Below are positions 1 through 64,000 of a stretch of 64,000 bases of DNA, one piece after another (the first letter of the stretch is position 1; each line of letters opens with the position of its first letter). The stretch comes from Bacteroidaceae bacterium (lineage in GTDB: Bacteria; Bacteroidota; Bacteroidia; Bacteroidales; Bacteroidaceae): contig JAFQUE010000092.1 of the NCBI GenBank assembly GCA_017408685.1, positions 25,313 to 89,312 of the forward strand, given 5' to 3'. The translations under genes and the position numbers were made by a program. Below the pieces are notes generated by a model. That model saw only the letters and a list, made by a program, of their open reading frames with translations, was not told the DNA's origin and ran no database searches.

Positions 1-275
1 TGAAGGAAGTCGACTCCGCGTTTGAGTTCCTTGATGATGTTCTTTGAACAGTGTACAAAGATGAGGTTGTGTATTGCCGGCACTTGTTGTCTTTGCTTAA
101 TGCCGTTGCGCTTTTCGACAATTGCATTTGTCATTGGAACAAAGCATTCAATGCCTTTCGATGACAGGTACTCTTTGGCTTTGAGCTCTCTGCGGTAAGG
201 CGCGCTCATCGCAAACCATCGGATGGTGTCATCATTTTCGCCGCACTCTTTGCTGCTTTGTTGGCTATTGAGCAT
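1..275 (-). CDS. upxY: UpxY-like transcription antiterminator (NusG family), cut by window edge
   Basis: Partial gene: 91 codons are visible and the reading frame leaves the window at base 1. The protein begins MLNSQQSSKECGEND and then shows a NusG N-terminal domain (RWFAMSAPYRRELKAKEYL, GIECFVPM, NLIFVHC). This is the form found in UpxY/RfaH-like antiterminators that head capsular or exopolysaccharide operons in Bacteroidales. An in-frame TGA lies four codons upstream, so the ATG at 275 is the only ATG start. Inferred role: it binds RNA polymerase at the start of a polysaccharide operon lying to the left. The KOW domain would be outside the window. Confidence 0.8.
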   Translation of the reverse strand, partial: MLNSQQSSKECGENDDTIRWFAMSAPYRRELKAKEYLSSKGIECFVPMTNAIVEKRNGIKQRQQVPAIHNLIFVHCSKNIIKELKRGVDFL

Positions 276-342
276 ACTTCTGGCTCCTCAATGCGTGTAT
301 AGCGCATTGATTTATAATATATTATAAAATATTGCCGCGAAT

Positions 343-383
343 ACACCCTGCTACGCCGGTTGCGTTGGCGAATGAAAGGGTGT
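343..383 (-). promoter_or_regulatory. structured leader upstream of upxY
   Basis: The 5' leader of upxY contains an inverted repeat, ACACCCT at 343-349 with AGGGTGT at 377-383. Nested inside is CGCC at 354-357 with GGCG at 367-370. It lies between the predicted transcription start (about 399) and the ATG at 275. A structured leader is expected where an RfaH-like protein is recruited, but the function here is inference. Confidence 0.4.
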
Positions 384-405
384 GGCATGTTTTCGCGCTT
401 TAGCG

Positions 406-437
406 CAAAGATATTAAAAATTGTTCTTAAAAACAAA
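406..437 (-). promoter_or_regulatory. Bacteroides-type promoter for upxY
   Basis: On the minus strand TTTG (434-437) is followed after 20 bp by TATCTTTG (406-413), an exact match to the -33/-7 consensus of Bacteroidales sigma-ABfr. The predicted start is near 399, giving a leader of about 125 nt before the upxY ATG at 275. Confidence 0.6.
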
Positions 438-444
438 AAAAATG

Positions 445-1233
445 TTATTTGGTAAATGCCTCTTTGCTGCGTTGTAAAGTTGTTTTATCATTCTCCGTCC
501 TCGGGACTGCTTGTACAATGCGGGCGAGGTAATCGTAATGCTCTCCGTCCATGCATTTCTCGCATTTGAAACCGTGCTCCTCGGCATAAAAAGCCAGTGT
601 TTCGAAGTCAATGTAAAGCCAATCAAAAGGTTCGCCGGTTGTGTCCTTGTATCGCATTCTGTAGTCTACCTCACCATAGTAGCCGCCGGCCAGGTCAATC
701 TGCATGGAACCGTCATCGTCCATGAATATGTATTTTATATCCGAAGAGTCGAACAGAATCTGTCCGCCTGGCGCCAAGAGCCTCTTTGCGCTACGGAAGA
801 AATCGGGCAATGATTCAACCTTGCCGACAATGCCTATACCGTTCATGGCCAAGAGTATCGTGTCGAACTTGTCGGTAAACCTCTCGTCAAAAAAGTTGAT
901 TGCGCGCGCATCGATACCGCGTTCCTTCATTACCTCGACCGAGAGTCTGGAGATGTCTATGGCAACGACTTCCAATCCGCGTTCCATGAGAACCTTGCTG
1001 TGGCAACCGGAACCGGCTCCTACGTCAAGTACTTTTCCGCGGCACAGTTCAATGGCTTCTTTCTCCAGTATCGGCATTTCTTCGAATGTCCTGAAAAGTG
1101 TGTGCACCGGTATTTCATCTTCGTAGAACATGGATGACAGTACTCTTAATTTTGCGGCCTTGCCATATGTGTGGTAGTCAAAAATCGCCCTTCCCATCGG
1201 GTCTTTTTCCTTCTCTGTGGTCTGGTTATCCAT
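445..1233 (-). CDS. class I SAM-dependent methyltransferase
   Basis: 262 aa from the chosen ATG at 1233 (MDNQTTEKEKDPMGRAIFDY). The open frame extends further upstream, but that part is lysine/arginine-rich and unlike the family. The Rossmann SAM-binding motif is clear (KVLDVGAGSGCHSKVL), followed by VVAIDIS and FDTILLAMNGIGIVG, where the acidic motif II and motif IV lie. The substrate cannot be told from sequence; similar stand-alone enzymes of this size are annotated only as class I methyltransferases. It is divergent from pdxB, with 136 bp between the start codons, and ends just before the upxY promoter. Confidence 0.75.
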   Translation of the reverse strand: MDNQTTEKEKDPMGRAIFDYHTYGKAAKLRVLSSMFYEDEIPVHTLFRTFEEMPILEKEAIELCRGKVLDVGAGSGCHSKVLMERGLEVVAIDISRLSVEVMKERGIDARAINFFDERFTDKFDTILLAMNGIGIVGKVESLPDFFRSAKRLLAPGGQILFDSSDIKYIFMDDDGSMQIDLAGGYYGEVDYRMRYKDTTGEPFDWLYIDFETLAFYAEEHGFKCEKCMDGEHYDYLARIVQAVPRTENDKTTLQRSKEAFTK

Positions 1234-1342
1234 ACTTTTTCTGTGTTTTCTTTTGCGCGTGACTTTGATGTTGTCGTTCGGGTTTTCTTTTCGCAAAACT
1301 AACAAATTCCGTTGTAATGGCAAAGGTTTCTGCAAAACTCAT

Positions 1343-1350
1343 TATATTTG
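1343..1350 (+). promoter_or_regulatory. -7 box upstream of pdxB
   Basis: TATATTTG fits the TAnnTTTG -7 consensus and lies 20 bp before the pdxB ATG. No good -33 element is visible at the right spacing. Confidence 0.35.
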
Positions 1351-1369
1351 CGTAAACAGTTATACGGTA

Positions 1370-2431
1370 ATGAATATTGTTATAGATGAAAAAATTCCGT
1401 TCTTGAAGCAGGCTCTTGAGAAGATGGGACATAATGTGCTCGCCAAACCGGGTGTTGAGATATGTGCGGCCGATGTGAAGGAGGCTCAGGCCCTTTTCGT
1501 GCGCACCAGGACAAAGTGTGGCGCCTCGTTGCTGCATGGCAGCAAAGTCCGCTTTGTGGGTACGGCTACCATTGGTTATGACCACATAGATTCCGGTTAT
1601 TGTGCTGCAAACGGTATTGTGTGGGCGAATGCTGCGGGTTGCAATTCGGGTGCGGTGCTGCAGTATATCCAGTCTGTGCTGTATGCCTGGTCGAAAATAA
1701 AGAATCGTTCACTTGAGGGGCTTGTGCTGGGAGTTGTCGGTGTGGGCGAGATTGGGAGCAAGGTTGCCGCATGGGCGCATGAAGCGGGTATGCGTGTTCT
1801 GCTTAATGACCCGCCCAGGGAACGGCGTGACGGCCCGGATGGCTTTGTTCCGCTTTCCCGTATTGCCGAGGAGTGTGACATCGTCACTTTTCATCCGACT
1901 CTCAATCCTTGTGGCGAATTCAAGACTTACCACCTTGCAGGTCCGGTTTTCTTCAGTTCTCTAAGGCGATGTCTGTTGCTTGTCAATGCGTCACGCGGCC
2001 CGGTTGTCGATAATGCGGCACTGAAGGCTGCCATTGAGTCAGGAGTTGTTGGCGATGCAGTGCTTGATGTTTGGGAAGGGGAACCGGATATAGATGTCTC
2101 TCTATTAAATAAGGTATTTGTCGGTACGCCTCACATTGCCGGATATTCTCTTGAAGGCAAGATGAATGCTACACGTCTGGTATTGGAGGCTTTTGCTTCA
2201 TTCACGGGTTTTCAGGGTGAACTTCCGTTGCCGGAACTTGCGCCACCCGCGCAGGAATCGGTTGTCGCGTCATCGCTCTCTGCCGCTCTGCTTGATATAT
2301 ATGACCCGTTAAAGGATTGCCGTGCGCTGAAGGAGAATCCTGCTGCATTTGAAGAGTTGAGGAATAATTATGCCTTAAGGCGTGAACCTGTTTCATACAA
2401 ACTATGTGTTAAAAATGTTGGCAAATGTTAA
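1370..2431 (+). CDS. pdxB: erythronate-4-phosphate dehydrogenase
   Basis: 353 aa, starting MNIVIDEKIPFLKQALEKMG. It oxidises 4-phosphoerythronate in the DXP-dependent pathway to pyridoxal phosphate. The D-2-hydroxyacid dehydrogenase fold is evident: a substrate-domain segment (FVGTATIGYDHIDSGYC), the NAD-binding glycine motif (VLGVVGVGEIGSKVA), VNASRGPVVD, and the catalytic His in GTPHIAGYSLEGK, which is typical of PdxB. The C-terminal dimerisation segment is present, so the gene looks complete. The start at 1370 was chosen because upstream in-frame residues do not resemble the family. It stands alone, followed by a 146-bp gap before acpP. Confidence 0.92.
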   Translation: MNIVIDEKIPFLKQALEKMGHNVLAKPGVEICAADVKEAQALFVRTRTKCGASLLHGSKVRFVGTATIGYDHIDSGYCAANGIVWANAAGCNSGAVLQYIQSVLYAWSKIKNRSLEGLVLGVVGVGEIGSKVAAWAHEAGMRVLLNDPPRERRDGPDGFVPLSRIAEECDIVTFHPTLNPCGEFKTYHLAGPVFFSSLRRCLLLVNASRGPVVDNAALKAAIESGVVGDAVLDVWEGEPDIDVSLLNKVFVGTPHIAGYSLEGKMNATRLVLEAFASFTGFQGELPLPELAPPAQESVVASSLSAALLDIYDPLKDCRALKENPAAFEELRNNYALRREPVSYKLCVKNVGKC

Positions 2432-2509
2432 AATATGGGTGTAGGTATATGATATTTGCACAAAAATGAAGTGATTGTGCAATTTGTGGATGAATTTTTC
2501 TTATACTTT

Positions 2510-2541
2510 CTTGGCAGTTCCTAAAATTTGTCATATTTTTG
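2510..2541 (+). promoter_or_regulatory. promoter for acpP-fabF-rnc
   Basis: A CTTG -33-like element at 2510-2513 is followed after 20 bp by TATTTTTG (2534-2541), a good -7 box. Transcription would begin about 30 nt before the acpP ATG. Confidence 0.55.
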
Positions 2542-2577
2542 TGGCAAATAATTTCCAATCTTCAAAAAATTACAACT

Positions 2578-2820
2578 ATGTCAGAAATTGAATCAAGAGT
2601 AAAGGCTATTATCGTAGAGAAATTTGGTGTATCAGAGTCAGAGGTTACTTCTGAGGCTAACTTTACTAATGACTTGAGCGCAGACTCTTTGGACAGAGTG
2701 GAGCTTATCATGGAGATCGAGGATGAGTTCGGTATCTCTATCCCTGAGGACGCAGCAGAGAAAATCGCAACAGTAGGCGATGCTGTGAAGTTTGTAGAGG
2801 AGATGGTTGCTAACAAGTAA
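2578..2820 (+). CDS. acpP: acyl carrier protein
   Basis: 80 aa, [20 protein letters not shown]. It carries growing acyl chains in fatty acid synthesis on a 4'-phosphopantetheine arm attached to Ser37, seen in the motif [11 protein letters not shown]. The acidic four-helix sequence and the length are typical. The start at 2578 was preferred over an upstream in-frame ATG at 2539, which would add 13 non-homologous residues and lies inside the promoter. fabF follows after 34 bp, so the two are probably co-transcribed. Confidence 0.97.
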
Positions 2821-2854
2821 ACCTCCCCTTCTTGCACTTCTCTAATAATTCTAT

Positions 2855-4117
2855 ATGAAACAAAGGAGAGTTGTAGTAACAGGTCTTGGTGCCGTTTCAC
2901 CAATTGGCAACGATGTTCCCACATTATGGGAAAATGCAGTCAATGGTGTAAGTGGAGCAGGACCTATTACTCGTTTTGACAGTTACCTTTTCAAGACGCA
3001 ATTTGCATGTGAAGTCAAAGGCTTTGACCTTGGTGCGGTAATGGACCGCCGTGAAGCACGCAAACTCGACCTTGATACGCATTACGGTTATGCCTCGGCT
3101 GTAGAGGCCATCGCCGACAGCGGACTTGATTTTGAAAAACTCGATTGTAATCGTATCGGGGTTATTTTTGGTGAAGGAATAGGCGGTTTGATTGCTCTTG
3201 AGGATGAAATGCGTGCCTATGCGTTGAATCCGGAGAACGGTCCCCGTTTTTCGCCTTTCCTCATGACAAAACTGATATCTGATATGACATCGGGGTACAT
3301 TTCAATCCGTTATGGCCTGAAGGGACCGAATTATGTCACGACATCGGCTTGTGCTTCCTCCTCCAACGCCTTGATTGACGCATTTGACCAGATACGTCTG
3401 GGGCGTGCCGATGTGATTCTGGCTGGAGGTTCCGAGGCTGCAATATGTGTCACCGGAGTAGGCAGTTTCAATGCAATGCATGCCTTGTCGGTGCGCAATG
3501 ACGACCCTAAAAGGGCGTCTCGTCCATTCAGCAAGAGCCGCGACGGTTTTGTAATGGCCGAGGGTGCTGCAACGCTTGTACTTGAGGAGTATGAACATGC
3601 TGTAGCGCGTGGAGCAAAGATATATGCCGAGATTGCCGGTACAGGTCTTACTGCCGATGCGTATCACATAACCGCCCCACATCCCGAGGGTGAGGGTGCC
3701 ATGAGGGTTATGAAACTGGCTCTTGAAGAAGCCGGTCTTCCTTTGGAGAGTGTCGATTACATTAATGTGCACGGAACTTCTACGCCGGCAGGGGACGTTG
3801 CGGAGGCCAAGGCCATCAAGAACCTCTTCGGTGAACATGCCTATGAACTGAACATCAGTTCAACCAAGTCCATGACAGGTCATCTGCTGGGTGCTGCCGG
3901 TGCCATTGAGGCACTGTTGACTGTGCTTGCTGTCAAGAATGACATCGTCCCCCCGACAATCAATCATGCCGATGGCGATGAGGATGAAAATATTGACTAT
4001 CGCATGAACTTTACGTTCAACAAGGCGCAGAAACGCGTGATTAACGTGGCTCTGTCGAATACGTTCGGTTTTGGCGGACACAACGCAAGCATTGCATTTA
4101 GGAAAGTTGAAGGCTGA
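2855..4117 (+). CDS. fabF: beta-ketoacyl-ACP synthase II
   Basis: 420 aa, the full length of FabF. It condenses malonyl-ACP with acyl-ACP to extend fatty acids in the cytoplasm. The thiolase-fold catalytic triad is visible: Cys166 in TTSACASSS, His306 in NVHGTSTPAGD and His343 in TGHLLGAAG. The start MKQRRVVVTGLGAVSPIGND matches the family. It lies directly after its partner acpP and before rnc, an order common in many bacteria. Its 3' end overlaps the 5' end of the rnc reading frame. Confidence 0.97.
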   Translation: MKQRRVVVTGLGAVSPIGNDVPTLWENAVNGVSGAGPITRFDSYLFKTQFACEVKGFDLGAVMDRREARKLDLDTHYGYASAVEAIADSGLDFEKLDCNRIGVIFGEGIGGLIALEDEMRAYALNPENGPRFSPFLMTKLISDMTSGYISIRYGLKGPNYVTTSACASSSNALIDAFDQIRLGRADVILAGGSEAAICVTGVGSFNAMHALSVRNDDPKRASRPFSKSRDGFVMAEGAATLVLEEYEHAVARGAKIYAEIAGTGLTADAYHITAPHPEGEGAMRVMKLALEEAGLPLESVDYINVHGTSTPAGDVAEAKAIKNLFGEHAYELNISSTKSMTGHLLGAAGAIEALLTVLAVKNDIVPPTINHADGDEDENIDYRMNFTFNKAQKRVINVALSNTFGFGGHNASIAFRKVEG

Positions 4118-4841
4118 CAGGTTATTTAGAAAAATAATTGACAAGATAAGACTGCTGTCCCGCAAGGATAGAGAGTCTTATCTTTTGTTGTATTCTATCC
4201 TTGGGTTTGTGCCCCGTGACATAACCCTCTACAGGCAGGCTATGACCCACAGTTCGTCGGCTTCAGGCTCGCGCAAATTGGGTTGTAATGAGCGTCTTGA
4301 GTTTCTTGGCGATGCGGTACTCAGTTCTGTAACGGCTGATTTTCTGTTCTCCAATTTCCGCAAGGAACGCGAAGGTTTCCTCACCAAGTCACGCAGCAAT
4401 CTTGTGTGCCGCGAACGGTTGAACGGGCTGGCGATTGAAATAGGTATAGACAGGTTTGTGGATTCCTGCGGCGTGCGCGCGCAGCACAACAGTTACATCT
4501 ATGGCAATGCCCTTGAGGCACTCATCGGTGCCATATATATTGATAGGGGGTACAAGCAGTGCCGCCGTTTTCTGCTCGACAGGGTCTTTTCCCGCCTCGG
4601 TGATATTGAGGAGGTGGCAAAGTCGGACAAGAATTACAAGAGCCGTCTTATCGAGTGGGCCCAGAAAAACCATAAAGAGGTGTTGTTCAGGGTTGTGCAT
4701 GAGGAAATGCGCAAGGATGGCGCATTCTTTGTGAGCGAAGCAGTCATAGATGGTGAGGTCTGCGGAGCGGGAGAGGGATTCTCGAAACGCGAGAGTCAGC
4801 AGAAAGCCGCACGTCAGGCTCTGTCCGGTATTGACGGCTGA
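4071..4841 (+). CDS. rnc: ribonuclease III
   Basis: 256 aa from the only in-frame ATG. It cleaves double-stranded RNA in rRNA and mRNA processing. The RNase III signature NERLEFLGDAVL, the second metal-site segment GNALEALIGAIYIDRGY and a C-terminal dsRNA-binding domain (SRLIEWAQKNHKEVLF to GFSKRESQQKAARQAL) are all present. The ATG at 4071 overlaps fabF by 47 bp and its first residues look like read-through of fabF. A TTG at 4107, ten bp before the fabF stop, would give a shorter overlap and is an equally good start. Translational coupling to fabF is likely either way. Confidence 0.93.
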   Translation: MADTTQALHLGKLKADRLFRKIIDKIRLLSRKDRESYLLLYSILGFVPRDITLYRQAMTHSSSASGSRKLGCNERLEFLGDAVLSSVTADFLFSNFRKEREGFLTKSRSNLVCRERLNGLAIEIGIDRFVDSCGVRAQHNSYIYGNALEALIGAIYIDRGYKQCRRFLLDRVFSRLGDIEEVAKSDKNYKSRLIEWAQKNHKEVLFRVVHEEMRKDGAFFVSEAVIDGEVCGAGEGFSKRESQQKAARQALSGIDG

Positions 4842-4850
4842 TTCCTTCTT

Positions 4851-5219
4851 TTATCTTTCACTTTTTATTCTTACAGCCGCTTTCAGTCTGTCCCCTCCTA
4901 TCGGTGGGGTGTCTTTTGTCAGTGTAATGTCTATGCTGTTTACCTGGCTGAATTCCTTGTATATCGCCATGTTGATTCTGTGGCACACATTTTCAAGCAA
5001 TTGCGACGGTATCTTCATCTCTTGTGCAATAATCTTGTATACATCGGCATAACTCACCGTTCCGTCTATGTCGTCGCTCTCAAGGCACCCGAAACCGTTT
5101 ATCCCCAGAGTTATATCCACAGTAAACCATGCTCCGGTTTTTCTCTCCTGTTCCATTACTCCATGGAAGGCATACAGGTGTATATCCTTGAGTTTTATCA
5201 TGTACTCTTTTGTCTGCAT
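4851..5219 (-). CDS. folB: dihydroneopterin aldolase
   Basis: 122 aa from MQTKEYMIKLKDIHLYAFHG; a second possible start (MIKLKD) is six residues on. It converts 7,8-dihydroneopterin to 6-hydroxymethyl-dihydropterin in folate synthesis. Typical FolB features are the start strand LKDIHLYAFHGVMEQER with the active-site Glu, DDIDGTVSYADVYKII with the conserved Tyr, and TKDTPPIGG near the end. It is convergent with rnc (9 bp apart) and downstream of nrdJ on the same strand, though a weak hairpin lies between. Confidence 0.9.
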   Translation of the reverse strand: MQTKEYMIKLKDIHLYAFHGVMEQERKTGAWFTVDITLGINGFGCLESDDIDGTVSYADVYKIIAQEMKIPSQLLENVCHRINMAIYKEFSQVNSIDITLTKDTPPIGGDRLKAAVRIKSER

Positions 5220-5241
5220 GAGTATTCCTCTTTTTAAGAAT

Positions 5242-5264
5242 AGGGCGACTGTAAAAGCCACCCT
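5242..5264 (-). terminator. weak hairpin after nrdJ
   Basis: AGGGTGGCT and AGTCGCCCT (minus strand) pair with two G-U wobbles around a five-base loop. It lies between nrdJ and folB. There is no strong U tract, so it may only attenuate transcription. Confidence 0.35.
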
Positions 5265-5298
5265 ATCCACGGTTATTGTCTGTCAAGTATGAAATCCT

Positions 5299-7830
5299 TT
5301 ATCCGCACTTTGAGTATCCGCAACCGGGGCAGTGGAGGCAACCCTCCTCAAAAATCAGTTGCTGCTTGCAGTTGGGGCACTTCTCGGCTGTTGATGTGCC
5401 GTCCTTTATATAACGTTTCAGGGCGCGCTCAACTCCGTTCTTCCATGTGTTTATGTTGTCCGATTCAAGTTCAAGCGATGATATCAGTTTGATAACCTGC
5501 TCTATAGGCATTTTGTAGCGGAGCACTCCTGATATCAGTTTCGCGTAGTTCCAGAATTCCGGGTTGAAACGTTCCGAAAGTCCTTCAATCGTGGTCTTGT
5601 AACCGATTTTGTTCTCGAACTGGAAATCATATCGCTTGCTGCCGTCCTCGTTGGTGTGCTTGATTATTATACCCCGTGTAACGTTCTTTGGCAATGGAAT
5701 TCCGTCTTCGTCGTCCTGCTGTCCTGTGAAAATCTCGTATGGTTCGCCGTCAAGCAATCCAATGAATGCCACCCACTTCTCCTTGTTGTTCTGGAAACGT
5801 ACCACATCTGCCTCCAGTATAGTCGGGCGTACCTCTGTTATTGCCGGTTTTGCCACTTCCTGTTCTTTCTTCTCCTTCTTGCTCTCTGTAGATACCAGAA
5901 CGCCTGCTCGTGAACCGTCGCGGTAAACCGTACAGCCCTTGCAACCGCACTTCCAAGCGGTAACGTATAACTCGTTTACAAGTTTCTCGTCCACATTGTT
6001 CGGCAGGTTTATTGTTACGCTGATAGAGTGGTCAACCCACTTTTGTATGCGGCCCTGCATTTCAACTTTTGCAACCCAGTCGATGTCGTTAGATGTGGCT
6101 TTGGCATAAGGCGAGCGTGCTACAAGTGCGTCAATCTCGGCCTGAGTGTATCGTTTGGTAGTGTCAATACCATTCTTTTTCATCCACTCGACGAATTTGT
6201 GGTGGTAAACTACATACTCCTCGAATGCGTCTCCGTTTTCATCGGTGAAATCAACATGTACGGCGGGGTCATTGGGGTTTACTTTCCTGCGGCGCTTGTA
6301 TACAGGCATGAATACGGGTTCTATACCCGATGTCGTCTGTGTCATAATGCTCACCGTGCCTGTGGGAGCAATTGTGAGACAAGCGATATTGCGGCGACCG
6401 TACTTCTTCATGTTCTCGTATAGTTCGGGGTCAGCCTCACGCAACCTGTTGATGAACGGGTTGTTCTCTTCGCGCTTGATATCGAAAATCTCAAATGCAC
6501 CGCGTTCCTGGGCAAGTTTTACCGATGAACCGTAGGCGGCAAGTGCGAGTGTCTTGTGTACCTTCTCCGAGAACTCCACTGCCTCCTTGCTTCCGTATCG
6601 CAGTCCCATTGCCGCGAGCATGTCGCCTTCGGCGGTGATTCCCACGCCGGTACGGCGGCCCATGCTGCTCTTGCGTGCAATCTTTTCCCACAGTTTCTTT
6701 TCCGCCCCTTTGACCTCTTCGCTTTCAGGGTCGCTCTCAATTTTTTCCTGAATGGCCTTGATTTTCTCAAGTTCAAGGTCAATGATGTCGTCCATCATGC
6801 GCTGTGTCTTTGCCGCATGCTCTTTGAATAGGTCGAAATCAAAATATGCTTCCGGTGTGAACGGGTTTACAACGTATGCATAAAGATTTATTGCTATCAG
6901 TCGGCATGAATCGTATGGGCAGAGCGGAATTTCGCCGCACGGGTTGGTCGACACGGTCTCGAAACCGAGGTCGGCGTAACAATCCGGAATTGATTCTCTT
7001 TGTATAGTGTCCCAGAAGAGCACGCCCGGTTCTGCCGATTTCCATGCGTTGTGGATAATCTTGTTCCACAATTCTACGGCGTTTATCTCCTTGCTGTATA
7101 ATGGTGAGTCCGATTTTATCGGGTACTGTTGTGTGTATGGCTTCTGTCCGATAACTGCTTTCATGAACTCATCGTCAATCTTTACCGATACATTGGCGCC
7201 GGTAACCTTGCCTTCGGTCATCTTTGCGTCAATGAAAGATTCTGCGTCGGGGTGCTTGATTGAGACGCTGAGCATGAGCGCACCGCGGCGACCGTCCTGT
7301 GCAACCTCGCGTGTGGAATTTGAGTAGCGCTCCATGAACGGAACAAGACCGGTCGATGTGAGGGCGGAGTTCTTTACCGGTGAACCCTTGGGGCGTATGT
7401 GTGAGAGGTCGTGTCCCACGCCGCCGCGTCGTTTCATCAGTTGTACCTGCTCTTCGTCAATGCGTATTATGCCGCCGTATGAGTCGGCCTTGCCTTCCAT
7501 GCCTATTACAAAGCAGTTGGACAATGAAGCAATCTGGAATTCGTTGCCGATACCTGTCATTGGGCTGCCTGAAGGCACTATGTATTTGAAGTGGTCAAGA
7601 AGCGCGAAAATCTCCTCTGCGCTCATAGGGTTGTTGTACTGCGCCTCGATACGGGCAATCTCGTTGGCAATGCGCCAGTGCATTTGCTCGGGGTCTTTCT
7701 CATAAATGTTGCCGAATGAGTCCTTTACGGCATACTTGTTGACCCATACACGGGCGGCAAGTTCGTCACCGCTGAAATATTCAAGGGCTGCCTTGAACGC
7801 TTCGTCAAAGGTGTAAATCTTCTTTTCCAC
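5299..7830 (-). CDS. nrdJ: B12-dependent (class II) ribonucleotide reductase
   Basis: 843 aa. It reduces ribonucleotides to deoxyribonucleotides using adenosylcobalamin. Visible are the substrate-site segment NPCGEIPLCPYDSCRL, the radical-site segment CLTIAPTGTVSIMTQTTSG, and a C-terminal cysteine cluster (CPNC, CPGCGYSKCG) that would bind zinc or recycle thiols. The start codon is GTG at 7830: an in-frame TAA lies six codons upstream, and the protein MEKKIYTFDEAFKAALEYF matches the family start. A strong promoter lies 59-90 bp upstream. No cobalamin riboswitch is visible in the short leader. Confidence 0.95.
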   Translation of the reverse strand: MEKKIYTFDEAFKAALEYFSGDELAARVWVNKYAVKDSFGNIYEKDPEQMHWRIANEIARIEAQYNNPMSAEEIFALLDHFKYIVPSGSPMTGIGNEFQIASLSNCFVIGMEGKADSYGGIIRIDEEQVQLMKRRGGVGHDLSHIRPKGSPVKNSALTSTGLVPFMERYSNSTREVAQDGRRGALMLSVSIKHPDAESFIDAKMTEGKVTGANVSVKIDDEFMKAVIGQKPYTQQYPIKSDSPLYSKEINAVELWNKIIHNAWKSAEPGVLFWDTIQRESIPDCYADLGFETVSTNPCGEIPLCPYDSCRLIAINLYAYVVNPFTPEAYFDFDLFKEHAAKTQRMMDDIIDLELEKIKAIQEKIESDPESEEVKGAEKKLWEKIARKSSMGRRTGVGITAEGDMLAAMGLRYGSKEAVEFSEKVHKTLALAAYGSSVKLAQERGAFEIFDIKREENNPFINRLREADPELYENMKKYGRRNIACLTIAPTGTVSIMTQTTSGIEPVFMPVYKRRRKVNPNDPAVHVDFTDENGDAFEEYVVYHHKFVEWMKKNGIDTTKRYTQAEIDALVARSPYAKATSNDIDWVAKVEMQGRIQKWVDHSISVTINLPNNVDEKLVNELYVTAWKCGCKGCTVYRDGSRAGVLVSTESKKEKKEQEVAKPAITEVRPTILEADVVRFQNNKEKWVAFIGLLDGEPYEIFTGQQDDEDGIPLPKNVTRGIIIKHTNEDGSKRYDFQFENKIGYKTTIEGLSERFNPEFWNYAKLISGVLRYKMPIEQVIKLISSLELESDNINTWKNGVERALKRYIKDGTSTAEKCPNCKQQLIFEEGCLHCPGCGYSKCG

Positions 7831-7888
7831 TTTTTTAAGTTGTTGTTATGGTTGGTTATTTTTTATCTGCTTTTTATTTGGAGCACCG

Positions 7889-7920
7889 CAAATTTATAAT
7901 GCAATTTTAAATTTACCAAA
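7889..7920 (-). promoter_or_regulatory. promoter for nrdJ
   Basis: On the minus strand TTTG (7917-7920), a 20-bp spacer, then TAAATTTG (7889-7896): an exact Bacteroides-type promoter. The leader to the GTG start is about 50 nt. Confidence 0.65.
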
Positions 7921-8097
7921 TAAATTCTTTGCAACTTATCATTGTAGGATGAAGTTTTCCAGAAAAATTTTTAATTCGCTGTTAATCAATGATATAAAAA
8001 TTTTAACTTTGTAAAAAGTTTTCCAAAAAGAAAATTGTTATCCCTTCTTTGGCGATTATTGTTTGTTTTTTTTGTGTATTTGTATAGGGTAACGGCA

Positions 8098-8130
8098 ATA
8101 AAAAAGTAGAGCGTTTGCTCTACTTTACTG
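8098..8130 (-). terminator. intrinsic terminator of dnaA
   Basis: Perfect 10-bp stem (AAAGTAGAGC / GCTCTACTTT, loop of four). Read on the minus strand it is followed by a T run. It lies just past the dnaA stop codon at 8151. Confidence 0.75.
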
Positions 8131-8150
8131 TGGTATATGTTTTGTTCCCG

Positions 8151-9542
8151 TTAAGCACTCTGGAGTGCCAGGTCTATCTCGTTGAGTTCGTTGCGGAACT
8201 GCTTGTCGGTTTCGGCAAGGTTTGTAACGGCCTTGCATGCGTGGAGCACTGTCGCGTGGTCCCTGTCGCCTATGTACTGTCCAATCTTTGAGGTTGACAT
8301 GTCGAGGTATTTCTTTGCAAGGAACATTGCCACTTGGCGCACAAGTACAACCTCGCGTTTGCGTGAACGGGTGTTTATTGCGCTCACCTCAACACCATAA
8401 TAACTTGAAACTGTCTTTATTATATCGTCGATTGATATGCTCTTTTTCTCGTAGTTGGAGAGTTCGCCCACAATCCTGCGCGCCAAATTGATATCTACAT
8501 CGGTGTTGTTGATGGTGGAGTGTGCCATGAGTGACACAACAATACCCTCAAGGTCTCTTATGCTGGCATTGACATGCTCGGCAATGTATGATATCACCTC
8601 TTCGGGGAAGTTCAGACCGTCGCGGTAAACCTTGTATCTGAGGATGTTCTTCCTTAATTCAAGGTCTGGCTTTTCTATCTCGGCTGTCATGCCCCACTTG
8701 AAACGTGTGATGAGGCGTTCCTCCATGCCTTGCAGTTGTGCGGGTGAACGGTCTGATGTCATAATCAACTGCTTGCCGTTCAGGTGCAGATGGTTGAATA
8801 TGTGGAAGAATGCATTCTGCGTCTTCTGAAGACCTGCAAATTCCTGAATATCGTCAATGATGAGTACGTCAATGCTCTGGTAGAATCTCATGAAATCATT
8901 GAAATTCTTTTGCAGAATGGAGTCGGTGTATTGTACCTGGAACAGATGTGCCGACACATAGAGGACTCTCAATTCCGGGTGAAGTTCCTTTATTCTTACA
9001 CCTATGGCATTTATGAGGTGTGTTTTGCCCACGCCCGATGAACCGTGTATGAACAGGGGGTTGAATGCGCGTCCCGGTTTGTCGGCAACGCTCATGGCAA
9101 CCGAACGCGACAGACGGTTACTTATACCTTCGACATAGTTATCAAAGGTGTAGCGGCTAATGAGCATGGAGTCAAGTTCCTGAACTGTTTCCTGCATGGC
9201 CTTTGGTGCGCTGTTGCCGCTGTTGCCTGTACCTTTGTTTGTGTGACTGTAGTTTTCAGTGCTTACCTCTACGCTCAGGTTGTTGTCCTTGTCGGTGAGT
9301 ACACTGTACATCAACTGGGTGCCTTTGCCCATGACCTTGAAAAGGGTAGTGCGCAACAGGTCCACATAGTTGCCCTCAAGAAACTCATAAACAAAGTTGC
9401 TCTTCACCTGTATTGTCAAGGTGCCGGCCTCGTATCTGAGTGGCGTTATGTCCGCGAACCAGGTCGTAAAGGTTGCCTCCGAGACATTGTCACGGATAAT
9501 CTCAAGGCATCTGTTCCACTTTGTTGTCAGGTTTGAACTCAT
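8151..9542 (-). CDS. dnaA: chromosomal replication initiator DnaA
   Basis: 463 aa. It binds DnaA boxes and opens the replication origin. Domain I (about 1-85) begins [21 protein letters not shown] variable linker follows (about 90-120, rich in N, G and S). The AAA+ ATPase has its Walker A at 167-174 (GSSGVGKT) and Walker B at [10 protein letters not shown]. The C-terminal DNA-binding domain has the signature [15 protein letters not shown]. Length and domain order are normal. It is monocistronic: its own terminator lies downstream and a long gap upstream. Confidence 0.97.
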
Positions 9543-9694
9543 TGTTTTAACTTTGTCTCTTTTTTTAGGGCGAAAAAATTAAAGAATTCCATTTGCAGAT
9601 TATTGTCTCTTGTTGAAATGGATTCTTTATAACTCTTGGCTTTCGTTGCACTTTGCCTGTGACTCTGTGCATGGCCGTTCTGTTATTTCTATTG

Positions 9695-9726
9695 CAAATA
9701 TCTCTAAATAAAAATGAAAATGCAAG
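9695..9726 (-). promoter_or_regulatory. probable dnaA promoter
   Basis: On the minus strand CTTG (9723-9726), a 20-bp spacer and GATATTTG (9695-9702). One mismatch in each box. It would give a leader of about 145 nt. Confidence 0.4.
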
Positions 9727-10103
9727 CAAAGAAAATCACCCGTAAATTTGTCCTTAGATAATATGCTGTATATCAGTGTCTTAGCAAATGGGTGAAACTG
9801 ACGTTTTGTTGTTTTGCGTTATTTTTTTTGGACATTGGAGTTCAATGAGTTAGGTTTCGCGTTCTCTTTTCCTCATCTTCTCGGTGTGCCCGATAAATCT
9901 TGTTTCCGTGCCTTACAGGTGCTTTTGAGGCAGTCATCCTTGTTGGCAATTTCTTTGTTTATTATTTAGAATCATTCTATATAACCGTAAAAATTTTGTT
10001 ATTAAAAAAAATCTCCAATGGCTAAAAGAATGGATAATTTTGTGTCAAAAATGATTGTTTTTTCCAAATTGCCTGCTTAACTTAATAGGGCGTGGAACAA
10101 TCA

Positions 10104-10186
10104 AATGCGTGGAACATGGGAGTTGAAAACTGGAAACGGAAAGTGGAAAGATGAAATGTGAAAACGGGAAAGTAAAAACGGAGAAC
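10104..10186 (+). repeat. purine-rich GTGGAAAG/GTGAAAA repeat tract
   Basis: A run of short degenerate units (GCGTGGAAC, GTTGAAAAC, TGGAAAC, GGAAAGTGGAAAGATGAAA, GTGAAAACGGGAAAG) just downstream of dnaX. The 19-mer at 10138-10156 recurs exactly inside mnmA at 28768-28786. Confidence 0.6.
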
Positions 10187-10201
10187 TGTTTATAGTTTGC
10201 A

Positions 10202-12055
10202 TTATCTTACCAACTCAAGACCGAGTTCCACTCTCATTTTCTCTAAAAGAGGGTTCTTCTCCTTCAGAATCTCGTATTGCTTGGTGCGGTCACTCACGTG
10301 TCTCTCCACTACAACCTTGTTCACGTTCACTTTCATGTACGGGATGGTGCCATTGAGATATTCACTCATGCCGTTGCATATCCTTTTGCTCTCTTTCTCA
10401 AACAGTTCTGCAGCCAGTTGGTTGTCCACCGATATTGTGAATGATTTGCCTCCGTCGAATGACGGTGTCATTATCTTCATTCTGTCGGCAAGCGCCCTCT
10501 CGTTTTCCGGCAGTTTGAGCGCGAACGACATCCATGCTGTGGAGAGCGTTCCGGCGTTTATCTCTACAGTCTTGGGTGCAGTATCTGCCGGTTCAGGCAT
10601 TTCGGGTTTAGCGGTGTCCTGAACCGGTTTTGTCTCATTTTGTTGTGCTGCCGAAGGAACTGTTGCCGACATTGCGCGTGAACCGCCGAACAGCCCGCCT
10701 GCGCGCTTTGCCTGCATTGCCGCGGGTCTTCCCTGCAGAACGGGACCCGGGGCTCCTGTTGCTGTCTGCTGCTGCGGTTGCGTTGCGGTTGCAGTTGTGC
10801 TTGCTGCCGTATTGCCGGCAATGGCGTTACTGTTCCCGGCGGCATTCTGATTGGTCGTTGCCGTGTGTTGTGCAGGGGTGTGGTTCTCTTCTACTTTGCT
10901 GCTCAGTCTATTGAATATGGGTTTTAACATCTTGGGGCTACGCCCCGCTCCCTCCTCGCTGTCATCCGACAACTGGGAGAGTTCTATGATGGTCAACTCT
11001 ACCAGCAAACGTTTGTTGCGGCTTGTCCTGTAGTTCATGCTGCAGTTGTTGCACAACTTTATTGCATTGAATATGAACTTGGCCTTGCACCTTGCCGCCT
11101 GGTTCGCGTAGCGCGTACGCAACTCGTCGCTTCCTTCGAAGAGCGGTGCTGTTGCCGGGTCTCCGTTTACCAAAAGGTCTCTGAAGTGTGCCGCGGCGCC
11201 CTCGATGAATATATTGCCTTCAAATCCTTTGGTAAGGACTTCGTTGAATAGCAGCAGGGCCTGTGGTGTCTTCCCCTCAAGTACAAGGTCTGTAAACCTG
11301 AAGTAGTATTCGTAGTCCAGGACATTGAGGCTGCTTATGACTTTTGAATATGTGAGGTCTCCTTGGGTGAAACTTACCATCTGGTCGAACAGCGAGAGCG
11401 CGTCGCGCATGCAGCCGTCCGATTTCTGTGCAATAATGCGCAGAGCCTCATGTTCGGTCTTTATACCCTCTTTTGTGGCAATTCCTTGCAGGTGAGCCAT
11501 TATGTCGGCAACCTCAATGCGGCTGAAGTCGTAAATCTGGCAACGTGAAAGGATGGTGGGTATAATCTTGTGCTTTTCGGTCGTGGCAAGTATGAATATT
11601 GCGTGTGCAGGCGGTTCTTCAAGGGTCTTGAGGAATGCGTTGAATGCCGCTTGCGAAAGCATGTGTACCTCATCTATTATATATACCTTGTAGCGGCCAA
11701 TCTGTGGCGGTATGCGCACCTGCTCATTGAGCGAGCGTATGTCCTCGACCGAGTTGTTGCTTGCTGCGTCCAGTTCATATATCGAGTATGAGCGCTGTTG
11801 GTTGAACGATTGGCACGACTCGCATTGGTTGCACGGTTCTCCGTCGCTTGTGGGGTGGGTGCAGTTTATTGTCTTTGCGAAAATGCGTGCACATGTGGTC
11901 TTTCCCACGCCTCTTGGGCCGCAGAAAAGATATGCATGAGCCAGTTTCCCGTTCTGTATCGCATTCTTAAGCGTTGTTGTCAGTGACTTCTGTGCAACCA
12001 CCGACTCGAAGGTGTCGGGGCGGTACTTTCTTGCCGAAACTATGTAATTCTCCAT
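10202..12055 (-). CDS. dnaX: DNA polymerase III gamma/tau subunit
   Basis: 617 aa. It is the clamp-loader ATPase of the replicative polymerase. The Walker A motif GPRGVGKT is at 46-53, zinc-binding cysteines at 65, 75, 78 and 81, Walker B at YIIDEVHMLS and the SRC box at ILSRCQIYDF. After the clamp-loader core comes a low-complexity linker rich in Q, N, A and T (about 390-480), then a C-terminal tau domain ending LGLELVR. No obvious A-rich slippery site for a short gamma form was noticed. A good promoter lies upstream. Confidence 0.95.
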   Translation of the reverse strand: MENYIVSARKYRPDTFESVVAQKSLTTTLKNAIQNGKLAHAYLFCGPRGVGKTTCARIFAKTINCTHPTSDGEPCNQCESCQSFNQQRSYSIYELDAASNNSVEDIRSLNEQVRIPPQIGRYKVYIIDEVHMLSQAAFNAFLKTLEEPPAHAIFILATTEKHKIIPTILSRCQIYDFSRIEVADIMAHLQGIATKEGIKTEHEALRIIAQKSDGCMRDALSLFDQMVSFTQGDLTYSKVISSLNVLDYEYYFRFTDLVLEGKTPQALLLFNEVLTKGFEGNIFIEGAAAHFRDLLVNGDPATAPLFEGSDELRTRYANQAARCKAKFIFNAIKLCNNCSMNYRTSRNKRLLVELTIIELSQLSDDSEEGAGRSPKMLKPIFNRLSSKVEENHTPAQHTATTNQNAAGNSNAIAGNTAASTTATATQPQQQTATGAPGPVLQGRPAAMQAKRAGGLFGGSRAMSATVPSAAQQNETKPVQDTAKPEMPEPADTAPKTVEINAGTLSTAWMSFALKLPENERALADRMKIMTPSFDGGKSFTISVDNQLAAELFEKESKRICNGMSEYLNGTIPYMKVNVNKVVVERHVSDRTKQYEILKEKNPLLEKMRVELGLELVR

Positions 12056-12081
12056 GTGTTAGGTTGGCTTGCGGTTGTTGT

Positions 12082-12110
12082 GCCCTAACGCCCCGGCGGG
12101 CTCTTTGGGC
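12082..12110 (-). promoter_or_regulatory. nested hairpin in the dnaX leader
   Basis: Two nested GCCC/GGGC pairs (12082-12085 with 12107-12110, and 12090-12093 with 12098-12101) lie 27 bp before the dnaX ATG, inside its predicted leader. Possible attenuation or translation control; function unknown. Confidence 0.3.
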
Positions 12111-12129
12111 ATGTAACTATAATACTATA

Positions 12130-12160
12130 CAAAGATAGTACAAACTGCTTGCCGAACAAA
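12130..12160 (-). promoter_or_regulatory. promoter for dnaX
   Basis: On the minus strand TTTG (12157-12160), a 19-bp spacer and TATCTTTG (12130-12137), both exact. It lies between the ruvC stop and dnaX, so dnaX has its own transcript start. Confidence 0.65.
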
Positions 12161-12202
12161 ATTGTTGCGCTGTTTTCTCTGCGGCAGCAGTTCATTTCTG
12201 CA

Positions 12203-12778
12203 TTACTTTATCTTGTTGGGGTTCTTGGCCGCAAAGTCGGCCCATGATGAATATTTCTTGTCGCCAGTTGGTTTGCCCCGTTGTATGAAATGGCAGAATG
12301 CAGCGCCAAGCGCGTCGGTGGCGTCCATGAACTGCGGCATTTCTTCGCCCGAGATGTTGAGCATGCGGCGCAGCATGTCGGCAACCTGCTCCTTGGAGGC
12401 AGAACCGTTGCCGGTGATAGCCATTTTAATTTTCATGGGGGCATATTCGTGTATGGGTACCTGCCGGCTGATGGCAGCAGCGATGGCAACACCTTGGGCG
12501 CGCCCCAGTTTGAGCATGCTTTGCACGTTTTTGCCGAAGAACGGTGCCTCAATGGCAAGTTCGTCGGGAAGGAATGAGTTTATGAGTCCCTGTACACGGT
12601 TGAATATTTCACCCAGTTTCATGTACATGTCCTTGCATTTGCGCAGGTCGATGACGCCCATTGCGATGAGGCGTGCACGGTTACCGTTCACGCCTATGAA
12701 AGCATAGCCCATGATGTTTGTGCCCGGGTCAATGCCCATTATTACCCTGTCGTCTGTGGGGTGGTAGCCGTTTGTCAT
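12203..12778 (-). CDS. ruvC: Holliday junction resolvase RuvC
   Basis: 191 aa. It is a nuclease that resolves four-way junctions at the end of recombination. The four acidic catalytic residues are in place: Asp17 (IMGIDPGT), Glu77 (ELAIEAPFF), Asp152 and Asp155 ([12 protein letters not shown]). The ATG at 12778 overlaps the stop of the upstream phosphatase gene by four bases (ATGA), which sets the start and suggests coupled translation. The partners ruvA and ruvB are not in the window. Confidence 0.95.
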
Positions 12779-13245
12779 AGGTTCAAATAATTGAACAGGG
12801 CCTTGCACCCTTTTTCTATCTCCTTGTATGTCTTGTCGAAATTGCCGTGATACCATGGGTCCGATATGTCGGCGCCGGAGCAGCGCTGTGGTTCGTCGGC
12901 TGCAAAATCGAGAAGTTTCCATACTTTCCCTTCACAGTCGCACCCGATTATGCGCATGAGGTTACGTACATTGTACTCTTCCATTACAATAACCATGTCG
13001 AAGTTATTGTAGTCATCAATGGTGAAGCGTCTTGCACGGTGTCCGCTGCAGGGGATTCCGTGTTGCGACAGTGTGTACCCGGCAGGATGGTATATTCCGT
13101 TGCCAATCTCCTCGCTGCTTGTGGCAGACGATTCGATATGCACCCTATCGTGGCACTGTGCCTTGCGCACAGTCTCTTTCATTATGAATTCTGCCATTGG
13201 CGAACGGCAAATGTTGCCATGGCACACGAACATTATCTTTTTCAT
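12775..13245 (-). CDS. low-molecular-weight protein tyrosine phosphatase
   Basis: 156 aa. The active-site loop C-x5-R is at the very start ([10 protein letters not shown], Cys8 and Arg14) and the general-acid Asp lies in [10 protein letters not shown]. These match small cytoplasmic tyrosine phosphatases, some of which act on polysaccharide-synthesis kinases; the substrate here is unknown. It sits between cdd (5 bp upstream) and ruvC (4-bp overlap), so the three form one transcription unit. Confidence 0.92.
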
Positions 13246-13250
13246 TTCTC

Positions 13251-13733
13251 TTATTCCAAAAATGCCGAATCAAAAGAGAGCGGCAACAGAGCCTTGATAC
13301 CATCCTCGATAATATAACATTGCTTTGCTCCGTAAAGGATTATCCTTATTGTGTTGCCGAATCGTTTTTCAGTTTCCAGAATTACCTGGCGGCATGCGCC
13401 ACATGGCGGTATGGGCATTTCAAGTTCACCTTGTGCAGTGCGGGCGGCAATGGCAAGTGTCTCTACGGCCTCGTTAGGGTATTGGGAGTTTGCCCAAAAG
13501 AGCGTAGTGCGCTCGGCGCACAATCCCGATGGGTAGGCGGCATTCTCCTGATTGCTGCCGCTTACAATGGTTCCGTTGCTCAGTCTCACTGCTGCGCCCA
13601 CGTTGAAATTAGAGTAAACGGCATAACTGTTGGCTGTGGCGGCACGTGCTGCGTCAACCACTTCTCTGTCTGCTGTCTGCAACTCGTCGTATGTGCAAAC
13701 GGCAACCTTTGTCTGCAGAATCATCTCCTTCAT
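13251..13733 (-). CDS. cdd: cytidine deaminase
   Basis: 160 aa. It deaminates cytidine and deoxycytidine to uridine forms in pyrimidine salvage. The zinc site is clear: CAE in GLCAERTTLF (proton-shuttle Glu) and PCGACRQ with two cysteines. Substrate-binding residues lie in YSNFNVGAAV. The length suits the homotetrameric class. The start MKEMILQTK is the upstream of two closely spaced ATGs. First gene of the cdd-phosphatase-ruvC unit. Confidence 0.93.
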   Translation of the reverse strand: MKEMILQTKVAVCTYDELQTADREVVDAARAATANSYAVYSNFNVGAAVRLSNGTIVSGSNQENAAYPSGLCAERTTLFWANSQYPNEAVETLAIAARTAQGELEMPIPPCGACRQVILETEKRFGNTIRIILYGAKQCYIIEDGIKALLPLSFDSAFLE

Positions 13734-13761
13734 AATGCGTCGGTTTATGTTTTTATTACTG

Positions 13762-13793
13762 CGAAGATAAGCAAATAGTTGCTCAAAATCAAT
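13762..13793 (-). promoter_or_regulatory. probable cdd promoter
   Basis: On the minus strand TTG (13790-13792), 20 bp, then TATCTTCG (13762-13769), one base off the -7 consensus. It lies 29 bp before the cdd ATG. Confidence 0.45.
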
Positions 13794-13888
13794 TCGGAAA
13801 CTCTTTTTTATATCTAAAAATGTATGTTTTCTTTTTCCTCCCGACTACATAGCCCGCTATGTGTTCTTCGTAAAATAAAAAAACATCC

Positions 13889-13896
13889 TATCTTTG
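13889..13896 (+). promoter_or_regulatory. -7 box for glucosaminidase gene
   Basis: TATCTTTG is an exact -7 element, 62 bp before the ATG at 13959. The -33 region is weak. Confidence 0.4.
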
Positions 13897-13958
13897 CGAT
13901 ATGAATTCAAACAACTTCATGTTCATTTTTTATTGTAAACGATTGATAAATTCTGCAA

Positions 13959-14849
13959 ATGAGAAACTATAATATATTCATACTTGCGGCACTTCTCCTT
14001 TTTACAGGTTGTGTGTCGTTCAAAGGACAACAGGTTACAGAATACAGGGGCAGCGACGATTATGACAGTTATGTGCGCACATACTATCCCCTTGCGGTGG
14101 AACAGATGAAGAAGTACGGTATTCCGGCAAGCATTACCCTTGCCCAGGGATTGCTGGAGAGCGGTGCAGGCAAGAGTGAACTGTCGCGCAAGTCGAACAA
14201 CCATTTCGGCATAAAGGCCGACAAGAGTTGGAAAGGCCGTACGGTCTCTTCGATGGACAACGGGCGCATGTGCAAGTTCCGCAAGTACAGCGATGTCAGC
14301 GGTTCTTATGAGGACCACTCCAAATTTCTTGTGGGCAGGCAGCGTTATGCGTTCCTGTTCGAACTGGCACCGGACGATTACAAAGGTTGGGCAAAGGGCC
14401 TTAAACAGGCCGGGTATGCCGAGGACAGCAAGTATCCGCAGAAACTCATAAACCTCATCGAGAGATATAATCTGCAACGTTTCGACGCTCCCTCTCCAAT
14501 AGGCGGCGGCAGGGTAGTGCGTGATGTCAACGGAGTACCGTACATTATTGCCGAGGTGGGGGACAGAATGACCCTGCTGGCAGGCGAACTTGGTCTGTCG
14601 GTTAGGAAACTCAGGAAATATAACGACATACACGATAAACGTGAACCGGTTCCCGGCGAGAGACTCTTTTTGAAGAAAAAGAGGAGCAAGGCTGCAAAAG
14701 GCAGCAATTTCCACACTACTGCAAGCGGCGAGAGCCTCTATACAATATCACAAGAATATGGTATAAGACTAATGAAACTGTATGACCTTAATCCGCAATA
14801 CAGGAGTTATACCAAACTGAAGGTCGGGGACATAATAAGACTGAGGTAA
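13959..14849 (+). CDS. glucosaminidase-LysM lipoprotein
   Basis: 296 aa. A lipoprotein signal (MRNYNIFILAALLLFTGC, lipidated Cys18) is followed by a glucosaminidase domain of the FlgJ/Acm type (about 50-170). It shows GIPASITLAQGLLESGAGKSEL with the catalytic Glu and NNHFGIKAD. Two LysM-like segments follow, PYIIAEVGDRMTLLAGELG and, at the end, TTASGESLYTISQEYGIR, which bind peptidoglycan. It probably cuts glycan strands in the periplasm during cell-wall growth. It is convergent with the next gene, 11 bp away. Confidence 0.88.
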   Translation: MRNYNIFILAALLLFTGCVSFKGQQVTEYRGSDDYDSYVRTYYPLAVEQMKKYGIPASITLAQGLLESGAGKSELSRKSNNHFGIKADKSWKGRTVSSMDNGRMCKFRKYSDVSGSYEDHSKFLVGRQRYAFLFELAPDDYKGWAKGLKQAGYAEDSKYPQKLINLIERYNLQRFDAPSPIGGGRVVRDVNGVPYIIAEVGDRMTLLAGELGLSVRKLRKYNDIHDKREPVPGERLFLKKKRSKAAKGSNFHTTASGESLYTISQEYGIRLMKLYDLNPQYRSYTKLKVGDIIRLR

Positions 14850-14860
14850 AAAACAGCCTG

Positions 14861-15196
14861 TTATTTATTCTTTTCAATCTCTGCCGGAATGCGGTAGGCA
14901 GTGTAGAGTTCCATGAGTGCACCGCATAGCATAACCGCAATCCACTCATTGTTGTGCAGTGTGAGCATGAGCACTCCTGCTGTCACAAGCAGCAATGCAC
15001 CAATCTGCTGCTGGTTAACAAGTCTGCGCACGGTAAAGGTCTTGTGCCTTGGTCTCAGAATGAACTGCGTTACAGCGAACACAACGGCTCCCGTAGTGTA
15101 GATATATGCATAAATCCCGGGCAGGAACAAGCGTGAAACTGCGCCGAATAGCAGCACTGCCGCCGCAATCATGTATATGAATCTTATTGCTTTCAT
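14861..15196 (-). CDS. small membrane protein of unknown function
   Basis: 111 aa. Two hydrophobic hairpins are visible: FIYMIAAAVLLFGAVSRLFL with IYTTGAVVFAVTQFIL, then GALLLVTAGVLMLTL with WIAVMLCGALMELYTAY, so about four membrane segments. A basic loop (RPRHKTFTVRRLVNQQQ) sits between them. No family is recognised. It follows the DivIC/FtsB-like gene by six bases on the same strand, so it may share its transcript and perhaps a role at the cell envelope. Confidence 0.65.
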   Translation of the reverse strand: MKAIRFIYMIAAAVLLFGAVSRLFLPGIYAYIYTTGAVVFAVTQFILRPRHKTFTVRRLVNQQQIGALLLVTAGVLMLTLHNNEWIAVMLCGALMELYTAYRIPAEIEKNK

Positions 15197-15202
15197 CTTG
15201 AC

Positions 15203-15514
15203 TTAATCCTCAATTATAAACACATCCTCGTCGGCAGTGTGCATGTTATACTTGTCACGGCAAATCTTCTCGATTTCCCTGATATCGCCGTTCGGTCCAA
15301 TACGGTCGTTCTTGCGCTCAATTTCAAGCGAGTCGCGTTTCATCCGGGCAATCTCATCTTCAAGTTCGGCAATCTTGTGTCTGTTCTCAAAATGCCTTAT
15401 CATGCTCTTGTCATCTATGAGTACCACAATGACAAGAAAAATGATTGTCACAAAAAGATATTTGTGACTTTTTATCCAGTTGAATATTTTTGTGAATCTT
15501 GCGAACATAACCAA
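15203..15514 (-). CDS. septum formation initiator protein (DivIC/FtsB family)
   Basis: 103 aa. A short cytoplasmic end, one membrane segment (YLFVTIIFLVIVVLI) and a coiled-coil periplasmic part (ENRHKIAELEDEIARMKRDSLEIERKND). It ends with the family's IREIEKICRDKYNMHTADEDVFII segment. This is the layout of DivIC/FtsB, which joins FtsL and FtsQ in the division complex. MVM at the start offers two ATGs; the first is used. TATCTTCG at 15529-15536 is a possible -7 box. Confidence 0.82.
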   Translation of the reverse strand: MVMFARFTKIFNWIKSHKYLFVTIIFLVIVVLIDDKSMIRHFENRHKIAELEDEIARMKRDSLEIERKNDRIGPNGDIREIEKICRDKYNMHTADEDVFIIED

Positions 15515-15638
15515 TCAGTTTCAATGTGCGAAGATAATAAAAAAAGGATACAAAACAGAGAGCGGTTCAAATATAAAAATACCTATTATATAATAAAACA
15601 CTCTTTTTTGAGTTATAATATCGATAAACAGGTATTCC

Positions 15639-17627
15639 GTGAACAGAAACGTATGCTACATATCACTATTTCTCCTGCTGCTCGCCGTTGTGTCGTGCAG
15701 TAGCGAAAAGGCCATAAAGAAAGGTGATAAACTCGCCGCCATTATGGAGTACCATGAGGCTGCCAAGGAGTACAAGAAGGCCTACAGGAAGGTTTCACCC
15801 AAAGAGCGGGCGAAGCGTGCCGAGGTTGCGTGGAAACTTGCCGAATGTTATCGCAAGAGCAATAGTCCGGTGTTTGCGGCCGCTGCCTACCAGAATGCGG
15901 TACGTTACGGTTACCCCGATTCCACAGCGCTCCTTCACCTTGCCGGAACACAGTTGCAGAAGGGCGACTACAAGGCATCGGAGAAGAGTTATCGTCAATT
16001 CCTTGAGATTGCTCCCGATAATCGCATGGCACAGGTTGGTCTGCAATCGGCAATCCAATCGGTGGACTGGAAAAAGAATCCCAACCGTTATATTGTAAAG
16101 AAATCAAAGGATCTCAACGGCCAGCGCAGTGACTTCTGTCCCATGTTCGTGGGCGAGGACACCACTATGATAATAACCACCACAACCCGCAAGGACGCAA
16201 GCGGCGAGGACCTCAACGGAATAACCGGGCAAAAGTATGCCGACCTCTTCTTGACAAAACTCGATGAGAAAGGCCGTTGGCAAAAGAGCGAGAAGATTGA
16301 GAGCGATGTGAACAGCGAGTTCGAGGACGGCGCATGTGCTTTCACCCCCGACGGCAAGGTAATGTACTTCACCCGTTGCGTTACCGACCCACAGTATCCC
16401 CGTTACGCAGCCATATACAAGAGTAACCGCAGCGACGCCTCTTGGAGCAAACCCGAACAGGTCGTCATCTCCCGTGACACCCTCTCGCTCTATGCCCACC
16501 CGGCGGTATCGCCTGACGGTAACTGGCTCTACTTTACATCCAATATGGCGGGTGGCTTCGGAGGGCTTGACCTTTGGCGTTTCTACATAGGTGCAAGTCG
16601 TGCCATGGAGGGCGTGGTTGAGAACCTTGGTCCCATGATTAATACCGAGGGTAACGAACAGTTCCCCACTTTTGGTCCCAAAGGAGAACTCTTCTTCTCG
16701 TCCGACGGTTATCCCGGAATGGGCGGTCTTGACATCTATTATGCTACAGTGCAGAACGATACGGTGTGGACGGTTGCAAATATGGGTGCCCCCGTCAATT
16801 CCAACGGCGATGACTTCGGCATGACGTTTGCTCCGGGACTCTATCGCGGGTTCTTCTCATCCAACCGTGGCGATGCCCGCGGGTGGGACCACATATACTC
16901 TTTCTTCCTGCCCGAAACCGTGCATATGCTTCGTGGCTGGATATATGAGAAGGATGGTTATGAACTTCCCGAAGGCGTCATATACATGATTGGCGATGAC
17001 GGCACGAACAGCAGTTTCGGTGTAATGAACGACGGTTCCTACAGCGTGCGTGTGACTCCCGGCGTCAAGTATGTGTTGTTGGGAACCTGCAAGGGTTATC
17101 TGAATGCCATGCAGGAACTTGCTGCTGACAGCGTCGAGGGGAACATGGAGTACCAACTCGACTTTGCCCTTGCCTCAATAACCAAACCGGTGCTCATTGA
17201 TAATATCTTCTACGAATATGACAAGGCGACTCTGACGCCCGAGTCTACTGCCTCGCTCGACGAACTTGTGAGGTTGCTTGGCCTCAATCCCAATGTCACA
17301 ATAGAACTTGGTTCTCATTGCGACTTGCGCGGTAGCGACAAATATAACCAACGGCTTTCCCAAGCACGTGCCGAATCGGTGGTCGAGTATCTTGTAAGCA
17401 AGGGTGTGGAAAAGGAGCGCCTGACTGCAACTGGTTATGGCGAAGGTGCCCCCAAGGTCGTGACAAAGAAGTTGGGCGAGAAGTACACTTTCCTAAAAGA
17501 GGGTGATGTGCTCGATGAGGCCTTTATCAACGCTCTTGAAAGCGAAGAGCAGAAGGAGGCTTGCCATGCTCTCAACCGCCGTACCGAATTCCAGGTACTG
17601 CGCACCACTTATAGATTGTATGAGTAA
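15639..17627 (+). CDS. porE: PorE-like T9SS lipoprotein (TPR, beta-propeller, CRD, OmpA)
   Basis: 662 aa with a GTG start: an in-frame TGA lies upstream and no ATG fits. Signal and lipobox are MNRNVCYISLFLLLLAVVSC (Cys20). Domains in order: TPR helices (about 30-140), WD40/PD40 propeller repeats (about 150-420, for example AVSPDGNWLYFTSNMAGGFG), a carboxypeptidase-regulatory-like domain (about 425-510), and an OmpA C-terminal domain (about 515-662, with LGSHCDLRGSDKYNQRLSQA). Order and length match Porphyromonas gingivalis PorE, which anchors the type IX secretion system to peptidoglycan. OmpA-family relatives with the same layout exist, so a direct ortholog is likely but unproven. Confidence 0.8.
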   Translation: MNRNVCYISLFLLLLAVVSCSSEKAIKKGDKLAAIMEYHEAAKEYKKAYRKVSPKERAKRAEVAWKLAECYRKSNSPVFAAAAYQNAVRYGYPDSTALLHLAGTQLQKGDYKASEKSYRQFLEIAPDNRMAQVGLQSAIQSVDWKKNPNRYIVKKSKDLNGQRSDFCPMFVGEDTTMIITTTTRKDASGEDLNGITGQKYADLFLTKLDEKGRWQKSEKIESDVNSEFEDGACAFTPDGKVMYFTRCVTDPQYPRYAAIYKSNRSDASWSKPEQVVISRDTLSLYAHPAVSPDGNWLYFTSNMAGGFGGLDLWRFYIGASRAMEGVVENLGPMINTEGNEQFPTFGPKGELFFSSDGYPGMGGLDIYYATVQNDTVWTVANMGAPVNSNGDDFGMTFAPGLYRGFFSSNRGDARGWDHIYSFFLPETVHMLRGWIYEKDGYELPEGVIYMIGDDGTNSSFGVMNDGSYSVRVTPGVKYVLLGTCKGYLNAMQELAADSVEGNMEYQLDFALASITKPVLIDNIFYEYDKATLTPESTASLDELVRLLGLNPNVTIELGSHCDLRGSDKYNQRLSQARAESVVEYLVSKGVEKERLTATGYGEGAPKVVTKKLGEKYTFLKEGDVLDEAFINALESEEQKEACHALNRRTEFQVLRTTYRLYE

Positions 17628-17633
17628 GGGGCG

Positions 17634-17668
17634 CAAAAAAATCCCTTTCCCATGGATGGGGAAGGGAT
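17634..17668 (-). terminator. intrinsic terminator of mutAB
   Basis: A long hairpin (ATCCCTTTCCC pairing with GGGGAAGGGAT, 17641-17668) is followed on the minus strand by a run of T (17634-17640). It lies between the convergent ends of porE and mutB; the T tract assigns it mainly to mutB. Confidence 0.75.
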
Positions 17669-17690
17669 TCTATAGATAAACCTAATTGTC

Positions 17691-19835
17691 TTACTCTTCG
17701 CCGAGCAGTATCTCCATCAGTTGGCAAGCGGCTTTTGAAACACTTGTACCGGGGCCGAAGATTCCGACAACGCCTGCCTTGTACAGGAAATCGTAGTCCT
17801 GTGCGGGGATTACACCGCCGGCAAAAACCATGATGTCGCTACGCCCTAACTTGTCAAGTTCCTCAATGAGTTGTGGCACAAGTGTCTTGTGTCCTGCCGC
17901 AAGTGACGACACGCCCACGGCATGTACGTCATTCTCCACTGCCTGGCGGGCAACCTCGGAAGGTGTCTGGAACAGCATGCCCATGTCCACGTCGAAACCG
18001 CAGTCGGCATAGCCGGTGGCTACAACCTTGGCGCCGCGGTCGTGCCCGTCCTGGCCCATCTTGGCAATCATTACTCGGGGACGGCGTCCCTCTCTCTTCG
18101 CAAACTCTTCGGTCAAACGGCAGGCTTTCTCAAAGTTCCCGTCGTTTCTGCTTTCTGCTGAATACACGCCTGAAATGGTTCTTATTATTGCCTTGTAGCG
18201 TCCTGCTACCTCTTCACATGCGTCGGAAATCTCGCCCAGTGTGGCACGTACGTGCGCTGCCTCAACGGCTGCTTCAAGCAGGTTGCCTTCGCCGGTGCGG
18301 GCATACTCCGTGATTTTCTCAAGTGCGGCTTTCACTGCGTTCTCATTGCGCCCGGCACGGTTGCGCTCAATGGCTGCAAGTTGCTCCTGGCGCACTGCGG
18401 TGTTGTCAATCTCAAGGATATCGATAGGCTCTTCCTCGGCAAGGCAATAGGCGTTTGTGCCCACAATAACCTGCTTGCCGCTGTCAATGCGTGCCTGGGT
18501 GCGGGCTGCAGCCTCCTCAATGCGCATTTTGGGAATGCCGGTCTCAATGGCTTTTGCCATGCCGCCGAGTTCCTCAATTTCCTGTATCAGTTTCCAAGCC
18601 TTGTCGGCAATCTCCTGTGTCAGGCTCTCGACATAGTAGGAACCTCCCCACGGGTCTACAACGCGGCAGATGTTTGTCTCCTCCTGCAGGTAAATCTGGG
18701 TATTGCGGGCAATACGTGCCGAGAAGTCGGTGGGCAGTGCAATGGCCTCGTCGAGCGCGTTGGTGTGCAGCGATTGGGTGTGTCCCATTGCTGCGCTCAT
18801 GGCCTCTATCACCGTGCGCCCCACATTGTTGAATGGGTCTTGCTCGGTGAGTGACCAACCCGATGTCTGGCAGTGTGTGCGCAACGCCATCGACTTGGGG
18901 TTCTTGGGGTTGAACTGCTTTATAATCTTTGCCCACAACATACGTGCTGCGCGCATTTTTGCAATCTCCATGAACGGGTTCATGCCAATGCCCCAGAAAA
19001 AAGAGAGGCGCGGAGCGAATGCGTCGATGTCAATGCCGGCCTCGACTCCTGTGCGCACATACTCGAGTCCGTCGGCAAGAGTGTAGGCGAGTTCAATGTC
19101 GGCCGACGCGCCTGCTTCCTGCATGTGGTAACCGCTGATTGATATCGAGTTGAACTTTGGCATTTTCTGCGATGTATATGCGAAAATGTCGCCTATTATA
19201 CGCATTGAGAATGCAGGTGGGTAGATGTATGTATTGCGCACCATGAACTCCTTGAGGATGTCGTTCTGTATGGTACCGGCCATCTCCTCCAACTTTGCGC
19301 CCTGCTCAAGCGCTGCGTTTATGTAGAATGCGAGCACGGGGAGAACTGCTCCGTTCATGGTCATTGAGACTGACATTTTGTTCAAGGGTATGCCATCGAA
19401 CAACTGTTCCATGTTCTCCATGCAGCAGATTGATACTCCGGCCTTGCCCACATCGCCCACAACGCGTTCATTGTCGGGGTTGTAACCGCGGTGCGTGGGG
19501 AGGTCGAATGCCACAGAAAGGCCTTTCTGCCCCGAGGCGAGGTTACGGCGGTAGAACGCGTTGCTCTCCTCGGCTGTGGAGAATCCCGCATACTGGCGTA
19601 TTGTCCATGGACGGAAAACGTACATCATGGAGTAAGGACCGCGCAGGAATGGCGGAATGCCGGCTGCATAGTCAAGATGTTCCATCTCTTTGAGGTCGTC
19701 GGCCGTGTATACAGGCTTTACCTTAATCTGCTCGGGAGTCTCCCATATATCGTTGCTGTTCCCTGTCGCAGTTGTGCAGCATGCGGCGTTTGCCCCTGCA
19801 CCGAATATATCTATGTTTCTGAAATCTTTTCTCAT
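17691..19835 (-). CDS. mutB: methylmalonyl-CoA mutase large subunit
   Basis: 714 aa. With MutA it interconverts succinyl-CoA and methylmalonyl-CoA using adenosylcobalamin, a step in propionate formation in Bacteroidales. The TIM-barrel domain shows [13 protein letters not shown] and [19 protein letters not shown]. The C-terminal B12-binding domain has the cobalt-ligand motif DGHDRG in [18 protein letters not shown]. It lies 11 bp after mutA and ends at a terminator. Confidence 0.97.
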
Positions 19836-19846
19836 GGCTATGCTTC

Positions 19847-21694
19847 TTACTTGATACCCAATTTTTCATTCAATGCCTTGAGTGTCTCAAGTACATTGAC
19901 TCTCACATGTATGAAGTTCTCAATGCCGGCTTTCTGCAGTTCTTCGCTGCATGCCGGGGCACCGGCAACAATGAATATTGCCTTGCCTGCAACGGCGTTG
20001 AAAGCGGGGATTGCATATTCGGCATACTCGTCGTCGCTCGAGCATATCACAACAATGTCGGCTTTGGCTTCCATGGCTGCCTTTACACCCTCTTCGACAC
20101 TCTTGAACCCGAGGTTGTCAATTACTTCATAGCCTGCTGCCGCAAGGAAGTTGCATGAGAACTGTGCTCTTGCTTGGCGCATTGCAAGGTTACCTATTGT
20201 GAGCATGAATGCCTTTGGACGGCGTCCGCTCTCTTCGGTCGCCAGGCGCAACTGCTCGAACTCCTCGCCCAGGCGTTGTGCCACCAATTTGCTGTCATTG
20301 TCGCAGTGGTTATGGCAACCGCACCCGCATGTTGCCTCCAACGGGCGGCGCCCCTCGCTCTGTTCGCTGAAATTGGGGTACTGGTTTGTGCCGAGCAAAA
20401 TCTCCTTGCGCTTTGCCAAGGCTGTGCGGCGCTTGTTGCCCGAGGCTTCGACCTCGTTCTTTATACGACCCTCCTTCACGGCCTTGTGGAAACCGCCGGC
20501 CTCCTCAATGGCAAGGAACTGTTTCCATGCCTCGGCGGCAATGGAGGCGGTAAGGTTCTCTATGTAATATGAACCGCCCGCGGGGTCGGCAACCTTGTCG
20601 AGGTGGCTCTCGTGTTTGAGTATAAGTTGCTGGTTCTTTGCTATGCGTTCGGCAAATTCGGTTGGTGTTTCGTATACAGAATCGAACGGTGATACGGTTA
20701 TTGCCTCAACGCCTGCTATTGCCGCACTCATGGCCTCGGTCTGTGTGCGGAGCATGTTCACATAGGGGTCGAAAAGTGTGAGGTTGAACCTCGATGTCTC
20801 GGCATGTATAATCATCTTGCATGCGCATTTGCACTCGGGAGCGTACTGCTCGACAATCTTTGCCCATAGCATGCGTGCCGCACGGAACTTGGCAATTTCC
20901 ATGAAGAAATTGCTTGAAATGCCCATGTTGAACCTTATGCTCTTGGCAATTCTGTCAACGGGTATCCCTGCTTCAGTGGCAGCGTTCAGGTATTCGTTGC
21001 CCCAGGCAAGCGCGCACGCGAGTTCCTGTGTGATGTATGCGCCGGCATTGCACACTCCTGCGCTGTTCACTGCAATGCAACGGTAGCGTGGCAGTTCCTC
21101 AAGGATGTCCATGAGTTCCTTTACTGTATCGATGTACCCTTCAATGACCTTGCCGGCATAGAGTTCTTTGCCTATCGGGTCATATTCTACCGAACCTCTT
21201 GTTGCCGAGAGGTCGAAACCGCGTTGCTTGTAATAGTCGACCAACTGTGCAGCGAACACCTTTACCTTGCCCACGCATACGTTGAAGTTCAGTTCGGTCT
21301 TTTCTGCGTCAATGCCGTCGAGAAGTGTCGGTATATATTCGGGAGTGACCATCTTCCCGTGTACCCTGAAGACAATGGATGTTACACCGTCCTCAATCAT
21401 CTTCTTTGCCTTGGCGTTGGCCTCCTCGGCTGTGGGCACATCAATGCTCTGGCGTATGAGCCAGTTGTTGCAGTCACTGTTGCCACGTGTGTAGGGGAAC
21501 TTGCCGGGCACGGCACCGGTGCAACCGGCGGGAAGGTCTTCTTTGCGGTAGAACGGGTTTACGTTGAAACCCTCATCTGTTCTCCAAATCATCTTCTTGT
21601 CATAGTCGGCGCCTTTGAGGTCCTCGACTATCTTCTCTTTCCAGTTCTCTGATGATACCGGCGAGAATTCGCTGAATAGCCTCTCTTTTTCCAT
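19847..21694 (-). CDS. mutA: methylmalonyl-CoA mutase small subunit
   Basis: 615 aa from [18 protein letters not shown]; the longer frame begins inside the promoter and was not used. It is the non-catalytic partner of MutB. The barrel part parallels MutB ([26 protein letters not shown]). The C-terminal cobalamin-fold domain lacks the DxHxxG ligand motif ([15 protein letters not shown] instead), as expected for the small subunit. It contains an unusual His/Cys-rich stretch, CGCGCHNHC, in the linker before that domain. First gene of the mutA-mutB unit. Confidence 0.95.
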
Positions 21695-21726
21695 ATTATG
21701 AATGTTGTAAGTTTCTCTCGATAGGG

Positions 21727-21757
21727 CAAACATACAACATTTTTTGAACAAAGCAAA
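21727..21757 (-). promoter_or_regulatory. promoter for mutA-mutB
   Basis: On the minus strand TTTG (21754-21757), a 19-bp spacer and TATGTTTG (21727-21734). Its -33 box is embedded in the T tract of the topB terminator. Confidence 0.65.
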
Positions 21758-21784
21758 AAAAACGGAAAAGCCTTTCCGTTTTTC
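21755..21784 (-). terminator. intrinsic terminator of topB
   Basis: Hairpin AACGGAAA / TTTCCGTT (21761-21780) followed on the minus strand by eight T residues. It ends transcription 12 bp after topB and overlaps the -33 box of the mutA promoter. Confidence 0.75.
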
Positions 21785-21795
21785 GTTTTCATCTT

Positions 21796-23568
21796 TTACA
21801 ATGTTTTATTGTCGCGGAGCACGTCATTCACAACCTCGTGCAACATGACCTTGAGTTCTTCAATGAATGCCTTGGCCTCGTACTGCCTCTTTTCGATATC
21901 ACGCAGTTTCTTCTCCCAGCGGCCTGTCAGTTCGGCACTCTTGAGCAGTTCGTTCCTTATTAGACCCACAAGTTCAATGCCCGTGCTTGTGGCGGCGATG
22001 TTCTTCTTCTCCTTGCGTATGTAGTTGCGTTTGTAGAGTGTTTCTATGATGGCTGCACGTGTTGAGGGGCGTCCGATACCGTTTTCCTTCATCGCCTCGC
22101 GCAGTTCCTCGTCATCGACCAATTTGCCGGCTGTTTCCATTGCGCGCAGCAGTGTGGCCTCAGTGTAAGGCTTGGGTGGCTGGGTCCATTTTTCGGCAAG
22201 TCCCGGGGTGTGCGGGCCGCTCTCGCCTGCTGTGAATGATGGCAGGACCTTCTCCTTCTCGCCCTCTTTGTCTTCGTTCTGCTCCCCGGCAAATACAGCG
22301 CGCCATCCTTGTTCGGTGATTTCCTTTCCTGTCACCTTGAATTTCACCCCTGCGCTCTCGCCAAGAACGGTGGTGGAGTTGAATTTGCAGTCGGGGTAGA
22401 AGACTGCAATGAAATGTCTTGCCACAAGGTCATATACCTTTCTTTCAAGGTCTGTGAGGCCTTGGGGGTACACTCCGGTGGGTATGATTGCATGGTGGTC
22501 GGTCACTTTCTTGTTGTCGAACACCTTTTTTGATTTTGCGAGCGGCTTGCCTGCAAGCGGCATTATGAGCGGCTGGTAATCGCGCAGTCCCTTGAGAATG
22601 TTGGCGCATTTGGGATAGATGTCGTCACTAAGGTATGTGGTGTCCACGCGCGGGTAGGTTGTGACTTTCTTCTCGTAGAGTGACTGTATCGTCTGCAAGG
22701 TGACGTCGGCCGAGAGACCGAACTTCTTGTTGCAGTCGACCTGCAGCGATGTAAGGTCATATAACCTTGGTGGCAGTTCGGTGCCTTTCTTGGCTGTCAC
22801 ATCGGTAACGGTGAACGGTTGTCCTGTAATCCTTTCAAGTGCTTCACGGCCCTTCTCCTCGCTGTCGTAACGTCCTTCGGTGACGCTGAATGTGGTGTCG
22901 CGGTATACTGTCTTCAATTCCCAATAGGGCTGTGGAACGAAATTCTCAATCTCGAGATGGCGTTTTACTATGAGTGCCAATGTGGGTGTCTGTACACGTC
23001 CAATCGAGAGTACCTGGCGGTTCTTGCCATATTTGAGCGTGTATAGTCTTGTGGCGTTCATACCCAAGAGCCAGTCGCCTATGGCGCGGCTTAGCCCTGC
23101 TTCGTAGAGCGGCTGGTATTCTGTCTGGTCCTTGAGGGTGGCGAATCCTTCGCGTATGGCCTCTTCGGTGAGCGAAGATACCCAAAGGCGTTTCACGGGG
23201 CATTTGGCCCGTGCCTTTTGCATTACCCATCGTTGTATGAGTTCTCCCTCCTGTCCTGCATCACCGCAGTTCACAATGGCGTCGGCTGCCTGCATTAGGC
23301 GTTCGATTATGCCGAACTGTTTCTCGATACCTTTGTCGTCGATGAGTTTTATTCCGAACTTCGGCGGTATCATAGGTAGGCTGCCAAGACTCCAGCGCTG
23401 CCACATGGGGGTGTAGTCGTGTGGTTCCTTGAGGGTACATAGGTGACCGAAGGTCCAGGTTACTTGGTAACCGTTTCCTTCGTAGTAACCGTCATGGCGG
23501 CTGCGGGCCCCCACGACATCGGCAATCTCCTTTGCTACACTCGGTTTCTCGGCAATGCAGACAATCAT
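21796..23568 (-). CDS. topB: DNA topoisomerase III
   Basis: 590 aa. A type IA topoisomerase that relaxes and unlinks DNA. The TOPRIM domain begins MIVCIAEKPSVAKEIADVVG and includes NCGDAGQEGELIQRWV. The catalytic Tyr lies in TTYPRVDTTYLSDD, and ENGIGRPSTRAAIIETL is the type IA signature. The protein stops soon after the core, without the C-terminal zinc or basic tail of longer homologs. It lies 12 bp after the secreted endonuclease gene on the same strand. Confidence 0.93.
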   Translation of the reverse strand: MIVCIAEKPSVAKEIADVVGARSRHDGYYEGNGYQVTWTFGHLCTLKEPHDYTPMWQRWSLGSLPMIPPKFGIKLIDDKGIEKQFGIIERLMQAADAIVNCGDAGQEGELIQRWVMQKARAKCPVKRLWVSSLTEEAIREGFATLKDQTEYQPLYEAGLSRAIGDWLLGMNATRLYTLKYGKNRQVLSIGRVQTPTLALIVKRHLEIENFVPQPYWELKTVYRDTTFSVTEGRYDSEEKGREALERITGQPFTVTDVTAKKGTELPPRLYDLTSLQVDCNKKFGLSADVTLQTIQSLYEKKVTTYPRVDTTYLSDDIYPKCANILKGLRDYQPLIMPLAGKPLAKSKKVFDNKKVTDHHAIIPTGVYPQGLTDLERKVYDLVARHFIAVFYPDCKFNSTTVLGESAGVKFKVTGKEITEQGWRAVFAGEQNEDKEGEKEKVLPSFTAGESGPHTPGLAEKWTQPPKPYTEATLLRAMETAGKLVDDEELREAMKENGIGRPSTRAAIIETLYKRNYIRKEKKNIAATSTGIELVGLIRNELLKSAELTGRWEKKLRDIEKRQYEAKAFIEELKVMLHEVVNDVLRDNKTL

Positions 23569-23580
23569 CTTCTCTGTTGC

Positions 23581-25650
23581 TTATCTTATAAGGACTTTCT
23601 TGCTGTCAATGATGTATATGCCCGGCTGCAGGCCTGTTGTGGCACCGGCGCGACTCACGTCCTTGCGTAGGAGGGTGCCGGTCAGCGAGTATACGTTGAC
23701 GTTCTTTCCCTCTGCTACGGTCACATCAATACCTGTGGCAACGGGTGACTTTGCATATATGTTCACGCTCTTCTGTGTGCCGGTGTAGCAGGAGAAACGT
23801 GGAGAACCTGTGTTGTACTGCAATGTGTTGTGTGTCTTGTCGCCCTGTGACTTGATGACTGCAAGTGCCTCGCTGCCTATTGTTATTGTCCAGCTGCCGT
23901 TGGCGTCAATTTCTGTTGCCGTTGTAATGTAGTTGCTGCTGCTTGACTTGGCTGCAAGGTATCCGTCGCCCACATTGAAGGCGAATGTGCCTTCGACAAC
24001 ACCGGCCTCAAGAAGAATCTTCTGTGCGTCGGCGGCGAGGTAGGTCACTTTGCCGTTGCTTGTCATCATGTCGGTCTTGTAGCGGTAGTTGCCGGCGTCG
24101 GCCCCCATAACGAAGTTTTCATATGCAATGAGGATTGAATCGCCCACGGTGAGTTGTGCCGCGTCGGTAACAAGGGTGAACGAACCGTCGGTGAAGTTCC
24201 CGTCGTTGCCTTCTGTTCCACCGGTGTTGCCGCCGTCGCCCTCATCGCTACCTCCGCCATTTTCTGTATTGCCGTCGTTCTCGCCTTCGACTGCAACGAG
24301 CTTGAAGTTGTCGACCTCGAATGTCCCGGCCTGTGCAGACGTACCTATGTACTTGAATGCGAACACGACAGCCTTGTCACCCATATATGATTCAGGTATT
24401 GCAATTTCGTCGGTTGTGGTCTTGTCCCAATTTACGGTATTCTGCGCAGCGGCAAAATCAATGACATCCCATGTGGCGTCGGCAATGTTGCCGGTGTAGT
24501 CACGGCTGATGAGCAGCTGGTTGTATTCCTTCACCTTGCCGGTTGTGCAGTAGCGTATTACGTAGTCGAATGTCAACTTGGCATTTTTGTCCTTGGTGAA
24601 GTCTGCCGGTGCCGAAATGAGCCAACTTTCGGCGTCATGTGCCACGTCGTTATCATCATATGCTGTAACCTCTGCGCACTGGTACTCGAAAATCCACGGG
24701 AAATCCCCTTTCACATTCTTCGGGGTGAAACTTATTGTCTCCTGTTCGAAGTCCTCGAATATCTTCAAATAATAGCCTTCGGGAACTTCCGGCGTTGTAT
24801 CATCATCGCCGCCGGTGCTGCCGCCGGTGCCGTCCTCAACATCCCCGTTGAGGTGGAATACATAATTTACGGAATCGCCCCATACATAGTCGGCCAATTG
24901 AGGGTAATCGACATAGGGGTTACGGTTTCCTTGAACAGCATATACTGCATTATTGCGGTTTACCTCCTTCTCGCTTACAGGGTCCTGCTTGTGCCATTTG
25001 AGAAGCAATTCCACAGCCCAAGGCTTAAGGGTGGGGTAGGAACTCTTCTCATAATTCATCCAGGTGTATTCCCAAGTGAGGTCCTGATAGCATGTGAACA
25101 TGTACATGAATACGCGGGCAAAGTCTCCCTTGTATTCGTCGCATGGTTCATAGGCATTCTGGCTGCTGCCGTCGATGTTCGCTTTACCTACGAACGTTAC
25201 ACCATTGTCCCAACTTACGCTTGTGAGTTCGCCCAGTGGGTAGTTGCTTTTGCGGCTGTTGGCATTCTGGTCCGAAGGGTTCAGGTGGTGAAGGTCGCAG
25301 TAGGCGTTGTTCTTTTCTCCGCCCCACCAACTCTTTGCCACGCTGTGTTCAATGTTCATGCCCGAAACGGCGCTGCCTTTGCTGCCGAAGTAGCGCTTTT
25401 CGTTTGAGTACATGTCAAGCACGCGGCGCTGCCCGTTTTCAATGGCGGCGTCGGTGGTGTAGAACGCACCCCATGTGCTGTTTGTGCCGCTGCCGTAACT
25501 TATCTGCTTGTGGTCCTTGACAAGGTTGTATAGCGCAGTCTTCAATGCCGCTCCTCCCTTTGTACCGTCAATGTCGGTGTAATACTCGCTTTGAGCCATT
25601 GCTGTCACAGCAAGCAACAGCATGAACATTTGTGTAAATAGCCTTTTCAT
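23581..25650 (-). CDS. secreted endonuclease I-family nuclease with T9SS sorting domain
   Basis: 689 aa. The signal peptide MKRLFTQMFMLLLAVTAMA is followed by Gln20. The endonuclease I domain (about 25-270) has the catalytic His102 in GMNIEHSVAKSWWG and DLHHLNPSDQNANSRK. A Gly/Thr-rich linker leads to a beta-sandwich domain (about 300-470) resembling choice-of-anchor J modules. Another low-complexity linker and a second beta domain (about 500-610) follow. The C-terminus (VYSLTGTLLRKDVSRAGATT then GLQPGIYIIDSKKVLIR) is a type A T9SS sorting domain. It is probably an extracellular or surface DNase for nutrient or biofilm DNA. topB follows after 12 bp. Confidence 0.85.
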   Translation of the reverse strand: MKRLFTQMFMLLLAVTAMAQSEYYTDIDGTKGGAALKTALYNLVKDHKQISYGSGTNSTWGAFYTTDAAIENGQRRVLDMYSNEKRYFGSKGSAVSGMNIEHSVAKSWWGGEKNNAYCDLHHLNPSDQNANSRKSNYPLGELTSVSWDNGVTFVGKANIDGSSQNAYEPCDEYKGDFARVFMYMFTCYQDLTWEYTWMNYEKSSYPTLKPWAVELLLKWHKQDPVSEKEVNRNNAVYAVQGNRNPYVDYPQLADYVWGDSVNYVFHLNGDVEDGTGGSTGGDDDTTPEVPEGYYLKIFEDFEQETISFTPKNVKGDFPWIFEYQCAEVTAYDDNDVAHDAESWLISAPADFTKDKNAKLTFDYVIRYCTTGKVKEYNQLLISRDYTGNIADATWDVIDFAAAQNTVNWDKTTTDEIAIPESYMGDKAVVFAFKYIGTSAQAGTFEVDNFKLVAVEGENDGNTENGGGSDEGDGGNTGGTEGNDGNFTDGSFTLVTDAAQLTVGDSILIAYENFVMGADAGNYRYKTDMMTSNGKVTYLAADAQKILLEAGVVEGTFAFNVGDGYLAAKSSSSNYITTATEIDANGSWTITIGSEALAVIKSQGDKTHNTLQYNTGSPRFSCYTGTQKSVNIYAKSPVATGIDVTVAEGKNVNVYSLTGTLLRKDVSRAGATTGLQPGIYIIDSKKVLIR

Positions 25651-25694
25651 TATAGTATTCTTGTCTGTATTTGCCTTATTGTTGTCACGCCTTG

Positions 25695-25702
25695 CAAAGG
25701 TA
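25695..25702 (-). promoter_or_regulatory. -7 box of the secreted nuclease gene
   Basis: TACCTTTG on the minus strand, 45 bp before the ATG; the -33 region is poor. Confidence 0.4.
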
Positions 25703-25763
25703 CGTTTTTATTGTCTTATATTAAAATTATAAGAGGCGGTTTAAATTCCTAAAAAAGTTTTTC

Positions 25764-26264
25764 TTAAGGAAACATTTGTGAAAGTTCAATCACTTCAAGG
25801 TCTTTAATATCCTTGCCGTCAATGGTGAACTTGACCAATGTGCGTACTTGTTGCCAACCTTGTCGCCCTGCTGCGCCGGGGTTTATGTGAAGGCAACCGA
25901 CGGTCTTGTCATACATTATCTTGAGTATGTGCGAGTGCCCCGAAATGAAAAGTTGCGGGCGCTCATTGTAGATATCCTTCCGTATCTTGGACTCATATCG
26001 GCCGGGATAACCGCCGATATGAGTCATAATGACATTGCACTCCTCAATCCTGAACTTGAGAACACCGCTGAAACGTAAACTGAGTTCGCGCCCGTCGATG
26101 TTGCCGCATACGGCGCGTACCGGGCAGTGTGCTTCAAGTTGTTTTATGATTACTTCGCTGCCGATGTCGCCGGCATGCCATATCTCGTCGCAGTCGGCAA
26201 AATGTGTGAGGTATCTGTCGTCCCACCAACTGTGGGTGTCCGAAAGCAACCCAATCCGTTTCAT
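25764..26264 (-). CDS. YfcE/MJ0936-family metallophosphodiesterase
   Basis: 166 aa. The metal-binding motifs of calcineurin-like phosphoesterases run in order: LLSDTHSWWD (D-x-H), WHAGDIGS (GD), VCGNIDGR (GN), MTHIGGYPG and FISGHSHI (GHSH). Small members of this family hydrolyse phosphodiesters; the natural substrate is not known. The start overlaps the stop of the upstream kinase-like gene by four bases. Last gene of a leftward three-gene unit with the kinase-like gene and the MATE exporter. Confidence 0.88.
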   Translation of the reverse strand: MKRIGLLSDTHSWWDDRYLTHFADCDEIWHAGDIGSEVIIKQLEAHCPVRAVCGNIDGRELSLRFSGVLKFRIEECNVIMTHIGGYPGRYESKIRKDIYNERPQLFISGHSHILKIMYDKTVGCLHINPGAAGRQGWQQVRTLVKFTIDGKDIKDLEVIELSQMFP

Positions 26265-26881
26265 AGTCCGAAACGCTGTCTTATGTAGTCACAGATGAAT
26301 TCCGCTGTGCCGTCAATGCCCATGTGCGATGAGTTGATACAAAGGTTGTAACTCTTTGCCTCGCCCCATTTGCCTGTTGAGTAGTAGTCGTGGTAGTTAC
26401 GGCGGCGTTTGTCACCTTTTTCTATTGTCTCTATGGCTTGAGCGCGCTCTACATTGTCGTGCTTCATCACATATTTTATACGGTCCTCATAGTCGGCCGT
26501 TATGAAAATACTTGCCATGCGACGGTGGTCGCGCAGTACATATTCGGCACAGCGTCCAACAATAACACATCCCTCGCGTTCGGCAAGGTTGCGTATAGCC
26601 TCGCTCTGTATCGCAAACAACTGGTCGGAATCCATGCAACTGCCGCCCATGAACAGGTCGGTTATGGCACCGTGTATGCTGAAAATGTTGCCGGCAAAGG
26701 CATTCGATTCGCGTTCGTCGGCATTCTCGAAAATAGTAGTGTCGAGCCCGCTTTCACGCGCGGCAACCTCAAGCAGTTTCTTGTCGTAGAACTTAATGCC
26801 AAGGCGCTTTGCCACTTTCTCGGCTATCTCCTTGCCGCCGCTGCCGAGCTCGCGGCCTATTGCTATTACGAAATTCTCCAT
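26261..26881 (-). CDS. cytidylate kinase-like protein
   Basis: 206 aa. The P-loop is of the form GRELGSGGKEIAEKVAKRLG and is followed by FYDKKLLEVAARESG, which fits the cytidylate-kinase-like family (PF13189) rather than the essential CMP kinase Cmk. The substrate is unknown. It lies 10 bp after the MATE exporter gene and overlaps the phosphodiesterase gene, so all three are probably co-transcribed. Confidence 0.8.
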   Translation of the reverse strand: MENFVIAIGRELGSGGKEIAEKVAKRLGIKFYDKKLLEVAARESGLDTTIFENADERESNAFAGNIFSIHGAITDLFMGGSCMDSDQLFAIQSEAIRNLAEREGCVIVGRCAEYVLRDHRRMASIFITADYEDRIKYVMKHDNVERAQAIETIEKGDKRRRNYHDYYSTGKWGEAKSYNLCINSSHMGIDGTAEFICDYIRQRFGL

Positions 26882-26891
26882 AATGTCATGG

Positions 26892-28280
26892 TTAACTGTT
26901 GGTTGTTCCTATGCCTTCCCTTTTCCACTGGCGGAACTGCAAAATGAGCATTATCACAGTGAGCAGGGCTGCTATGATATCTGAAATGGGCATGCTGTAC
27001 CAAACTCCTTTTTCACCGATGAAAAGGGGAAGAATGAGCAAAAGAGGTATGAGCAGCAACACCTGTCGGGTGAGCGAGAGGAATATTGACTTGTTCACCA
27101 GTCCCACGCTCTGGAAGAAGTTGGTTGTCACCAACTGGAATCCTATGAAAGGCATGAATGTACACATAATCCTCATTGCCCATGCCGCATGCTCAATGAG
27201 TCTTGGGTCGGTGGTGAAGGCATGTGCTACGGTCTCCGGCATGAATTCGCATATGAGGAATCCTATGGTGGTCACCAGTGTGGCCCAGAATATTGTGAGC
27301 ATTAGTGTACTCTTGACCCTGTCGTGGCGTTTGGCACCATAGTTGTAGCCTACTATCGGCTGCATGCCTTGTGTGAGGCCCAGGACAACCATCACAAAGA
27401 TGAACTGCATGCGGTTGGCAATACCGTAGGCGGCAATGGAGATATCTCCATCCTCGCCATAATTGCGCAGTCCTTTGTTTATAATGATTACAACAATACA
27501 TGCGGCTGCATTTATGAAGAATGGTGACATGCCGATACTGAGTATTCCCTTGACAATGCCGGCTTTCAGCTTGTATATGCCCTTTTGCAGGTGCAGCAAT
27601 TCGTCGGGGTTGCTGAGCAGTTTGATTTGCCACATCAGCGTAGTGCATTGCGCCAATATGGTAGCAAGGGCGGCGCCCCTTATTCCCCAACCGAGGACGT
27701 AGATGAAAAGCGGTGCAAGGATAATGTTCATCACCACCGTTATTATTGTGGCATACATGGCTTGCTTGGGGTGCCCCGATGAACGCAATGCCGCGTTTAT
27801 ACCGAAATAGAGGTGTGTGACTACATTTCCAAGCAGGATAATCTCCATGAAGTCTCTTGCAAAAGGCAACGTGGCCTCGCTGGCGCCGAAGAAGAAGAGA
27901 ATGTCATCAAGGAAAATGAATGAGACGGCGGCAAAGAGTACGCCCACAATAATGTTCAGGGTAACCAGGTTGCCAAGTATGTGCTTGGCCGAATCGTAGT
28001 CTCTCTGCCCCAGACGCACCGACAACTGCGTGGCACCTCCCACTCCTACCATGGCACCGAACGCGGCCGAAAGGTTCATGAAGGGAAATGTTGTGGCAAG
28101 GCCGGATATGGCCTCGGCGCCAACATCGGGAATGTGTCCTATGAACACGCTGTCAATCATGTTGTAGATTGAAGCCGCTGTCTGCGCAATGATGGCCGGA
28201 ATGGCATATTGCATGAGCAGTTTGCTCACTTTTTCTGTCCCCAGTTCGGTAGGGACTCTTCGTACACTGTTATTGCTCAT
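26892..28280 (-). CDS. MATE family efflux transporter
   Basis: 462 aa, the usual length for the family, with about twelve hydrophobic segments. Landmarks include the N-terminal IPAIIAQTAASIYNMIDSVF and GVGGATQLSVRLGQ in the first half, and GMQPIVGYNYGAKRHDRVK in the second. It is a cation-coupled inner-membrane exporter of drugs or metabolites; the substrate cannot be predicted. First gene of the unit leading to the kinase-like and phosphodiesterase genes, divergent from mnmA. Confidence 0.9.
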   Translation of the reverse strand: MSNNSVRRVPTELGTEKVSKLLMQYAIPAIIAQTAASIYNMIDSVFIGHIPDVGAEAISGLATTFPFMNLSAAFGAMVGVGGATQLSVRLGQRDYDSAKHILGNLVTLNIIVGVLFAAVSFIFLDDILFFFGASEATLPFARDFMEIILLGNVVTHLYFGINAALRSSGHPKQAMYATIITVVMNIILAPLFIYVLGWGIRGAALATILAQCTTLMWQIKLLSNPDELLHLQKGIYKLKAGIVKGILSIGMSPFFINAAACIVVIIINKGLRNYGEDGDISIAAYGIANRMQFIFVMVVLGLTQGMQPIVGYNYGAKRHDRVKSTLMLTIFWATLVTTIGFLICEFMPETVAHAFTTDPRLIEHAAWAMRIMCTFMPFIGFQLVTTNFFQSVGLVNKSIFLSLTRQVLLLIPLLLILPLFIGEKGVWYSMPISDIIAALLTVIMLILQFRQWKREGIGTTNS

Positions 28281-28308
28281 AAAAAACTGTAAAACGGACT
28301 GTCATATT

Positions 28309-28328
28309 GCAAAAATGACTATTTTTGC
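28309..28328. promoter_or_regulatory. inverted repeat between MATE gene and mnmA
   Basis: Perfect 8-bp arms GCAAAAAT / ATTTTTGC around GACT. The right arm forms a rightward -7 box (TATTTTTG, 28320-28327) and the left arm a near-match leftward one (CATTTTTG). It may be a divergent promoter pair or an operator. Confidence 0.4.
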
Positions 28329-28402
28329 GTTGGATATGACATTTGTATATCTGTTGCAAAGTTAGGAATTTTTTTTGACAGGAAACGGTTGTTGCAGTAT
28401 TT

Positions 28403-29503
28403 ATGTTTGAGGAAAAGAGTGTTCTTGTGGGAATGAGCGGCGGTATCGACAGTACTGCCGTATGCTGTATGTTGCTTGAGCAGGGTTACAGGGTCGAGGG
28501 ACTGACCTTCGTCACTTGCGACAGCGGTCTTAAGGCGGTGGAGTCCGCGGCTGCGCTTGCTGCGCGTTTGGGTATACCGCACCATGTGGCTGATGTGCGT
28601 GGACGTTTCAGAGAGACTGTGGTGCAACCGTTCATAGAGAGTTATCTTTCGGGTTCTACACCCAATCCTTGTGTCAACTGTAATCCGCTTGTAAAGTTTG
28701 CCTTGCTCGAGGAGTGGGCCGACAGACTGGGCTGTACCGGAATTGCCACGGGACACTATGTGAAAGTGGAAAGTGGAAAGATGAAAGATGACAGTGAACG
28801 GAGATTTTATATTGTAACTGGTGATGATGACCGCAAGGACCAGAGTTATTTCTTGTGGAGGCTTACCCAGCAGCAACTTTCGCGGGTCATCTTCCCGCTT
28901 GGGGGTATGGAAAAGACGCAGGTGGTGGAGTATTTGAAGGAGCATGGCTATGAGTGTGTGGCTTCGGGTGGCGAGAGTATGGAGGTCTGTTTCATCCCCG
29001 GCGATTACCGCGATTTTCTGCGGTCTAATGTCCCGGATATCGACACTCGTTTCAAAGGTGGTGCATTTGTCGACAGCAGCGGGCGTGTGCTCGGCAACCA
29101 TGCAGGTTTCCCCTTCTACACCATAGGTCAGCGCAAAGGTCTCGGGATAGCCTTGGGATATCCGGCGTATGTGCTCAAGATAAATGCTGCCAAGAATACG
29201 GTAATGCTCGGTACCGAAGAGCAGTTGCTTGCGCGCCACATGCTTGTCGATGAACCACAGTGGGTGGGTGATGTTCCTGAAAATCTCACAGTTCGTGTAC
29301 GCTACCGCAGCCGTCTTGTTGCCTGCGGTGCACCGCAGGCAACAGGCGACGGGCGCTGGTTAGTGAAACTGCACGAGGCGGTCTCTGCAATAACTCCCGG
29401 GCAATCGGCTGTGTTCTACGAGGGAAACAGGGTCGTTGGCGGTGCGTTCATAGCCAATCAGCGTGGAATAAACCAATGGATAAACGACAGGACCGATGAA
29501 TAG
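28403..29503 (+). CDS. mnmA: tRNA-specific 2-thiouridylase MnmA
   Basis: 366 aa. It adds sulfur to uridine-34 of tRNAs for Lys, Glu and Gln. The PP-loop [12 protein letters not shown] (9-20), the cysteines of NPCVNCN (Cys90, Cys93), Cys196 in [11 protein letters not shown] and [13 protein letters not shown] are all present. Residues 121-133 ([13 protein letters not shown]) look like an insertion compared with the usual short turn before KDQSYF. They are encoded by a purine-rich repeat also found near dnaX. The gene overlaps xseA by eight bases. Confidence 0.94.
28762..28786 (+). repeat. copy of the GGAAAGTGGAAAG repeat inside mnmA
   Basis: GGAAAGTGGAAAGATGAAA at 28768-28786 is an exact copy of 10138-10156. 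It is in frame within mnmA and encodes part of a small non-conserved loop (about residues 121-128). Confidence 0.6.
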
Positions 29504-30749
29504 CATAGAAGAACCGCTTACGTTATATGCCCTCAATAATATGGTGCGTGGTGCCGTCAGCGAGGGTATGCCTTCGCGCTACTGGGTTACCGGTGAATTG
29601 AGCGAAGTGCGTGAGGCCTCGAACGGTCATTGTTACATTGAACTTGTACAGCGCGATGAGGTCACTGATGAACTTGTTGCCAAGGCACGCGGAACAGTGT
29701 GGTCGCGTGTATATACCTTGTTGCGCCCTTATTTCCTTGAGCAGACGGGTCAACCTTTTGCTCCCGGACTCAAGGTTTTGCTGCAGGTGAGTGTGGGTTT
29801 CCACGAACTCTATGGTTATGCGCTCGATGTGTGCGATATTGAACCTGCATATACGATAGGCGACATGGCGCGCCGTCGCATGCTTGTAATAAAGCGCCTT
29901 ACCGATGAGGGTGTGATTGACCTGAACAAGGAGCTGCCCTTCCCTCTTCTGCCGCAGCGGGTGGCTGTGATATCTTCGTCTACGGCGGCGGGTTACGGCG
30001 ACTTCTGCGACCAGTTGCTCGGTAACCGCTATGGTTTTGTGTTCTACCCCCATCTGTTTCCCTCGCCCATGCAGGGAGGTGGGGTGGAACAGGGTATAAT
30101 TGACGCTCTTGACCGCATAGCACAGAATTTGGACATGTGGGATGTGGTAGTGATAATACGTGGCGGTGGAGCAACAAGCGAACTTAGTTGCTTCGATACG
30201 TATGACCTTGCCAACAATTGTGCGCAGTTTCCTCTTCCAATAATAACGGGAATAGGGCACCAACGTGATGAGAGTGTACTCGATATTGTGGCACATACAA
30301 GGGCAAAGACTCCCACGGCTGTAGCCGAACTGCTTATACATTCAATGCTTGAGCAGAGTGCCTTTGTGGATAATGCAAGACTGTCGGTTGCCAATGCGGT
30401 GCGCGCACGTGTCGACACCGAGAAACAGCGTGCCGCTGCGTTTGCGTCACGTATGCCGGTGTGCACAACGTTGTGTCTGCAAAACAGCAGGATGAGGCTT
30501 CAACCGCTTGTACAAAGGTTGTCCTCGGCAACGGAAATATATCTGAAGGAGCAGCGCCACAGATTGGATATGATAAAGGAAAAGACCGAAGCGGCTTCGC
30601 CGCAGCATATACTTGCATTGGGTTATAGTATTACCCGCGTGAACGGCAAGGCAGTACGTTCTATCAGCGAGGTGGTGCCGGGTGATGAGGTGACTACTGT
30701 TGTTGCCGGCGGAGAGTTTACAAGTACGGTAAAAGATAAGTTACAATAA
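29496..30749 (+). CDS. xseA: exodeoxyribonuclease VII large subunit
   Basis: 417 aa. With XseB it degrades single-stranded DNA to short oligonucleotides. The OB-fold domain ([20 protein letters not shown]) is followed by the catalytic domain with [32 protein letters not shown] and [21 protein letters not shown] long helical part and a C-terminal beta segment ([18 protein letters not shown]) complete it. It overlaps mnmA by eight bases and is one base from xseB. Confidence 0.95.
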
Positions 30750-30750
30750 T

Positions 30751-30945
30751 ATGGAAAATATGACTTATACAGCGGCGGTTGCACGCCTTGAGGAGATTAT
30801 GACGGCCGTTCAGGACGGCAGGGTAGACATTGACGAACTGTCGGGTCTTTTGAAAGAGGCAACAGAACTGCTCCATTTCTGCAACGACAGACTTTATAAG
30901 GTCGACGAGGAGGTAAAGCGCTTGCTTGACGAAATGGAAGGTTAA
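30751..30945 (+). CDS. xseB: exodeoxyribonuclease VII small subunit
   Basis: 64 aa. The family pattern is complete: YTAAVARLEEIMTAVQDGR, then DELSGLLKEATELLHFC and a helical tail ending LLDEMEG. It binds the large subunit to form the active ssDNA exonuclease. Third gene of the mnmA-xseA-xseB unit; the ATG follows the xseA stop by a single base. Confidence 0.93.
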   Translation: MENMTYTAAVARLEEIMTAVQDGRVDIDELSGLLKEATELLHFCNDRLYKVDEEVKRLLDEMEG

Positions 30946-30946
30946 A

Positions 30947-30978
30947 TTTTCTCTTGTCGGGCAAAATGTGTATCTTCG
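30947..30978 (+). promoter_or_regulatory. possible ilvE promoter
   Basis: TTTT (30947-30950), 20 bp, then TATCTTCG (30971-30978), one base off the -7 consensus. It lies 25 bp before the ilvE ATG. Confidence 0.35.
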
Positions 30979-31003
30979 CGGCACAAAAGAAAACAATACA
31001 GGA

Positions 31004-32023
31004 ATGGAAACATTAGATTGGTCTAATATCGGCTTCGGCTATCGCAAGACCGACGCCAATGTACGTTGCGTTTATAAGGACGGCGCATGGGGTGAGGTAC
31101 AGGTGTGTACCGATGAGAACATAACACTGCACATGGCAGCGACTTGTCTGCACTACGGACAGGACGCTTTTGAGGGTCTTAAGGCCTTCCGTGGCAAGGA
31201 CGGCAAGGTGCGCATATTCCGCCTTGAGGCAAATGCAGAGCGTTTGCAGAGCAGTTGCGACGGTATAATGATGCCTCGTGTGAGTACGGAACTGTTCCGT
31301 GAAATGGTGACAAAGGTAGTTGCGCTCAACGAGCGTTTTGTGCCGCCTTACGAGAGCGGTGCGTCGCTGTATATCCGTCCTCTGCTCATTGGTACGAGTG
31401 CCCAAGTGGGGGTTAATCCGGCAAAGGAGTATCTGTTTGTGATTTTCGTTACTCCGGTGGGCCCTTATTACAAGGCCGGATTTGCTGTCAACAACTGCGT
31501 GATTTTCCGCGACATTGACCGTGCGGCACCGCTCGGTACAGGCCGTTTCAAGGTGGGCGGCAACTATGCTGCCGGCATGAGGGCAAGTTTTGCTGCGCAT
31601 GAACAGGGTTACGCTTGCGAGATTTATCTCGACGCCAAGGAGAAGAAGTATATCGATGAGTGCGGTGCAGCCAATTTCATAGGAATAAAGGACAACTGCT
31701 ATATAACTCCAAAGTCAACATCAATTCTTCCGTCGATAACCAACAACAGCCTTATGCAGATTGCACGCGACATGGGCATGACGGTAGAGCAGCGCCCTGT
31801 GCCCGAGGAGGAACTGTCTACCTTTGAAGAGGCGGGCGCATGCGGAACGGCGGCTGTCATTTCGCCCATAGGCCGCATTGACGATGTGGAGCAGGGCAAG
31901 AGTTATGTGATTGCCAAAGACGGCAAACCGGGACCGGTACTCACGGCGCTCTATAACCGCCTGCGTGCGATACAGTATGGCGATGTGGCCGACCCATACG
32001 GTTGGGTAACTGTTATTGAATAA
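31004..32023 (+). CDS. ilvE: branched-chain amino acid aminotransferase
   Basis: 339 aa from METLDWSNIGFGYRKTDANV; an upstream in-frame ATG lies within xseB and is not favoured. It transfers the amino group in the last step of Leu, Ile and Val synthesis. PLP binds Lys183 in GRFKVGGNYAAG. YGQDAFEGLKAF, SLYIRPLLIG and DECGAANF are class IV aminotransferase landmarks. It may be expressed with trmB and the genes after it (spacings of 15, 15 and 65 bp). Confidence 0.95.
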   Translation: METLDWSNIGFGYRKTDANVRCVYKDGAWGEVQVCTDENITLHMAATCLHYGQDAFEGLKAFRGKDGKVRIFRLEANAERLQSSCDGIMMPRVSTELFREMVTKVVALNERFVPPYESGASLYIRPLLIGTSAQVGVNPAKEYLFVIFVTPVGPYYKAGFAVNNCVIFRDIDRAAPLGTGRFKVGGNYAAGMRASFAAHEQGYACEIYLDAKEKKYIDECGAANFIGIKDNCYITPKSTSILPSITNNSLMQIARDMGMTVEQRPVPEEELSTFEEAGACGTAAVISPIGRIDDVEQGKSYVIAKDGKPGPVLTALYNRLRAIQYGDVADPYGWVTVIE

Positions 32024-32038
32024 TATGTGATTGCAGAT

Positions 32039-32797
32039 ATGGGAAAAGGTAAACTGAAGAAATTTGCCGACATGGCGTCTTACCCCAATGTCATCGAGCA
32101 CCCATATTCGGTGGTCGATGAGGTGGAGTTTCCATTGCGGGGTAATTGGAATAGGGATTTTTTCAAGAACGGGAATCCTATAGTCCTTGAACTCGGTTGC
32201 GGCAGGGGAGAATATACTGTGGCGCTTGCACGCCGTTTCCCCGAAAAGAACTTCATTGGCGTTGATATAAAGGGCGCACGCATGTGGACAGGTGCAACCG
32301 AGGCTATGGAAGAGGGACTGGAGAATGTCTGTTTCCTGCGTACTAACATCGAAATTATCGACCGTCTGTTTGCTGCCGGTGAGGTGAGCGAGATTTGGCT
32401 CACGTTCCCTGACCCGCAGATGAAGAAGTATACAAAGAGGCTTACTTCGTCGCTTTTCCTTGCACGTTACAGGAACATATTGTCAACCGACGCCGTTGTT
32501 CATCTGAAGACCGACAGTAACTTTATGTTCACATACACAAGGTATATTACCGAGGTCAATGCTCTTCCGGTGGTGGAGTGCATTGAGGATGTGCATGGGC
32601 AAGAGGAGGTAAGTGAAGTATTGCAGATACGTACGTATTACGAATCGCAGTGGCTCTCCCGCGGAATAACAATCAAGTACATCGCATTCAATCTGCCCGC
32701 AAAGGAGAAATATGATGAACCTGATGTCGAGATTGAGATGGACGAGTACCGCAGTTACGGGCGTAGCAAGCGGAGCAGTCTTGAAACAAGCAAATAA
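32039..32797 (+). CDS. trmB: tRNA (guanine-N7-)-methyltransferase
   Basis: 252 aa from the ATG at 32039 ([20 protein letters not shown]); a GTG four codons upstream is an alternative start. It methylates G46 of tRNAs. The SAM motif [29 protein letters not shown] and the family signature [17 protein letters not shown]-like segment (here KYTKRLTSS) are clear. The C-terminal tail rich in E, R, S and Y is longer than in many homologs. Follows ilvE by 15 bp. Confidence 0.93.
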
Positions 32798-32812
32798 TTC
32801 AAACAGATTATT

Positions 32813-33115
32813 ATGTTCAAACATGTTGTGATGTGGCGCTTCATTGATGGCGCAAACGGGAAAAGCAAAAAGGAGCATGCTCTTTGGGTAAAGGAGAATC
32901 TTGAGGCTCTTGTTGGCGTGGTTCCCGAGATACGTTCGCTCGAGGTGGGCGTGAATGTGTGCGTGGCAGGTACTGCATATGACGCTGTGCTTGTGTCGGC
33001 CTTTGACAGCGCCGAGGCAATGGAGCGTTACAAGGTGCACCCGGCTCATGTTGCGGTGGCCGAATATTTCAAAGGTATAACCGAGGGTCGTGCCGAAGCA
33101 GACTATACGATGTGA
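32813..33115 (+). CDS. Dabb-domain protein
   Basis: 100 aa. The start MFKHVVMWRFIDGANGKSKK and the end MERYKVHPAHVAVAEYFKG match the stress-responsive alpha/beta-barrel (Dabb) family, small dimeric ferredoxin-like proteins. Its function in bacteria is not established. It sits between trmB (15 bp) and mrp (65 bp, with a repeat tract). Confidence 0.8.
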   Translation: MFKHVVMWRFIDGANGKSKKEHALWVKENLEALVGVVPEIRSLEVGVNVCVAGTAYDAVLVSAFDSAEAMERYKVHPAHVAVAEYFKGITEGRAEADYTM

Positions 33116-33136
33116 AAAGTTAAAGGTGAAAGCTGC
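33113..33136 (+). repeat. GTGAAAAGTTAAAGGTGAAAG repeat copy
   Basis: A short purine-rich stretch beginning in the stop codon of the Dabb gene and resembling the repeat near dnaX and in mnmA. Confidence 0.45.
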
Positions 33137-33180
33137 GAGTAAGCGAGAACTGGTTCGACGAATTCAAAAAGGGAAAAATT

Positions 33181-34287
33181 ATGGCATTATATCCAAAACT
33201 TATACTTGACGCGCTGGAGAAGGTGCGTTATCCGGGCAACGGAAAAAATCTTGTCGAGGCCGGAATGGTTGATGACAATATACGCATAGACGGGAACAAG
33301 GTGAGTTTCTCGCTCATTTTTGACAAACCTACAGACCCTTTCATACGCTCGGTGGTAAAGTCTGCCGAGACGGCAATCCTTACCTATGTGGGCAAGGAGG
33401 TTGAGATTGCCGGAAATATAAGTGTTGTGAGCCGTCAGGCTGCACGTCCCGAGGTGGGCAAGTTTCTGCCACAGGTGAAGAACGTGATTGCAATCTCTTC
33501 GGGCAAAGGCGGTGTGGGCAAGTCTACCGTGTCGGCCAATCTTGCCATTGCACTTGCACGCTTGGGTTACAAGGTCGGTCTGCTCGACGCGGATATTTTC
33601 GGTCCGTCTATCCCAAAGATGTTCAGTGTCGAAGATGAACGCCCTTACAGCGAGAATATCGACGGGCGCGACCTTATACTCCCGATTGAGAAATTCGGTG
33701 TAAAGATTCTTTCTATCGGTTTTTTTGTTGACCCCGAGCAGGCTATCCTGTGGCGCGGCGGCATGGCAAGCAATGCTCTTAAACAACTCATTGCCGACGC
33801 GGCCTGGGGTGAACTCGATTATTTCCTCATTGACCTGCCGCCGGGAACGAGCGACATTCATCTTACTATAGTGCAGTGCCTTGCGCTTACAGGTGCCGTG
33901 GTTGTGACAACTCCCCAGGAGGTGTCATTGGCGGCGGCCATAAAGGGCGTGAACATGTTCGTGAATGAGAAGGTGGGTGTGCCCATCCTTGGGGTGGTGG
34001 AGAACATGGCATGGTTCACTCCCGCCGAATTGCCTGAAAACAGGTATTATATCTTCGGCAAGGATGGCGGCAAGCGCATGGCAGAGGCTTTCAATATTCC
34101 CCTGATTGGTCAGATACCTCTTGTGCAGAGCATTTGCGAGAGCGGTGACGAGGGTGTTCCCATTGCAATGCGTGCCGACAGTCCCGATGGACAGGCGTTC
34201 ATACAACTTGCGGCAAGGTTGGTTGAGAAGACCGAAAAACGCAATGCCGAACTGCCCGAGACCAAGATTGTGGGGACACATAGGTGA
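33181..34287 (+). CDS. mrp: Mrp/ApbC-family iron-sulfur carrier ATPase
   Basis: 368 aa. An N-terminal DUF59/MIP18-like domain (about 1-90) is followed by a P-loop ATPase with the deviant Walker [11 protein letters not shown] at 107-116, [15 protein letters not shown] and [15 protein letters not shown]. Mrp proteins carry Fe-S clusters to apoproteins. The CxxC that many homologs have after VENM is missing here ([21 protein letters not shown]), which appears common in Bacteroidota. The stop codon lies at the foot of the downstream terminator. Confidence 0.92.
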
Positions 34288-34325
34288 TAACATGAGGGCG
34301 ACTAAACAGTCGCCCTCATGTTATC
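34286..34325. terminator. bidirectional terminator between mrp and the Imm17-like gene
   Basis: A perfect 18-bp stem with a four-base loop (AAAC), arms 34286-34303 and 34308-34325. The left arm contains the end of the mrp stop codon, and the right arm encodes the last residues of the convergent Imm17-like gene. T tracts are weak, but the stem is very stable. Confidence 0.65.
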
Positions 34326-34532
34326 TATCCGGTAATAGAAATATATTGCCGCGGCAATGAAAATGACTCCGATTGCCCCATAGACCCAACGTGCACCTTT
34401 CCGTCCCAAACGGGTTACAAGGAAACTTGCATTGTCGGTTGCAAAGAACCACTCCCAATCGAGCAGTGAGGCAAGCAGGGAAATAATGCCGGCCACCATG
34501 AAGATTGCCTGTACAATGTTGTGCAGAATCAT
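34302..34532 (-). CDS. Imm17-like small membrane protein
   Basis: 76 aa from MILHNIVQAIFMVAGIISLL; the longer frame from 34583 overlaps thiL and looks like read-through. Two membrane segments surround a conserved-looking core, LDWEWFFATDNASFLVTRLG and RKGARWVYGAIGV. The pattern resembles the immunity-17 (Imm17) family of Bacteroidales. No toxin gene is nearby, so a role as an immunity protein is doubtful. It follows thiL by one base. Its last residues (DNMRATV) lie in the terminator stem. Confidence 0.6.
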   Translation of the reverse strand: MILHNIVQAIFMVAGIISLLASLLDWEWFFATDNASFLVTRLGRKGARWVYGAIGVIFIAAAIYFYYRIDNMRATV

Positions 34533-34533
34533 T

Positions 34534-35571
34534 TTATTCTCCCTGTGGCGTCCAACCTTGTGCCTTGAGTTCCATTTCCACACCGTCGCGTGTGATGAGA
34601 GCCAGCCCCATGCTGTCGCTTACAATGTGACCTATGACACGCACGTCCTTCATTGCTGCAACTTTTTCGTGGTCGGCAATGGGCACGGTGAAAAGCAGTT
34701 CATAGTCCTCGCCGCCGTTCAGGGCGCAGGTAACGACATTCATGTTTAGTTCTTCGGCCATAATGGCTGTCTGGTAATCGATGGGTATGCGCTCCTCGTA
34801 TATGCGGCAACCTGTTCCGCTCTGTTTGCATATGTGCATGAGTTCCGACGAGAGGCCGTCGCTTACATCAATCATGGCAGTCGGTCTCACACCTTCTTCG
34901 CGCAATTTCTCAACTACCTCTTTGCGGGCTTCTGGTTTCAACTGGCGTTCAAGGATGTATTCTTTGCCTTGAAAATCGGGCTGTATGTCCTTGCCGGCTG
35001 TCGCAATCTTTTCACGCTCGAGCAGTTGAAGACCCATATATGCTGCACCAAGGTTGCCTGTGACGCATATGAGGTCGGTCTCTTTGGCTCCGCTACGCTT
35101 AATGGCTGTTCCTTTGGGTGCAGTGCCTATGGCTGTTATGCCAATGGCAAGGCCGGTGAGCGACGATGTTGTGTCGCCACCGATGATGTCGACACCGTAT
35201 TGTTGGCATGCGAGCCTTATTCCTGCATACAGTTCCTCAACGTCCTCAATGCAGAACTTGCGGCTCAGGGCAAGCGATACGGTAATCTGCTTGGGGGTAC
35301 CGTTCATTGCATATATGTCGGAGATGTTGGCAACAACAGTCTTGTAACCAAGGTGCTTCAAGGGGAAATAGGTGAGGTCGAAGTGTACGCCTTCCATAAA
35401 CAGGTCGGTGGTGACGAGGGTCTCCTCGTCACCGCTGAACTGCAGTATGGCGGCGTCGTCGCCAACGCCTTTTACCGTCTCCTTGTTTGTTATGGGAATA
35501 TCTTTTGTTATCCTGTCAATGAGGCCGAACTCGCCCAATGATGAGATTTCGGTTCGTTTTGTCGTGTTCAT
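34534..35571 (-). CDS. thiL: thiamine-monophosphate kinase
   Basis: 345 aa. It phosphorylates thiamine monophosphate to thiamine diphosphate. The PurM-like fold shows GVGDDAAIL near the start, VTTDLFMEGVHFDLTYFP with the metal-binding Asp, VANISDIYAMNG, DIIGGDTTSS and AMIDVSDGLSSELMHIC, and NGGEDYELLFTV towards the end. Four bases after punA on the same strand, within the lpxK-punA-thiL unit. Confidence 0.95.
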   Translation of the reverse strand: MNTTKRTEISSLGEFGLIDRITKDIPITNKETVKGVGDDAAILQFSGDEETLVTTDLFMEGVHFDLTYFPLKHLGYKTVVANISDIYAMNGTPKQITVSLALSRKFCIEDVEELYAGIRLACQQYGVDIIGGDTTSSLTGLAIGITAIGTAPKGTAIKRSGAKETDLICVTGNLGAAYMGLQLLEREKIATAGKDIQPDFQGKEYILERQLKPEARKEVVEKLREEGVRPTAMIDVSDGLSSELMHICKQSGTGCRIYEERIPIDYQTAIMAEELNMNVVTCALNGGEDYELLFTVPIADHEKVAAMKDVRVIGHIVSDSMGLALITRDGVEMELKAQGWTPQGE

Positions 35572-35575
35572 CTTC

Positions 35576-36385
35576 TTATGCTCTATTGATGATTTCGCGG
35601 AATATTGTCGTCATCTTGGGTTGTGCCTCGTCGGCTGCCTTCTGAACCTCTTCATGGCTGCACTCAACCACAATGCCTTCAACGCCAAGGTCGGTTATTA
35701 CCGAAATGCCGAACACGCGTATGCCGCAGTGGCGTGCCACAATGACTTCGGGTACTGTTGACATTCCTACAGCGTCGCCGCCCATGCGGTGGAACATGCG
35801 GTATTCGGCCGGTGTCTCGAATGTGGGGCCCTGTGTGCCAAGGTAAACGCCTTCAACAACGCGTATACCCTTTTCGGCAGCAATATCCTTTGCCATGCTT
35901 ATGAGGTCTTTGTCATATGCTGCGCTCATGTCGGGGAAACGGTCGCCGTAGGGGATGTTCTTGCCGCGCAAGGGGTGCTCGGGGAAGAAGTTGATGTGGT
36001 CATTGATTATCATGAGGTCGCCGATGATGAAGTCGGGGTTCATGCCGCCTGCGGCGTTAGATACAAAAAGGGTCTTTATGCCCAGTTCGCGCATAACGCG
36101 CACGGGGAATGTCACCTCTTTCATTGAATAGCCTTCGTAGAAATGGAAACGGCCCTGCATTGCCATTATTTCCTTGTTGCCCAATTTGCCGAAAATGAGT
36201 TTGCCAGAGTGCCCTTCTACAGTAGAGAGAGGAAAATTAGGAATGTCCTTGTACTCAATCTCGTACTTGTCGGTTATCTCGTTTACAAGACTGCCGAGTC
36301 CGGTGCCAAGGATAATGGCTGTCTCGGGTGCTGTTGTCATCTTTCCTCTAAGGAATTCAGCGGTTTCATGAATTTTCTGTAACAT
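35576..36385 (-). CDS. punA: purine nucleoside phosphorylase
   Basis: 269 aa, the trimeric (PNP-I) type. It splits guanosine and inosine to base and ribose-1-phosphate. Landmarks are ILGTGLGSLVNEI, STVEGHSGKLIFG, AMQGRFHFYEGYS, VSNAAGGMNPDF and the base-binding region TQGPTFETPAEYRMF. The start overlaps the end of lpxK by 20 bases, so translation may be coupled. It is in an unusual pairing with a lipid A gene, but such order is common in Bacteroidales. Confidence 0.95.
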   Translation of the reverse strand: MLQKIHETAEFLRGKMTTAPETAIILGTGLGSLVNEITDKYEIEYKDIPNFPLSTVEGHSGKLIFGKLGNKEIMAMQGRFHFYEGYSMKEVTFPVRVMRELGIKTLFVSNAAGGMNPDFIIGDLMIINDHINFFPEHPLRGKNIPYGDRFPDMSAAYDKDLISMAKDIAAEKGIRVVEGVYLGTQGPTFETPAEYRMFHRMGGDAVGMSTVPEVIVARHCGIRVFGISVITDLGVEGIVVECSHEEVQKAADEAQPKMTTIFREIINRA

Positions 36386-37433
36386 AGTTCTCTATAATTT
36401 GGTTAAACATTTCATTTTCTCCGTCGAGAATCTCTACCTGAATGGGAATTGCATATATATTCTCCCTTACGCATTGTGGCAGGTCGTTTCTCTGTATTAG
36501 TCTTGTCGCGTCCTTCTCGGTGGTTATTATTGCTTTTCTCTTGCCTTTCATGCTGTTGAAACGCTCCGCAATCCCTTGAAGTTCGGTCGTTGTGAAATTG
36601 TGGTGGTCGCCGAAACGTAACATCTCAACCTTTACCCCTTTCTTCTGAATCTCCTCTTTCAGCGGTTCGGGTCGGGCAATGCCTGTTACGAGCAGAATTT
36701 CATTGCAAGCGGCAATTTCTTCCAATGGTGCAGCCTCCTTGAAGAGCGGGTAGTGTGCGCCGTATTCCATGCATGAGAAGAATACGGGTATATCCTTGAA
36801 TCTTTTTATAAAGTTCCTGCACCACTCTTTCTGTCGTGTTGTTATTCCCCGGCATTTCGTTATTATCGCAATGTCGGCTCGTCTTATCCCGGCAAGGCTT
36901 TCGCGCATGCGACCGAACGGGAGCACGCAATCCTGCCATATCGGGCGGTTGCTGTCAATGAGCAGGATGTTCATGCCGGCCTTTACGTGACGGTGCTGGT
37001 ATGCGTCGTCAAGCAGTATCACTTCGGGTACATTCTCCTCGGTCAGCAACCTTTCAATGCCGGTTGTACGTTTCTCACATACAGCAACGTCGATGTATGG
37101 AAATTTGTTCTTTATTTGGAACGGTTCGTCCCCGAATATCTCCATTGGTGTCGCGGGGGTACCTTTGATGTACCCTTTGCTCTTGCGTCCATAACCGCGG
37201 CTTAATACTGCCGTGCGGAACTTCCGGCCCAACAGATTTATAAGGTATTCGGTGTGCGGCGTCTTGCCTGTTCCCCCTACAGAAATGTTGCCAATGCATA
37301 TTGTGGGCACTTGAAATGATCTCGACTCCATAACGCCGAAGTCGAAAAGCCTGTTGCGTAATGCTGTAATCCAGCGGTACGGGTTTATGGCGTCGCACAC
37401 TGTTGCGGTTATACCTCTTTTTGCGTCAATCAT
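36366..37433 (-). CDS. lpxK: tetraacyldisaccharide 4'-kinase
   Basis: 355 aa. It adds the 4'-phosphate in lipid A synthesis at the inner membrane. The P-loop ISVGGTGKTPHTEYLI, AVLSRGYGRKSKG, the DEPFQIKNKF segment and VILLDDAYQHRHVK are characteristic. First gene of the leftward unit that continues with punA, thiL and the Imm17-like gene. A TATTTTTG -7 box on the minus strand at 37465-37472 lies 31 bp upstream. Confidence 0.95.
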   Translation of the reverse strand: MIDAKRGITATVCDAINPYRWITALRNRLFDFGVMESRSFQVPTICIGNISVGGTGKTPHTEYLINLLGRKFRTAVLSRGYGRKSKGYIKGTPATPMEIFGDEPFQIKNKFPYIDVAVCEKRTTGIERLLTEENVPEVILLDDAYQHRHVKAGMNILLIDSNRPIWQDCVLPFGRMRESLAGIRRADIAIITKCRGITTRQKEWCRNFIKRFKDIPVFFSCMEYGAHYPLFKEAAPLEEIAACNEILLVTGIARPEPLKEEIQKKGVKVEMLRFGDHHNFTTTELQGIAERFNSMKGKRKAIITTEKDATRLIQRNDLPQCVRENIYAIPIQVEILDGENEMFNQIIENYVTENS

Positions 37434-37464
37434 ATCTGTGTTCCGCGTATTGTTTTCTTTATTG

Positions 37465-37472
37465 CAAAAATA
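37465..37472 (-). promoter_or_regulatory. -7 box upstream of lpxK
   Basis: TATTTTTG on the minus strand, an exact TAnnTTTG match; no clear -33 element. Confidence 0.35.
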
Positions 37473-37618
37473 GGCAATTATTCTATAAAGAAACCTTCTG
37501 TCCGCTTTTCTTTTTGTTTATTTTTGACTGAAAATGTTAAAAAAACTTATTTATTCACTTTTTGCACTTCTGCCCAATGATTTTCTTTGGAAATGTTCAT
37601 TGATTTGAAAAAAAAAGT

Positions 37619-37626
37619 TACTTTTG
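37619..37626 (+). promoter_or_regulatory. -7 box upstream of tRNA-Ser
   Basis: TACTTTTG fits the -7 consensus and lies 69 bp before the mature tRNA; -33 is weak. Confidence 0.35.
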
Positions 37627-37695
37627 CCGTGAAATAAAGTGCAGTTTACAAAAAATGTTGTAAATTGCATGCCGAATACTATGTGTGCGGGCCAT

Positions 37696-37783
37696 GGAAA
37701 GATGCTCGAGTGGTTGAAGAGGCACGCCTGGAAAGCGTGTATACGCCAAAAGTGTATCGGGGGTTCGAATCCCCCTCTTTCCG
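37696..37783 (+). tRNA. tRNA-Ser (anticodon GGA)
   Basis: An 88-nt class II tRNA. The acceptor stem is GGAAAGA with TCTTTCC and discriminator G. The anticodon stem is CACGC/GCGTG with loop CTGGAAA, so anticodon GGA reads UCC and UCU. A long variable arm follows, then the T arm with GGTTCGAATCC. CCA is not encoded. Confidence 0.95.
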
Positions 37784-37788
37784 CTGAT

Positions 37789-37820
37789 TTTGAATGAATT
37801 AACTTAAAATACTAATTTTA
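37789..37820 (+). promoter_or_regulatory. possible exbB promoter
   Basis: TTTG (37789-37792), a 20-bp spacer and TAATTTTA (37813-37820), one base off the -7 consensus. The start would be within about 10 nt of the exbB ATG, so co-transcription with the tRNA is an alternative. Confidence 0.3.
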
Positions 37821-37833
37821 AAAATTACACAAA

Positions 37834-38688
37834 ATGAAAAAACTTTTTGCAATCGTTGCAGTTTTGGGTCTGTTCGGTACAGCTCAGGTTGCTGCACAAA
37901 CTGATGAAGTCAACAATGTTCAGCAGACAGAGGCAGTTGCTGATTCTGCTGCAGTAGCAAATGATTCTGTAGCAGTTGAGGAACCCGCAGTTGAGGAACC
38001 TGCTGCCGAAGAGGCTGCGGCACCTGTAGAGGTTGCCGAAGAGGCGGGTCTTGCCGGTGTTCACAAGTCTCTCAAGACAAAGTTTATCGAGGGTGGTGCC
38101 GAGTTTATGGCTCTTGTAGCAATTGCTATGGTTATCGGTCTCGCATTCTGTGTTGAGCGTATCATTTATTTGAGCATGGCTCAGGTTAACACAAAGAAAC
38201 TCATGGCAAGCATTGCTGATGCATTGTCAAAGAACGATGTTGAGGGTGCAAAGGAAATCTGCCGCAATACAGCTGGTCCTGTTGCCGCTATCTGCTACCA
38301 GGGCCTTCTCCGCATAGACGAGGGTCTTGAGACTGTTGAACGTTCAGTAGTTTCTTACGGCAGCCTCCAGTCTTCAATGCTTGAGAAGAACTGCTCATGG
38401 ATTACACTGTTCATCGCTATGGCTCCGTCACTCGGATTCTTGGGTACTGTGATCGGTATGGTTATGTCATTCGACGAAATCCAGCAGAAGGGTGACATTT
38501 CTCCAACTATCGTTGCCGGTGGTATGAAGGTGGCTCTTATCACTACTATCTACGGTATTCTTGTAGCTCTTATCCTTCAGGTATTCTACAACTTTATCCT
38601 TACCAAGATTGAGTCTCTTGTTTCAGACATGGAAGACAGTTCAATCACCCTCCTTGACCTTTTGACAAAGTTTAATTTGAAGAAGTAA
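37834..38688 (+). CDS. exbB: ExbB/TolQ-family proton channel protein
   Basis: 284 aa. It has a signal-like N-terminus (MKKLFAIVAVLGLFGTAQVAA, then Gln22), followed by a Val/Ala/Glu/Pro-rich periplasmic segment (about 25-70), unlike E. coli ExbB. The proton-channel core has three membrane segments: FMALVAIAMVIGLAFCVERI, APSLGFLGTVIGMVMSF and GGMKVALITTIYGILVALIL. With the ExbD proteins downstream it would energise TonB-dependent outer-membrane transport. First gene of a four-gene cluster. Confidence 0.92.
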   Translation: MKKLFAIVAVLGLFGTAQVAAQTDEVNNVQQTEAVADSAAVANDSVAVEEPAVEEPAAEEAAAPVEVAEEAGLAGVHKSLKTKFIEGGAEFMALVAIAMVIGLAFCVERIIYLSMAQVNTKKLMASIADALSKNDVEGAKEICRNTAGPVAAICYQGLLRIDEGLETVERSVVSYGSLQSSMLEKNCSWITLFIAMAPSLGFLGTVIGMVMSFDEIQQKGDISPTIVAGGMKVALITTIYGILVALILQVFYNFILTKIESLVSDMEDSSITLLDLLTKFNLKK

Positions 38689-38713
38689 TAACAGCTAACT
38701 GAATTATACAATT

Positions 38714-39250
38714 ATGAAAGCTGATTTTTATATTAAGTTATCCAAATGGGTGTTGCTAGCGCTGCTTTCTGTAACGCTGGTTATTCTTGCCTGCTTCTTC
38801 TTCGTTGGTTTTGACAACGAGATTGTATTGCCGGGCCAGGAAAAACCGCTTACCGACCCACAGTTCCTGCCAGTACTTATGTGGTGGATATATATATTGG
38901 TGATTGTACCAATTGTGCTGATTCTTGTGTATCAGACCATTGGGCTGGTGAAGAAGTTTATGGATAATCCCAAAGAGGCCGCCAAAGGTCTTGTTGGTCC
39001 GGTTCTGGCAATTGCGCTTGTAGTTGTTGCATATTTTATCGCAGCATCTTCAGAGTCTAATTCTCTTGAGGCAATACAGAACGGTACAGTAGCTCCTATC
39101 CTTATCAATAACGTCATTTGTGAGGATACAGGTTCTATGGTCCTGACAGATGCCCTGCTTTATGTGCAGTATGCATTGGCTGCCATATGTGTTGTTGTGA
39201 CACTCGTCAGCCTCGCAGGTCTGTTCAAATACGTTAACAAAGTTAAGTAA
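38714..39250 (+). CDS. membrane protein of the Exb cluster
   Basis: 178 aa with four hydrophobic segments: WVLLALLSVTLVILACFFFV, LMWWIYILVIVPIVLILVY, LVGPVLAIALVVVAYFIAAS and LYVQYALAAICVVVTLVSLA. No named family is recognised. It is embedded between exbB (25 bp) and exbD (5 bp), a position conserved in Bacteroidales to my knowledge, so it is probably an accessory subunit of the Exb motor. Confidence 0.7.
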   Translation: MKADFYIKLSKWVLLALLSVTLVILACFFFVGFDNEIVLPGQEKPLTDPQFLPVLMWWIYILVIVPIVLILVYQTIGLVKKFMDNPKEAAKGLVGPVLAIALVVVAYFIAASSESNSLEAIQNGTVAPILINNVICEDTGSMVLTDALLYVQYALAAICVVVTLVSLAGLFKYVNKVK

Positions 39251-39255
39251 CAGTC

Positions 39256-39960
39256 ATGGCTAAAGGTAATAGAAAAGTACCCGGAATCAACGCAAGTTCA
39301 ACAGCGGACATCTCGTTCATTCTGTTGATTTTCTTCCTTGTCGTGACTTCTATGAGCCACCAGACAGGTTTGAATTCGCGTCTTCCGGAAAAGACAGAGG
39401 ACAACACTCCACCGCCAAAGATTCTGCAGAGAAACGTGCTTGCGGTAAATGTGAACATGCATAGCAAGGTTCTCGTGAAGCCGGGTGATATGGAGGTGAG
39501 TGAGTTTGAGAACAGATATGGTGTAAAGGTTACCGATGTGCCTTTTGATAAGTTGCGTTGGATTGCCAAGGACTTTATCCGCAACCAGATAACCGACCAG
39601 CAGGGCAATGTCCTGATGAACGAGTTGGAGACTTATCCGGTGATGATAGATACCTTTGTAATCTGGAAGGACAAGGATGGAAATCCTCATGCACTTCCCG
39701 ATGGTCAGCCGCGCCGCATATCAAAGAACCACGTTATAACATTGACTACCGACCGTGCTTCGGAGTACAGCGTGTACTTCAAGGTTGCCAACGAACTCTA
39801 TGGTGCATACAATGAGTTGCGCAACGAACTCGCTGTTGAGGAGTATGGTAGGCCTTATAACGAACTCGATGGTAACCAGCAAGAGGTATGTCAGCAGTAT
39901 TACAAGATGAAAATCTATGAGGCTAAGCCCCAGGAGTCTACTGTAAACGTTCAACAATGA
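39256..39960 (+). CDS. exbD: ExbD-family biopolymer transport protein (first copy)
   Basis: 234 aa. The one membrane segment near the N-terminus carries the proton-relay Asp (SSTADISFILLIFFLVVTSM). The periplasmic part is longer than in E. coli ExbD, with an insertion around DQQGNVLMNELETYPVMIDT. It lies between the four-helix membrane protein and a second exbD, seven bases apart. Confidence 0.9.
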   Translation: MAKGNRKVPGINASSTADISFILLIFFLVVTSMSHQTGLNSRLPEKTEDNTPPPKILQRNVLAVNVNMHSKVLVKPGDMEVSEFENRYGVKVTDVPFDKLRWIAKDFIRNQITDQQGNVLMNELETYPVMIDTFVIWKDKDGNPHALPDGQPRRISKNHVITLTTDRASEYSVYFKVANELYGAYNELRNELAVEEYGRPYNELDGNQQEVCQQYYKMKIYEAKPQESTVNVQQ

Positions 39961-39967
39961 TTAAGCT

Positions 39968-40477
39968 ATGAGTAAATTTAATAACAAAGGTAAGGCAGAA
40001 ATGCCTGAATTGAATACATCGTCACTTCCTGACTTGATATTCTCAATCCTTTTCTTCTTCATGATTGTAACATCAATGCGTGAAGAGGAGTTGAAGGTTG
40101 AGTTCAAGGCACCTTCGGGAACCGAGCTTTCTAAGATTGAGCGTAAGACATCTGCGATAAATCTTTACATCGGTACTCCTAACCAGAGTTATGCAAAGCA
40201 ACTTGGTTCCGGTACCCGCGTACAAATCAATGACAAGTTCATTGAGGTATACGAGGTGGGCAAGCATGTTGCCGAGGAGCATAACACTATGAAGGGCGAC
40301 GATAAGGCCAATATGCGTGTGGTGCTTAAGGTTGACGCCGGTGAAGGCACTGAGGGCAGAAGACGTCCAAGTACTCAGATGGGTGTAGTGAGCGACGTTA
40401 AAGAGGAACTCCGTGAGATTGGAGCCTTGTCAATCATGTACTCTGCGGAGTATGACGTAAAAAGAAACGAACAGTAA
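39968..40477 (+). CDS. exbD: ExbD-family biopolymer transport protein (second copy)
   Basis: 169 aa. The membrane segment SSLPDLIFSILFFFMIVTSM keeps the essential Asp, and the periplasmic domain is shorter than in the first copy. Two different ExbD proteins per ExbB is the usual Bacteroidota arrangement, suggesting a heteromeric stator. The cluster ends at a strong terminator 14 bp downstream. Confidence 0.9.
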   Translation: MSKFNNKGKAEMPELNTSSLPDLIFSILFFFMIVTSMREEELKVEFKAPSGTELSKIERKTSAINLYIGTPNQSYAKQLGSGTRVQINDKFIEVYEVGKHVAEEHNTMKGDDKANMRVVLKVDAGEGTEGRRRPSTQMGVVSDVKEELREIGALSIMYSAEYDVKRNEQ

Positions 40478-40490
40478 TTAATTCTTATAC

Positions 40491-40530
40491 ACAAGAAAGC
40501 CGCAACTGCGTTGCGGCTTTCTTGTTTTTG
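40491..40530 (+). terminator. intrinsic terminator of the Exb cluster
   Basis: A perfect 16-bp stem (40491-40506 with 40510-40525), loop TGC, followed by TTTTT. Confidence 0.9.
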
Positions 40531-40546
40531 CTGGGGAAGAGGATTG

Positions 40547-40580
40547 CCTTGTCGCCCTTTTTTTGCCCTTGTCGCCCTTT
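40547..40580 (+). repeat. two copies of CCTTGTCGCCCTTT
   Basis: A 14-mer repeated once with a 20-bp period (40547-40560, 40567-40580), followed by T runs. It lies between the Exb terminator and the end of folA; meaning unknown. Confidence 0.5.
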
Positions 40581-40599
40581 TAGTTTTTTTTTAGCCGTA

Positions 40600-41100
40600 T
40601 CAAGAGCGTTCCCTTCTCACATATGTTACAAACCTGTATTCGTGTTCGTGTTTCTCGTCTTTGCCGAAGTCTTCATCTTCAATAATCTCCCATTCCCTTT
40701 TGTTGAATTCCGGGAAGAATGCGTCGGCCTTTTCCGGCGTGTCTTTTACCTCTGTAAGGCAAAGGATGTCGGCGTTTGGCATTGCGGCCTTGTATAATGT
40801 CTCTCCGCCTATTATGTATACAATATCTTCGTTGTTGCAGTTTGCAAGTGCTTCTTCAAGAGAGTGGAATGTCTCGGCACCCGGGAACTCGTTCTGTTTG
40901 CGCGAAAGCACTATGTTCCTGCGATTGGGCAGGGCGCCTTTGGGCAATGAACGGAATGTGTTGCTGCCCATTATTATTGTATGCCCGGTAGTGAGGGCTT
41001 TGAAACGCTTGAGGTCATTCGGCAACCAATAGATTAACTTGTTTTCAAAACCGATAGCGTTGTTCTCGGCTATGGCTGCAATCAATGCAAGTCTGTACAT
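40600..41100 (-). CDS. folA: dihydrofolate reductase
   Basis: 166 aa. It reduces dihydrofolate to tetrahydrofolate with NADPH. Family landmarks are LIAAIAENNAIGFENKL, WLPNDLKRFKALT with the catalytic Asp29, TIIMGSNTFRSLP and YIIGGETLYKAAM. It lies 18 bp after thyA, which produces its substrate, so the two form an operon. Confidence 0.95.
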   Translation of the reverse strand: MYRLALIAAIAENNAIGFENKLIYWLPNDLKRFKALTTGHTIIMGSNTFRSLPKGALPNRRNIVLSRKQNEFPGAETFHSLEEALANCNNEDIVYIIGGETLYKAAMPNADILCLTEVKDTPEKADAFFPEFNKREWEIIEDEDFGKDEKHEHEYRFVTYVRRERS

Positions 41101-41118
41101 GACTTAATGTTGTTTCAA

Positions 41119-41913
41119 TTATACTGCTACAACGCCTTTGATGTGCGGATGTGCGTCGTAATCTTCAAGTGAAAAATCTTCGAACCTGAATGAAAAAATG
41201 TCCTTTACGTTCGGGTTGATAACCATTCTTGGCAGTTTCTTTGGTTCACGTGTTAGCTGCAACTTTGCTTGCTCTATGTGGTTCAAGTAAAGATGAGCGT
41301 CGCCAAGAGTGTGTATGAACTCTCCGGCCTTAAGTCCGGTCACCTGTGCCATCATCTGCAACAGCAGTGCGTATGAAGCGATGTTGAACGGAACTCCAAG
41401 GAAGCAGTCGGCACTGCGTTGGTAGAGCTGCAGACTCAGTTTGCCGTCGGCTACATAGAACTGGAACATTGCGTGGCAGGGTGGCAGGTTCATGTTCTTG
41501 ATGTCTGCAACGTTCCATGCGTTCACTATTATCCTGCGTGAGTCGGGGTTGTTCTTTATGGTTTCCACAACCTCCTTTATCTGGTCTATGTGCTCGCCGT
41601 CATATCCGGGCCATGAACGCCACTGGTAACCGTATATGTGTCCCAGGTCGCCGTTCTCATCGGCCCACTCGTTCCATATGCGTACCCCGTTCTCTTGCAG
41701 GTACTTTACATTAGTGTCTCCGTTGAGAAACCACAGCAGTTCGTGGATTATTGATTTCAGGTGAAGTTTCTTTGTCGTTAGGCACGGAAAACCGTCTTCG
41801 AGGTTAAAGCGCATTTGGTGTCCGAACACACTTATTGTTCCGGTGCCTGTACGGTCGTCTTTTCTGGTCCCTTCTGTGAGTATCCTGTCCAGCAAGTCAA
41901 GGTATTGTTTCAT
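41119..41913 (-). CDS. thyA: thymidylate synthase
   Basis: 264 aa, the same length as the E. coli enzyme. It makes dTMP from dUMP using methylene-tetrahydrofolate. The nucleophile is Cys146 in [48 protein letters not shown] and HLYLNHIEQ are all conserved. First gene of thyA-folA. A TATCTTCG -7-like box on the minus strand is at 41944-41951. Confidence 0.97.
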
Positions 41914-42086
41914 GCTTCTGTCTCTTTTGTATTATATCTTTTGCGAAGATAATGAAATTAAACGAAAAAGAGATAACCTGCGCGGCATAAAATATTTACA
42001 GAGAGTGTGATGTTTTCTTAAAGGTTAAATTTGTTTATATTATATAATAATACACAATAAAAAGGCGCTTGAATGTATATTTTTTG

Positions 42087-42094
42087 TATCTTTG
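42087..42094 (+). promoter_or_regulatory. -7 box upstream of the rRNA methyltransferase gene
   Basis: TATCTTTG, an exact -7 element, 40 bp before the ATG; -33 is poor. Confidence 0.4.
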
Positions 42095-42100
42095 CGGTAA

Positions 42101-42122
42101 CGCCGCCTTGTATGTGGCGGCG
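42101..42122 (+). promoter_or_regulatory. hairpin in the leader of the rRNA methyltransferase gene
   Basis: CGCCGCC (42101-42107) pairs perfectly with GGCGGCG (42116-42122) over an eight-base loop. It begins at the predicted transcript start and ends 12 bp before the ATG, close enough to affect translation. Confidence 0.35.
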
Positions 42123-42134
42123 TGAGATTGTTCT

Positions 42135-43490
42135 ATGGAACTGAATGCCGAATTTGTGGAAAGAACGCGTGCGCTCTTCGGCGAAGAGATGTATGACCGC
42201 TTTGTCAAGGCGCTTGAAGAGGAGCCCGTGACAAGTGTCCGTCATAATGTGAAGAAGGGCTATGCGGCGCTGCATGGGGAACAGGTCCCCTGGGCTGCCG
42301 ACGGCAGATATCTTGCCGAGCGTCCGGTCTTTACGGCCGACCCGCTTTTCCATGCAGGTTGCTATTATGTGCAGGAGGCTTCTTCCATGTTCATTGAACA
42401 GGCGGTGAGGCAGTATGTAACTTCCCCAGTCCGCGCACTTGACCTGTGTGCGGCCCCGGGCGGCAAGTCTACACACTTGTTGTCACTTCTTCCACAGGGT
42501 AGCATGCTTGTGTCCAACGAACCTATGCCGTTGCGTGCACTGGTGCTTGCAGAGAATGTGGTGAAATGGGGTAATGCGTCGGCCGTGGTTACAAAGAACG
42601 AACCTGCCGATTTTGCACCATTGCGCAATTTCTTTGACTTTGTGCTTGTCGACGCTCCATGCTCGGGTGAGGGCATGTTCCGCAAGGACTCTTTTGCTGT
42701 CGAGCAGTGGAGTGTGGCAAATGTGAGACAGTGCGCCAGAAAACAAAGGGAAATATTGTCAGACATTTGGGACTCGTTGCGTCCCGGGGGACTGATGGTG
42801 TATAGTACATGTACGTTCAATCGTGAAGAAAACGAGGATTGCGTCGAGTGGATAGCCGAAACGCTTGGGGCCGAAGTCCTGAACGTTGAAACAGAAGAAG
42901 GTTGGAACATTGTTGGTTCGCTCACCACTAAAGGGCTTCCTGTGTTCCGCTTTGTGCCCGGCAGAACCAGGGGGGAAGGACTTTTTATGGCTTTGCTCAG
43001 AAAAGACGGTGACGCCGGCATTTCACAACATCGTATGCCGCGTATGAAGGCTGTTGACGCTAAAATGTTGCGTGAGGTCAGTAAATGGATAAGGCAACCG
43101 GCTGGTTTTGACATTGTAATGCAGGGCGAGACTTTGGTGGCAATGCCAAAGGAGCACACAGCGGCAATGCTTCTCATGCAACAGAAACTCAAGGTATTGC
43201 ATTGCGCTCTGCCGCTTGCCGATGTAAAGAACGGCAAACTGTTGCCTTTGCACGCCTTGGCTATGAGTGCGGAACTTGAGCCTTCAGCCTTCAAGAGTGT
43301 TGAGGTAGAGAGGGAAAGTGCCCTTTCGTACCTGCACCGCGAGGCAATGCATTTTGAGAAAGAACCTGTGGGGTACCTGCTTGTCACATACAATGGTGCA
43401 CCGTTGGGGTTTGTGAAGAACATAGGCAACAGAGCGAACAATCTCTATCCGGCAGAATGGAGAATACGTAAGAATCCGTTGGAATTATAA
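42135..43490 (+). CDS. rsmF: rRNA cytosine-C5-methyltransferase (RsmF/NOL1-NOP2-sun family)
   Basis: 451 aa. The SAM motif LDLCAAPGGKSTHLLSLL, motif IV with Cys (VDAPCSGEGMFRKD) and motif VI with the catalytic Cys (MVYSTCTFNREENED) define the RNA m5C methyltransferase family. The extended C-terminal part (about 300-451, ending NRANNLYPAEWRIRKNP) is the RsmF/YebU-type domain with a PUA-like fold. The exact rRNA position is not certain. dsbD follows after 16 bp. Confidence 0.9.
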   Translation: MELNAEFVERTRALFGEEMYDRFVKALEEEPVTSVRHNVKKGYAALHGEQVPWAADGRYLAERPVFTADPLFHAGCYYVQEASSMFIEQAVRQYVTSPVRALDLCAAPGGKSTHLLSLLPQGSMLVSNEPMPLRALVLAENVVKWGNASAVVTKNEPADFAPLRNFFDFVLVDAPCSGEGMFRKDSFAVEQWSVANVRQCARKQREILSDIWDSLRPGGLMVYSTCTFNREENEDCVEWIAETLGAEVLNVETEEGWNIVGSLTTKGLPVFRFVPGRTRGEGLFMALLRKDGDAGISQHRMPRMKAVDAKMLREVSKWIRQPAGFDIVMQGETLVAMPKEHTAAMLLMQQKLKVLHCALPLADVKNGKLLPLHALAMSAELEPSAFKSVEVERESALSYLHREAMHFEKEPVGYLLVTYNGAPLGFVKNIGNRANNLYPAEWRIRKNPLEL

Positions 43491-43506
43491 AACAAAATAT
43501 ATAGAC

Positions 43507-45621
43507 ATGAAGAAACTATTTTTATCGTTGATGATGTTGCTCTCATTCATTCAGGTGAGCGCACAGTTCGGAGGCTATGACCCCGTGTCAATGGAAGAGA
43601 CCGTTACCGTGAAAGGCAACGAAGGTACTATCGAGTTCGAAGCATACATCGAGAATGGATTCCATCTCTATTCTACCGATGTCCCTTCAGGCGGCCCGAC
43701 ACCTCTCACCGTGAAATATCACGTTGTTGAGGGCGCCGAACTTGTTGGTGAACTCCAACCCGGTGACGGTGTAAAGAGGGAGTTTGACCCAATCTTCGAG
43801 ATTGAGGTGCCTTTCTTCGACGAGACAGCATTGTTTACTCAAAAGATAAAACTTCTTGGCGGAGACTATCGCATTGAGGGAACTCTCAGTTACCAGTCAT
43901 GCGGTGACGGACAGTGTTTCATGGGACGTTATGACTTTGAGGTGAAGGGTACGGCCGAGAAGAAGGCTGCTCCTGCTTCGGTTAAAAAGGAGACCCCAAA
44001 GCCTGTTGAACCCAAGGTTGAGCCCAAAGCCGAGCCCAAGGCAGAAATGCCTACCGAGCCGGTTGTTGAACCGATAAAGGAAACAGTTTCGGAACCTGTT
44101 GCAGAACCTGTTGCTGAGTCTGTAGCCGAAGCGGCAGATTCTCTTCAAACTGCCGCTTCGGACGTTACCGTTGACAAGAATTCCGAGGAGTATATCTGGA
44201 GAAGTGTCATTGACGAACTTAACTCTTTCAGTCAGGAAGGCAGTTCCTCTCTGTGGGTAATCTTTGTGCTTGGATTCGGCGCAGGTCTTATCGCTCTCCT
44301 CACCCCATGCGTATGGCCAATCATACCAATGACAGTGAGTTTCTTCCTCAAACGTTCAAAGGACCGTTCAAAGGCAATCCGTGAGGCGGTAATATATGGA
44401 GCATCAATAATTGTGATATATCTGCTTCTTGGTGTGCTTGTGACACTTATCTTTGGTGCCGGAGCTCTGAATGCTCTCTCTACGAGTGCCGTGTTCAACA
44501 TCTTCTTCTTCCTTATGCTTGTTGCTTTCGGTGCTTCGTTCCTTGGCGGTTTCGAGTTGACATTGCCCTCTTCATGGACAAACAAGGTTGATGAGAAGGC
44601 CGGCAACACAACCGGTCTGCTCAGTATATTCCTCATGGCATTTACCCTTGTGCTTGTATCATTCTCATGTACAGGTCCAATCATCGGTTTTATGCTTGTC
44701 TCTGTGGCCGACTCGGGTGAAATACTTGCACCTTCAGTAGGTATGTTCGCGTTTGCTCTTGCTTTGGCATTGCCGTTCACACTGTTTGCGCTCTTCCCTT
44801 CACTCCTGAAGCAGACACCGCGTTCAGGCAGTTGGATGAACACCATCAAGGTTGTTCTCGGTTTTGTAGAACTGGCATTCTCGCTCAAATTCCTTTCGGT
44901 TGCCGATTTGGCATACGGTTGGGGTATCCTTGACCGCGAGACATTCCTGGCTCTGTGGATTGCACTGTTCCTTATACTCGGTCTTTATCTGCTCAATATT
45001 ATCCGTTTCCCGCACGATGAGAGCGACGATAAAAAGACATCTGTTCCCGGTTTCTTTGCCGGCCTGGTGTCGATAGCATTTGCCATTTACATGATTCCGG
45101 GTCTTTGGGGTGCGCCATGTAAGGCCATCAGTGCCTTTGCGCCGCCAATGAAGACACAGGATTTCAGTCTGTACAACAATGATTTCAAGCCTCATACCGA
45201 TGATTTTGAGACTGCTCTCCGCATGAGTCAGACTACCGGCAAACCGGTAATGCTTGACTTCACAGGTCATGGTTGCGTGAACTGCCGCGAGATGGAGGCT
45301 GCAGTATGGAGCGATGACCGTGTAATAGATATCATGCGCAATGACTACATTGTTGCTTCGCTTTATGTCGACGACAAGACTGAACTAGAGAAACCTTTCA
45401 AGGTCAAGGGCGATGATGGCAAAATGGTGTGGATAACAACAGTAGGCGAGAAGTGGACATATCTGCAGAACCACAAATTCGGTGGCAGTGCCCAACCGTT
45501 CTATGTGCTTGTCGATGCTCATGGTGACCCGCTTACATCATCATACAGTTATAATACCGACATCGACGCATACATAAGGTTCCTTGAAAAGGGTATTGAT
45601 AATTTCAAATCACAGGAATAA
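43507..45621 (+). CDS. dsbD: thiol:disulfide interchange protein DsbD
   Basis: 704 aa. The signal peptide MKKLFLSLMMLLSFIQVSA is followed by Gln20. Domains: periplasmic DsbD_N (about 30-150), a Glu/Pro/Val/Ala-rich linker with PKVEPKAEPKAE-like repeats (about 155-215), a hydrophobic DsbD core of about eight membrane segments (about 245-540), and a thioredoxin domain with CVNC (GHGCVNCREMEAAVW). It moves electrons from cytoplasmic thioredoxin to periplasmic thiol proteins. Probably co-transcribed with the rRNA methyltransferase gene upstream. Confidence 0.93.
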   Translation: MKKLFLSLMMLLSFIQVSAQFGGYDPVSMEETVTVKGNEGTIEFEAYIENGFHLYSTDVPSGGPTPLTVKYHVVEGAELVGELQPGDGVKREFDPIFEIEVPFFDETALFTQKIKLLGGDYRIEGTLSYQSCGDGQCFMGRYDFEVKGTAEKKAAPASVKKETPKPVEPKVEPKAEPKAEMPTEPVVEPIKETVSEPVAEPVAESVAEAADSLQTAASDVTVDKNSEEYIWRSVIDELNSFSQEGSSSLWVIFVLGFGAGLIALLTPCVWPIIPMTVSFFLKRSKDRSKAIREAVIYGASIIVIYLLLGVLVTLIFGAGALNALSTSAVFNIFFFLMLVAFGASFLGGFELTLPSSWTNKVDEKAGNTTGLLSIFLMAFTLVLVSFSCTGPIIGFMLVSVADSGEILAPSVGMFAFALALALPFTLFALFPSLLKQTPRSGSWMNTIKVVLGFVELAFSLKFLSVADLAYGWGILDRETFLALWIALFLILGLYLLNIIRFPHDESDDKKTSVPGFFAGLVSIAFAIYMIPGLWGAPCKAISAFAPPMKTQDFSLYNNDFKPHTDDFETALRMSQTTGKPVMLDFTGHGCVNCREMEAAVWSDDRVIDIMRNDYIVASLYVDDKTELEKPFKVKGDDGKMVWITTVGEKWTYLQNHKFGGSAQPFYVLVDAHGDPLTSSYSYNTDIDAYIRFLEKGIDNFKSQE

Positions 45622-45675
45622 TTAACGACGGAACGGGTTCCGTGTGATGAACCCCAAAGAAATATCTATACAATA

Positions 45676-47184
45676 ATGAATCTGACACCTTTTGCGAAAC
45701 CTGTCTTTAAAAGCAGGGTCAGTAAAATATCGGAATATGCCACAAGGACGGAATGCATACAGCGTTCCGTCCTGAAACGCCTTCTCTCTGCTTCGTCGTC
45801 TACAGAGTGGGGTATAAAGCACGGTTATCCAGCAATAAGGAATTATGAGCAGTTTGCAAGTTCTGTCGCAGTGCAGGACTATGAGAGTCTGAAGGGATAT
45901 ATCGAACGCATGCGCCAAGGAGAGAAGGATGTCCTTTGGAAGGGACGCTGCAAATGGTTCGCAAAATCATCGGGCACGACAAACGACAAGAGCAAGTTTA
46001 TACCCGTCACTCCTCAAGGTCTGCAGAATGCGCATTACAAAGGTGGTTTTGACGTAGTTGCACAGTACGTGGCAAACAATCCCAAGAGCCGTATATTTTC
46101 GGGCAAAGGCCTGATACTTGGCGGCAGTCATGCTCCAAACTACAATTTGCCGGGTACTCTTGTGGGCGACCTGAGTGCCATCCTCATCGAGAATTGCAGC
46201 GCATTTGTCAATATGATGCGTGTTCCCGGCAAGGATATTGCTCTGTTGAGCGATTTTGAAGAGAAAATGGAGCGTATTGCCCGTGCCACATGCAATGTTA
46301 ATGTGACCAACCTGTCGGGTGTCCCGTCATGGATGATGGCTGTACTGAAGCACATGCTCGACATTACAGGCAAACAGGGTGTGGAGGATTTGTGGCCCAA
46401 CCTCGAAGTGTTCTTCCATGGCGGTGTGGCATTCACGCCTTACAGGGAACAGTACAAGCAGATAATCCGTAAGGAGAGCATGAAGTACATGGAGACGTAC
46501 AATGCCAGTGAAGGATTCTTCGGTATACAGAACGACCCCGCCGACCCGGCAATGCTGCTCATGATTGACTATGACATCTTCTATGAGTTCATTCCTTTTG
46601 ACGAGTTAGGTTCACCCAATCCGCGTGTGCTTCCTCTTTGGGAGGTGGAGACCGGGAAGAATTATGCAATGCTCATCTCAACATCATGCGGCCTTTGGCG
46701 TTATATGATTGGTGATACTGTACGTTTTACAAGTAAGGACCCATACAAATTCGTGATAACCGGCCGTACAAAGCATTTTATAAATGCATTTGGTGAGGAA
46801 TTGGTTGTTGACAATGCCGAAAAAGGACTTCAGGAAGCCTGCGAAAGGACCGGTGCTTTGGTCCGTGAATATACTGCAGCCCCTGTATTTATGGATTCCA
46901 ATGCAAAATGCCGTCATCAATGGCTCATAGAGTTTGCCAAGAAACCGACTTCGCCCGATGAGTTTGCCAAGATTCTTGACACTGCATTGCAGCAGATAAA
47001 TTCCGACTACGAGGCGAAGCGTTATAAGAACAAGACAATGCAGCAACTTGAACTTGTCGTGGCCCGCGATGGTTTGTTCAACGATTGGCTCAAGAGCAAG
47101 GGAAAACTTGGCGGTCAGCATAAAGTGCCGCGCTTGAGCAATAGCAGACAATATATTGAGGAACTGTTGAAAATGAATGAATGA
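45676..47184 (+). CDS. GH3 (auxin-responsive promoter)-family acyl-adenylate enzyme
   Basis: 502 aa. The GH3 fold is recognisable from KWFAKSSGTTNDKSKFIPVT (nucleotide-binding loop), ETYNASEGFFGIQNDP, CGLWRYMIGDTVRF and VITGRTKHFINAFGEELV. In plants GH3 enzymes couple amino acids to hormones; bacterial members are common in Bacteroidota but their substrates are unknown. It overlaps the next gene by four bases (ATGA). Confidence 0.88.
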   Translation: MNLTPFAKPVFKSRVSKISEYATRTECIQRSVLKRLLSASSSTEWGIKHGYPAIRNYEQFASSVAVQDYESLKGYIERMRQGEKDVLWKGRCKWFAKSSGTTNDKSKFIPVTPQGLQNAHYKGGFDVVAQYVANNPKSRIFSGKGLILGGSHAPNYNLPGTLVGDLSAILIENCSAFVNMMRVPGKDIALLSDFEEKMERIARATCNVNVTNLSGVPSWMMAVLKHMLDITGKQGVEDLWPNLEVFFHGGVAFTPYREQYKQIIRKESMKYMETYNASEGFFGIQNDPADPAMLLMIDYDIFYEFIPFDELGSPNPRVLPLWEVETGKNYAMLISTSCGLWRYMIGDTVRFTSKDPYKFVITGRTKHFINAFGEELVVDNAEKGLQEACERTGALVREYTAAPVFMDSNAKCRHQWLIEFAKKPTSPDEFAKILDTALQQINSDYEAKRYKNKTMQQLELVVARDGLFNDWLKSKGKLGGQHKVPRLSNSRQYIEELLKMNE

Positions 47185-49100
47185 GATTTAAGGAGATAAA
47201 ATATCTGTCGATTCTTTTCCTGCTGGTTGCCTGTGCAAGTATGGGGACACCCGACGGTGGCCCGTATGACGAGGACCCTCCTGTGCTTGCGAAGTCAACT
47301 CCGGTGCTCTATGCCACCAATGTGAAGGAACCTAAGGTTGAACTGGTGTTTGACGAGAACGTAAAACTCGTCAATGCATTTGAGAATGTCGTTGTTTCTC
47401 CTCCTCAGTTGGAGATGCCCGAAATAAAGTCGAGCGGCAAGCGTGTTACTGTGGAACTTTTTGACACTTTGGTCCCGAATACCACATATTCGATTGATTT
47501 CGGCAATTCCATTGTCGACAACAATGAAAGCAACCCATATGAGAATTTTGCCTATGTATTCTCTACCGGTGATGTGGTGGATACCTTGGCTGTTTCGGGA
47601 ACCGTCCTCGAAGCCTCCAACCTTGAACCTATCAAAGGGATTATTGTAGGTCTGCATTCACTCCGTGAGGATTCGGCATTTACCTCAATCCCGTTTGAGC
47701 GGGTGTCACGGACCGATTCCAGGGGGCGCTTCACAATAAAGGGTATTGCTCCCGGCGAATACAGAGTCTACGCACTTGCCGACGCAAACCAGAACTATCT
47801 TTTTGACCAGAAGAGTGAGAAAATTGCATACATGGACACTTATGTGTCGCCGTTTGCTACAGAAGCAATGCGTAATGACACCATTTGGCGCGACAGTGTT
47901 ACAATAGATACCATAAAGAGTGTGCGCTATACCCGTTTTCAACCCGATGATTTAGTGCTGCGTGCTTTCCTTGAAAAGGTGAACTTCCAGTACATCCTGA
48001 AGAGTCAGCGCCCCGAGCATAACCGTTTCACAATATTTTTTGCGTCGGAGAACCGCGAGTTGCCTAAGGTCGAGGGAATAGGATTCGGTTTTGACAGCGG
48101 GTACATTCTTGAGGCTTCGGAAAAAATGGACACGCTCACATTCTGGCTCAAGGATTCCATGCTCTACCGCGCCGATACATTGTCTTTTGCCGTAACTTAT
48201 AAAGTCCCCGATTCCTTGGGATTTGAGATTGACCGCTGCGATACACTTACGCTTGTTCCCAAAAAGAAATGGGAGAAACTTGCCGAAGACGAACATAAAC
48301 GTCTTGAAGAGGAGAGGGAAAAATTCTTCAAGATAGAGCGACGTAAGGAGGGGTATGACGAGAACAACCCGCCGCAGTTCATTCCTAAGACAAAGACCCT
48401 GCCATTCCGTTTCAATGGCGGAAACTTAATGGATGTGAACGCAGAGTACCGTTTTGTCTTTGAGGAACCTTTGCTCTTTGCCGATACATCGGCAATACAT
48501 TTGTATTTGAAGGTCGATACAATCCTGAAACCGATGGAATGCGTATTCCGCAGGAATGAAAGGAATGTGAGGGAATATAATCTGTTTGCCGAGTGGCGCC
48601 CCGGGCAGAAGTATCTTCTTGAGGTCGATTCGGCTGCTTTCAAGGGAATTTATGGCGGAGTATCGGAAAAAATTTCGCGTAATATGGCTTTCCGTGCACT
48701 CGAAGAGTATGCAGTCCTTTATGTGAATGTTCCGGGAGTGGATGACAGGGCAATCGTGCAACTGATGAACGGGAGCGAGAAAGTCTTAAGGAAAGCACGG
48801 AACAAGAATGGTAACTACGCTTTTTATTTCATCAGGCCGGGTAAATATTATCTGCGCATGATAATGGATGAAAATGGCAACGGCGAGTGGGATACCGGAG
48901 ATTTCGAGAAGGGAATACAACCCGAGAAAGTATATTACTACCACCACGTGCTCGACCTCAGGGCTCTTTTCGAGTATTCACAGGACGATTGGGATATAAC
49001 CCGCCCGCTCGACAAGCAGAAACCGCTTGAGATTACCAAGCAGAAACCCGATAAGGAGCACAAGAAACGCAACCGTAATGCTACACGTAACTTCAAGTAG
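47181..49100 (+). CDS. Ig-like (Big_5) domain lipoprotein
   Basis: 639 aa. The lipobox is [18 protein letters not shown] (Cys18). An N-terminal bacterial Ig-like domain follows (about 35-130: [20 protein letters not shown] and [20 protein letters not shown]), then a carboxypeptidase-regulatory-like segment (about 140-220, [20 protein letters not shown]). The rest is beta-rich, with a Lys/Glu-rich stretch near 375-400 and a highly basic C-terminus ([15 protein letters not shown]). Such proteins are widespread in Bacteroidota; function unknown, probably on the periplasmic face of the outer membrane. Translation is coupled to the GH3 gene. Confidence 0.82.
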
Positions 49101-49143
49101 CGCAAACATCTTTTTTAGAAAAGTAACAATAAAAAATAAGCAT

Positions 49144-50619
49144 ATGGAAAACAAGTTCATGATATACAACACGCTCTCTCGCAAGAAAGAGTTGTTTGAA
49201 CCGCTCAATGCGCCCAACGTGGGACTTTATGTGTGCGGTCCCACAGTGTATGGTCCTGCCCATCTGGGTCATGCACGTCCGGCAATAACATTCGACGTGC
49301 TGTTCCGCTATCTGCAGAATATCGGTTATAAAGTGCGCTATGTCCGCAACATAACCGATGTGGGTCACCTTGAGCATGACGCCGATGAGGGTGAGGACAA
49401 GATTGCAAAGAAGGCACGTCTTGAGCAGTTGGAACCCATGGAAGTGGTGCAGCAGTACACTCTCCACTACCACAAGGTAATGGAAGCGCTGAATGTGTTG
49501 CCGCCAAGCATTGAACCACATGCGTCGGGGCACATCATTGAGCAGATAGAACTTGTAAAGGAGATACTTGCCAACGGTTATGCCTATGAGAGTGAAGGCT
49601 CTGTGTACTTTGATGTTGCAAAGTATGACAAGGACCACAAATACGGCATTCTTTCAGGCCGTAACCTCGATGATGTATTGAACACAACACGTGAACTTGA
49701 TGGCCAGCAGGAGAAACGTAACCCGGCCGACTTTGCGCTGTGGAAGAACGCACAGCCCGAACATATCATGCGTTGGCCTTCGCCTTGGGGTGCAGGTTTC
49801 CCCGGCTGGCATTGCGAGTGCACAGCCATGGGACGCAAATATCTGGGTGAACAGTTCGATATCCACGGCGGCGGAATGGACCTTGTATTCCCACACCATG
49901 AATGCGAGATTGCGCAGGGTATGGCCTCCATGGGACACCATGTGGTAAAGTACTGGATGCATAACAACATGATTACCATAAACGGTACCAAGATGGGTAA
50001 GTCATTGGGTAACTTCATTACTCTTGACGAGTTCTTCAACGGTACTCACAAGTTGCTTGCCCAGGCATACTCGCCAATGACCATCCGCTTCTTCATTCTT
50101 CAGGCTCACTACCGCAGCACAGTAGACTTCAGCAACGAGGCTCTTCAGGCTGCCGAGAAGGGGTTGCAGCGTCTGCTCGAGGCATACAAGACACTTGGTG
50201 CTCTTACTGCGTCGGGCGAAACCACCGCCGATGTGAAGAGTCTTCGTCAGAAGTGCTACGAAGCCATGAACGACGATATGAATACAGCCCAGGTGATATC
50301 ACACCTCTTTGACGCCTGCCGTGCTATAAACCAGTTGGCCGACAAGAAAGCGACAATCGGCGAAACCGACCTTGCCGAACTGAAGGAGACCTTCCGCCTG
50401 TTCGCTTTCGACATCCTCGGCCTTAAGGAGGAACGAGGTTCCGACAGCGGTCGTGAAGAGGCTTTCGGCAAAGTGGTGGATATGCTTCTTCAGCAGCGTC
50501 AGACAGCCAAGGCCAACAAGGACTGGGCAACCAGTGACAGGATACGTGATGAACTTGCCGCTCTTGGTTTTGAGATAAAGGACGGCAAAGATGGTTCAAC
50601 ATGGAAACTCAATCGTTAA
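49144..50619 (+). CDS. cysS: cysteinyl-tRNA synthetase
   Basis: 491 aa from [20 protein letters not shown]; a longer in-frame start overlaps the upstream gene and is rejected. It charges tRNA-Cys. The class I HIGH motif is in [20 protein letters not shown] and KMSKS appears as KMGKSLGN. Zinc ligands are the Cys of [18 protein letters not shown] and the His of [10 protein letters not shown]. The C-terminal helical DALR domain is complete. It is five bases before the QC-like lipoprotein gene. Confidence 0.96.
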
Positions 50620-50623
50620 CGCA

Positions 50624-51652
50624 ATGAGGAAGAATGTTCTTTTTCTGATGTTTCTTTCGTTGTTGGCGGTAGCATGTGCCGGCAGTGCCAAAAATGATGA
50701 GTCTCCTGTTGTGAAACAAAAGAGTGTGGGAACCTCGCCCGAAGTGGTGGAACCCGCAGCAATCGTCCCCATCTTTGACGGTGACAGTGCATATAGTTTC
50801 ATCGCGGCTCAGGTCGCATTCGGTCCTCGTGTCCCCAACAGCGACGGGCATAAGAAATGCGGTGACTATCTTGTGCAGGTCCTCCGTTCATATGGTGCTG
50901 ATGTAATATCACAACAGACCGATATCAGGGCATATAACGGCGACGTGCTCAAAGCGCGTAACATAATTGCCCGCTTCCAACCCCAGAAGAGTGAAAGAGT
51001 GTTGCTTTGCGCCCATTGGGATACCCGTCCATGGGCCGATTCGGACCCTGACCCCGATAACCATTACACCCCGCTACCCGGGGCAAACGACGGCGGCAGC
51101 GGCGTGGGGGTGTTGCTTGAAGTGGCACGCCATCTCTCCCGGGTACCTACTGCGGTAGGTGTCGACATCATTCTGTTCGATGCCGAGGATTATGGCCGCC
51201 ATGAAGCCGAGTGGCGCGACGCTGTCAGCGGCGAGGAGACTTGGGCGCTCGGTTCAAAATACTGGGCGCATAATCCCCATGTTGCAGGTTATAAGGCACG
51301 TTACGGCATACTGCTTGACATTGTAGGTGCGCCTGAATCAAGGTTCTGCCTTGAAGGGTTTTCAATGCACTTTGCGCCCGGCATTGTGAAGAAGGTGTGG
51401 AGTGCGGCACATCGTCAGGGCTTCGCACGCTATTTCCCTTATAATGAGGGCGGTTCAATAACCGATGACCATGTAAATATTAACAAGATACTCGGTATTC
51501 CCTGTATCGATATTATAAATTATGACCCGAACAGTCCCAACGGTTTCGGCGAACATCATCACACCATGAAAGATGATATGGAGTGGATTTCTCCTGCGAC
51601 GCTGAAGGCAGTGGGGCAGACTGTTCTGTCGGTAATATACAGCGAGAAGTGA
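50624..51652 (+). CDS. M28-family zinc lipoprotein, probable glutaminyl-peptide cyclotransferase
   Basis: 342 aa from MRKNVLFLMFLSLLAVAC (lipobox, Cys18). The M28 zinc fold is clear: LLCAHWDTRPWADSDPDPDN, PGANDGGSGVGVLLEVARHL, IILFDAEDYG and, near the end, NGFGEHHHTMKDDMEWI. Bacteroidales proteins with this HWDTRPWAD-GANDGGSGVGVLLE pattern include characterised glutaminyl cyclases (as in Porphyromonas gingivalis), which turn N-terminal Gln into pyroglutamate on exported proteins. An aminopeptidase activity is the alternative. One-base overlap with sufE. Confidence 0.78.
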   Translation: MRKNVLFLMFLSLLAVACAGSAKNDESPVVKQKSVGTSPEVVEPAAIVPIFDGDSAYSFIAAQVAFGPRVPNSDGHKKCGDYLVQVLRSYGADVISQQTDIRAYNGDVLKARNIIARFQPQKSERVLLCAHWDTRPWADSDPDPDNHYTPLPGANDGGSGVGVLLEVARHLSRVPTAVGVDIILFDAEDYGRHEAEWRDAVSGEETWALGSKYWAHNPHVAGYKARYGILLDIVGAPESRFCLEGFSMHFAPGIVKKVWSAAHRQGFARYFPYNEGGSITDDHVNINKILGIPCIDIINYDPNSPNGFGEHHHTMKDDMEWISPATLKAVGQTVLSVIYSEK

Positions 51653-52077
51653 TGGCAACGATAAATGAGATTCAGAACGGTATTATAGAGGAGTTTGCTG
51701 ATTTTGAAGATTGGCTCGACCGCTACCAGCTGCTCATTGACTTTGGCAGCGAGCAGGAACCTCTACCTGCAGAACTGAAGACCGATAATAATCTTATAGA
51801 AGGGTGTCAGAGCAATGTGTGGCTCGACGCCCGTTATGAGGACGGGAAAGTCCTTTTCCGTGCCGAGGGTGACGCCCTTATAGTCAAAGGTCTCGTCTCT
51901 CTGCTCATTAAGGTTTATTCGGGGCATACCCCCGACGAGATACTCTCTGCCGAACCCTATTTTGTTGAGGCAATAGGTTTGAAGGAGCACCTCTCTCCAA
52001 CCCGTAGCAACGGACTTGTTGCAATGATAAAGCAGATGAGGCTCTATGCCCTTGCCTTCAAGGCAAAGAATGCTTGA
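51652..52077 (+). CDS. sufE: cysteine desulfuration protein SufE
   Basis: 141 aa. It accepts sulfur from SufS on a conserved Cys, seen in NLIEGCQSNVWLDA. The end GLKEHLSPTRSNGLVAMIKQ is also typical. The start is fixed by the TGATG overlap with the upstream stop codon. No other suf genes are in the window. It ends three bases before a 28-bp palindrome. Confidence 0.94.
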   Translation: MATINEIQNGIIEEFADFEDWLDRYQLLIDFGSEQEPLPAELKTDNNLIEGCQSNVWLDARYEDGKVLFRAEGDALIVKGLVSLLIKVYSGHTPDEILSAEPYFVEAIGLKEHLSPTRSNGLVAMIKQMRLYALAFKAKNA

Positions 52078-52105
52078 AAGGTGAAATCGCTAGCGATTTC
52101 ACCTT
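52078..52105. terminator. 28-nt perfect palindrome between sufE and the U32 peptidase gene
   Basis: Arms AAGGTGAAATCGCT / AGCGATTTCACCTT pair fully with no loop. It lies directly after the sufE stop and includes the U32 stop codon (52099-52101). A terminator for the two convergent genes is likely, although there is no T tract. Confidence 0.55.
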
Positions 52106-52121
52106 CCACCTTCCACCTTCC
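52099..52121 (-). repeat. GGAAGGTGGAAGGTGGAAGGTGA repeat at the end of the U32 gene
   Basis: On the minus strand three GGTGGAA-like units run into the palindrome. They encode the last residues (GKVEGGR) and the stop codon of the U32 peptidase. Confidence 0.55.
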
Positions 52122-53364
52122 CAGTCTTGTCTATGCGGTAGAGTTTGTCGCTGGGGCGTACTTTCCCCGGAACCTTGAATGAAACCCTGTCGCCCTTGCT
52201 CACCGTCTCCACGCTCTCCATGTTCACGCGCGGGTCGTCGAGTTCGATATATACGGCACCGGTGGTGGGACCTGTTATGAGAATCTTGTCCCCGGCCTTT
52301 ACCTCGCCCGCTTCAATGTGGAACTCGCCCACACCAAGGTTTGAGAAGTACTTTATTGCCTTGCCAATGTAGACCTTTCGCTCCGTGGCCTGTGAACCGT
52401 ATATGTTGCTCCATTCGCCCATTTTCTGTCCCTGATAGTATCCGTCCCAGAACCCGCGGTTGAATACTGTCTTCAGGCGTTCGTCCCAAGCGTCCTTTTT
52501 ATCCTCGGTGAATTCACCGGTTAGGTATGCCTCAAGAGCCTCGTTGTAGCAACCAACAACGGTGTGCACGTATTCGGGGCCGCGCGCGCGACCTTCAATC
52601 TTGAAAACACGTACACCGCTCTCTATCATGCGGTCCATGAAACGTATTGTCTTCAGGTCTTTGGGTGACATTATGTACTTGTTGTCAACCTCCAGTTCAA
52701 TATCACTCTCGCGGTCTTTAACTATGTACCCGCGGCGGCACACCTGCATGCACTCTCCACGGTTGGCGCTGCGTCCCAACTGGTGCAGCGAAAGGTAGCA
52801 CTTGCCCGATATGGCCATACACAACGCTCCATGGCAGAACATCTCAATGCGCAACAATTCTCCTTTAGGGCCGCAAATGTTCTCGTCGATGATTACCTTG
52901 TGTATCGCAGCCACCTGCTCCATGTTCAACTCGCGTGCAAGCACCACAACGTCGGCAAACTGCGCATAGAACTTCATAGCTTCGCTGTTGCTTATATTCA
53001 GTTGGGTCGAAAGGTGTACTTCTACGCCTACCTTGTTGCAGTACTGCATTACGGCAACATCCGACGCAATGACGGCCGAAATCCCGCTCTCCTTGGCTGC
53101 GTCTATTATGCGGTACATCATTGCAATGTCATCTTCGTAAATGATGGTATTCACAGTGAGGTAACTCTTGATACTATGCCTGTCGCATATTTCGGCAATT
53201 TCGCGCAAGTCGTTGATTGAGAATGCACTTGCCGAGTGTGCGCGCATGTTCAGGTGCTCTATACCGAAGTATATTGAATTGGCTCCGGCCTCTATTGCGG
53301 CTGCAAGGCTCTCCCTTGAACCAACAGGGGCCATTATTTCGAAATCACTTCTTTTGTAGTCCAT
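52099..53364 (-). CDS. peptidase U32 family protein
   Basis: 421 aa from MDYKRSDFEIMAPVGSRESL; seven codons of upstream frame were excluded. The family motifs are APVGSRESLAAAIEAGANSI, STQLNISNSEAMKFYAQFAD, the cysteine segment CMAISGKCYLSLHQLGRSANRGEC, and KIEGRARGPEYVHTVV. U32 proteins include collagenase-like proteases and the RlhA/TrhP tRNA/rRNA hydroxylases; the cysteine set and FKIEGRA fit the RNA-hydroxylase type as well, so the true activity is open. Its C-terminus is encoded by a purine-rich repeat. Confidence 0.88.
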   Translation of the reverse strand: MDYKRSDFEIMAPVGSRESLAAAIEAGANSIYFGIEHLNMRAHSASAFSINDLREIAEICDRHSIKSYLTVNTIIYEDDIAMMYRIIDAAKESGISAVIASDVAVMQYCNKVGVEVHLSTQLNISNSEAMKFYAQFADVVVLARELNMEQVAAIHKVIIDENICGPKGELLRIEMFCHGALCMAISGKCYLSLHQLGRSANRGECMQVCRRGYIVKDRESDIELEVDNKYIMSPKDLKTIRFMDRMIESGVRVFKIEGRARGPEYVHTVVGCYNEALEAYLTGEFTEDKKDAWDERLKTVFNRGFWDGYYQGQKMGEWSNIYGSQATERKVYIGKAIKYFSNLGVGEFHIEAGEVKAGDKILITGPTTGAVYIELDDPRVNMESVETVSKGDRVSFKVPGKVRPSDKLYRIDKTGKVEGGR

Positions 53365-53374
53365 AAGGGTTGTC

Positions 53375-53418
53375 GTTTGGTGCAAAGATAGTGAAATTTC
53401 ACTATCTTTGCCCCAAAC
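53375..53418. promoter_or_regulatory. 44-nt palindromic divergent promoter region
   Basis: The central 30 bp (53382-53411) are a perfect palindrome, GCAAAGATAGTGAAA and its complement. Flanking GTTTGG and CCAAAC extend it to 44 bp with one mismatched pair. Each half carries an exact -7 box pointing outwards (CAAAGATA at 53383-53390 leftwards; TATCTTTG at 53403-53410 rightwards) and a TTTG placed 23 bp from it. It should drive the U32 gene to the left and the DUF1016/dusB genes to the right. Confidence 0.7.
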
Positions 53419-53465
53419 TGATTTACAAGAATGGAGATAGCCGACATTGAATTCGGGAAATATCC
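53413..53465 (+). repeat. upstream copy of the dusB 5' end
   Basis: 31 bases (53435-53465) are identical to 54548-54578 inside dusB. The similarity extends upstream through the start codon into the leader (CAAACTGATTTACAAGA against CAAAACAGATTGACAAGA). Confidence 0.9.
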
Positions 53466-53505
53466 GGTGTCCCCGGTTAGTATAATGAAAACCCTGTTAA
53501 CATGA
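53431..53505 (+). pseudogene. orphan dusB start, now a 24-codon leader ORF
   Basis: ATG at 53431 opens a frame reading MEIADIEFGKYPVSPVSIMK and four more residues before TGA at 53503-53505. IADIEFGKYP is identical to the start of the intact dusB product 1.1 kb downstream; the rest diverges. Its stop overlaps the ATG of the DUF1016 gene (ATGA). It is therefore both a remnant of dusB and a possible translational feeder for the nuclease. Confidence 0.7.
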
Positions 53506-54515
53506 ATGAAGATATAGATAAAAATTACATCAAACAGTTTGATGACGTAGTTCTGCTGATTCGTCAAACACGTAACAATGTTGTCCGTTTGGCAAACACA
53601 GCATTGATAGAACTGTATTGGAAGATTGGAGAATATCTGCACAAAAGGATTGAAGCTTCGGAGTGGGGTAACGGTGTCGTCAAGCAATTATCGCTTCATA
53701 TAGCAAAACATAACCCGGGATTGAGTGGTTTTTCCGATAAGAATTTATGGAGGATGAAACAATTCTATGAAACTTATAGTGCCGAATCGAAAAAACTCTC
53801 ACCACTGGTGAGACAAATAAGTTGGAGCAATAATCTCGTTATTCTCAGCAGGGCCAAGAGCATTGAAGAAAAAGAATTCTATTTGCGGTTGTGTATTGCC
53901 GAAAGGTATTCAAAACGTGAATTGGAACGTCAGATAGATAGCGCTGTTTTTGAGAGGACAATGGTCTCTCAACCAAAACTCTCGCCGATGTTGAGAGAAT
54001 TGGCGCCGGATTCAGGTTGCATGTTCAAGGATAACTATGTCATGGAGTTTATTGGTGGAAAGGATTTCCCGAATGAACTTTCCATGAAATCTGCACTGAT
54101 TAAGCAAATGAAAGACTTTATATTGGAACTGGGAAAAGATTTCATTTATATTGACCAGGAGTTTAATCTTCAGGTGGGGTGCAGTGATTTTCGTATTGAC
54201 TTGTTGTTTTACCACAGAGAACTGCAATGTCTTGTTGCCATTGAACTAAAAACAGAGAAGTTCAAGCCGGAACATTTAGGTCAGTTGAATTTTTATCTCG
54301 AAGCGCTGGACCGTGATGTCAAAAAGGCAAAAGAGAATCCAAGTATTGGTATTCTGTTGTGCAAAGATAAGGATGATGAGGTCGTTGAATATGCATTGAG
54401 CAGATGTTTGTCTCCAACAATGGTGGCTGAATACCGTTTGTGCCTTCCCGACAAGAAAATGCTCCAGCAAAAATTGCGTGAGATATTTGAAGAAAACGAG
54501 ATTACTGTTTCATAA
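53502..54515 (+). CDS. DUF1016 (YhcG) family PDDEXK nuclease
   Basis: 337 aa. The N-terminal DUF1016_N helical domain (about 10-150) has ALIELYWKIGEYLHKRI, GFSDKNLWRMKQFYETY and LVRQISWSNNLVILSR. The C-terminal PDDEXK nuclease-like domain (about 180-330) has DFRIDLLFYHR and LVAIELKTEKFKPEHLGQLN, giving D...E-x-K. The family is sporadic and its role is unsettled. The gene is more AT-rich than its neighbours, uses codons such as AAA, TTA and AAT more, and lies between two copies of the dusB start: signs of recent insertion. No methylase or transposase accompanies it. Confidence 0.9.
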   Translation: MNEDIDKNYIKQFDDVVLLIRQTRNNVVRLANTALIELYWKIGEYLHKRIEASEWGNGVVKQLSLHIAKHNPGLSGFSDKNLWRMKQFYETYSAESKKLSPLVRQISWSNNLVILSRAKSIEEKEFYLRLCIAERYSKRELERQIDSAVFERTMVSQPKLSPMLRELAPDSGCMFKDNYVMEFIGGKDFPNELSMKSALIKQMKDFILELGKDFIYIDQEFNLQVGCSDFRIDLLFYHRELQCLVAIELKTEKFKPEHLGQLNFYLEALDRDVKKAKENPSIGILLCKDKDDEVVEYALSRCLSPTMVAEYRLCLPDKKMLQQKLREIFEENEITVS

Positions 54516-54525
54516 AACTTAGGCT

Positions 54526-54578
54526 CAAAACAGATTGACAAGAATGAAGATAGCCGACATTGAATTCGGGAAATATCC
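54526..54578 (+). repeat. downstream copy: intact dusB 5' end
   Basis: Leader and first 12 codons of dusB; partner of the repeat at 53413-53465. Confidence 0.9.
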
Positions 54579-55527
54579 CATCTTCCTTGCCCCGATGGAG
54601 GACGTTACCGACGAGGCATTCCGCCTGCTGTGCAAACGTTTCGGGGCCGACATGGTGTATACTGAATTTGTTTCCAGTGACGCACTTATACGCGATGTGA
54701 ACAGCACATTGCGCAAACTGAACATATATGAGCAGGAGCGCCCTGTTGCCATCCAGATTTATGGCAACGAGGTTGAACCTATGGTAGAGGCCGCAAAGAG
54801 GGTAGAGGCCGTTCGTCCCGATATCCTTGACATCAACTTCGGCTGTCCTGTAAAGAAAGTCGCGCGCAAAGGGTGCGGCGCAGGCATGCTGCAGAATATT
54901 CCAAAGTTGCTTGAGATAACAAAGGCTGTTGTGGAGGCCGTAAAGGTTCCTGTGACGGTAAAGACACGCTTGGGCTGGGACGAGAACAGCAAATGCATTG
55001 TGGACCTTGCCGAGCGGTTACAGGATTGCGGTATTGCCGCGCTCACTGTTCATGGCCGTACCCGTGCACAGATGTACACTGGCGACGCCGACTGGACTTT
55101 GATAGGCGAAATAAAGAACAATCCCCGCATGCATATTCCAATCATCGGTAACGGTGATGTAAAGACTCCCGAACGCGCCAAGGAGTGTTTCGACAGGTAT
55201 GGGGTCGACGCTGTGATGATTGGTCGCGCAAGTTTCGGACAACCGTGGATTTTCCGCGATGTAAAACACTATCTCGAGCATGGTGAACCGGCAGTGCCTT
55301 TCACTTTTGCTGAGAGCATGGATATCCTGCGCGGGCAGGTACGCGACAGCGTAGACTGGCTGGGCGAGCGCCCCGGAATACTGCATGTGCGTCGCCATTT
55401 GGCAGCAACACCTTTGCTGAAGGGATTACCCGACTTCCGTCCCCTGCGCATTGAAATGCTCCGTGCCGAGAAGGTCGATGAACTGATGGCTGTGCTGGAC
55501 AGGATAGTGGAAACGTACGGGGAATAA
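54544..55527 (+). CDS. dusB: tRNA-dihydrouridine synthase
   Basis: 327 aa from MKIADIEFGKYPIFLAPMED. It reduces uridines in tRNA with FMN and NADPH. APMEDVTDEAFR, DINFGCPVKKVARKGCGAGM with the catalytic Cys, and GIAALTVHGRTRAQMY with VMIGRASFGQPWIF are the family landmarks. The gene appears intact even though its original leader is 1.1 kb upstream; it may now depend on transcription through the DUF1016 gene. It is convergent with pgeF. Confidence 0.95.
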   Translation: MKIADIEFGKYPIFLAPMEDVTDEAFRLLCKRFGADMVYTEFVSSDALIRDVNSTLRKLNIYEQERPVAIQIYGNEVEPMVEAAKRVEAVRPDILDINFGCPVKKVARKGCGAGMLQNIPKLLEITKAVVEAVKVPVTVKTRLGWDENSKCIVDLAERLQDCGIAALTVHGRTRAQMYTGDADWTLIGEIKNNPRMHIPIIGNGDVKTPERAKECFDRYGVDAVMIGRASFGQPWIFRDVKHYLEHGEPAVPFTFAESMDILRGQVRDSVDWLGERPGILHVRRHLAATPLLKGLPDFRPLRIEMLRAEKVDELMAVLDRIVETYGE

Positions 55528-55547
55528 GCGAACACACCGGTTTGCCC

Positions 55548-56342
55548 CTACATTATTTCTCCTTCAATAATTATCCCATTGAATATTCTACCGGAACGGA
55601 TTCCCAACCGGCGGGCCGAGAAGAATTCCATGTGCCTGCTGTAGGTGCAGATACCTGCAATTTCAATATTCTCTTCCTTTATCCCGCACTCCAGCAATTG
55701 TATGCGGTTGGTTTCCCAAAGGTCTATGTGCCATTTGCTGCCGCCTTCAACTGCGGGATATCGTCTTGCAATACCGTTCATTGGGAACCCGGCAGTTTCA
55801 AAAGCGTTGTACACCTCATCACCCACCTCAAATGCGTCCAATGATATTCCCGGTGCAATAACAGCCTTTATGTCGGCAGGGCGGCAGCCATGTCCGTCAA
55901 TCAGGCGGTCAATGCATTTATGGGTAATGCGGGCGACGGTGCCGCGCCAACCGGCATGTATTGCTGCTATCAGACCTTTTCGTGTGTCGTGCAACAGCAA
56001 TGGAATGCAGTCGGCTGTGGAAACCCCAATGCAAATATCAGGCAGTGAGGTGATTACGGCGTCAACACCGTAAAGCCTTTCCTTCTGTTCTTCTCTGCCC
56101 AACTGCATGAAAGTGTTGTCAATGGTGAGCACTGTGCTGGCGTGTGTCTGGTGGGGCAGAATAAGGTTTGAATCGGTAATGCCGAGCATGCCGCATAAAT
56201 CTTGGCGGCACTCGGCCACGTGTGACGGGGAGTCGCCGCAATAGTCGGTAATGTTGAACCCTCCATAATTGCCGGAGCCTTCTCCACGCATTGTAGAGAA
56301 GGCTCTTGCTCCTGTTCCTATGTTGTATTCAAGAAGTTTCAT
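55548..56342 (-). CDS. pgeF: peptidoglycan editing factor / YfiH-family purine nucleosidase-like protein
   Basis: 264 aa from MKLLEYNIGTGARAFSTMRG. The YfiH/laccase-domain motifs are LPHQTHASTVL, GVDAVITSLPDICIGVSTADCIPLLL with Asp-Cys, and AAIHAGWRGTVARI, which together form the His/Cys metal site. Characterised members act as purine nucleoside phosphorylase/deaminases (FAMIN type) or prevent misincorporation into peptidoglycan. The start overlaps the TonB-like gene stop by four bases. Confidence 0.9.
   Translation of the reverse strand: MKLLEYNIGTGARAFSTMRGEGSGNYGGFNITDYCGDSPSHVAECRQDLCGMLGITDSNLILPHQTHASTVLTIDNTFMQLGREEQKERLYGVDAVITSLPDICIGVSTADCIPLLLHDTRKGLIAAIHAGWRGTVARITHKCIDRLIDGHGCRPADIKAVIAPGISLDAFEVGDEVYNAFETAGFPMNGIARRYPAVEGGSKWHIDLWETNRIQLLECGIKEENIEIAGICTYSRHMEFFSARRLGIRSGRIFNGIIIEGEIM

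Positions 56343-64000: not shown

Follow-up and report, generated by a model that had tools for sequence, protein, structure and literature searches.

What brought a nuclease gene to the very start of dusB, a housekeeping gene, and how did dusB come through? The locus lies in the window, by which we mean the whole 64-kb stretch of DNA analysed here, and comprises the following features.

52099-53364, minus strand: U32-family gene (PF01136, 2.8e-65), divergent from dusB and the left boundary of the empty site
53375-53418, no strand assigned: palindromic region between the U32 gene and dusB (inverted repeat of 22+22 nt, 95% complementary)
53410-53465, plus strand: left target copy, from the repeat alignment (dusB leader, start codon and 35 coding bases; it starts ATGG, not ATGA)
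53431-53505, plus strand: leader ORF of 24 codons, from translation (dusB remnant plus insert)
53466-54522, plus strand: insert of 1057 bp between the target copies, with coordinates from the repeat alignment
53502-54515, plus strand: gene for a DUF1016/YhcG-type PD-(D/E)XK nuclease of 337 aa, PADLOC candidate PDC-S02
54523-54578, plus strand: right target copy, from the repeat alignment, which restores the dusB start
54544-55527, plus strand: intact dusB (tRNA dihydrouridine synthase B)

The original prediction, made by reading the sequence, had pointed to 31 identical bases on either side of the DUF1016 gene. These prove exact (53435-53465 and 54548-54578) and form the core of a longer direct repeat of 56 bp at 91% identity (53410-53465 and 54523-54578). 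The core exceeds every other exact direct repeat in the whole 64 kb, and 200 first-order Markov resamples of positions 52501-56000 never contained an exact repeat longer than 16. A 37-mer from the right copy, searched with up to 3 mismatches, matches twice in the window and not once in 100 shuffles. Both repeats are copies of the target, as both align to the single dusB start of a congener (G031, L039 4260-4296). The five mismatches between the copies all fall in the outer 25 bases, and the coding bases agree at 34 of 35 positions. The gene opens with ATGA in 29 of 29 congeners and in the right copy, and with ATGG in the left. The dusB gene that begins in the right copy is whole, as had been claimed, scoring 328.4 bits with TIGR00737 against a DusB equivalog cut-off of 293.3. 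The left copy had been described as cut off after about 12 codons, which holds for its target-derived part (35 nt), but not for its reading frame, which stays open for 24 codons.

The DNA between the copies is, as predicted, AT-rich, with a GC fraction of 0.39-0.41 in 500-base windows compared with about 0.49-0.55 in its surroundings. Its one sizable ORF is the DUF1016 gene, with no methyltransferase beside it; no transposase was seen in the insert, which is too full to hold one besides DUF1016. The gene is complete, as the prediction had it: the protein matches PF17761 (1e-40, 139.4 bits against a gathering score of 32.8) and PF06250 (1.2e-51, 175.1 bits against 32.5). In an alignment of 19 DUF1016 sequences, E209, D233, E248 and K250 are invariant and E220 nearly so, and the E-D-ExK catalytic residues of YhcG/DUF1016 are present in the window protein. 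The predicted structure is weak (mean pLDDT 67.3, pTM 0.42), and sequence searches found no PDB relative at E values up to 1. The passages of PMC1189080 that treat YhcG (COG4804, PF06250) predict PD-(D/E)XK nucleases in bacteria, some archaea and phages, and the window protein resembles these in joining an alpha-helical N domain to an E-D-ExK nuclease domain; unlike the case in the window, the same passages report no mobility, target duplication or conserved neighbours. The PADLOC profile PDC-S02 matches residues 1-331 at 8.9e-127, and judged from this match PDC-S02 is DUF1016. PDC-S02 is presented, in the part of PMC10855318 that concerns it, as a single-gene phage defence candidate found through guilt-by-embedding, without experimental validation; the profile match thus makes the window nuclease a candidate anti-phage gene.

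The nearest full-length homologues, 64-72% identical, come from other genera of the family (one has an in-frame stop), and a fragment at a contig end in another genus (G076) reaches 80%. Within the genus, at least 20 of the 44 genomes contain DUF1016 matches, such genus-wide counts being lower bounds from which a contig-end copy in genome G033 is absent. Besides the window's own gene, the longer of these congener matches are at most 36% identical to it and short C-terminal fragments 39-48%. The low GC together with nearest homologues in other genera marks the gene as foreign. The start of the DUF1016 gene resembles the dusB start at 16 of 18 bases, letters that are absent from the homologues displayed; the likeness may have arisen by chance or be left over from the joining. 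Elsewhere in the same genome, contig C54 (L040, 158-3542) carries two more DUF1016 genes, one of them shorter, within a tandem duplication that spans about 1.7-2 kb and has diverged.

The prediction had proposed comparing the interval between the U32 gene and dusB in relatives, and the comparison bears it out. None of 29 congener loci has DUF1016 upstream of dusB in the stretch fetched (up to 1.5 kb, and 0.56 kb for L022), and the site is thus empty in these relatives. The U32 gene is divergent from dusB in 27 of these loci and co-directional in 2; the NCBIfam models nearest to it are TrhP and UbiU, both below cut-off. DusB protein matches were found in 42 of the 44 genomes, the window's own included, some being a paralogue or a fragment alone. 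A further 8 congener dusB matches of nearly full length have no DUF1016 on the dusB contig among the matches listed, which miss the copy in G033. Gene order around dusB is collinear in G041 and G022 except for the inverted U32 gene, and in G007 and G031 as far as fetched. In G041 and G022 (L034, L035), the two nearest relatives, the U32 gene is inverted in place with its flanking genes collinear, and a search of these stretches gave no inverted repeats.

The same comparison bears on where the copies came from. Across the whole gene, dusB of 8 congeners is about 80-83% identical to that of the window (17-20% diverged), and in the first 35 coding bases the best of them agrees with the window at 33. 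Since the two window copies are 34/35 alike and congener dusB is 17-20% diverged, it is the lineage's own dusB that appears to have been duplicated. Both copies would then derive from that gene, and the event would postdate the divergence of this lineage from the congeners sampled.

Starting from what is seen directly (the duplication, the empty sites of congeners, the likeness of both copies to the lineage's own dusB and the intact gene), we consider it quite probable that a solitary, horizontally acquired DUF1016 gene entered the dusB start by insertion with long target duplication. The prediction that a gene had been inserted at this start, with the target duplicated and the host gene restored, thus agrees with the 56-bp copies, the whole dusB and the empty sites. 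A bare unit of about 1.06 kb would have been inserted through recombination that duplicated some 56 bp of target. Most likely, repair synthesis copied the dusB start, changed template to incoming DNA with DUF1016 and then rejoined the target 56 bp further back; an alternative route would be the equivalent fill-in of two offset nicks or breaks. The product would have been kept because dusB remained whole. The clustering of the mismatches in the outer 25 bases counts against this account, and divergence after the duplication fits it only if unevenly spread.

The insertion also suggests how both genes may now be read. Upstream of the left copy, the palindromic region holds TATCTTTG at 53403-53410. 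The -7 box of Bacteroidota is TAnnTTTG, and the region is accordingly predicted to be a promoter shared by the U32 gene and dusB; by eye, the palindromes between these genes are alike in congeners, for instance L012, L016 and L024. The duplication begins at the end of TATCTTTG, so the promoter-like box was not copied, and the palindromic region remains ahead of the left copy. The TGA of the leader ORF (53503-53505) overlaps the ATG of DUF1016 (53502-53504) as ATGA. Given the 24-codon remnant and this overlap, DUF1016 is probably expressed from the promoter and start of dusB, the left copy serving as a start and coupled leader, and dusB would be read behind it as the next gene of the operon. 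Indeed, dusB starts 28 nt past the DUF1016 stop, and no terminator-like site was found on the plus strand between the two. The layout of the sequence therefore makes an operon likely, in which the dusB promoter is followed by the dusB start (serving as coupled leader), DUF1016 and dusB. The overlap itself is possibly accidental, because ATGA is common at the start of DUF1016 ORFs (83 of 193).

Insertion of this kind has a precedent. Nobusato, Uchiyama, Ohashi and Kobayashi reportedly described in 2000 the insertion of restriction-modification genes of Helicobacter pylori with long target duplication. As represented in passages of three citing papers (PMC3031569, PMC1643837, PMC4978471), long target duplication is described for these genes, and the window resembles them in having a strain-specific nuclease-type gene between long direct target repeats of variable size. 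The original prediction knew of no described mechanism of this kind; going by these passages, restriction genes offer a described mechanism of the general kind, and the dusB insertion is a clean case of it. In the window, by contrast, the inserted gene is a solitary DUF1016 gene from Bacteroidales with no methyltransferase, the duplicated target is a housekeeping gene's 5' end, and the leader overlaps in ATGA. The association of long target duplication with restriction-modification is called frequent in the passages of PMC3031569 and PMC1643837; the window insert instead contains a single predicted nuclease gene, and in our reading of those passages the association is not structural to this mode of insertion. 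DUF1016 itself has been placed on mobile elements, namely a Rickettsia plasmid element, integrative conjugative elements and a prophage gene map, in accounts whose available parts make no mention of target duplication at it, most subscription journals lying outside the search.

Other DUF1016 loci were compared too, as the original prediction had proposed. The 500 bp upstream were aligned with the 500 bp downstream at 193 DUF1016 loci, drawn from two sets (93 of 119 and 100 of 111 loci; the remainder had no 300-bp flanks, ORF or match). A loose filter took alignments with a score of at least 20 and adequate sequence complexity, and a strict filter took those whose repeat stands in just two copies nearby, no tandem paralogue being present. 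Loose duplications flank 27 of 193 DUF1016 genes, 11 of 694 neighbour ORFs, 9 of 115 other accessory genes and none of 53 core loci; the strict counts are 18 of 193, 4 of 694, 3 of 115 and 0 of 53. The accessory genes were RhuM (41 of 50 loci usable), Fic (36 of 50), ORF6N (20 of 30) and D12 methylase (18 of 30), and the core genes dusB (24 of 29) and pepT (29 of 29); a PDDEXK_9 control was excluded, as the flanks were long enough at only 2 of 30 loci. Alignments of the upstream side of one locus with the downstream side of another never reached score 20 (0 of 576). Long flanking duplications at DUF1016 loci are thus a real trace, with p=2e-9 under the strict filter against neighbour ORFs. Against the other accessory genes, which come from one order, unlike the DUF1016 loci, half of which are spread over many phyla, the strict comparison gives a Fisher p of 0.033, and the strict filter with a length of at least 30 bp gives 0.051 (16 of 193 against 3 of 115). 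The loose filter gives 0.14, a comparison with the first 77 controls 0.55, and all these values are uncorrected, several filters having been tried. The figures do no more than suggest an excess over other acquired genes, and a marginal one. The rows are also partly non-independent (L120/L135 and L184/L330 are apparently the same loci, and L343/L345 and L105/L131 share insertions). One locus dropped for its short flank, L110, has a flanking repeat of 52 bp at 87%.

The first cases had suggested a common duplication length of 51-58 bp, which was rejected on the strict range of 23-227 bp. Three repeats failed the complexity filter: that of L118 (58 bp), which by eye also occurs inverted nearby, and those of L100 and L141, which look low in complexity. 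Strict repeats of 65-162 bp also flank other accessory genes, among them an ORF6N gene (L514), a Fic gene (L476, 1975-3285, 162 bp) and a RhuM gene (L366, 1318-2319, 144 bp). In Escherichia coli, yhcG matches in 4417 of 5426 genomes; of 60 listed rows, the ones with no yhcG match show no similarity across most of the spot, and no clean empty site is seen. The yhcF-nanQ interval of this species is variable (L275, 12828-13955), and some listed yhcG copies are interrupted by IS elements.

The 27 loose-filter repeats were placed by eye relative to ORFs of at least 80 aa. The original prediction had extended the window case to a rule by which DUF1016 enters the 5' ends of housekeeping genes, and this general rule is rejected: strict duplications flank only the 18 loci, and among the 27 a clear 5' end of a host gene is found in the window alone. 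A weak second case, L241, concerns a gene with no Pfam match and a repeat in 3 copies. L202, where a 187-bp repeat ends in a ribosome-binding-like GGAGG, was rejected as such a case, the gene downstream being another DUF1016. Duplications of 3' ends are at least as common as those of 5' ends. In L107 the terminal 51 bp of pepT, with its stop codon, are repeated beyond DUF1016; further 3' ends are seen in L149 (a methylase-type gene), L302 (an oxidoreductase, with an overlap of 14 bp) and L343/L345, and in L341 (DUF4835), whose repeat stands in 4 copies and hence outside the strict set. The remaining repeats have no 80-aa ORF there, and L332, L173 and L315 were not assigned to a gene end. Even with insertion indifferent to position, selection would be expected to leave survivors at gene ends.

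Several other explanations can be weighed against an acquired gene inserted with long target duplication. One makes DUF1016 a self-mobilising selfish gene, whose nuclease cuts the recipient and so causes its own insertion with a long target duplication. Nucleases of this family would then drive their own insertion as bare genes, with duplications of variable length, in many phyla, and landing at a gene end would lend them the target's promoter and start, as at dusB, while the duplication would spare the host gene. The strict excess over RhuM, Fic, ORF6N and D12 methylase genes is in favour of this, as are the invariant nuclease residues and the range of the subfamily, which among the best 80 of 567 relatives covers Bacteroidota, Clostridia, Proteobacteria, Cyanobacteria and Woesearchaeota; relatives also occur on 462 plasmid and 14 phage records. 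We nevertheless hold it to be unlikely, as the excess fades under the other filters, the duplications have no common size, and accessory genes that are not nucleases, such as the Fic and RhuM genes above, show duplications too.

A ready-made cassette of DUF1016 and a dusB start might also have come from another strain, its dusB side joined through homologous recombination and its other side illegitimately. That DUF1016 inserts can be common to species is seen at pepT, where G001 and G033 have the same insert (99.6% over 490 bp); among 29 congener pepT loci (L246-L274), the insert is matched in L246 of G033 only. The far pepT flank is, however, 93-100% alike, so that descent explains the shared insert equally well. 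For dusB, the donor must have been very close for the copies to be 34/35 alike, and a comparison along dusB with 8 congeners gives no clear break in identity behind the start. Such an import is accordingly quite unlikely. The pepT mosaic, which spans L107 3395-4979 and L246 2596-3214, is an observation in its own right: G001 and G033 agree at 93-100% in the initial 900 bp of L246, at 78-99% in the part that follows and again at 97-100% from the pepT end onward. A recent exchange of a pepT cassette between diverged species was considered and dropped, identity being high on both sides; both may simply have inherited the insertion, one of them having had its pepT replaced.

Delivery of DUF1016 as cargo of an IS or transposon, by a transposase acting in trans, would account for direct target repeats, which transposition leaves. 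Usual IS target duplications measure 2-14 bp, and 56 bp is far above these; moreover, none of the 11 inverted-repeat pairs of at least 12 nt listed in the window lies at the insert ends, and DUF1016 is the sole sizable ORF, which together make this reading very unlikely. Free-standing homing endonuclease genes are selfish nuclease genes that sit within or next to a conserved gene whose function persists. The homing-like logic of the original prediction, a nuclease aimed at the dusB start, shares with them the nuclease fold family and a conserved gene entered but not lost, yet is barely credible, because the target stands whole in both copies, which leaves any recognition site that may lie within the 56 bp open to cutting, and because no common target was found: neither dusB nor U32 occurs in the flanks retrieved for 193 other DUF1016 loci, and the closest homologues scanned adjoin unrelated genes (WYL regulators in L120 and L121, an AAA_15 ATPase in L121, a Big_2 protein in L119).

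Insertion of a solitary DUF1016 gene with long target duplication thus gives a clear natural case in which a lone candidate-defence nuclease enters a genome with no obvious transposon and the target gene survives. That such entry recurrently leaves long flanking duplications as its trace is suggested by the survey, in which 18 of the 193 DUF1016 genes have them and 4 of 694 neighbour genes do. The old proposal made for restriction genes thereby becomes testable with one small gene.
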